Positions 1 to 64,000 of a DNA stretch of 64,000 bases are shown piece after piece. Location: positions 3,807,501 through 3,871,500 of the forward strand of contig CM067529.1 in the NCBI GenBank assembly GCA_034509925.1. The letters run 5' to 3'. Origin of the DNA: Hirudinaria manillensis. Lineage: Eukaryota > Annelida > Clitellata > Hirudinida > Hirudinidae. Each line of letters begins with the position of its first letter. Within the stretch, counting starts at the first letter, position 1. The translations under genes and the position numbers were made by a program. The notes under the pieces were generated by a model. The model had not been told where the DNA came from, searched no databases, and saw only the letters and a program-made list of their open reading frames with translations.

Positions 1-2078
1 ACGACGAGGACAACAACACGTTCCTGAATGTTGTTGTTGCCACTCCAAACTCTTGTAGCCGCGTGGGGTGAGACTACCACTACCACTACCACTTTCACCA
101 CCAGCAGCATCATTGGTTCGACCATCATTTCTACCACAAACACTAACACAAAATGGCCGCTATGGTGAGTATGCTCAGCTTGAGCAGAGTATCCTGCTTC
201 TCTGCTGACATCTTCAGAAACCAGCCGGAAATTTTCGCCTTGCGACTACCACAACTGCTACAACTACCACAACCGCCACAACTTCCACTTTGCTTGAACT
301 GAAGACTACTTCTCAGAACAAACAGAGCAACAAACCGGATTCAGAAGTACGTAGGAATGTATGTTGGTCAGAACCGCGGTCCACTTATTGGCGCCCGAAG
401 GTGATCCTTGGGAACCCACGTTTGGAAAGACCGATCTTGGTCCTGATAATGATGATAGCCCTGATAATGATGGTAATCCTGATAATGGGATGATCTAAGT
501 GCTCTGCTATCGTAAACAGTAACTCCCTTTAATGCACTTGTCCAAGGATCTCAGAACTTTCTCCTTATTTTTGTCGACCAAACTCTTCGAAAGTCGTTTT
601 TTGTTTTTCGATTTGCAACCGGATGAATTGACGGATATTTTTGCAGATCAGTGTTTTGAATTTTTTGTGGGTGTGGTTCTGCTTTGATTGCTGACGACGA
701 CGACGACTATGCTGATGATGCTCACGATGATGATAACGACGATGACTACATAGGACAACGCATCAGTTAGGACACCATTGCGCAGCAACTTGTCGGCGAG
801 CTTGGAAACGGGAACAATAAGCATCGACCGATTGGAAAACAAAATAATATGAACAAAAAAAATGTTTAAAATAAAAGTGCAAATGTATTAAAAAAAATAT
901 ATAAAAAAACTGAACAGAATGGCCTCTTAATTCCTACGTAATGATGGAAAATGACATCGGAAGTGGTTTGGGGATGGAAATCAAGGTCAGGCTAATGGTC
1001 CTCCGATTGTTATTTATCATCATCATCATCATCATCATCGTCGTCGTCGTCATCATCGTCGTAGTTGTAATCGTCATCGTCATCATAAAAGTCGCTGTAG
1101 CCATCATCGTCACCATCACCACCACCGTCATCATCATCATCATCATCATCATCATCAACGCCGTTATTGTCACGTGTACTTTATAACCACCGACCAATGA
1201 ACAGCTGAGAGCAGGACCAATGTTTCTCTTTTCCTGTACTTTCCTTCCATTCTTTTCCAGAAACCTGTCCTGACTCGTCTGCCGCTCTTCCCGCCGTCGT
1301 AAAGTGACGAAATCGATGGGCTCGGTGTTCCTGTGATTTTTCTGTGATTTAAGAGAAATAAAATAAAAATTAATTTAAAAAAAATGTCACAAAATAACAT
1401 TTAAATGTCTTTTTAATTACGAAATACAATTTAATACGGTAATCATTATAATAAGCAGACTAACCATAACCATAGTATATTAAAGACGACGATGATTACG
1501 ATGATGATGATGATGATGATGATGACGACGATGACTATAATATGTTTGATTGTGTCATAATTTATGGACCACGTTTCTGGTTCTTGTAATTGTACATGAT
1601 TTGTGAACATCATCAGCATTTCAAAGGAGTGCGCCCCGTGATAATTAGCTATTGAGGAGCGGGATTCTCAAGTCGTCGTCGTCATCATCATCATCATCAT
1701 CATCATCATTACCATCACCGTCATCATCGTCGTCGTCATCATCATCATCATCATCATCATACGGTAATCATAGTAATCATCACCGTCGTCGTCATCATCA
1801 TCATCATCATCCTGTAATCATGGTAATCATCCCCGTCATCGTCGTCGTCATCATCGTCATCATCATCATAGTCAACTTCGCAAGACTGCTCCATTATCAC
1901 CTTATCGCCTGCTGTTATCACAGTCAAAGCTTTTAGTTCCGATAAAGGTTTTCTAAATTTGGATCATCAACAGATTCGAGACCCTCGTGATGTTCGTTTG
2001 ATTGAACACGTTGCCGCAAAATCCTGGCTTCTATGAAGACGTAATTATGTAATTACATTGAATAGAAATTATCATTAA
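1..2078. other. Gene-free stretch, trinucleotide-rich
   Basis: No coding exon can be supported. The sequence holds imperfect ATC/GTC trinucleotide runs at about 1013-1157, 1500-1530 and 1672-1870. The open frames here read through these repeats as poly-Ile, poly-Met, poly-Ser or poly-His and look like artefacts. The non-repetitive parts (about 150-420, 1170-1480 and 1880-2030) show no domain and no exon with convincing splice sites. Confidence 0.6.
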
Positions 2079-2261
2079 TATAATATAATATAATATAATA
2101 TAATATAATATAATATAATATAATATAATATAATATAATATAATATAATATAATATAATATAATATAATATAATATAATATAATATAATACAACACAACA
2201 CAACACAACACAACACAACACAACACAACACAATACAATATAATGTAATATAATATAATAA
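2079..2261. repeat. Pentanucleotide satellite (TAATA)n followed by (CAACA)n
   Basis: About 110 bp of perfect TAATA-type pentamers run from 2079 to about 2190. They change abruptly into CAACA-type pentamers (to about 2232), and a few mixed units follow. The two unit types differ only by two T-to-C changes. Confidence 0.95.
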
Positions 2262-5133
<2,872 letters not shown>

Positions 5134-5497
5134 TCACTCACTCACTCACTCACTCACTCACTCACTCACTCACTCACTCACTCACTCACTCACTCACTCA
5201 CTCACTCACTCACTCACTCACTCACTCACTCACTCACTCACTCACTCACTCACTCACTCACTCACTCACTCACTCACTCACTCACTCACTCACTCACTCA
5301 CTCACTCACTCACTCACTCACTCACTCACTCACTCACTCACTCACTCACTCACTCACTCACTCACTCACTCACTCACTCACTCACTCACTCACTCACTCA
5401 CTCACTCACTCACTCACTCACTCACTCACTCACTCACTCACTCACTCACTCACTCACTCACTCACTCACTCACTCACTCACTCACTCACTCACTCAC
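5134..5497. repeat. Perfect (CACT)n tetranucleotide array, about 91 copies
   Basis: This is 364 bp of CACT/TCAC with no interruption. The repeat has no stop codon on the plus strand, so it creates long apparent frames reading Thr-His-Ser-Leu; these are not genes. A sister array lies at 10,793-11,189 in the same orientation. Confidence 0.98.
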
Positions 5498-8334
5498 CGT
5501 CACGGGATGAATGTGGAAAGATTGTTTTGACACGCGATCCGATAAAACTTTCGGGCTTTGAAAACTTTCAAAGGACAATTTATCTCTCGTGGGCGTCACT
5601 GAGTTGTGATCTCCAGCATTGCTCCTCAATCCCCATGCCCGCCCCAGTGGGCATTAGAAGGAGGTTGAAGGAAGGGGTGGTTGACTTGTGCACTCAGTCC
5701 CCACCCTAAGACCGCACCTCTGGGGACAGCTTAGATCATCTTTGACGAATTGCGGCTCTGATTTTTTGCTGTTTTCAGCATTTTCTTCCGATTCCGAGAG
5801 AGGGACTGAAGCAATAAGCAGATTAAAGAGGGAAGGTTCATTAATTCCTGGCCATTAAAGGATAATACGAATTCTGTCGGCGAAGAATGACTGTAGGACA
5901 GAGCCCAATAAATGACGACGACGACGATGATGATGACAGTGACGACGACGACAACGTCAGATCCTTCAAAACTCTGCACTCGAGAGAGGAGCGAAGGTCG
6001 TTGAAACTTTCGACAATTTGTCGGTTCATCGAGTGGAAAGGGGAACTTTTAACCCCTGTCAATTGATGAAAAGTGACTGAGGAGAGGACTGAAGGGGTGG
6101 GTGGATGAGTGGATGGATGGGTGGATGGATGGGTGGATGGATGGGTGGATGGATGGGTGGTAAATGAGTTGATGATCGTGTACATGAGCGTGAGTGAAGA
6201 AGTGAGAACAAAAAAAAAGAAAAAAAACGAAAAGAACAGACGGATGACTCACTTGGGCAAACACAATTACATTTTTCAAGAGAAGTTCAGAATGAAATTG
6301 GAGACAAACATTTCTCGGTCCCGTGGAATGTTGGAGCTTTTAATTTATTTCGGATGAACGGTGGATTGAAGAGTGAATGAATGAATGAATGAATGAATGA
6401 ATGAATGAATGAATATATGAGTGAATGAAAGAATAAAAGAAGGAAAGAATGAGCGATGAAGCACCGAAAGCACTTAATTAATAAGATGAAAGATACACCT
6501 AGGAGCGGAGACTGTAATAAGTTGAAGATTAAATTCAACTTTGATGTATTCGAGTGTGGAACATTCAGGTCGAACATTGATTGATGGCACTCTGCGGGTA
6601 GGGGTGGAAGGGTACGTGCCTGCTTTCCAGATAAGCCGGATGGACGGATGGGCGGATGGATTGCTGGCTGGACGGATATATCGCTCAGTTAATATGTGAA
6701 TGAATGTATTGACGGATACGTCTAGAGATGAATGGATAGATGGATGGATGGATGTGTTTAGTGATTTTAGATTTAATGTTGTTATTAGGTGAGGACTGAA
6801 GTCATAGCGCCGTCTGATCTGTCAGCACGAATTCGTCATCATCATCATTAACGTCATCGTCGTCGTCGTCATCAGCACCATCACCAGCGCAACCGTCATC
6901 ATCACCAGTGCGATCATGATAATTGAATTTCAAACATTCTGAGTCTTGGTTCTTTTGTGTTTACATTGTATAAAGTACTCGTTCTTAGCGCACTCCAAGC
7001 AAATAATTAGGAATTGATCGCTGGATTGCCGTCATCGTCGTTGTCGTCGTCTTCGTCGTCATGAACATCAGCATCGTAACAGTTTGTCGTCTTCATTACC
7101 ATTTCTATTAACTAAACAACCTCCCTAACATCGTCATCAGTATAACCATCGTCGTCGTCGTCGTCGTCGTCGTCGTCATCCTCTACGACATGTGATGAGT
7201 TTAAGGGTCACGCATTAACCGGTGCGCGGCTTTTGAGTTTGTCTCCTTTTTGGGAGATAACAGCTTGATATAGATTTCCTTTTGAGGACAACGCATCGCT
7301 CATTGTTTCATTTGATCTGAACTTCTTGGCTGTGGTAGATAAAGCCGGTGTCGCTGTGGCGTGTGAAGCCAGAGCGGTAGTCGATGCCTATTATAATGGT
7401 ATTCTGCATTTCCTTCGTCTGAGTCGATCTATTCTCGTGCACCGAAACGTAAACAGGGTGCGTTTTGTTGTTTTTTTTTCTGTTTTTGTTTTTCGTTTGT
7501 TGATAATGATGTTGTTGTCGTCGTCGCTGTTGTCGTTCGGTTCGTCTGCCAAGGTGCGTGTGATCTGACTCACCTGGTTTCCTGTCCTCTCAGACTATTT
7601 CGCACGCCGCCGGTTCTTCACGAAGTCGCTTGAACGAACGAACGAACGAACGAATGGATGGATGGATGGATGGACTGATGATTGAATGAACGAATAATTG
7701 AATGGTTGGATGAATGGATGGATGGATGGATGGATGGATGGATGAACAGGGAGAACATGTGGTAGAAGCGAACTGAGCTAAGTTTACAACAAATCGCTTT
7801 CCAAATCTTTTATTTTTTTCACAAATTTCTAAAAAAAGAAAATTTTTTTTGGTTACGAATTTTGGAGTTTTTAAACTTCTCGGGTTTAACAATTTACTCC
7901 CAAAAGAAGACAATTGGAGCATGAAAGTTGGAAAAGTAGGAAAAGAATTTTGTTTGTCTGTCATTCTTTGTCTTACTGGGTGTCAGTCTATCTGTATTTC
8001 TCCGTGCCTTTTGATAAATTTGCACGTCCCTGACTTCTGTCACTAAGTGCACGCCAATTATGTTGCTCATTAAAGCTAATTAAAATATAATTAGAGCCAA
8101 TGGTGTTGTGGTTATTAGAAAGCAATTGGAATAAGCCAGAGAGAGATTCATACAATTTCAACTCACTCAGATTTTTTTTAATATCGAAAAAGCAGTACAT
8201 CTAAACAATTGCACACAGACAGACATACATACATACACACACACGGATACGCATAAGGATCAACACCGTCATAGACACAAACATCTAGACGGACAAAGAC
8301 ACTGGTAGGTGCACATACTGGCATGGATAATCAT

Positions 8335-8338
<4 letters not shown>
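5498..8338. other. Gene-free stretch with ATGG, AATG and GTC repeats
   Basis: I see no supported gene. ATGG/GGGT repeats lie at 6096-6160, (AATG)n at 6376-6414, GTC trinucleotides at 6855-6875 and 7150-7178, and AACG then ATGG runs at 7633-7743. The non-repetitive parts (5500-6000, 7190-7600, 7750-8200) carry only short open frames without recognisable domains or good splice boundaries. Confidence 0.55.
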
Positions 8339-8405
<67 letters not shown>

Positions 8406-8697
8406 GCAGCAGCAGACATTTTAATGCCTCGAGTTTATGGTTGTCCATAAAACCACACCCACCCCCTCCTCACAAAACGCCCGAATTAACAGCATTTTTG
8501 GCGCGACTGTCCACATCTCATCACCATCTTTTTATGATTCTTCCTTCCTTCCTTCCTTCCTTCATTCCTTCATTCCTTCCTTCATTCTTTCATTCCTTCA
8601 TTCATTCCTTCATTCATTCATTCATTCATTCATTCATTCATTCTTTCATTCCTTCCTTCATTCCTTCATTCCTTCCTTCATTCATTCATTCCTTCCG
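8339..8697. repeat. (ATC)n run and ATTC/CTTC tetranucleotide region
   Basis: An (ATC)n run covers about 8339-8405. A mixed CTTC/ATTC tetranucleotide tract covers about 8540-8697, where the two unit types are interleaved. They are separated by about 130 bp of ordinary sequence. Confidence 0.93.
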
Positions 8698-8771
8698 AGA
8701 AGGATAATTTTCCGTGTCTATGCTTCCTGTTGTTTCCACGTCTATGCTCCTTTCTTGTTCCTCTTGTTGTT

Positions 8772-8785
8772 GTTGTCATGGCAAC
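8772..8785. promoter_or_regulatory. Candidate RFX X-box
   Basis: GTTGTCATGGCAAC matches the palindromic RFX X-box GTTGCCATGGCAAC at 13 of 14 positions and fits the relaxed GTHNYYATRRNAAC consensus fully. No gene start is visible nearby, so any function is unproven. Confidence 0.35.
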
Positions 8786-8865
8786 GATGTCACACGAATC
8801 ATTCGCTTTTACTTGACGACGACGATGATGATGACGACGATGGTGATAATATGTTCATAATATAA

Positions 8866-9317
8866 TTACAGCCATATAATATGTAATCGTTTTATTCTCA
8901 TTTTTTCCGGTTTTTTTTATATTTTTAAGGAATTTATGAAAAAATTGTTTTATTTATTAAAGGCCTGGTTTTTAATTATGTTGAAGTGGTTCTGTAGTCT
9001 CCATCATCATCGTCATCATCATCACCATCCTCGAAATTACGTAAGGACCGTAAAATAGGAAACTTTGAACAATTAAAATTATGGATCATAATTTCGTCAT
9101 AATTGTTATAATTATGGGTGTCCTTCGAAAATGACTTATTTCTGACAATAACACGTGACAATTTTATATAACGAGATAATAATAATAATAATAAGAATAA
9201 GAATAAGAATAATAATATCAATAATAATAAAAATGATAATAGTAATAATTATAACTATAACAAGCTAGATGATGTTGAAATAATATTAACGATAGTAAAT
9301 AATAATAATTTTATACG

Positions 9318-9370
<53 letters not shown>

Positions 9371-10792
9371 CTTTTCGCTTGGAAACATCTCTTAGCATCA
9401 AAGGTGAACCTCTTTGTATCTATTTCTTCAGACACCATGTCTGCTACTCACTCCAGATGATGACGATGAAGATGACGAAGATGATGGTGGTGGTGGTGAT
9501 GGCGGTGGTGATGATGGTTGTAGTAATAATAGTATACTTGGAATACAACATCTAGTTCTGCTGTATGTTATACAACATATGTTATATAATTTATTGTGGT
9601 TATCAAAATAATATTAATAGTATTATTATTATTATTAATAATAATAATAATAATTATTATTATTATTATTATCATTATTATTATTATTATAATAGTTATT
9701 ATTGGAATAAAATTGTATTCAGACGTTTGCTTTGAAGTATATCTGCGCAGTCATTTTTTTTGCGTGAAATTTTTACCTCATTTGTTAGACTCCTCATTAG
9801 CATCATGGTTATCATCATCATCATAAGTCATCTTAAGTGTCATCATCAGTACCATCAACACCATCATCATCATCATCACCATCATCATCATCATCTGCAA
9901 GACAAGGTCGTTGGCTAAAGTACAACTTAATGTTTACTTATATTTTTTCAAATCATAAGTAATCATAATAATAATATTAATAACAATAAAAATAATAATA
10001 ATAGATTTGTTTTGATTTTGCAGTAAATAGGATTAATGTTATTATGGATGAACTATATAATAAAGCTCTAAATGGACGAAATGAAATTATTCGGACATTT
10101 TTTTTCAATTTACGAGCTTAATAATAAAAAATCCTCGCAAAAGAAATACCAAATGAAATATAAATTTAAAATAAACTGAAATTGTCAGCAATTCACAATC
10201 AGGGTCTTTTACTTGCTGTTTTTCCACCATCTTCCATCTGTTTCCAGCTCCTTGGAAATTCTTCCATCCTGCAATCCGACGTGGATGTAAAGGGAACATA
10301 AATCCTGCCCAGCCACGTGTTTCTGAGCAACTTTTTACCCAATTACCGCTCACCTGAGTTATGGTAGTAGTCGCCGTACTTAATCATTACCTATGGTGGT
10401 GCTGATAACGATAATGATACAAGTCTTATCATATAACAATTGTGATGACCACGTAAAAGGTGATGAAATCGTTTATCTTTGCTTACGTCATAAGTATTGC
10501 GCAATAATAGTTGCCACAAGGCAAAATTATAAAATGTTATTATAAATGAATGTAACTTTTTATTATTGTGCATTTTCATCTAATTATAAACGAGATTTTA
10601 TCATTTTTAAGTGGTCATATTTTTCAGACCTAGTTTTTATGACAATAATTGTTATTGAATTAAAGTTACGAATAGTAACGGTGATGATAATAGTGATATG
10701 GTGCTGATGACGATTGCACGCGTTTGTTCCTAAGTGAAAGGTCTCATTATCTCGCAATGCCATTGTTTCAGCTCGAAGCGTAATTTTGCTCG
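8866..10792. other. Gene-free AT-rich stretch
   Basis: This holds a (GTT)n run at about 9316-9370, an (ATT)n-(AAT)n-(ATT)n fold-back at about 9616-9695, GAT/GGT repeats at 9454-9520 and ATC runs near 9860-9895. No exon is supported. Confidence 0.55.
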
Positions 10793-11189
10793 CTCACTCA
10801 CTCACTCACTCACTCACTCACTCACTCACTCACTCACTCACTCACTCACTCACTCACTCACTCACTCACTCACTCACTCACTCACTCACTCACTCACTCA
10901 CTCACTCACTCACTCACTCACTCACTCACTCACTCACTCACTCACTCACTCACTCACTCACTCACTCACTCACTCACTCACTCACTCACTCACTCACTCA
11001 CTCACTCACTCACTCTCTCACTCAATCACTCACTAACTATCTCACTCACTCACTCACTCACTCACTCACTCACTCACTCACTCACTCACTCACTCACTCA
11101 CTCACTCACTCACTCACTCACTCACTCACTCACTCACTCACTCACTCACTCACTCACTCACTCACTCACTCACTCACTCACTCACTCAC
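10793..11189. repeat. (CACT)n array in two blocks
   Basis: Block one (10,793-11,015, about 56 copies) and block two (11,041-11,189, about 37 copies) are perfect CACT repeats. A short degenerate interval of about 25 bp separates them. Unit and orientation match the array at 5,134-5,497. Confidence 0.98.
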
Positions 11190-12282
11190 AGAATGATAAT
11201 TTGGAAGAAGTTGAAATTTATCATGAAATCTCTTTAATATTCGGTGCAGGGCGTCTTCCACCTTGATCAGATTTCTATCTGTCCTTACTCGCTTTTTCCT
11301 TCCAACTATCCTTCTCTCTCTCTACCTCCCTCCATCCATCCGTCCATCCGTCCGTCCAATTAGCATGCATGCATAATTATTCAAGTAATTATTTTTAAGA
11401 AACGTGGCTCCGCACCGACTGGGATTAATTGTTCTTAAATGCTATCGTTGTCAATTGTAATGTAATTGTTTTAATTGATGATATATGATATTGTTGTGTT
11501 GTTGTGATGTTGTTGTTGTTGTTAAAACAATTATTATTACTTTTGTATCTTAAATTACTTTTGTTATTCTTTTTATTATTGTCTTATCATTACTTTTATT
11601 ATTGCAACTATAATTGATTCTCTTTGAAATATTTTAATATGAACTTGTAACATCCAACTCGAACGTTATTGGTCGGCTACATTTATCACGTGACGTCTTC
11701 GTATTTCCTTCCTTCTGTTTCATCCCATCTTCCTCCCCGGACGTAAACACGGCATTTTGCCTTGATAGGTCAAAAGGTCACATCATCTTGATGACGTCAT
11801 GTCGCATTATATTGTCCATGCGATATCCTGGGGAAAAGGAAATCTTCAGATCTGACCTTGACATTCAAAAATCGTGACCTAATTTCACCTGTCCTGATTG
11901 GTCGAGCGCCTGCCCGAGAAGAGATAAGGAATAATGGACAGGAGAGTGGCAGCCTCCGTCAGAAGAGTAATCAGGCCGTGATGCAGCGATGACGATGATG
12001 ATGACGACGATGACGTTGAGGCAAGTGACCTGGAAGAAAAGCATTACAAAGGACGTCGTAGTAGTTCGTCATAGCAAATGATGTCATGTCACTGCATTAG
12101 TCATCAACATCGTCGTCGTCGTCGTCGTCATTGGTTGCATCTCCATGGCAACCAGCACCTCTTCAGACCGTCAAATGGCACCTCGGCATTTTCTCGGCGC
12201 CGCGAGGGGCCCTCGTTTCATTTCCTGTCTGTAGATGGCGCTAACGTCTGGAATTGTTGTAATCATTTTTTTAAAAATTCTA
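11190..12282. other. Mostly non-repetitive stretch with possible regulatory motifs
   Basis: From about 11,640 to 12,270 the sequence is unusually free of simple repeats. It contains a CACGTG E-box with an overlapping half CRE near 11,688, a full ATGACGTCAT palindrome at 11,791-11,800 and an X-box-like motif at 12,139-12,152. No coding exon is evident. It could be an enhancer or distal promoter for the 911-residue ORF, but that is inference from motif density and position. Confidence 0.35.
11791..11800. promoter_or_regulatory. Candidate CRE (CREB/ATF site)
   Basis: ATGACGTCAT is a perfect 10-bp palindrome containing the full TGACGTCA CREB/ATF core. It lies 2.1 kb upstream of the 911-residue ORF. 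Confidence 0.35.
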
Positions 12283-12430
<148 letters not shown>

Positions 12431-13873
12431 CTGTTTTCGATGATGATGATGACGAGGACGATGATGACGTTGGCGACGACTGCAATGTATCGGGTGTTCC
12501 ACGGAATGTTTCCATAGTTTCCTCCATTAATCATCACTCCATTATCGCCCAACCGTAACCATCGCGAATTTGTTTGGAGCCACGCGCTACTGCTGCCGGT
12601 GATGATGATGATGTCGATGATGATGATGACTATGATGATGGCGCTGAAAAAGAAAGACGTGATAATGATTTCTTTCTGAATTATTTTCATTGATCTTAAA
12701 TAAAGCACTCTGGCGAATAGAAATGTTTATAAAAAAAATTATAAGTTTAAAAATCTTTTTCTTCAAAGAAAATAATAAAAACGAAATAAAAAGCCGGAAG
12801 TGGACCGGAAGTGATTCTCCTTCGACAGGACGCTCGTAAACTTCCGGTTTTAAGATTTTTTTAAACTTCGACTGTAAATCCACGTCCGTTGCTGTAAAAT
12901 TAAGCGCTAGACAAATTGCCGGTTTATAGCCCCGTAGATGCGAATGAGATTTGTCTGCATCAATCCAGCCGGACTGAGAGAGTATCATTAACAGGATGAT
13001 ATCGTGATATGTCGTGATATCATCCTGGTTTTGAGAAAGGAATTTGAGAACTTGTTTCAAATCTTGGTCAAGATGTTTGGACGAGTTCGTGATAAGCACG
13101 AGTTGGCATCATCGTCGTCTTCGTCGTCGTCGTCATCATCTCCAAAAGGCGTATTTGTATCACCGGGGAGATATAGTATATCCAGCGCTCACTCCACGCA
13201 GTACGAACTTGTAAGAGATGCCACATTCCTGGTGGCAATTTGAGAACGAAACTGATGAACACCTGGTCGGGGAAATCCACCCTCTTGTATCTTCCTAGGT
13301 TATCGCCATCGTCATAGACATCATCGTCGTCATCATCATCATCATCGTCGTCATCGTGTTCATCATCTCACAAGTCCGTATAACGACCACATAAATGTCA
13401 ACTTGGGTCACGATGATTTATCAGGCAATTAAATTCTTTATTCTTGGTAAAAAAAAAAGAAATTGAAAAAATAAACAATATTGGACATCCAGAGTTATAA
13501 ATGATTTAACATCGTTATTAGCATATAAAAATAATAAATCATATAATAAACACAATATTAATATTAATTATTGTCATCATAGGCGTCATATTAATACGAT
13601 TATTGATCAAACACGTCATAACTTGACTTTGACTTAACAGCAATCCATTCTTTCAGATTCAGACTTGAGGTCCTCTGAAATTGGCAGACGACTGTCAAAG
13701 GCCGCCAAAAGTGATGAAGATGCGAGTTGAAGAGGAAACGGATTAGACACTCTGATACTGCCATCATCATCATCACCGTCATCATCGTCGTCTTCATCGA
13801 AATCATCTTTAATCATAAATCTACTTAAAAGTCATAATCTTCATTATCGTCATCATCGAGGAGCATCGTCATC
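12431..13873. other. Upstream region of the 911-residue ORF
   Basis: No exon is supported. A 170-codon open frame on the minus strand (12,587-13,099) ends in repeat-encoded His and has no recognisable domain. GTC/ATC runs lie at 13,110-13,140, 13,320-13,365 and 13,765-13,800. Promoter or 5' UTR of the downstream gene may lie here, but I see no TATA box or clear start signal. Confidence 0.45.
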
Positions 13874-16609
13874 ATGACCGACTTTGGAACGATGAGCGTC
13901 ACCCGCTCTCTTTCCATTTCCACCCGGAATTCTTCCACCACGTCCGGAATTCCCCACTTCCAATCCGGTTACGGAACCTTCTATGGCTCCGTGCCACACA
14001 AGGAGCACGAACTGACCTCGGTAACCTATCCCGGTTTCTACGGAAACCATTCTGGAGAATTCTTCCAGTCGCAGCAGGTCTCCAACGGCCTTTCCATCTC
14101 CCCGATGGCACAGGGCACCTGCCACCAGCAGCAACAGTTCCAACAACAACAGCAACAACATCATCAGCAACAGCAACAACAGCACCAACACCAGCAACAA
14201 CAAAACAAACGTCGTGGAGAGTGGATAACCTTCAGCAAGCCTTTCTTACTTAAACTGGTTGAAAAACTCTGCCAGTTGAGCTTCGAAAGCGAGGTGGTGT
14301 CCTCGCCTGTCCCTGAGGTCAGCAGCGGTCACGGTCAAGGTCGGGTCGAACAAAAGACCGACCGCAGTTCAGTCAACCATATCGACGGAAGCGCGACGAC
14401 CACAACGATGGCCTGCAACGAGAACAACCATTCTCCGAGCGGCCTAGCCTCCGCCACAACGACTCCGACGACTACGGCTACGACTACTGCTCTCGTCAAC
14501 AACAGCAACGACAACAACCAAAGCTCCAGCGACAAAACCAACAACACCGGCGCCACTTGCTCGCGAAAGTCGCGCCAGAAATCGAGGCCGGTAAAGTTCG
14601 TGCGTCCGTTCGAGTCGAGCGAGGAGCGACAGAAAAGCGAGGAGAGCGACATCAACGTCGAAAGCGACGACGACGAATATGCGACGACAAAGAAGAAAAA
14701 TAGCATCAACAGCAACAAAAGTAACAAGACCAACAACAACAACAACAATAACAGCGCAGTCGTCACGCCAACGCCTCTCAGCAAATCCTATGTCGCCACC
14801 TCGGGCAATACCGCGACAACGGCAGCGGTCGTCGTAGCAACGGAGAAGTGCAAGGAGAGTCTCAAGAGAGAGAGAGACTCCATGGAAGAAGAGGGGGAAG
14901 AAGAAGAAGACAGCGAAACCGAACACATAAACGTCGAAGACGACGACGACGACAACGACCGCCAACACGCTCCGACTACAAAAGCGACGACAAGCAGACT
15001 GGAAGGAAAAGGAAACGATCTCTCGATCATGGAAAGGTCGTTCCAGCCTACCGCATTGCACTTCAATCCATCGACGTCGTCCTCTTCAGTCCCGCCGCTC
15101 TTCAATCCTCTGTGGTCGGAGTACTTCAAGTTGAACTTCGGACTGCAGTCGACCTATCAGCCGGCGTTCAACTCCCACAAGGGAACGTCCCAGGAAGCAA
15201 ACCGTCAGTCCTGGGCGGCCTTTAACAAGAGCCTCGTCTACAAAATGTTCGACGACGTCCTCGACGGTGACGCCGGCGGCAAGACTCGTAGCGGCACGGT
15301 CGGCTACGGGTCGAGCGCTCGGCCGTCTCCGTCGGCAGCCATCCGTGACGGTAGGTTCCTCTTTTCCGGCCACCGACCAGAAGGGCACCTCGGTTTGCAC
15401 CTCCCCAACGGCCTGGAAAAGCACCTGAGTACCTATGACGTTGCCTTCCGTCAGGGAAGAGTGCTGGAAAAGATGAGGGACGACCAGGATAACGACAGGG
15501 AAAACAAGAAGTCAGCCGTCGTCAGTCAGCTGAGGAACAAGAGACTGAGGGATGGCTTTGCCAAAGGTCGCCACCAGCTGGCTAACAGGCGCAACAAGCA
15601 GGCGAGAAATTGCCATCCTTCTAAAAATCCCTGTTCCAGAAATGCAGCTCTGGAAAGGAAGGAGCAGGCAGAGAAGAATGGCAAGGAAACGACGAATCCA
15701 GTCTGCGACGTTCCAATTTTAGGTGCCTTGCTGAGTTCAAACGACACAAAGCTCTATTCCTCGCACAGGTCTCTGCACAACATCAACAACAACAGCGCCA
15801 ACAACAAGAGCGCCAAGGTATGCGCAGAACAAAAACAACAGCAACAACAACGCAACGCGATCCTCAAGCCGACAACTGCAAACAACAATAACGACGACAA
15901 CTCTTGCGAAGTTCCTACGAAAAACGGTTTCCGCCATAACAACCCTTCCTCTAAAAAAACCGAAGGGTGGCCCAAGTGGGTGGCTCTCGACAAATGTCAG
16001 GTCAAGTCGTTGGTCGATTCTCTGGTGGCCACGATGATGGGCGATGGCCAATCACCTTCGACTTGTACCTCTTTGACTCCTCCCTCTACGAAATCACGTG
16101 ACGAAAACGACACGGAAATGCAGGTAGATGGTTATTGCACCATCGGATCGTCACCCCAACGTCGTCAACAAAAACAACGACAACAACGACAACCTGCTAC
16201 AACAGGTAGCGACGACGTAAAAAAAGGCGATGCCAAAGAAAACGACTCGAACAGTACCATCATCAACTGCCGATCCCCGCGATCGCCTCCAGTGTCCGTC
16301 ACGATTGAAGTCGAAAGTTCAGTCGCTCTCAACAACGGCGACAAGAACGACAACAACAGCAACAGGGATTCCGAAACCGAAACCAACTTTTCCGGCGACA
16401 CCCAGCTGGATCAGAGCGACCTGGACGAGTGCTCCAGACAAATGGAAGATATGAGCGACGACGGAGAAGCGTCGGCGGCGGCCAAAGACGCCGACGCGGA
16501 TGACTGCGCTCGGATGGAATGTCACTCCACGCATCGCAGGTGTCCGATCAAGTGGAAAAGCAACATGCTGAAACGCATGAAGGCCGAGAAGCGGAAACCG
16601 GAATCTTGA
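13874..16609 (+). CDS. Unknown low-complexity, probably nuclear protein with a three-copy Trp motif
   Basis: This is an uninterrupted 911-codon frame starting at ATG, and its base composition is clearly more GC-rich than its flanks. I do not recognise a family. Residues 84-110 are a Gln/His tract. Asn/Thr/Ser-rich stretches cover about 170-320 and 630-690. Two acidic clusters are each introduced by Ile-Asn-Val-Glu (260-268 and 352-360). Basic segments at about 551-580 and 884-909 could be nuclear localisation signals. Three islands of predicted amphipathic helix share one pattern, starting at Trp117, Trp447 and Trp702 (see findings). There is no signal peptide and no membrane segment. The composition suggests a nuclear regulator, but this is inference. 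The gene may extend through unseen exons; only this frame is visible. The minus-strand frames over it are shadows. Confidence 0.8.
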   Translation: MTDFGTMSVTRSLSISTRNSSTTSGIPHFQSGYGTFYGSVPHKEHELTSVTYPGFYGNHSGEFFQSQQVSNGLSISPMAQGTCHQQQQFQQQQQQHHQQQQQQHQHQQQQNKRRGEWITFSKPFLLKLVEKLCQLSFESEVVSSPVPEVSSGHGQGRVEQKTDRSSVNHIDGSATTTTMACNENNHSPSGLASATTTPTTTATTTALVNNSNDNNQSSSDKTNNTGATCSRKSRQKSRPVKFVRPFESSEERQKSEESDINVESDDDEYATTKKKNSINSNKSNKTNNNNNNNSAVVTPTPLSKSYVATSGNTATTAAVVVATEKCKESLKRERDSMEEEGEEEEDSETEHINVEDDDDDNDRQHAPTTKATTSRLEGKGNDLSIMERSFQPTALHFNPSTSSSSVPPLFNPLWSEYFKLNFGLQSTYQPAFNSHKGTSQEANRQSWAAFNKSLVYKMFDDVLDGDAGGKTRSGTVGYGSSARPSPSAAIRDGRFLFSGHRPEGHLGLHLPNGLEKHLSTYDVAFRQGRVLEKMRDDQDNDRENKKSAVVSQLRNKRLRDGFAKGRHQLANRRNKQARNCHPSKNPCSRNAALERKEQAEKNGKETTNPVCDVPILGALLSSNDTKLYSSHRSLHNINNNSANNKSAKVCAEQKQQQQQRNAILKPTTANNNNDDNSCEVPTKNGFRHNNPSSKKTEGWPKWVALDKCQVKSLVDSLVATMMGDGQSPSTCTSLTPPSTKSRDENDTEMQVDGYCTIGSSPQRRQQKQRQQRQPATTGSDDVKKGDAKENDSNSTIINCRSPRSPPVSVTIEVESSVALNNGDKNDNNSNRDSETETNFSGDTQLDQSDLDECSRQMEDMSDDGEASAAAKDADADDCARMECHSTHRRCPIKWKSNMLKRMKAEKRKPES

Positions 16610-17026
16610 ACTCGATGACCTTTCATTTCGGAACTTCTGACGGCGACGACGACGACGACGAGGCATTTATCGATGGAGAACTTCATACTTTTAATCACGA
16701 CAGCGCGATCACGTTTTGTTGTAGGATCGTCATCATCGCCATCGTCGTCATCATCATCATCATTACCACCATCATCATTATCATGACGACTCATTCGATC
16801 GCCGATGACATTGATCTCCAGATTAATTAATTGATTAATTAATTAATTAACTTTCGTAACTCGTGACATCACGGTTGCATCACGTGACCAACTAAACGAC
16901 GTAGCGCCGAGCGTTTTTTTTAGCGCAGAAGAAGAATCGAATTGGAAGCTTTTTTCGCGGAAAACATCGGTTTCGATGTTTCATTCATAATTGACAGCAT
17001 TTACCCAATTTGTCGTAAATATTATC

Positions 17027-17057
<31 letters not shown>

Positions 17058-18284
17058 TAATAATAATAACAATAATAATAATGATAATAATAATATAATC
17101 ATTAGTACAGTTATTTATAAAATTATGAGAATTATATTTATCAATGTTATTGTTATTATTCGTATTATTACGTCTAGTATCAGCTCTCATATGTTGCTCT
17201 TCTTACGCGGCTTTTATGCAAACCTAGCGTGGGTAAAAATTTTACAAGCAATGTTTTTTTTTCTTTTTTCTTTAAATTTTTTTTTTAAATTGTTGTTTTT
17301 TTTTTATTTAAAATTATTATTTTTTAATTTTTAATCTTTTATTTTTTATGGACGCCATTTTTGAACTGCGAGCGTCTTGTATTTTTCATCTTTCATTTTT
17401 AATCGTTTTTCGTGATTTCTACAATCGATCGATTGTCTCTAGGAGGATAAACAACAACAAACGCCTCTCTTACTTATAATTAGTATTTTATTATTATTAT
17501 CAATTATTATTAATAATAATAGTTATAGTAATAATTATAATAATTATAATAATAATTAAAAATATTTAACATCGTGACTTTTGTTTTATTTTGTTAAACA
17601 AATTATTTTTGAATAAACTTTCGTTTAATTTTGAAAATGCGACATTAACTGATATCCAACGAGTCGATTGATATATATCTGGAGGTAAAGTATTCGCGCC
17701 ATTTTTATCTTCGGAGCAGACGCTTCCTGAAGAGAGCGGGAAATCCAATCTTTTTCTGAAATTTAATTACGTCATAGCCAGCATCGTTATCATCATCCTT
17801 AAGTGGTGATATGATTTTATTAATTTTAAAATTATTTACTTTATTGTCAGAATTATTATTAATCAGATTAATTAAATGTTATCAACTTCAAAACATTGCA
17901 ATAACCATAACAACAGCAAGGCAACACGCAACTGTAACAACAATAATAATAACAATGATAATAATAATTAACAATTAGAATTGTTAGTTATGATTATTAT
18001 GACTATATCGTTTATTAATAATAGTTTTAATACGTAGCAATGGTACAATAATTATGTTATAATAACGAAATGTAACAACGATAAATATCTTTGGTGTAAT
18101 TAAAAAAATATATTAATTAAATATTAAAATAAAATTATATTAATTATTTTTTTTAAAATGTTTTTTTTTTCTTATTTGGTTTCTCAGCTCGGGTAAAATT
18201 GTGAGAGTACACAAGTATGGATGACTTGATTGATCTATTTTCACTGGCAATAACTTGCACCGACTCCGATCGACCGCCCATTTG

Positions 18285-18320
<36 letters not shown>

Positions 18321-18495
18321 GCCAGCATCGTTATCATTATCATAATCAGGACATCTCGACATCATCATCATCATCATCATCACCCACTTTCCCCACCTGC
18401 TTCGCAAGCGATAAAGTTTGGACTCGTTACGAATATCGGATTTCTTCACCAACATTTCTCCTCGTCCATTTCTTAGCTGATGATGATGATGATAA

Positions 18496-18499
<4 letters not shown>

Positions 18500-18584
<85 letters not shown>
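18500..18584. repeat. (ATT)n microsatellite
   Basis: About 85 bp of perfect ATT repeats. Confidence 0.95.
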
Positions 18585-18587
<3 letters not shown>

Positions 18588-19234
18588 CCTCCCCTCTTAT
18601 CCACATCTCTCAGTTTTCAACCAAGGTAAACGTGACACGGGTAAAATGTTGTTATTTTTTCTGGAATATCTTGCTTTTTGACGAGAAAAAATATAATTTT
18701 ATGTTGAATTACGATATAATAATAGAATAATATAAGAATAAATACGTCAGGTAATTATGGTTATGTGACATTCACTTATTATTGGTGTTATAATTATAAT
18801 TAGCGTTATTATAACGCGGCAGAATTTTATGATTGCGTCTCGTGTCTAAAATAATAATAGTTATCGTTACGTGTATTATTAAGGATAATATTTCAATGAT
18901 ATTAATAATTTGACTTTTTTTTGACGAATTAAAATGTATTTTTTAAAATTATAAGTTTTAATCGTAGAAAATTAATAAATTGTTGCCTAATTATTCTAAA
19001 AACTTTAATGTTGTAAAAAATTGTCCAATGATTTCCTGATGATATGTTTTGGAAAACTGATCGTAGTTTTTGTACATTGTGACCACGGGGACTATAATTT
19101 GAAATTGTAATAATTATTAATATTATCATGCTAACTTGTCTTAAAAGTCATCATCATCTTCTTCATCATCATCTTCTTCGTCATCATCCTCATCATCGCC
19201 GTGGTTTGTTGTTATATTTTTTTTTCGCGACGCT

Positions 19235-19296
19235 TATTGGCCGAACCGGAGGTGACGTCACGCTGTAAACAAGTTCGGGTTCGTCTCCATGGAAAC
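19235..19296. promoter_or_regulatory. Motif cluster: inverted CCAAT, ETS, CRE, forkhead and X-box types
   Basis: In about 60 bp there are ATTGG (19,235), CCGGA, a full TGACGTCA (19,253-19,260), TGTAAAC (19,264-19,270) and GTCTCCATGGAAAC (19,283-19,296). The last fits the relaxed RFX X-box consensus. The patch is repeat-poor compared with its surroundings. It may be a promoter or enhancer; no transcript start can be assigned. Confidence 0.35.
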
Positions 19297-19606
19297 GAAT
19301 CACCATTTTCGTTTTACCACGTGGAACAATCGAAATTGTTGTTGTTTTTGTTTTGTTATTTGTCGGCGACAAAAACAACTGAAAAGAAGCTGAATGCGTC
19401 ACGTTCTTTAACACGTCAACAACATAAGACGACGATGATGACGACGACGATGACGATGATGACGGAGACGATGAAGTTAAGTATTTTAATTCGCATTAAA
19501 AATTTTCTTGGATAAAAAGATGAAAAAAAAAGAAAATCTAATAAAATTCGGGTGTAAAGCAGAAACAAAAAGATGGCGCGCAAGAATCCTGACGCCGATC
19601 GCAAAC

Positions 19607-19651
19607 ACAGGTGACGCGTGTCAATACAGGTGGGTGGCGCCACTACAGGTG
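19607..19651. promoter_or_regulatory. Three ACAGGTG E-boxes at exact 19-bp spacing
   Basis: ACAGGTG occurs at 19,607, 19,626 and 19,645. A GTGGCGCCAC palindrome lies between the second and third copies. CAGGTG is the Snail/ZEB/E-protein type of E-box, and GGTGGCGC resembles the CTCF core. A related element is present in TDH intron 1. Confidence 0.35.
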
Positions 19652-20831
19652 GACGAGACTGGAGAAATGCTATCGGGGAGCTCCTGAGATGTTCTCCAAA
19701 ATAATAACAATAATAATACAAATAATAATAATAATAATAATAATTAAAAAATAAAAATTGATAATAAAAACGAGCAGGTGTGTCTGAAGCATTAATCAAG
19801 CTCTTATTACGGGTGCCTAGATCCAATTAGGCGATGGAGTAGTAGTGACTGCTGATGATGACGGTGATGATGGTGATGACGATGATGTGACGACGACGAC
19901 GACGATGACGTTTTCTATGATCAAGAACGTAAATAGAAACACTAAGAACGACGGATGGAGGAAGAAGAAAAGGAGAGAAGATAACAACGGTGATGTGACC
20001 AATGATAATGACGACGACGACGACGACGATGATGGTGATGATGATGATGATACCGAAGCCATTGGTAGTTGTTTGCATTTCCACCTGGTTTGTTTATCTT
20101 CGCCAGGATCAAGTTTAGTAAACCAAACATGAAAGAAGTTTGTTCCACCGTCATCCACGCCTCCGGTAAAATGCGATTATTAAGACGATGGCGATGACGA
20201 TGATGATAATGGTGATGGTAAAGATCATGAAGCTGTCGTCGTGGCTATCACGATCTTTACCATCATTATCGTTATCGTCGTCATCATCATCATCATCATC
20301 GTCGTCGTCGTCGTCATCGTCCCCACCCGCTCGTGGACTTCAAAGGAAGTGAAGCATCTGATTTGTTTACTCCGAAGTGATTAGCACTCAACGGACAAGG
20401 TCAAGGTCATTCATCGTCCGAATGCCATTACTGTCCACTAGGAGTACGTGATGACGATGACGATGATGATGACGATGATGATGATGATGACGACGATGAT
20501 GGTTATGACGATGATGATGATGGTGGTGATGTGGATGATAGCGGTTATAATGAAGACGACGACGGTGATGATGACAATAAAGATGACGGTAATGATAATG
20601 ATGGTGATAGTGATGATAACGATGAGTACAATATAGCAACAATCGTAAAATCTCAGAGCTGGGATGACAAAGAATTGTTTATATTCTCACTCACTTAGAT
20701 TAATTTAATTATAGTGTTATTATTATTATTATTTGTATTACTATTATTGTCGCCATTATTTGTTTATTTACGGTATTTGTTCGAGTCTTTTGCACTTGTT
20801 TGAACCCATACATCGATATCCAACCCATAAC

Positions 20832-21026
20832 CGAGTGCGCAGTGGCGGATCTAAAGAAACAGGAGGTAAATTAAACCTTTAAATTTAGCAATTTTATTTA
20901 ATTATTTAATTTAATTATTTAATTTAATATTTTAATTTAATATTTCCACGCAATTTTCCAGATCACCATCCTGTTATTAAATTCCTTTCCGTTCGCCATG
21001 GTTTTAGATCCGCCACAACGAGTTCA
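20832..21026. mobile_element. Probable decayed hAT-like MITE
   Basis: GTGGCGGATCTAAA at 20,842-20,855 is repeated in inverted orientation at 21,003-21,016, which brackets an AT-rich interior of about 180 bp with no coding capacity. The flanks CGAGTGCG (20,832-20,839) and CGAGTTCA (21,019-21,026) match at 6 of 8 positions, as an aged 8-bp target-site duplication would. CAGTGGCGG-type ends with 8-bp duplications are typical of hAT elements. No transposase is present. Confidence 0.5.
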
Positions 21027-22453
21027 AAGTGGTGTTTTCCTGAACTTTACCCTGAAACTGCACCTCTTGACCTCTCCTGTGCAAAGGGGTAAAGTCAAAT
21101 CGTTTGTCTTTCAAATCCTGATGATCGGATAATTAAGTTAATAAAATAAATAAGTTAGCTTATAATAAGTAATAATTAATATAATTAATTGTTATTTCTG
21201 AATAAGTTGGCGTCTTAATAGGCGGCAATTTGTTTTTGCCATTTTTCATGATTTTAACATTGAAATTCAAAGTTACGTTCAGGGCTTTTTGTCATTTTTT
21301 AATATAATAATAATTATTAAATTTAATAATAATAATTATTAAATTTAATAATAAAAGTTTTAGAATTTAAAACAAAGATTTGAAATAACAAATGAAATGA
21401 CAATTTCAAATAATACAGCTAAGACCACGTGATCATGAAGTCACTAAAGATGAGAACAGCAGCGCCATCTTTGGAATGTTTCTAAAAATAAAAATCTTCA
21501 AACATACAAATAATGAATTTCCTTAAATACTTAATTTAACTTTAATTCACAATTAATTAAAATAAAAATTTTATTTTTGAAAACATTTTATTTGACCTTT
21601 TATTTTAAATATTTTAAATCCAGCGGTAATCTGTTCAATCTTCTTAACCTTGCACTATCAATGGACGACATGAATATTGATCAACACCTCATTAGCATAA
21701 TCCTCTTTATGCCGATAGTAACAGCAATAAATACTCGGCTGGCATTTTCTCTGTTAGGCACCGGAAGAGGAGAGGTGGAGAGGGTGAGGTGTGCTAGGCT
21801 CTCTTGAAGCCAAAGAATAGCAGCCCACGACGATACATTAGCAACGGATCGAACAACAATTACAACTAATTGACGTCCGACCGGGCAACGACCTAATTAA
21901 TATTAATGAAATAATCGATGAATATTATAAATAGCAAAAGGTGTGTCGCAAACAGATGTTTTCCTTGTTGTTGATAGGTCGCATGAACTTCTTATTGGTT
22001 GTTTCTCTGTTTTATACAATCACCTTTGATTGAGCATTTGATTGAGTTGTTTGTACGAGTTTTTAAACAAATTACTCCGAATAATCCTTGAAATATCGAG
22101 CTTTATCTTCGAATTTCAATTTTAATACCAAAGAAAGGTTGGTTTTTTTCGTCGTTTTTTTTTTTAAATTGATTGTTCGTTTTATTTTTAATTTAAACCT
22201 TGAAATGCTATTTTTCCTATTTAGGACCTGACTAGCATTTAATACTAAATCGTAAAAGACTTTTTTAATACCATAAAATGTAATCTCACGGATGCTGTAA
22301 TGTTTCACCCAATGCCGTAACATGAAAATTGCGCTATTACAATTGAGTTTTATTGTAGATATATTTATTAAATAATAATATTAATAAACGTAAAATAAGG
22401 TTAAGTTTTTATTCCTTGAAATATAAACATAGTACAACACTCTTCATTCAAGA
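21027..22453. other. Upstream region of TDH
   Basis: AT-rich DNA with tandem ATTATTAAATTTAAT-like segments at 21,300-21,350. A repeat-poor patch with a CCGGAAG ETS-type site lies near 21,760. No exon is supported. The TDH promoter presumably lies in the last few hundred bases, but no core element stands out. Confidence 0.45.
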
Positions 22454-26673
<4,220 letters not shown>

Positions 26674-27026
26674 AGCTGAGAGATACTATGAAAGATGTTG
26701 AATGATTAAAATAGCTTTTTGGGCTCTTAGGAATATTATCATCACCATCATTATCATCATCACCATTGTTGTCACCACCACCATCAGCAGTTGCGCAATG
26801 TGATTTGTTCAAAGACAATAGTCTCAAAATGGCGATGTTGATCTTCAATTAAATTATGATAATTATTAGTCTCAATCATAATTGGTCAATCGATTAATTA
26901 AGAAATTAATAACCTAATTATTAAGTAACACACAAACGAAACCTTAACTCGGATCGTCAACGGTCAAACAAGTATATTTACAGAAAATTAACAAACAAGC
27001 TAGCCATTCCGTGAACGTGTCTCCAA
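26674..27026. other. Convergent intergenic region between TDH and the RING gene
   Basis: It contains an ATC/ACC repeat patch at 26,740-26,785 and an ATTAAA at 26,848-26,853 that may serve as the TDH poly(A) signal. I see no AATAAA for the minus-strand gene near its stop. Confidence 0.5.
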
Positions 27027-27686
27027 TCATTCCTCGTCCGCCAGGATCATGGAAATATCCGTACTCCAATTCAGTTGCGGAGCGGCATGACTGGTGTCCT
27101 GATTGAAGCTGTACGAGAGAAAGGAATTGTCCCCCAAATTTGACCTCGGAGTGGCAGAGTTCATGCTCCATTCTATCGGCCTCTCCACGAAACTGGTCTC
27201 GTCGGGTTCGTCGAGCTTCGAAGCGCACTCATAGATCTTTGAGAATGCACTCCGGCAAATCGGGCAGGTGCCTTGACTTTTAGACCAAGTGAAGATGCAG
27301 TTGTAGTGGTACTCGTGCATACAGCCGTTGACCCTGGTCGGTTTCTGAATCCCTCCAAAGCATATGGCACATCTGTTCTCCCCATTGCTTATACCAGAGA
27401 TGTCTAATCCTGGGCTCGAAGCCGTTGACGAAATGTTACCTTTCGTCGGAGGTGACTGGAAAGCTAGTCTTTCCCGGAAGAAGCTCCTCGGAGCTTCCGG
27501 TCTTGTCTCGTGGTTGACCCTAGGGGGAGCCTTCAGTCCTTGAAAGTGTCTCATCTCTTCGGGCATTTCATCCGTTGGGGTCACCATCAACGGTACATTT
27601 CTTGAGGAGGATGTTTCCGGTGTTGAAGTAAAAAGATGCGACACTTTTCCTTGTAAATCTTCCCAAACCCGTCTCCACTTGTCCAT
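27027..27686 (-). CDS. RING-H2 zinc finger protein, probable E3 ubiquitin ligase
   Basis: A single-exon 219-codon frame starting at ATG (27,684-27,686). Residues 106-144 form a canonical RING-H2: Cys106, Cys109, Cys122, His124, His127, Cys130, Cys141 and Cys144, with C-x2-C-x12-C-x-H-x2-H-x2-C-x10-C-x2-C spacing. The stretch Trp-Ser-Lys-Ser after Cys130, then Cys-Pro-Ile-Cys, resembles TOPORS-type RINGs. RING proteins of this kind bind an E2 and promote ubiquitin transfer; the substrate is unknown. The N-terminal 100 residues are Ser/Pro-rich and probably disordered. There is no membrane segment. Outside the RING I recognise nothing, so the precise family is open. It is head to head with CHD1L, with 625 bp between start codons, so a shared promoter is likely. 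Confidence 0.82.
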   Translation of the reverse strand: MDKWRRVWEDLQGKVSHLFTSTPETSSSRNVPLMVTPTDEMPEEMRHFQGLKAPPRVNHETRPEAPRSFFRERLAFQSPPTKGNISSTASSPGLDISGISNGENRCAICFGGIQKPTRVNGCMHEYHYNCIFTWSKSQGTCPICRSAFSKIYECASKLDEPDETSFVERPIEWSMNSATPRSNLGDNSFLSYSFNQDTSHAAPQLNWSTDISMILADEE

Positions 27687-28311
27687 GACTGTTTTGCCTA
27701 TTAACCTTTCTTTTATTTCTGCAAGTTCTTTTTAATGTAATGTATTTGAGCTAAACAAAAGATTGAAAGCATACGTCTTAAAATTTAAAATTTTCTAAAA
27801 ATGTGTTTGTAAAGTTTTAAGCTTTAAGCACTAAAACTTTTTAAATGCTTGATAGAATCATATTACTTAAGAGTAATTAAAAACACGGTTGGGGTTTTTC
27901 CATTTCCATGCCTACAAGTCAGACAATCTATTGTTATCCAAAAATATGTTTAGAGTGTTAATTTTTAAGGGATGGACAATGTCCAGTGCACATCCTTATT
28001 GTGGCGAAAATTACCCATAAAAGTGTTACATAATTTCAGCAAATTTCAAAGGCGATTTCCGATGAAATAAAAGTTTAGTTATTGTTACTGAAACCTCTTC
28101 ACGATGTCTTTGTGGCTAAGCAAGCTACCAACAATTCCAATTAAAAAATATTTACAGCAATAGTACAAAGCTTTAGAGTTTGAATTTGATTTGTACTAAT
28201 ATAATTTAATATATTTCTTATCGATTTGTTTACGTTGTGAACGGGGGAAATGGAGGGAGATATTTTGTTTTCGTTTTTTCCGGTATTTTGGTTTAGGCCT
28301 TTTTGGGTTCA
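27687..28311. promoter_or_regulatory. Probable bidirectional promoter of the RING gene and CHD1L
   Basis: 625 bp separate two divergent ATG codons. The interval is repeat-poor and AT-rich, with no TATA box at a plausible distance. Bidirectionality is inferred from arrangement only. Confidence 0.45.
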
Positions 28312-31300
28312 ATGGAAAGAATAAAAGAACTGGTAGAATTAAAAAGGAAACAAATTAAGTTGATTGACGAAGATAAGAATTTTGTCATCAGTCAGGATGT
28401 TCTAGAGGAATGTGGTCTGCAAAGTTGGTCAAACGTTTAACGCTTTTGTGCGATTTTCCAATCTGTACCCAAGTATTCGAGTTTTCTTTTCTTGTTCTAA
28501 AAGATATCCAATTGAGGCCCTACCAGTTGGAAGGCATAAAGTGGTTGGTTACAAGATTCAAAGCTCAAATGGGCAGCATATTAGCTGATGAGATGGGTCT
28601 TGGAAAAACTTGCCAAGTAATTTTATTAAATTAATCGTTAAGAGCACTTTAAAAAATATAACAGTTTTAATATTAATGACTGGTTTTCTACTGAAGGCCA
28701 TATCATTCTTGACTTATCTCTATGGGAGCAAAGCCATCACAGGGCCATCTTTGATTTTGTTACCTCTGTCTGTCGTTCACAACTGGAAGCTCGAATTATC
28801 CAAGTAAAATTTTTATGACAAACCGAATTTATTTTCACATGTCCATTTGTTTCAAAATTCAACTCTTGCAATTTATGCTAACTAATCAATAATCTATTTT
28901 CTTTTTGGAATTTCATTAAGTTTGATTTTATTTAATTTTATATTAGTAAGTAATCTATTTCAGAAAAGTATCTTCACTACATAGATATTTTACATAACAA
29001 AGATTTTTTTTTTAATATTTAAACATACTGGAATTGATGTCAAACTCCAGTCAAAAAGTGGTCACATATTTTTGAAAAATGCTGAAACCCTCTGAAACCA
29101 GACATATCTGGATTCCAGATTCTCTCCAAACTTGAAATTCCTCACTTATGTAGGAAACAAGGAGGAGAGGGAGGATTTGAGGCGGAGTCACAAATGCGAT
29201 CTCAATGATGGAAACATCCAATTGCTCTTGACAACTTACGAGGTACTTTGAACAAATACAAAATTGACTTTTAACTGCTAGTTTTGATTTTGAGATTAAA
29301 ACTTTGTTTGGCATATGTCATTTAAAATATTTTAAAAATTAAAATGATTAAAATTAGAATTTATAAATTGAAATCAAATAGGTTTCATTGGTATACATAA
29401 TTAAAATGTTATAAGAATTTATTATTAATTTATTGCTAATGAAAACGTTAAGAAGATTACACTGATTACTGCTGGATATAATCTGTCATAACTACTGTGA
29501 TAATAATTTTCTCTTCCTTATAATAAACCTATAATAAATTAGTATTATCAACAGAATAATAACAAAATAGTTTCTTGTAATGTACAAATGTCCGCATAAT
29601 TAATTTTAAGCCATCATAACTTTCCATCTTGAAACAGATCTGCTTGAAAGACGAGTCATTCTTGGCCTCCTTCAATTGGGAGTCAATCGTTGTTGACGAG
29701 GCACATCGATTGAAAAACGATCAATCGATGCTCCACATGGGACTGATTGAAGTACTTGATTGTCAACTTAACTGATTGTTGATTGATGTTGACATAGCTT
29801 GCAAATAAGAAAAAATATTTAAACAATGTTTTGCCATTGATTAATTTCATTGGCCTAATTTGACTTCCAAGTATTATTTTCCCAAGGAAAAACTTAATTA
29901 ATTTCCCGATAAAGCGTGCATTAATTTGTTATTTTGCTGATATTTGAAGCAAAATTCGTTATTTTTTTGTGATTAAAATATTATAATAAAATATTGCATA
30001 AAAATATTTTAATTAAAGTTCAGCATTAATCACTGGCTGTTGCTCACGGGGACCCCGATTCAGAACAACTTGAGGGAGTTGTACTCGTTGTTGTCGTTGT
30101 GTTGTTGTGACATCTTCAAGTCAGAACGTCGTCAAAGCTTCCTTGACTTCTATGAGAACTTGACTTCTGAAGAGAGCGGTCTGTGGAGTTGTTGTTGTTG
30201 TTGTGTCTGTGGAGTTGTTGTTGTTGTTGTGTCTGTGGAGTTGTTGTTGTTGTTATTATGTCTGTGGAGTTGTTATTGTGTCTGTGGAGTTGTTGTTGTT
30301 ATTGTGTCTGTGGAGTTGTTGTTGTTGTTATTGTGTCTGTGGAGTTGTTGTTGTTGTTATTGTGTCTGTGGAGTTGTTGTTATTGTGTCTGTGGAGTTGT
30401 TGTTATTGTGTCTGTGGAGTTGTTGTTGTTGTTATTGTGTCTGTGGAGTTGTTGTTGTTGTTGTTGTGTCTATGGAGTTGTTGTTGTTATTGTGTCTGTG
30501 GAGTTGTTGTTGTTGTTATTGTGTCTGTGGAGTTGTTGTTGTTGTTATTGTGTCTGTGGAGTTGTTGTTGTTATTGTGTCTGTGGAGTTGTTGTTGTTGT
30601 TATTGTGTCTGTGGAGTTGTTGTTGTTATTGTGTCTGTGGAGTTGTTGTTGTTATTGTGTCTGTGGAGTTGTTGTTGTTATTGTGTCTGTGGAGTTGTTG
30701 TTGTTGTAGTTGAGTGAATGTTAAATGTTTAAGGGAGTTTGATGGCTTATAATTATAATTGAATATTATTGATTGCAATGGAACATGATTTGATCATGAG
30801 GTAGAGCAATCAAATGTGTTGTAAATAAGCTAATACAAATAAACTTAATTTTTATTAAATTTATGTTTTAATAATTCAATTTCAACTCTTAAGTCCCGGG
30901 CCACGATAATAGTAAATCTGGAAAATGCATATGCTACATCTTAACAGATATCAAGTCCATCATTGAAGACATCATCATCAGGAGGCTCAAATCCCAAGTA
31001 CTGCTTGACCTTCCAGAAAGGTCAGAGGTCATTCTCTACCATGGCCTGACCCCATTGCAGAGCAGATACTACAGAGCCATACTTGCCAAGGATATCGGTC
31101 AGCCAATTGATTGATTTTATCTGAAACTTATTTGAATTTTAACTTAATTATTTTTAATGGATTAAATAATTAAACCTCAATTAATTCTAATGGATTAATT
31201 CAATAATTAAACCTTATTAAGCAATTCAATTGAATTAATTCCATCCTGTCCGTCGTAACATTTCTTCAGAATGCAAATCTCTTGCAGAAATATTTCAAGG

Positions 31301-34300
31301 AAATTCAATGAAGAAGAGGAATAGGCTGATGAACATACTCATGGAGCTGAGGAAATGCGTCTGCCATCCTTACCTCTTTGACGGTCAGTAGCGATGATGA
31401 TTGTGATGATGATGATCCTGATAAAGTTCTTTAGATTTCCAAGTCCCCAGTAATATGGAGATATCAGAGTTTTATTGCTTCTAAGGCTGTTTTTTAACGA
31501 TTTATTTAAAACGTTATTTTAATGAGACTAAAAAAAATAAAGTCTGTCGGTTGCCATCATCAGGAGTTGAACCCGAACCCTTCGAGCTGGGAGAGCACCT
31601 CGTCGAAGCCAGCGGCAAACTGTCGCTGCTCGACGGTCTACTCGAGCATCTCAAGTCGACGGGTCACAAAGTCCTTCTGTTCTCGCAGATGACTTCGCAC
31701 CTCGACATCGTCCAGGACTACATGGCGCTCAGAAGTGAGTGTCGGTGACGGTCAATCGACTGGGTTGATTGACGAGGCTTTGATTGAGAACTGATTGAAC
31801 TTTTTTTTGTTAAGTCATCAGAATGAAGTTGCATTACCTTGCCACGAGTTTGATCTTTGACCTGCCTGCAATTGCTTTTGGCAACCACTATTAGCAGTCA
31901 TCAGACTGGTCGTATCACTATCATCATCATATTCATAATCATTACGATCCCAGATCCCAAAAGCATTGTCTTCATATTCCACATACCACCATCATCATCA
32001 CCACCTCACTCGAAATCCAACAGGATATTCGTACGAGAGACTCGACGGTTCCGTCCGCTCCGAAGAGAGGAACGTCGCCGTCAACGACTTCAATCGAAAC
32101 GACTCGACTTTCGCCTTCCTCCTCAGCACGAGGGCAGGAGGTCAAGGACTCAACCTGACCTCCGCAGACACCGTCGTCTTCCTCGATGGCGACTTCAACC
32201 CCCAGAACGACCTCCAAGCTGCTGCCAGGGCCCACAGGATTGGTCAGAAAAGGTTACTCGAATATGCGATTAGGATCTACGGGCGTCCAATCGGATTCAT
32301 GGGTTTTATTTTTAAGGCATAATTAATTTAGAATTCTTTTCAAGGTGAAGTTAAATTCTATAAAGCTTTGTTGACAAGATTAAGTGTTTTTTTTTAAACT
32401 ATTACAAAAATTTATGATGTGATGCTTTCATTTCGCTTGTTTATGTTGCAAGATTTTTGTAAAATTTATTAAAAGGATCAACAAAAATATATTTCAAAAA
32501 AGTTTGAAATTACCTGGCAGTTAATAATAAATGTGCTTTTAGGAACGTCAAAGTCATAAGACTGGTGGGAAGACATTCCGTGGAAGAGATGATCCTGAAA
32601 AGAGCAGACGCCAAATTGCGGCTCACCAGGGCCGTCATGGCCGAGGCAGACGACTCTGAGGACCAGGCAAAGGTCGGTCATTTTGATTATTACAAATAAT
32701 TACAAATTAACTTCGATAATAATATTAAGTTTATATGTTATCACGGGCAGTCTGATATTTATTTTATATAACATTGGCTTTGGTAATAATTATCATAATA
32801 TGTGTGAATAGTGTATGATTATAACTACCACAATATATGCAAATAACATGTGAATATTAATATCTCATGAATAATTAATCGACCAGCTCGAGGACATCAT
32901 CAAGTTCGGACTTGAGAAACTGTTCACGGGGAATCAGGACTCGGTCGTGGATTTTGAGGCCATCTTGGGGAGGAGTGTCAATGGGGAGTGGGTTGGTTGT
33001 TTGGTGATGATTATGATGACGATGTGGTGGTGGTGGTGGTGATAGTGGTCTTTATGGCACTGGTGATAGCTGTGGTAATGATGATTATTAATTAATATGT
33101 ATTTCATGTTCTTTAATCAGGAATAAATTTCTTTTTTGTAATATTTATTTATTAAAAGTTTTAAAAAAAACCCTGTTCAAGGTCAGCACTGGAAAAATGG
33201 AGGACATTGAGTCCAAAACCAGGTCCCTGATCGTCCAAAGTTCTGATGAAATCCACGCTCCGAGCTGCAGCGGCATTCGTGATCGCCATGACGATGACGG
33301 AAACTTGGCGCCGAGTGTGGCAGACGAGAACGCCTTCGATGAAATTCTTGAAGGTGATGAAATCGAATTATGAATTATTAACGAGTGCATGATCGCCACA
33401 AATAATAATGATAATAATAATAATAATAATAATAATTAATTCGTAACAATATTTTAGCATTGAATTGAACATTAAATATATCATTTCGTATCCAATGATA
33501 TTCAGAAGAAATGTCAAAGAGACATCTCCCAGGTGTCTCGTCATTCGATGATGATGATGATGATGATGATGATGCCGGATCAAGGTGGACTCGAAGGAAC
33601 AAGACCCTGGTTGGTCTTCAGGTCTTGAGGGACAAGACCAGGAAGCCCAGGGCCCCTCTCACAGCTGAGCAGCTTGAGGAGAGAAGGAAGAAGGTTTTTG
33701 CATTTATTATTATTATTATTATTATTATTGTGGTTATTATATTATACATTCTGTTATTATATTATATATTTTATTTTTAGTTATTATAATATTAATTGCC
33801 TAATATATATATCTGGTTGGTGCTTTTAATTTCTCAAATGTCTTTGAAAATGAATTTCTCGTGCAAGTTGGTGAGAGGTATTTGACAGCGTTTCCATGGT
33901 GACGATGATGACGATGATAATTATAGTAATGGTGACAATTATTCCATTGTCTGATTTCAGAGACTGGAAAGGATTGCAATGACGGAACGATTGAAGGAAG
34001 AGAAAAGGAGCTCTAGGGAGGAGGAAAGAAGGAAAAGGAGGTGAACGAACAAAATATAAAAGTTTTAATCTTAAATAGACGAGGTGTACGGATTTTTATT
34101 GTGATTTTTTATTGTTATATTTTTATTTATTATATTTTTAAAAAAATATTTTTTATCTCCAAACATGTCTTACAGGTTGAAGCTGTGGAAGGAAAATGGC
34201 TACTCGTCATCAAAACTCGTTTCATCAGATGACGATGAAGATGATGATGATGATGACATCAGCAGCAATAGAGGTCGTGACCTCGAATCAAACGGTTCTA

Positions 34301-36864
34301 CTGATGACGACGATGAAGTTCCTGATAATGATGGTGATGATATCGACATCACCTCCAATCATCTTCATTATGTTGTTGGTGATGTCACCAGACCAGCTGT
34401 CGATGACGTCATGAAGAAGGGGCGTGGCCAAGTCCTGATCGTTCACTGCGTTGGTGAGCCTGTCTTGCCGATAATTTATTTTATTATAATAACCATTAAT
34501 AATTTAATTTAATCCAAGGATTATTATAATTCGTAAAAGATTCCATGATAGTTTTATTTGTAAACGCGTTCGGTTGTGGATGCAGATTCGAGATTCTGTC
34601 GGTCATGCGAATTTAGTTCCAATCTTAATAAACATTAATAAGTTAACATTAAATATTAATAAGTCATTGATATTAATAAACATTATTAAATTATTACTCC
34701 ACGATGATGCAGACGACTCGGGCCATTGGGGCAAAGGCGGACTGTTCACGAGCATCCTGAAAAGGTCTCCGTACGTTGCGGAAAAGTACGAACTCGCTGG
34801 AAAAATGAACGGTTGGTTTTCCTTATCTGTTTTGATTTCTACCTCCCTGAGGTTGTTTTGGGAACTGGCATTTTGTTGTTGTTGTTGTTGTTGTCATTGT
34901 TGGTGTTAGTTCTTGACATGGGAGGTGGACCATTTTATAATATCACTCTTTCCATGAGTACCATGAGTGGAGCAATATAGACTTTGTTTCTGTAGTAATA
35001 CTGTGATGTAGTGTGACATCATCATCATCATCATTCATTCATAGATTCATTCATTCATTGAGAACATCAAACCATCCTAATGTGCACTCATTCGAACTTC
35101 CTCATTTTGCTTTTTTCAGATTTGAAACTCGGAGACGTTCACGTCTTTCCACTCGATGACAGAGGATGCGGAGATGAGCAGGTGATTATGATGATGATGG
35201 TGATGGTGGTGATGATGATGATGGTGGTGGTGGTGATGATGACAATGGTGTCGGTAGAGATTCTAATGCAGGTTGGCCAAATGTTCAAAAACTACGTTGC
35301 TTAAATGAATGAAGTGCACTTAAGTGGTTTTAAGACTAGAAGGATTAAATGAATTTAACTGTCGAAATCACAAATTTATTTATTTATTTATTTGTTTATT
35401 TATCTTCGACATCCGCCATACTCGACCGACTTGATTTCTTCTCCACAGCTGGTCCTACTGGTCGTGCAGACGAGGGACCGAAACAACAGACTCGAAGACA
35501 TCCACGCGACTCACCTTCGGCAGTCCTTCGAAAGGTTGTCCAAACGTGCCCGGAGGAACAAAGGTTACGAAGAGTTTGTGCCTCGTCGTTCTGGAGCCGA
35601 CGCGCGATTCCAATTCACCGATTGGATTTCAGTCGAATGAATGCATTTTACAATTTTAACGTTAATTCGATGAATGAATGAATGAATGAATGAATGAATG
35701 AATGAATGAATGAATGAATGAATGAATGAATGAATGAATGAATGAATGAATGAATGAATGAATGTTGTCATTTAATTAAATCTCAATTAATATTTTTTCC
35801 AGCCAGCCTCCATTTTCCTAGGATTGGACACAACTCCACCACCTTCGACTGGTATTCCACGGAAAGGATGATCAAAAAGTATTTCTCTTCGAGAAGCATC
35901 CACGCATTTGTGTATCCTTCTTCGGTCGCAGATTCAATTTTATAACCATTATTATAATCACATGTCTCATTACTATAACATATTTATGTCATAATTTAGG
36001 TGATGTAGATATAGCTTGTGAAGGACATTATGTTTGCAGACAAATCAAGCTTTTTCTTAACCCTTCCTTCTGTCGTTCCAAGCTACTATTATCCGAAGGG
36101 TTTTTCAGACTCGCAGAAGAGAAAATTGGACGTTGATGGTTACTGTTTTACTTTTATTGAGACTGACTTTTTGAAAATTTAATTACAAACGTGAACAGCT
36201 AATCAGGAATTAACCAGTACTAATTAGCTACTAATTAACCAACACTAATTAGCATAATAAATCGTAAACAGAAGCAAGCACGTCATCCTCCAAAAGACAA
36301 GCCCCGACCTCTGGAGTTCATTTCGGGGATCGGCTGAGCAGGGCTCTGCCAGATTTCCTGAGTGGGGTCTCCATTCACTTCTGGGGAGGAGAGGGTGACT
36401 TGGCAGCCCTTGATGATGAAGAAAAGAGGAAGATCGACTTCCTCAGTCGACTAGTTGTTGCGTATCCTTTTCAAACTTTTGTCCACATTTCCCTATGTTT
36501 TTTGTTAATTTATTTAATTTAAAGAAATTGCTAAATTGAAACAATCTAACAATAACCCACGTGACTTGACTTGACGACGTCAGCTATGACGGAGACGTGA
36601 AGAGTGCCTCATCAAGCCCCACCCATTTGATTCCAGTGGGAGGAGCTAGCACTGAGGTTATTCAAATTGACGTGTTTATTTCAACTAACAATTCTGAAAT
36701 CAGTTTACAATGACTAGCTAATCTGGTCAAAACTACCTTCCTGTGTTTGAAACTTTCAGCTTCCAGAAGATTTTGATGGCAAAGTCGTGAATTTGAAGTG
36801 GTTGTTGGACTCATTGAAGAACCAAAGAATGATGGAAGAAGATGAATATTCGATCAGGAATTAA
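28312..36864 (+). CDS. CHD1L: CHD1L/ALC1 chromatin remodeller with macro domain and extra BRCT
   Basis: PAR-activated SNF2-family nucleosome remodeller of the DNA-damage response. Twenty-four exons chain in frame to 1,051 codons: 28312-28423, 28504-28616, 28697-28803, 29119-29242, 29638-29751, 30019-30178, 30948-31097, 31270-31383, 31564-31734, 32024-32252, 32543-32672, 32887-32991, 33182-33353, 33506-33693, 33961-34040, 34176-34453, 34713-34811, 35120-35181, 35449-35563, 35803-35911, 36083-36138, 36272-36461, 36584-36656, 36760-36864. Walker A is DEMGLGKT (66-73), DEAH is 172-175, and helicase motif VI is [11 protein letters not shown] (453-463). An acidic linker contains Asp615-623. The macro domain (about 750-910) keeps the [11 protein letters not shown] loop. 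Human CHD1L (897 aa) ends soon after the macro domain; here a BRCT-like domain follows at about 955-1046. Intron 6 is a minisatellite. Confidence 0.96.
30179..30714 (+). repeat. 20-unit minisatellite GTCTGTGGAGTTGTTGTT(GTT)(ATT)
   Basis: Twenty copies of CTGTGGAG (one CTATGGAG) are each followed by two to five GTT and usually one ATT. Unit length varies from about 18 to 30 bp. The first unit starts at the exact 5' splice site of CHD1L exon 6. None of the three plus frames contains a stop, so three long apparent ORFs arise; they are intronic. Confidence 0.93.
33547..33573 (+). repeat. In-frame (GAT)9 coding microsatellite in CHD1L
   Basis: Nine GAT codons encode Asp615-623 inside exon 14, in the linker between the ATPase and the macro domain. 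A second, mixed GAT/GAC/GAA run follows in exon 16 (about 34,229-34,260). Confidence 0.9.
35670..35763. repeat. (AATG)n microsatellite in CHD1L intron 19
   Basis: About 94 bp of perfect AATG, starting about 105 bp after the end of exon 19. Confidence 0.95.
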
Positions 36865-37485
36865 TTTCAATTGCTGCATTTAAATTAGAACTGATGATTT
36901 GATTTTTTTCTTAAACAAAAGATTAATTTTTTATTCCATTTTCCGGGGATATTATGATGTTATTTAAACAATTGCTTACGAAGGAATGTGAAATAACGGG
37001 CGGGTCCGTGCCTTCGTGTGAATCAAGTTGACCCCACAAGACTAATTGTCTTGCAATGAGCCTAAAGTCTTTTTCATTTTTTTTCAAATTTTGGCTTCGC
37101 ATTTGGTAGAAATAGGAGTTGGGAATGCGCTCCGAAAGTTTCGCGGCTCTAGAATGAGTTTCGGCTGGGGTATCGGATTTTTCCAAAGCTATGAAACCAG
37201 AAATTGATTGAGAAGGCAAGGAAGCCACGTTTTAAGTTAAGAAGTTGGAGTCTTATATGATCTCATGCATTTCGGTCTTAACACTTTGTATGCATCTTTC
37301 GGTCTAAAACTTTACGGGTGACATAATTTTGAGATAAATTTTAAAAATTAATTTTAAAATAAACCTTATTTAAAAGCTAATAATATATTAAATTTGTATT
37401 AGTAGTAATAAATATGAAGGCTCTTCGATGTCCATGTGTGGTCATTTGGCCCCACACACAACACGTTCTGATTTTCGCTTATTCG
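36865..37485. other. Intergenic between CHD1L and RPS2
   Basis: The region is repeat-poor. A minus-strand open frame of about 100 codons (36,923-37,228) begins without an ATG and has no recognisable domain, so I do not call it. AATAAA hexamers on the plus strand near 37,360 and 37,407 are possible CHD1L poly(A) signals, although they are far from its stop. Confidence 0.45.
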
Positions 37486-37499
37486 CCTTTTTCGAGCAG
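37486..37499 (+). promoter_or_regulatory. Probable 5'-TOP start and noncoding first exon of RPS2
   Basis: A C-plus-pyrimidine run (CCTTTTTC) is followed by GAGCAG and a strong donor, GTACAA, at 37,500. The acceptor TTCAG at 37,653-37,657 opens the coding exon 15 bases before the ATG. A tiny pyrimidine-initiated 5' UTR exon is the usual arrangement of ribosomal-protein genes whose translation is controlled by growth signals. The exact start is inferred. Confidence 0.6.
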
Positions 37500-37672
37500 G
37501 TACAAAACACGAGGATTTTTGAATAGTTATTTCATAATTAGGGTTGTGTATCTTTAGAGTTGCGATTGTTAATATTTAAACCGCCCCTTTGAACTACTAC
37601 GTTTTTGTCTATTTCGTTTTATTGATTAATTTAATTCTTATATATCGTCCAATTCAGTTCGATATAAGAAAC

Positions 37673-38704
37673 ATGGCTGACGAAACATCGAGAGGAGGAT
37701 TCCGCGGTGGATTTGGAGATCGTGGTAGGGGTAGAGGAAGAGGCCGTGGCCGTGGTAGGGGTAGGGGCAGAGGAAGAGGCCAAGGAGACAAGGACGGAGC
37801 CAAGGAGTGGGTTCCAGTCACTAAGCTCGGAAGATTGGTAAAGGAAGGGAAGATCAAATCCATCGAGGAAATCTACTTGTTTTCATTTCCCATCAAGGTT
37901 TGTTCGAATAATTTTAATTATTACTTAGTTAATACTATAATTAATATGTTTGGTCGATTAAATTATTAATTCTCTATTCGCAGGAGGCTGAAATAATCGA
38001 CCACTTCTTCGGCAACAGTCTGAAGGATGAGGTACTTAAAATCATGCCCGTACAGAAACAGACGAGAGCCGGTCAAAGGACTAGATTCAAGGTACATTTC
38101 ATGTTCAAATATGTGTTATGTGAATAGATTTAACAGTTTTAATCTATTGTTCAGGCCTTCGTTGCTATCGGCGACTTCAACGGACACATCGGCTTGGGAG
38201 TCAAGTGCTCGAAAGAGGTTGCCACAGCCATCCGCGGAGCCATAACTTTGGCCAAACTTTCCCTCGTCCCAGTTCGATTGGGTTATTGGGGAAATAAGAT
38301 CGGCAAGCCACATACCGTTCCCTGCAAAGTTACCGGATATTGTGGAAGTGTCGAAGTGAGACTCATACCCGCACCAAGAGGTACCGGTATCGTCAGTGCT
38401 CCAGTACCGAAGAAACTTCTTCATATGGCCGGAGTTGAGGATTGCTACACATCTGCCAGCGGACAAACTGCCACTCTTGGAAACTTCGGTAGGTTTTATG
38501 ATTGTTGAATATCAGATGTTTTCTTGTTGACGCAGGTATCTGAACTCGACATGAATTTCTAATCTCGACCATTATTTTTCAGCCATGGCAACATACGAGG
38601 CCATTTCCAGCACATATTCCTACCTCACGCCCGATCTTTGGACAGAAACTACCTTCAAAAAGTCACCATACGAAGAATTCTCAGCTTTTCTTTCAAAGAA
38701 ATGA
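37673..38704 (+). CDS. RPS2: Small-subunit ribosomal protein uS5 (RPS2)
   Basis: Core component of the 40S subunit near the mRNA entry site. Four coding exons join in frame: 37673-37897, 37984-38091, 38155-38488 and 38583-38704, giving 262 codons. Residues about 8-40 are an Arg-Gly-rich tail typical of eukaryotic RPS2, a methylation substrate in other species. The S5 double-stranded RNA-binding region and the C-terminal S5 domain follow. The C terminus is shorter than in mammals (293 aa). The introns are tiny (86, 63 and 94 nt) compared with neighbouring genes. RPS2 introns host snoRNAs in mammals; I could not find clear C/D or H/ACA boxes here. Only 210 bp separate its stop from the iRhom start codon. 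Confidence 0.98.
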
Positions 38705-38914
38705 GTGCAGCAAAAAGTCATGAATCTAACCAGTCTCATGTTTCATAAATAATTTTTTCTGAATACAGTTCTAAACAAAACAAATCGTTTTTTTTGTTGT
38801 TGGTGTCGCTATGGAATTTGAAAATGTGCTTTCGATTCACTTTTAACCTTGTTTGGTCGGTGTTGGGAATTTTGCACTTGGACGAGAGCGTTGTTTTATG
38901 GTTAGACAGAAATA

Positions 38915-41900
38915 ATGTCGGGAAATCAGGAAAATTTAGGTGAGACGTCAAGTGGAGGTAGAATTTTGAAACCAGGCAGCAAATGGAAAATCGTGCAAGA
39001 GTATGTGAACAAATTTATTCTACCTGTGATCAGTAGGAGTCTGATTAATTGTCGTGATTTCAGACGATTTAGGAGAAAACCATCGAAAAGCGAAGAAGTT
39101 ACAGGAGCATGGCAGTCAATTGCCAGGTGTGAAACAAGTTGTGTCACAATCGATTTTCGAATTTGAACTTTTTTTTTATATAAATTTTGATCGCATTATC
39201 TGTGCACCTTGTCAGTTGGATATCTGAACTTATCTACTTGGGAACTTGCTTGCCTTAATGTAGATGTAAATAAAAAAGCTGGTATGTAGTTATTTGGTAC
39301 TATTATTCGAGATTGTTATTGTTGTAACATGTTTCCTTTACTAAGGAACATGGTTTTGGAAGGTTGCAATTTACCAGCTGCTAGAAAGATCCTCCAAATG
39401 AACCTATTCGTTATAAGTGACCCATTGACAAGCTATTTGTCTTGAATATCATGTGATTAAAAGCTCATTTTAATTTAAAAATGATTCTAAAATCATTCTC
39501 AAATGTAATAACTGAAATTACTTTTCATCTCGATCATCACCACCAGGAAAGCATACAACTTCTTCGGAGTCCCGGCAGATGAAGTCGACGAAGACAATCT
39601 GAGGGAAAAGTGGAATTCCAGGCTGAAGCAATTATATGGAAAAGGCAGATGGTTGGCTGTGAAGGATGAAGAATCCAGGGAAAAAGATTTCCTTCAGCTG
39701 GATCAGTTGGACTCTGGAGCAAGGTTTAGAACTTCTGGTGCTTCTTACAGTCATGTCTCGAGAGATCGCGATGGATCAGATTTCTTTCTTCGAACGTTTT
39801 CATGTCGGCAAGGATTTTTATGCTTTCTCGGTCGTTTGGTCAATCAAAAGACGTTGATTTACGACATTATCAACAACAACAACAACAACAATCATGTCAT
39901 CGTCATTGGAAACAACTCTATCAATAGAAGTGATAACATTTGCTTCCATCCTAATCATTTGGTCTTGTGCTGATAGGACACGTAGATGTGATGGTTGCTT
40001 ATTTTATTTTTCCTCTTTATCTCGACCAGTTGTCACCAACATTCTTAAAAATTGCACAACAAATGTCTTTTACTCCGATGAAGTCGTTCGTTTGAACTTC
40101 TCGCAGGAAGTCTCCGAGGATGGTTTCCATGAAACCCAAGGACAACGTCCTGAAGCTGGCATTCGATGCTTTCAAAGGCAGAGCGGTAATTATTTGGTCG
40201 TGTTTCGTGCTTTAGGTGGTTTTATGATGAGAATTTGTGAGGGAAAAGAATAGATTTTATTTTGTTGTTTAATTATTATATTGAGTATTTCATTTAATCT
40301 TCATTTTTCTTTGAAATATTTAGTAAATAATGTTGCATGGAGTAGTGGATGATGATGATGATAATGAGGATGTTGTTATGATGTTAGTGGTGATGATTTT
40401 TATTATTGTGGTGGTGGCCATGATTCTTTATCCCATATGACTAATCACTGAGTAACAAAGAAGTAAACAAACTTAATTTCATTAATTAATTATTAAGATG
40501 ATTGAACTTCATTAACAACAGATTGGAACACCAGAAGTGAAGCACAGAAGCATCGCCAGATCGGTCCTGGTGGGTCAAGAGATTTCGTGATTTTGAAAAC
40601 GTGACTGATTTTATGACGGACCCGCATCGTCTGCTCGAAATGATGACGTTTGGCAATCGTAATTGCCCTCGACCAAACGAGTCTTAGGACGATTAAATAC
40701 TCTTTAAAAGTGCTCAGCAATTATTCGGAAATTTTTGCAAATAATTCGGCGAGATTTCCTGCACCGATTCAGGACGCTCACAGGAGAACGGACAGGCACG
40801 GACCGCGGGAAGTCGAGGAAAGCACCTTCTTTGACCAGACGAGTCCGACTCCCCCCTCGGAGGGTGAGGGTGGCCCACCGATGAGATTAATGGCGTTAGG
40901 GGTTTTGTGGAATAAATTTTTTTCTGCTCATTCCATTGTTCTATTATATTTAATAATATTAATAATAATTGTTGTCATTAATATTATAATTATTGTATTA
41001 AATATCATATAATAATTATTTATAATAATATTGTCGGTGTTGTTGTTATTTCTCAGAACGGCTGCTCCGACAAGGAAGAAGAAAGCCACGGAGGGACTCG
41101 ACGAATCCGACAGCGCGCCGTTCGTCGGGGACAGGATCGACGGAAAGTTTCTGGAAGGACTGTCGGAACTGTCGGACACCTCGAAGAGGGAGGCGGGGAC
41201 GGGAGGGTTTTTTGGGAGGCACTTCCTGGGGCTGACCAGGGATAGGTCGAAGATTGACCCGCAAACTCAGAAGGAACTCGAAGCTGCTGACGACCTCCTC
41301 CACAGGTTCGCTTGTGTTTCTGTATTGCGGTCTGCAGACTATTGTATTGTATTGTTTTTTTTTAATATTTTGTTTTAAATTTCACTTTTTTGTTTTAATA
41401 TGTTTCATTATGCTCATTATCACTCAATTAAAAAGTGGCTTACTACCTTATACTTTATTAGGTATTTGTTTTAGATTATAAATGTTTTAATTGGTTATTT
41501 TTTTTTAAAATTAATTTTGCTTCTTTTCATTATTGTAACTAAAATGTCATGATCGCCGATGCAATGTCAATCTACTCTTTCTTCTGTTTTTCACTCAAAG
41601 GCCTTTCTTCACGTACTGGGTGACCTTCGTCCAAGTCGTCTGCTACATTGTCACCATCTCTGTTTACGGTCTGGCACCCATTGGGTTCCAGGAAACGGTT
41701 GTTGAGGGTGAGGTATGTGAACATATTATTATGTGAACATGTTATTATTATTATTATTATTATTATTGTTATTATGTTAACATGCTGTTATTATTACCAT
41801 TATTATTTTGTGAACATAACATTAGCATTATTATTATTTCCATAACTATTTATTTATTGTTGTTATTGCCATTATATATCATTATTGCTTTCAATTAACA

Positions 41901-42176
41901 AAGTTTATTAAAATTTTATTTATTTTTCGTGACTTTAAATGTTCGACTGCCTTCAAAAATACATAGCTTTATTTTGTCCTCGAAAAATTTAAACTTAAAA
42001 TCTCGACAAGGTGATGTCATCGGGGTTGTTTGTGGAGTCCGTGACTTATGTCGAGAAGGACAATTTCTGGATAGGTCCGAGACAGGTAAACACATCAATG
42101 TATTTGTTATTATTACTATAATAATAATTATTATTATTATTGTTATTAATAATAATTATTACCATTATAATCATTA

Positions 42177-42210
<34 letters not shown>

Positions 42211-42537
42211 GTCATCATCATCTGGCCATTTTCTTTGAGGCCGACCTGATTCACCTCGGAGCCAAGTACTCACCCTGCATGAGGAAGGACACCAATGTGG
42301 AGAAGGCCATCGCGGAAGATCGTGCGAAGGAGAACCAAACGGCCTGCTGCGTCAGGAACGACGGGGCGGGATGCGTGCAGACGTCCAGGAAGAGATGTTC
42401 GGTGAGGCGTGACAGAAGCGTGACAGGGTTGGGGTCGTGAGGTGCACGAGATGATCTTGGAAGAGGAAGTTCAGGAAAATATTGGAAATGAACAGAAGTG
42501 ATTTCGTGATAATAATAGTGCAACAACAACAGTAGTA

Positions 42538-42577
<40 letters not shown>

Positions 42578-43847
42578 TGGTAATAATGGTATTTTAATTA
42601 ATATCAATAATAATTATAAAATAAAATTTTTATAACCTCCAGTCTATAATGTCAACGTGGTACAAGAGGGAACACGGGACCGTGTGTGCTCAGGATCCCG
42701 AGTTAGTAGTTGACCTCTGAACTCTTCGTAATTTATTTATTTATTATTTAATTTATTTATTTACTGCAACAATTAATGAAATGTTTTCATAAGATGGTGG
42801 CAATTGATTATTTAACTGACCATTCAGCCAACTGACCTATCAATCTTTTGGTTACTCAGTTAATTGGTCAATCAATCAATCAATCAATCAATCAGCTAAT
42901 CAATCAGTCAATCAATCAATCTATCTATCTATCAATCAATCAATCTTTTCAGTTATTGTCTGGAACCTGCCTCACTGGAGCCTTACAATTGGCCTAAAGA
43001 CATCATTGATTGGCCTGTGAGTCAGCTCGTCATCATCATTCTTTTGGTCATGAATTTGATCATTATCATGACCTGTTATGCCATCATCACTTTCCATCAC
43101 CATCAACCAAAATGTCATCACCAGCAGTAACATACCATTTCCTCACATCATTTTTTCAATCATCCATCCCTCCTTAAAAAAAGATCTGCAAGAGGACACC
43201 GAACTTCACCAACGGTGGTCCTGCCCACATGACCTGCACCCTGGCAGGGAAGCCGTGCTGCGTGGGCATCCAGGGGGAGTGCATAGTGACCACCAGGGAG
43301 CACTGCCAGTTCCTGAGGGGTTATTTCCATGAAGAGGCCTTTCTTTGCTCTCAGGTCGATCGGTGCTTCTCTGGCTTTTGTTTTTGAGTTTGCAAAGCAG
43401 CACTGAATGAAACTCTCATCATTGTAAAGATGCATCTTTCTTTTCATTCCAAAATTTTGTTGCGGATAGAATTTCAAAGGCGAAGATCTCTTTGCTTTTC
43501 CAGGTGTCCTGCATGAGCGAGACCTGCGGAATGATTCCATTTTGGAACCCGAAGAGACCCGACCAGATCTACAGGCTGTGGATCTCCCTCTTCCTCCATG
43601 CTGGGTAATGGGAAGCTGATTTTATAGGCCGTGGGGTTCTCGAATTTGGATCGATCAATCAAAGCTGGGATGTATTGCATCCTTGTTAAGAATTTGTGTC
43701 GTGAACGTTTAAACTGTAGTCTTATTCATGAAGTAGCTGCTTGTTGGAGCTAATTAGAAGCTAATAATATAATCTTATGATTAGAAGTTGTTGTTTGATT
43801 GTACTTTGCACTGTTTTTAAGAAATTAGGTCATCATCATTCAATCCT

Positions 43848-43920
<73 letters not shown>

Positions 43921-44924
43921 CCAATCAATCAACCAACCATATAGCAATTACTTGTTCAATCTGCATGTCTTTCTGACCAATTTATTTTATTTATTCATCT
44001 TAATAATTGTTAATTTACTCCAGGTTGTTGCAGTTGATCCTCTCCATTTTGTTCCAATTCCTGATCATGAGGGACGTGGAAAAGATGATGGGTTGGTTCA
44101 GGACGGGTCTCATTTACATGTTGAGTGGAGTCGTTGGCAGTCTCGCCAGTGCCATATTCGTGCCTTACCACGTTGAGGTGAACCAAAATTACATTGCCAT
44201 AATTATATTATGGATGGGTTGTGCTCATTATAATACGTTAATTTGATTTGAATCATTAATCATTAAAAATAAATTCTTCTTCTTATTATTATTATTGTTA
44301 TTATTGTTGGTGAATCATCACTGGAGCTCATTAGAGCAATCATGTTGGTGGGCCGGAAGAACACGCCCTCAGAGTTTCACAAAATTAATTCTTTGTTGGC
44401 ATTCTGTTGATGGTGCTTTTAAAATATTGTAATTGCTAAAAAAAGACATTTAATTTTTTGCTAAAAAATGTAAAAATCACCTACCAATCCAGGCAGGACC
44501 CTCGGGATCCCAGTTCGGCATACTGTCTTGCATATTCGTGGAGCTGATCCACAACTGGGGCAACCTGAGCAGGCCCTACACGGCCCTCGTCATGCTCCTC
44601 CTCCTCCTCCTCGCCCTCTTCGTGGTTGGTCTGCTCCCGATAATCGACAACTACGCTCACCTGTTCGGATTCGTTTACGGCTTCCTTCTCTCCTTCTCCG
44701 TCATGCCCCACGTGACGCTCAACATCTCCGAGAGGCGCAAGAAGATGATCGCCGTCTTCGTCTGCTTCTTCGGTAGCATCATCGTCCTCCTCGTGCTCGT
44801 CCTCCTCTTCTACGTGGTTCCTATCTACGACTGCTCCTACTGCCAGTACTTCAGCTGCATACCGTTCACCAACAATTTCTGCGACACCATGGAGGTCAAG
44901 ATCAGAAGGACGGAGGGGAGTTAG
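38915..44924 (+). CDS. RHBDF: iRhom (inactive rhomboid family, RHBDF1/2 type)
   Basis: ER/Golgi polytopic pseudoprotease that controls trafficking of client membrane proteins such as ADAM17 in other animals. Exons: 38915-39126, 39547-39723, 40107-40185, 40522-40569, 40773-40863, about 41086-41305, 41601-41712, 42011-42085, 42240-42401, 42643-42701, 42953-43016, 43184-43354, 43504-43604, 44024-44177, 44493-44924; about 718 residues. The acceptor of exon 6 is uncertain (41,086 keeps frame). A cytosolic N terminus precedes the first membrane segment (about 278-298). The Cys-rich lumenal iRhom homology domain and the rhomboid core follow. The active-site loop reads Gly577-Pro578-Ser579-Gly580, with His631 in NYAHLFG. 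In membrane segment 2 the oxyanion positions are His522, Gln527 and Ser531. Exon 1 contains a possible 63-nt in-frame intron (39,001-39,063). Confidence 0.94.
42537..42575. repeat. (AAT)n microsatellite in an iRhom intron
   Basis: A short AAT run between the exons ending at 42,401 and starting at 42,643. Another ATT-rich patch lies at 42,120-42,215 in the preceding intron. Confidence 0.85.
42868..42950. repeat. (ATCA)n/(ATCT)n in an iRhom intron
   Basis: Imperfect ATCA tetranucleotides with a short ATCT block end a few bases before the TTTTCAG acceptor of the exon at 42,953. Confidence 0.9.
43849..43950. repeat. (AATC)n microsatellite in an iRhom intron
   Basis: About 100 bp of AATC/TCAA units, nearly perfect with a few AACC variants at the 3' end. 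Confidence 0.95.
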
Positions 44925-45239
44925 AGTGAAAACTACCTCCTCTCCCCCCCCCCATTATCCCCCACTCGGGACAAGGCCACGCCTTCCACGGTGTCTTAAA
45001 CTAGATTAGCTCGTGGTGGATATATTTTTATCGGATCGTTTTCAAGGTCCATGATGGTAGTATTTTTTAATAGCTTTTGTTACTTCTATTTTTCATGCTT
45101 TTACCTCTGATGTAAGTATTTCTTGTTTTGCTTGGTTCTTGCATAATTCAAACTCTTATATTATTGATTTACTGACCTTAGCCTGCGCTAAGAGCATTTT
45201 TACTGAAATTATTTTCAGATGATCTTGTCAGCGTAAAAA

Positions 45240-45245
45240 AATAAA
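45240..45245 (+). terminator. AATAAA poly(A) signal, iRhom
   Basis: An exact AATAAA lies 315 bp after the iRhom stop codon. It is followed by a T-rich stretch at 45,250-45,258. Confidence 0.6.
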
Positions 45246-45250
45246 ATCCC

Positions 45251-45256
45251 TTTATT
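45251..45256 (-). terminator. AATAAA poly(A) signal, BARD1
   Basis: TTTATT on the plus strand reads AATAAA for the minus-strand BARD1 transcript, 174 bp beyond its stop. It lies only five bases from the opposing iRhom signal. Confidence 0.55.
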
Positions 45257-45429
45257 TCAAATCCAAATACTAGACCATCAAAAGGAGTGACTGACTGCAA
45301 AATATAAATACATTCAGTCATCATTTTTGAGAGAAAATATAGAGAAATAAACTCTTCTAAAAATCAACAAAAAGCAGACATGGCAGCGTCGTCACGGTAA
45401 CAACAATAAAAACGACAACGGCTTTTCAA

Positions 45430-47837
45430 TTAATTCCCGTCTGATCCACGGACGAGGGACAGAGAGGAGATGCAGTCGAAGATCCAAGAGGCGGTGACCC
45501 TGCACAGCCTCCTGTTGATGATCGAACAGTTGGACTTCCCTGGAAGGACGTCAACAACGACAAAGAAGGAACAGGAGGCAAACGGAGAGTCGGGCGTCGT
45601 GTGGAACGGCACGGTCGTGGAGAGCCCGCCAGATCGACGTGCCCCCACGAAGGACGCGCCTGCGCCGGGAGTCCCCGGAAAGGCTTCGAGGTCCGAGTCC
45701 GTGACCTTCGGTTCCCTAGAGAGCAGCTGGCCCGAACCGTGCCCCACCAGGGACGTCAATTCTGCCCTCAGGCGGCCGGAGATTGAATTCGAGAGGTAGA
45801 AACTGCAGCCGCTGAAAATTCCTGGGATCTGGAAAAAAATGAAAGTCTGAGATGCTTGTGGGTGCAAAGAAGGAAGTGATGATGATGATGATGACGAGGC
45901 TGTAATTAATTGCTGTTATTTTGTGATTCATGTGATCTGTTAAAATTAGAAACAGAAAAACCATTTATCTGAGTTATTTATCCACTCTGATAGAAGTGAT
46001 CATCATTACCATGACACCACTACCATATTCATCATCATCATCATCATCATGGTAGAATCACATGGAAAAAGAACAGAGCACTGTAATGATCATGAATATT
46101 GAAGAGGCTGTCAATCACCTTGTTGAGAACATTGGTCCGAGACCTCGAAGGGGCGGAGCTGTTCGGACTGATGGAGCAACCGGAGACCTCGTAGCGCCCT
46201 TCTTCCACCCAATCATGTTTTGCCTCGCAAGCTCTCAACCCTTTAGGCAAAGAAGGACAAAAGGATTTATTTTAGCATTTGATTTACTAAAATTAAGTCT
46301 TGTAATTACAATTTACTATTTAATATAAATAATAATAATTATAATAACAATTATTATTTTAGTAAATTGTAATTAAGCGATGTTGAATAAAATATCTCCC
46401 TTGTTTTATTTTAAATATTTTTGCTCTGAAGGCAAAGGATATTTGATTGCTGATGGTCAACTACATTTATTATATTATAACTGGATTAAAATTATAAATT
46501 AACAATAAATAAATAATAATAATACAATATATTTCAACAAACCACTTTAATTAATTAATTGCAAATCAACCAAAAAAAGAAAAAACAAGAAAAAACATCT
46601 GGCACTGACAGTCCTCAGTTACAATCCACTTTCCCATCAGAACTGCCAGCATGTACTTCAGGGTCCTTTGGCAGGCCTTGCCATTGACGGACGAAACGAC
46701 GACATGAGTCACTGAAAGCGGAAAACATGTTTATATTAATTTATTATAAAAATACGTGTTTATATCATTTATTATTAAAATACATGTTTATATCGTTTAT
46801 TATTAAAATGCATGTTTATATCATTTATTATTAAAATACATGTTTATATCATTTATTATTAAAATACATGTTTATATCGTTTATTATAAAAATACATGTT
46901 TTTTATCATTTATTATTAAAATTTATTATTTTCACAAGTATTTTCTTAAATAGGTTCTTATTGCAGCATTTATCCACCTAATAGATTGTGATGTAATATC
47001 TATTCAATATAATAGGAGGTTAATCTTGAATATCTTCCAAATGAAAAAAAAACCCCAAAAAACAATACAACACAATTTTAAACCCATTAACACTAAAAAT
47101 AATTAATTAATTAATTAATATTAAACCAATCAATTAACTAACATACAATTAAAATTTCGCTGTCAACATCCGAACTCACCTTCCTCGGTGATGTCGTCCT
47201 CAGAGTACCACCCCAGTCTTTCGAGCAGCCCTTCCAGCCACGGCCTCTTGACCTTTTCGATGCCCGTCGTTGCCACTACGACTCTTGCGGGTCGGAGGCA
47301 CCTCGACGCCTTGGAGGTGTCATCGACGCGGAGTCGACGGGAAGAAGGAAAAGTCGTTAAAAATTCATGTCGAATGAAAACCTTTCGTTGTTTTGCAAAA
47401 GCTTCGAGCGTTCACGGAAGTAATTGCAGTAAAAGAGGGCGTGAAATTATGATGACGACATCATCATTATCATGATCAGCAGCACTTCCACGATCATCAT
47501 CATCACCGCCTACACTATCATCATCATTATCAACACCAGCACTATCACCATCACAATTGTTAACCTCATTGACCCCAATACCTTGGTAGGTTTAACATCC
47601 GAGTTCTTGTGATCCTCCAGCAACTTCAGTATCTCGGGACTTGTGGCGTAGAACCCTGGCGTCTGCCCCTCGTCGTTTCTGGTCGGTAAACGAATAAATT
47701 AATAAATTAATCAGCAAAGAAGTGTTAGTTAAAGCAATTATGGAAAGTTACAAGTTAATGGAATTCATTGCTGAGATTAGTTAAAAGATAATAATAATAA
47801 TTGAGGCAATATTTTAACTTAATGGCAACTAAAATGA

Positions 47838-47875
<38 letters not shown>

Positions 47876-50615
47876 CATTTATGACTCATGTTTTAGACCT
47901 GACGTTTGTGTCTGCTCCCCTCTCCAGCAGGATCCGAACGCACTCCGTCTGTCCGTTCATGGCCGAGTCGTGGAGCGGGGTGCAGTTGCTCCCCCCTGGT
48001 GCGTTGACGTCTGCCCCGCTATCCAGGAGCAGACGCACAAGTCCTTCGTGTCCGTGGTTGCAGGCCTCGTGCTTTCAAGGAGGAGAGGATTTCATTTTAA
48101 ACATCTACTTGATGACTAATTGATTCCACAGATGAGTACAGGATTGTTAAAGATTCTTATCAGTACGTTGTACTTTTTTTCAAGTACTGTTATGTGTACT
48201 AAGTAGCTGCAGTGAGTACCAAGTATTGGTACTTGAAAACAGACTATTGGTTACAAATGTTACAACGTCCTTTCTTAAATTCCAAGTACAGCCAAGTACA
48301 ACTGCATGGTTGAATTATTCAATCATCAATGATTGAACAATAATAGGAAATAATTCAAATTATTTATAAATTATCGATATCAATATATTTTATAATTATG
48401 ACACGATAAAAACACGTCCTTCTCTCGAACATGTTGCAAGCTTATAGGCATACCATAGTTTTGGGGAAGGATAAAAATAGCTAATAATAAAAAATAATAA
48501 TAAAAATAGATAAAAACACCAGGCAAATGATGCTCACCAATGGTGTCCAGTTGGCATTGTCTCTGACATTGGGGTCCATACCTCCATCAAGTATCTGCCT
48601 TGCCAACTCCAGATTCCCCTACGGACGTTGATAACTGAATGTATTATCAGTACATTTGCATAGATGTGTTTCGTATAGGTTCGGATGGTTCTGATGGTGA
48701 TGTCATGGTTTTTAAGATGAAGTTAATGTGAGAGATCAATGAATGATTTAGATGAATTGATTTGAATATGATGTAAATTAATAATAAATAATTGTTCCAA
48801 ATAAATCTCTTTAAAAGTTTTTAAATACTTAATTAAAGGATTGTTATTTTAACTAAGAGCACACAACTCATTGATATTATTATCCACTTTCTACATGAAA
48901 GTAACAATTTATCAATTTATCGTTATTATTCTGTAGTTAAATGATTCCAAAAGCAACCAACTTTAATGCAGGCAGTGTGAAGGGCAGTTTCACCCTTCAT
49001 GTTCCTCTTGATTCTGTCGCTTTTCTTCGAGGTGCTCGGCAGTTTGACTTTGTCGACCTTCGGCATGGCTTTCGGGGTACTGGGGACTGAATTTTCACCC
49101 TTTGACCTCGGTCGCCCCCTCTTGGAAGTTTCGGGTGCAACGGGAGATTCGATACCGAAATAAGAATCGAAAGTCGAGTTCAAGTCGTTTTTCAAAATCT
49201 TCGGGGGAATCTTTTTGGGAGCCCGAACGCTGCTCTCCGAGGGTTTCCGATCCGAGGGCCGGAGCGACTTCCTAGGCCTTCCGGGCCGCCTGCACTCGGA
49301 AGCCGGAGTCAGAAAGGCAGACGAGTTTTTGCTGGGGTCTGAAGACCTGATCGGCGTGGGGAGACTGGAGGATCGTGGAATTTCCGTGGTGCTGACGGCA
49401 TCGGTTTCTTTGGATGTCAAAACCCGAGGCTCTCCTAGCAACAGGAGAGAATCGACTGCTGCCTTTGGTTCTGAATTTGGGGACACGTCTTCCTCAGATG
49501 CTGGCATTTTCTCTTCCTGAATCTTTCTGGATTCTATGGAAGTCTTGCACTTTCGCTGTTTCTTCGAGTCATTCTCGCTCTCCACTTCGAGCAAATTTGT
49601 GTTGTTTCTGTCGGTCATGTCTTCTTGTTCTCTTTTTCGTTTTCTTTGTTTTTCTACCTTTTTGTCGTCTGCAGTTTTGTTTCCTCGGTCAGAAAAATTG
49701 CAAACATTTGTCTTAACTGCCTCTAATAACTTATTAGAACGAGGAGATTTTTGAATCAGAGTTGAACGTTTATTTCTTAAAACATCAACTTCTTCATCGC
49801 CAGATTCATCTCCTTGTGAACCTTCCAAATCACAAAATTCTCCAATGGCTTCCACAGTTTGAGTTTTTTTGGCTTCTGAATTTTGCATGTTTTTGCTACC
49901 ATTATCAATTCCAGTTGTCTCATTACTGTCAAAATCAAAACTCAGAACTTCTGCTATTTCAGTCTGTGTCAAACTGCCAGCTGAAATAGAAATCCTTTTT
50001 GCTCAAGAGATTTTAATTTTTAGTTTTGTTTCGTGAATTATGTAGAACTCACTTTCAAAGCGTAAGTTCAACACTGCTAAGAGCTTGGTGCATAATTCAA
50101 GAGGAACGTTCAAGTCCATGCTCTCCCTGACTTTTAATTTGCTACGACACTTAGGGCATTCTTCTTTCTCAGACGAACATTTCCTGAAATTGCAACACCA
50201 AGAGGGTTTCTAAATGGCCGCTCAACAGAAAGGAATCGGTCTTCGGCCGATTACGGATCATAAAAAATGCAAAGTGCACCATCATCACCTCTCACCATCG
50301 TCTAACCTGCAAAGGTGTACATTGCAGCACTGCGACACCAGAAACTCGCCTTCAGCACTTTTACTGAAAGTTGAAGAATTTAAGCATTTTTAGCCGATCA
50401 AGACCTTCGTAAATAAGTTAAAGCCTTTATTCAATTGTACATTAGCGCACGTCACAGAAAAAATTTCACTAGGCGTTCACTTCTCGTTTTCAAAATAGCG
50501 AACTTTTCGAAATCCATTACCACGAACTGCAGGTGAAAACATTGATGAAATGTCCGAGGGCCTTCAGCGTCTTCATCCATGGAGATTCGAAATCATTGGT
50601 CAACCCGGAACTCAT
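45430..50615 (-). CDS. BARD1: BRCA1-associated RING domain protein 1
   Basis: Partner of BRCA1 in the E3 ligase that ubiquitinates H2A during recombination repair. Eleven exons (transcript order): 50615-50521, 50363-50307, 50183-50053, 49980-48962, 48618-48538, 48071-47899, 47678-47582, 47309-47180, 46711-46610, 46240-46119, 45828-45430. They sum to 801 residues in frame (human 777). The start is the ATG at 50,615. Order: RING (Cys29-Cys63), a long charged Ser/Lys-rich linker in the 1-kb exon, four ankyrin repeats (exons 4-7), and tandem BRCT domains (exons 8-11). The second BRCT keeps GQLLSREPK and the C-terminal Trp-Ile-Phe-Asp-Cys. In the first BRCT, Thr-Leu-Lys at the human Thr617-Lys619 position supports phosphopeptide binding. 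In the RING, the His ligand is shifted by one position (see findings). Intron 8 has a 28-bp minisatellite. Confidence 0.96.
46722..46927. repeat. 28-bp minisatellite in BARD1 intron 8, about seven copies
   Basis: The unit is ATCATTTATTATTAAAATACATGTTTAT with small changes (CGTTTATT, TACGTG, TGCATG). It begins 11 bp from exon 9, directly upstream of that exon's acceptor in transcript orientation. Confidence 0.9.
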
Positions 50616-51306
50616 TTCAAACCTAGGCCTCTCCGAATTCGAAATCCACCTTTCTATCCCGCCCGTGATAAAGTAAACAAAGAAAATGGGAGCTAAAGAC
50701 AAACTTGCCCGTAAAAGTCTGTTTTTCGTGTAAATGCAGACAAAAAAAATATTATTCTTTATTCGCTGCAGAATAATGCATGCATTTGCGCCGGCGAAAT
50801 TTTATACGAAATTTTTTTGTATTCCGGAGCCGTCTTCCACTGTTTCTGGTTTTTATTTGCAGTTTGGCAGTACAAAAAAAATTAGAAATCTAACAAAAAC
50901 GTATTTTATTGAAGCCCTCTTTCGCTAGACGATAATATAAACATAATGACCTGGCTAAAACTAACGGAATAATGTCGAATTTAAAATTAAAATTTATATT
51001 CTCTCGTCCGAATCAATGTCGTTGTTCAACAACAACGGCAACAACGAAGCAACAAATTGTCGTTGTTCTTCACGATGGAAATCATCTTTAAAGGTGGTTG
51101 CGTTTCTACTATGGGTGGTCTGCTACTAGGAACAAAATAAGGATGATGATGACGATGACGATGACAATAATTATGACAATTAGAAGATGATAACATTAAA
51201 ATAAAATATGTCAAATGGTATCAACAACAGTGCAACAAAAAAAAACATTTGATCACGACAAATCATGTTTACTCGAATTGTCGTCTCGAAACAACGTCTT
51301 TCGTTG
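50616..51306. other. Between BARD1 start and the CUB gene stop
   Basis: Contains the BARD1 promoter and 5' UTR on the minus strand. A minus-strand AATAAA (TTTATT at 50,905-50,910) lies about 400 bp beyond the CUB gene stop and is its likely poly(A) signal. A short GAT/GAC run lies at 51,141-51,163. No exon is seen. Confidence 0.5.
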
Positions 51307-63682
<12,376 letters not shown>

Positions 63683-64000
63683 CTGAAATGAATATGATAA
63701 TCAGGATGTAATGTAAATATTAATGCTTTCGTGAATAAATTAATGACGTTCTTTTGAAACTTTGACAGAATAATAATGATAATCCTAATCGGTAACTTTT
63801 GCGAGAACATTGATCAAGGCAGACTGTTTGTTTTTAAAATATAATAAGGACAATATTTTAAATATAATAATAATAACAATACACAGGAAAATTAATTATA
63901 TAAATCACATATATATATTTCAATAATAGTTGTAGGGACATATGCATAAATTGTCATAAATTATGATAATGTCCTTCTGGAGGAGAGACGTCTCTTTCTC
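63683..64000. other. Upstream intron of the CUB gene, to window end
   Basis: AT-rich sequence following the acceptor of the CUB exon. No exon is seen, so the missing 5' part lies beyond the window. Confidence 0.6.

Follow-up and report, generated by a model that had tools for sequence, protein, structure and literature searches.

A CHD1L/ALC1 orthologue of the leech Hirudinaria manillensis with a predicted divergent BRCT domain behind the macro domain

Human CHD1L (ALC1) has been studied as an oncogene product and as a drug target, in a form that consists of an ATPase and a macro domain. Binding of poly(ADP-ribose) by the macro domain frees the ATPase to slide nucleosomes. According to passages of PMC8249414, the ATPase is autoinhibited by the macro domain. 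The parts of PMC13284710 that deal with human CHD1L place it in one S-phase pathway with LIG3 and describe that its loss leaves XRCC1 and LIG3 retained on chromatin; because both gather there when CHD1L is lost, it is not needed to bring them. XRCC1 and LIG3 themselves are paired across the first helices of XRCC1 BRCT2 and the LIG3 BRCT, as set out in a section of a review (PMC10386641). Table 1 in an excerpt of PMC7934534 gives CHD1L lengths of 897 residues for human, 900 for mouse, 926 for rat, 896 for chimpanzee, 897 for cattle, 918 for dog, 900 for chicken and 1026 for zebrafish. No description of a BRCT in CHD1L was found in the literature searched, and the passages on CHD1L or BRCT domains in PMC5087659, PMC10317172 (12 of 22 places), PMC2993927 (12 of 14) and PMC6501648 do not mention one.

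The DNA analysed here, referred to as the window, is a 64,000-nucleotide stretch of the Hirudinaria manillensis genome (GCA_034509925.1, contig CM067529.1, positions 3,807,501-3,871,500 of the forward strand). It contains a gene model of 24 exons (28312-36864, plus strand), which encodes 1051 residues and has no internal stops. The splice junctions were picked by eye from the three reading frames and were later borne out by the alignment to the human protein; all 23 introns are of the GT-AG type, and their phases are consistent. The features of the gene are as follows, with the basis of each in brackets.

28312..28423, + strand: CHD1L exon 1 with the start codon (gene model)
28504..32991, + strand: exons 2-12, SNF2 ATPase with DEMGLGKT at residue 66, DEAH at 172 and RAHRIGQ at 457 (Pfam, phmmer, motif positions)
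33182..34040, + strand: exons 13-15, which link the ATPase to the macro domain and include acidic stretches and RWTRRNK at 627 (gene model, human linker alignment)
34176..36138, + strand: exons 16-21, end of the linker, macro domain (GDVT at 758, GHWGKGGLF at 786, YYYPKG at 912-917) and a short linker containing Lys/Arg (human CHD1L alignment)
35912..36271, + strand: exon 21 (36083-36138) with its two introns, possible transcript end before the BRCT (AATAAA at 36256)
36272..36461, + strand: exon 22, linker, then the predicted BRCT from its first strand through its first helix into the second strand, LPDFLSG ... RLVVA (secondary structure by alignment)
36584..36656, + strand: exon 23, middle of the predicted BRCT, YDGDV ... 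SSPTHLIP (gene model, Pfam)
36760..36864, + strand: exon 24, end of the predicted BRCT with Trp1031 ([11 protein letters not shown]) and the stop codon TAA (gene model, BRCT alignments)

When solved structures were searched with phmmer, the best match of the 1051-residue protein was human CHD1L (8.8e-234, query residues 28-917), a second human CHD1L chain aligned up to query residue 920, and the next best family was ISW1 (1.1e-128). Pfam recognised SNF2-rel_dom (5.3e-70) and Helicase_C (2.7e-24) in the full protein, and a chromodomain is absent among the eight families listed up to an E-value of 10. The macro domain is assigned from the human CHD1L alignment, because Pfam lists no family for that stretch of the leech protein. 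Its GDVT and GHWGKGGLF sequences are what we take to be the ADP-ribose motifs of macro domains. Since the match to human CHD1L lies far above that to ISW1, SNF2 and helicase-C domains are present, a chromodomain is absent and the macro domain is aligned, the gene is identified by its sequence as the CHD1L/ALC1 orthologue of the leech genome, which bears out the orthology proposed in an earlier note on this DNA. It is also the sole copy found in the genome with the end of the macro domain plus the following tail as query. Further searches gave 81 pattern stretches but no confirmed relatives in GTDB genome contigs (query: part of the ATPase), one pattern stretch, not confirmed, in viral contigs (query: macro domain), and nothing useful in the PDB (query: a 21-residue piece of the macro domain).

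Compared with human CHD1L (PDB 7otq, 7enn, 7epu), the SNF2 ATPase, the linker and the macro domain of the leech protein align. The human protein stops just past the macro domain, as the earlier note states, its solved chains matching to query residue 920 at most, whereas exons 22-24 of the leech gene add about 120 residues, in which a BRCT is predicted. The coordinates of these exons and the places of their motifs (LPDFLSG at 955, YDGDV at 994, THLI at 1006, KWLLDSL at 1030, Trp1031) agree with those given previously, and counting backwards from residue 1051 of the model makes the closing Tyr residue 1047.

Exons 22-24 have AG acceptors and GT donors, are entered in phases 1, 2 and 0 and end with TAA at 36862-36864. 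Their in-frame codon log-odds are 0.465 per codon, compared with a mean of 0.495 in exons 1-21 (range -0.013 to 0.744 in 41 left-out, overlapping blocks); the other two frames of the tail reach -0.002 and 0.107. The introns, from which intron 6 (a repeat) was excluded for this control, have a maximum of -0.168, so that none of 138 overlapping blocks reaches the score of the tail. The G+C content is 49% in exons 22-24 versus 29% in introns, and an open stretch of 63 codons is found at 1.5% of intron positions. By these codon statistics, which resemble those of the rest of CHD1L, exons 22-24 look coding, and translation of the full isoform is presumed here. If these exons lay outside the CHD1L mRNA instead, exon 21 or the sequence behind it would hold the transcript end, and the BRCT would be either a remnant or a small gene of its own. 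Such an ending could make use of the AATAAA at 36256, which lies 16 bases 5' of exon 22, the first one past the stop codon being located at 37358, 494 bases on; readthrough from exon 21 into the intron, moreover, meets a stop within a few codons. However, frame, phases and codon bias are all those of an intact continuation of CHD1L, exon 22 has no in-frame ATG ahead of the BRCT, and exons 21 and 22 are just 133 bases apart. We consider a separation of the exons from the mRNA very improbable, while the AATAAA may leave room for a shorter CHD1L isoform.

BRCT domains are recognised by a Trp in the last helix and by a pattern of Gly residues. Both are present in the tail, with Trp1031, YDGDV and LPDFLSG. 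In Pfam, the tail matched LIG3_BRCT with an E-value of 1.7e-4 (22.3-22.7 bits, below the curated cut-off of 27), BRCT_2 with 0.054 (14.2 bits, cut-off 27.3) and BRCT with 0.057 (14.1 bits, cut-off 21.3), and the unrelated family SepF appeared at 0.019. A search with the whole protein found LIG3_BRCT at 0.0035 and left the remaining BRCT models unlisted. Among solved structures, weak BRCT matches led the phmmer results (TOPBP1 0.056, REV1 0.42). Genome-wide searches for BRCT and LIG3_BRCT, done exon by exon, did not list the CHD1L exons, and they missed the BRCT of LIG3 itself as well. Comparison of profiles with hhalign gave a probability of 92% (P 6.2e-7) for the tail against a combined profile of XRCC1 BRCT2 and LIG3, and 94% (P 1.1e-7) against a profile of five other BRCTs that included the FCP1s. 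Against single families, the values were 85% (P 6.1e-6) for FCP1, 43% (P 2.5e-4) for XRCC1 BRCT2 and 21% (P 1.1e-3) for LIG3. For each of the five profiles, none of 60 shuffles reached the real score. With an HMM made from three XRCC1 BRCT2s, the tail scored 11.0 bits, a weak result given that the best shuffle had 7.8 among the 3429 of 5000 shuffles listed.

An unrelated extension that resembles a BRCT by chance would account for the facts that every curated Pfam cut-off was missed and that the phmmer matches to solved structures were so poor. It would not be expected to leave 0 of 1000 shuffles at the scores with FCP1a, FCP1b and three XRCC1 BRCT2s and 0 of 60 in every profile test, nor to have Trp1031 and two introns in common with LIG3. 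We regard chance resemblance as very improbable, and conclude from the sequence comparisons that exons 22-24 encode a divergent BRCT behind the CHD1L macro domain. The expectation that an HMM search would reveal a BRCT thus held in part: LIG3_BRCT came out on top and the profile comparison supports a BRCT, but Pfam alone, with its curated cut-offs missed, is just suggestive.

To which class this BRCT belongs is less clear-cut. The tail was compared pairwise with 13 BRCTs, using 1000 shuffles each, and was also cut into halves at the turn of strand 2. Over the whole length, FCP1b (z 9.7), FCP1a (z 7.7) and three XRCC1 BRCT2s (z 6.1-6.5) scored best, with no shuffle reaching any of them, followed by XRCC1 BRCT1 (z 5.5, 1 of 1000 shuffles). 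The remaining seven had z values of 0.45-3.7 (8-312 of 1000 shuffles); human LIG3 is found here with 3.7, and the leech's own LIG3, with 1.9 and 53 of 1000 shuffles, is near chance. The two halves gave different results. In the first half, XRCC1 BRCT2 tops all 13 BRCTs (human z 5.95, mouse 5.71, 2 of 1000 shuffles each), followed by human LIG3 (3.84), own XRCC1 BRCT2 (3.68) and own LIG3 (2.57), and the other eight are below 1, the two FCP1-type BRCTs being at chance level (0.15 and -0.12). In the second half, FCP1b (11.0), FCP1a (7.1) and XRCC1 BRCT1 (6.7) lead, own XRCC1 BRCT2 has 4.2 and LIG3 0.1-0.5. The resemblance to XRCC1 BRCT2 that was claimed from inspection of the letters is thus confirmed for the first half, but the second half and the tail as a whole are more similar to FCP1-type BRCTs.

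LIG3_BRCT is the best of 24736 Pfam families for the tail and likewise for the BRCT of own LIG3 (46.2 bits). It is not the best family for own XRCC1 BRCT1 or for either FCP1; own XRCC1 BRCT2 scores 47.1 bits with BRCT_2, 37.2 with BRCT and 35.6 with LIG3_BRCT. Because FCP1a outscores the tail with LIG3_BRCT (23.8 bits), the match of the tail to this family is not specific. A maximum-likelihood tree of 12 BRCTs (two partial ones of 14 were dropped) does not place the tail, the split next to it having a support of 36%; the same tree pairs own LIG3 with PARP1 at 91%, which is implausible.

The positions of the introns provide another kind of evidence. In the tail, intron 1 is in phase 2 and lies inside the codon directly before YDGDV. 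In the BRCT of own LIG3, it is also in phase 2 and lies inside the codon directly before YGGDV, and in own XRCC1 BRCT2 an intron of phase 2 is found three codons further on. All three have intron 2 in phase 0. Counted from the start of the last exon, the Trp column comes at residue 14 in the tail, at 15 in XRCC1 and at 13 in LIG3 (which has Leu there). The agreement of the tail with own LIG3 at both introns suggests one intron-bearing BRCT ancestor and is hard to ascribe to chance. An intron at the YxGDV place is absent from all eight BRCT exons found by genome search, an unfair control in that the search favours BRCTs that are uninterrupted there; one BRCT of a LIG4-like gene, located via its ligase domain, is also uninterrupted at this place. 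Because the comparison set is biased, no probability was put on the sharing of introns.

Each of the three candidate relatives thus matches the tail in some respects and departs from it in others. XRCC1 BRCT2 (PDB 1cdz, 3pc6) shares the LPDFxxG start, the stretch from the first helix to the AYxG region and the phase-0 intron before the Trp strand, but its intron 1 is displaced, its second half is no closer than those of other BRCTs, and the alignment shows nine residues fewer than the tail between first strand and first helix. The BRCT of DNA ligase III (PDB 3pc7, 6wh1; introns from the leech's own gene) agrees in positions and phases of both introns, top Pfam family and YxGDV, but its direct similarity is low and own LIG3 lacks the Trp. 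The FCP1/CTDP1-like BRCT owes its high whole-length similarity chiefly to VVNxxWLLDS; unlike the tail, it is encoded by a single exon.

From these sequence features, we lean to the XRCC1-BRCT2/LIG3 class. The main competing explanation is that the BRCT in CHD1L is real but of another class, i.e. a general single BRCT with some other partner, such as poly(ADP-ribose), DNA ends, a phosphoprotein or CHD1L itself. It draws on the FCP1-type BRCTs as best matches of the whole tail and, with FCP1b, of its second half, on the slightly higher value of the mixed-BRCT profile and on a tree that does not place the tail. It does not account for a first half that matches only XRCC1 BRCT2 and LIG3 among the 13 BRCTs, for the top rank of LIG3_BRCT or for introns placed as in own LIG3, where other BRCT exons, in a comparison biased by the search, run uninterrupted through the strand-2 region. 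We consider a BRCT of another class distinctly possible, though short of probable.

Candidate partners were located in the same genome. XRCC1 is represented by two XRCC1_N exons above the cut-off with BRCT exons downstream (near C4:4.735 Mb), and LIG3 by ligase exons that follow a zf-PARP exon at a distance of 2.5 kb (near C4:7.087 Mb). Two zf-PARP matches on C11, both below the curated cut-off, precede a BRCT match by about 4 kb, and we read this locus as a PARP1-like gene. With XRCC1, LIG3 and PARP1-like genes present, a system into which a CHD1L BRCT could plug thus exists in the genome. A LIG3_BRCT-like match at C9:1943445 was first considered a possible LIG3 and then rejected, since the surrounding frame reads as an FCP1-type phosphatase. 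The genes that we read as FCP1/CTDP1-like are at C9:1.943 Mb and C4:9.941 Mb.

Taken together, the best explanation of the locus, to which we give about an even chance, is a CHD1L/ALC1 orthologue whose macro domain is followed by a single BRCT, in all likelihood one of the XRCC1-BRCT2/LIG3 class. The most likely mechanism would begin at a nick, where PARP enzymes would modify nucleosomes; the macro domain of CHD1L would bind the poly(ADP-ribose), and the ATPase would be released and slide the nucleosome. The BRCT would then dock CHD1L on the XRCC1-LIG3 ligation complex via its first helix, just as XRCC1 BRCT2 and the LIG3 BRCT are paired through theirs. Because the half of the tail that resembles XRCC1 BRCT2 and LIG3 holds the first helix, we consider docking to XRCC1 BRCT2 or to the LIG3 BRCT the likeliest role of a real BRCT here, albeit at somewhat less than an even chance. 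In phospho-binding BRCTs, the phosphate pocket has a Ser or Thr after the first strand. The corresponding place is presumably occupied by FWGG in the tail and by LYG in XRCC1 BRCT2; FWGG has no Ser/Thr, which speaks for a contact that is independent of phosphate.

Some observations speak against the docking explanation. The nine extra residues of the tail adjoin the proposed docking face, human CHD1L works without a BRCT, and upon its loss XRCC1 and LIG3 gather on chromatin rather than fail to arrive.

The CHD1L BRCT is probably not a leech oddity. The simplest story is an ancestral domain that disappeared on the way to amniotes, and not a gain in the leech, since zebrafish CHD1L (NP_956607.1), with 1026 residues, has room for a similar tail (PMC7934534, tabulated lengths); it exceeds the human protein by 129 residues, about the size of the leech tail, a likeness in length alone. 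A BRCT in the tail of fish CHD1L may already be annotated in sequence databases. A bolder reading, which we consider unlikely but worth stating, is that CHD1L once belonged to the XRCC1-LIG3 nick-sealing complex as a fixed component. Its BRCT would be a duplicate of a LIG3/XRCC1-type BRCT, copied along with the introns, would have paired helix to helix with XRCC1 BRCT2 or LIG3 and would thereby have coupled sliding to ligation, and amniotes would have lost it and come to rely on poly(ADP-ribose) alone. Such an origin would account for the one pathway that human CHD1L and LIG3 share to this day.

A CHD1L with a BRCT may link the sliding of nucleosomes to the sealing of nicks. If ancestral CHD1L had a BRCT of the XRCC1/LIG3 class, the handover from remodelling to ligation could be tested by one binding experiment. 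If this is true, zebrafish, whose CHD1L is long enough to have kept the BRCT, would be a better animal than the mouse in which to study the handover.

The genes and open frames that flank CHD1L in the window were read as follows:

about 22454-26673, + strand: multi-exon gene like the epimerase-type L-threonine 3-dehydrogenase (putative name)
27027-27731, - strand: 234-codon stop-to-stop open frame with a RING-like Cys/His pattern (frame reading)
about 37674-38704, + strand: ribosomal protein S2-like gene (putative name)

The RING-like frame sits between the dehydrogenase-like gene and CHD1L. Downstream, about 800 bases separate the CHD1L stop from the start of the third gene, which is presumably ribosomal protein S2-like. 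Within CHD1L, a minisatellite of GTCTGTGGAGTTGTTG-type units occupies 30165-30715, and intron 6 starts inside it, at the exon 6 donor. Frame reading of the window shows all three + frames to be open across this intron 6 minisatellite, and an automatic predictor could thus erroneously lengthen exon 6 into it.

Elsewhere in the genome, the last BRCT exon of LIG3 was located as follows:

about 7026-7106 of the LIG3 locus (L032): encodes PELIWKC

The matching human stretch is PEWIWAC, whereas here Leu stands in the usual Trp column; the protein ends 11 residues past the remaining Trp. There are two FCP1/CTDP1-like phosphatase genes (L006 and L002, at G000:C9:1943445 and C4:9940954), each with its BRCT in one long exon, and one of the two could be a retrocopy.

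A single contig, C4, which accounts for 13.6 Mb of the 148 Mb assembly, carries CHD1L at 3.84 Mb, XRCC1 at 4.74 Mb and LIG3 at 7.09 Mb. Their co-location is possibly due to chance; it would also fit a scenario in which the CHD1L BRCT arose inside a single chromosome.
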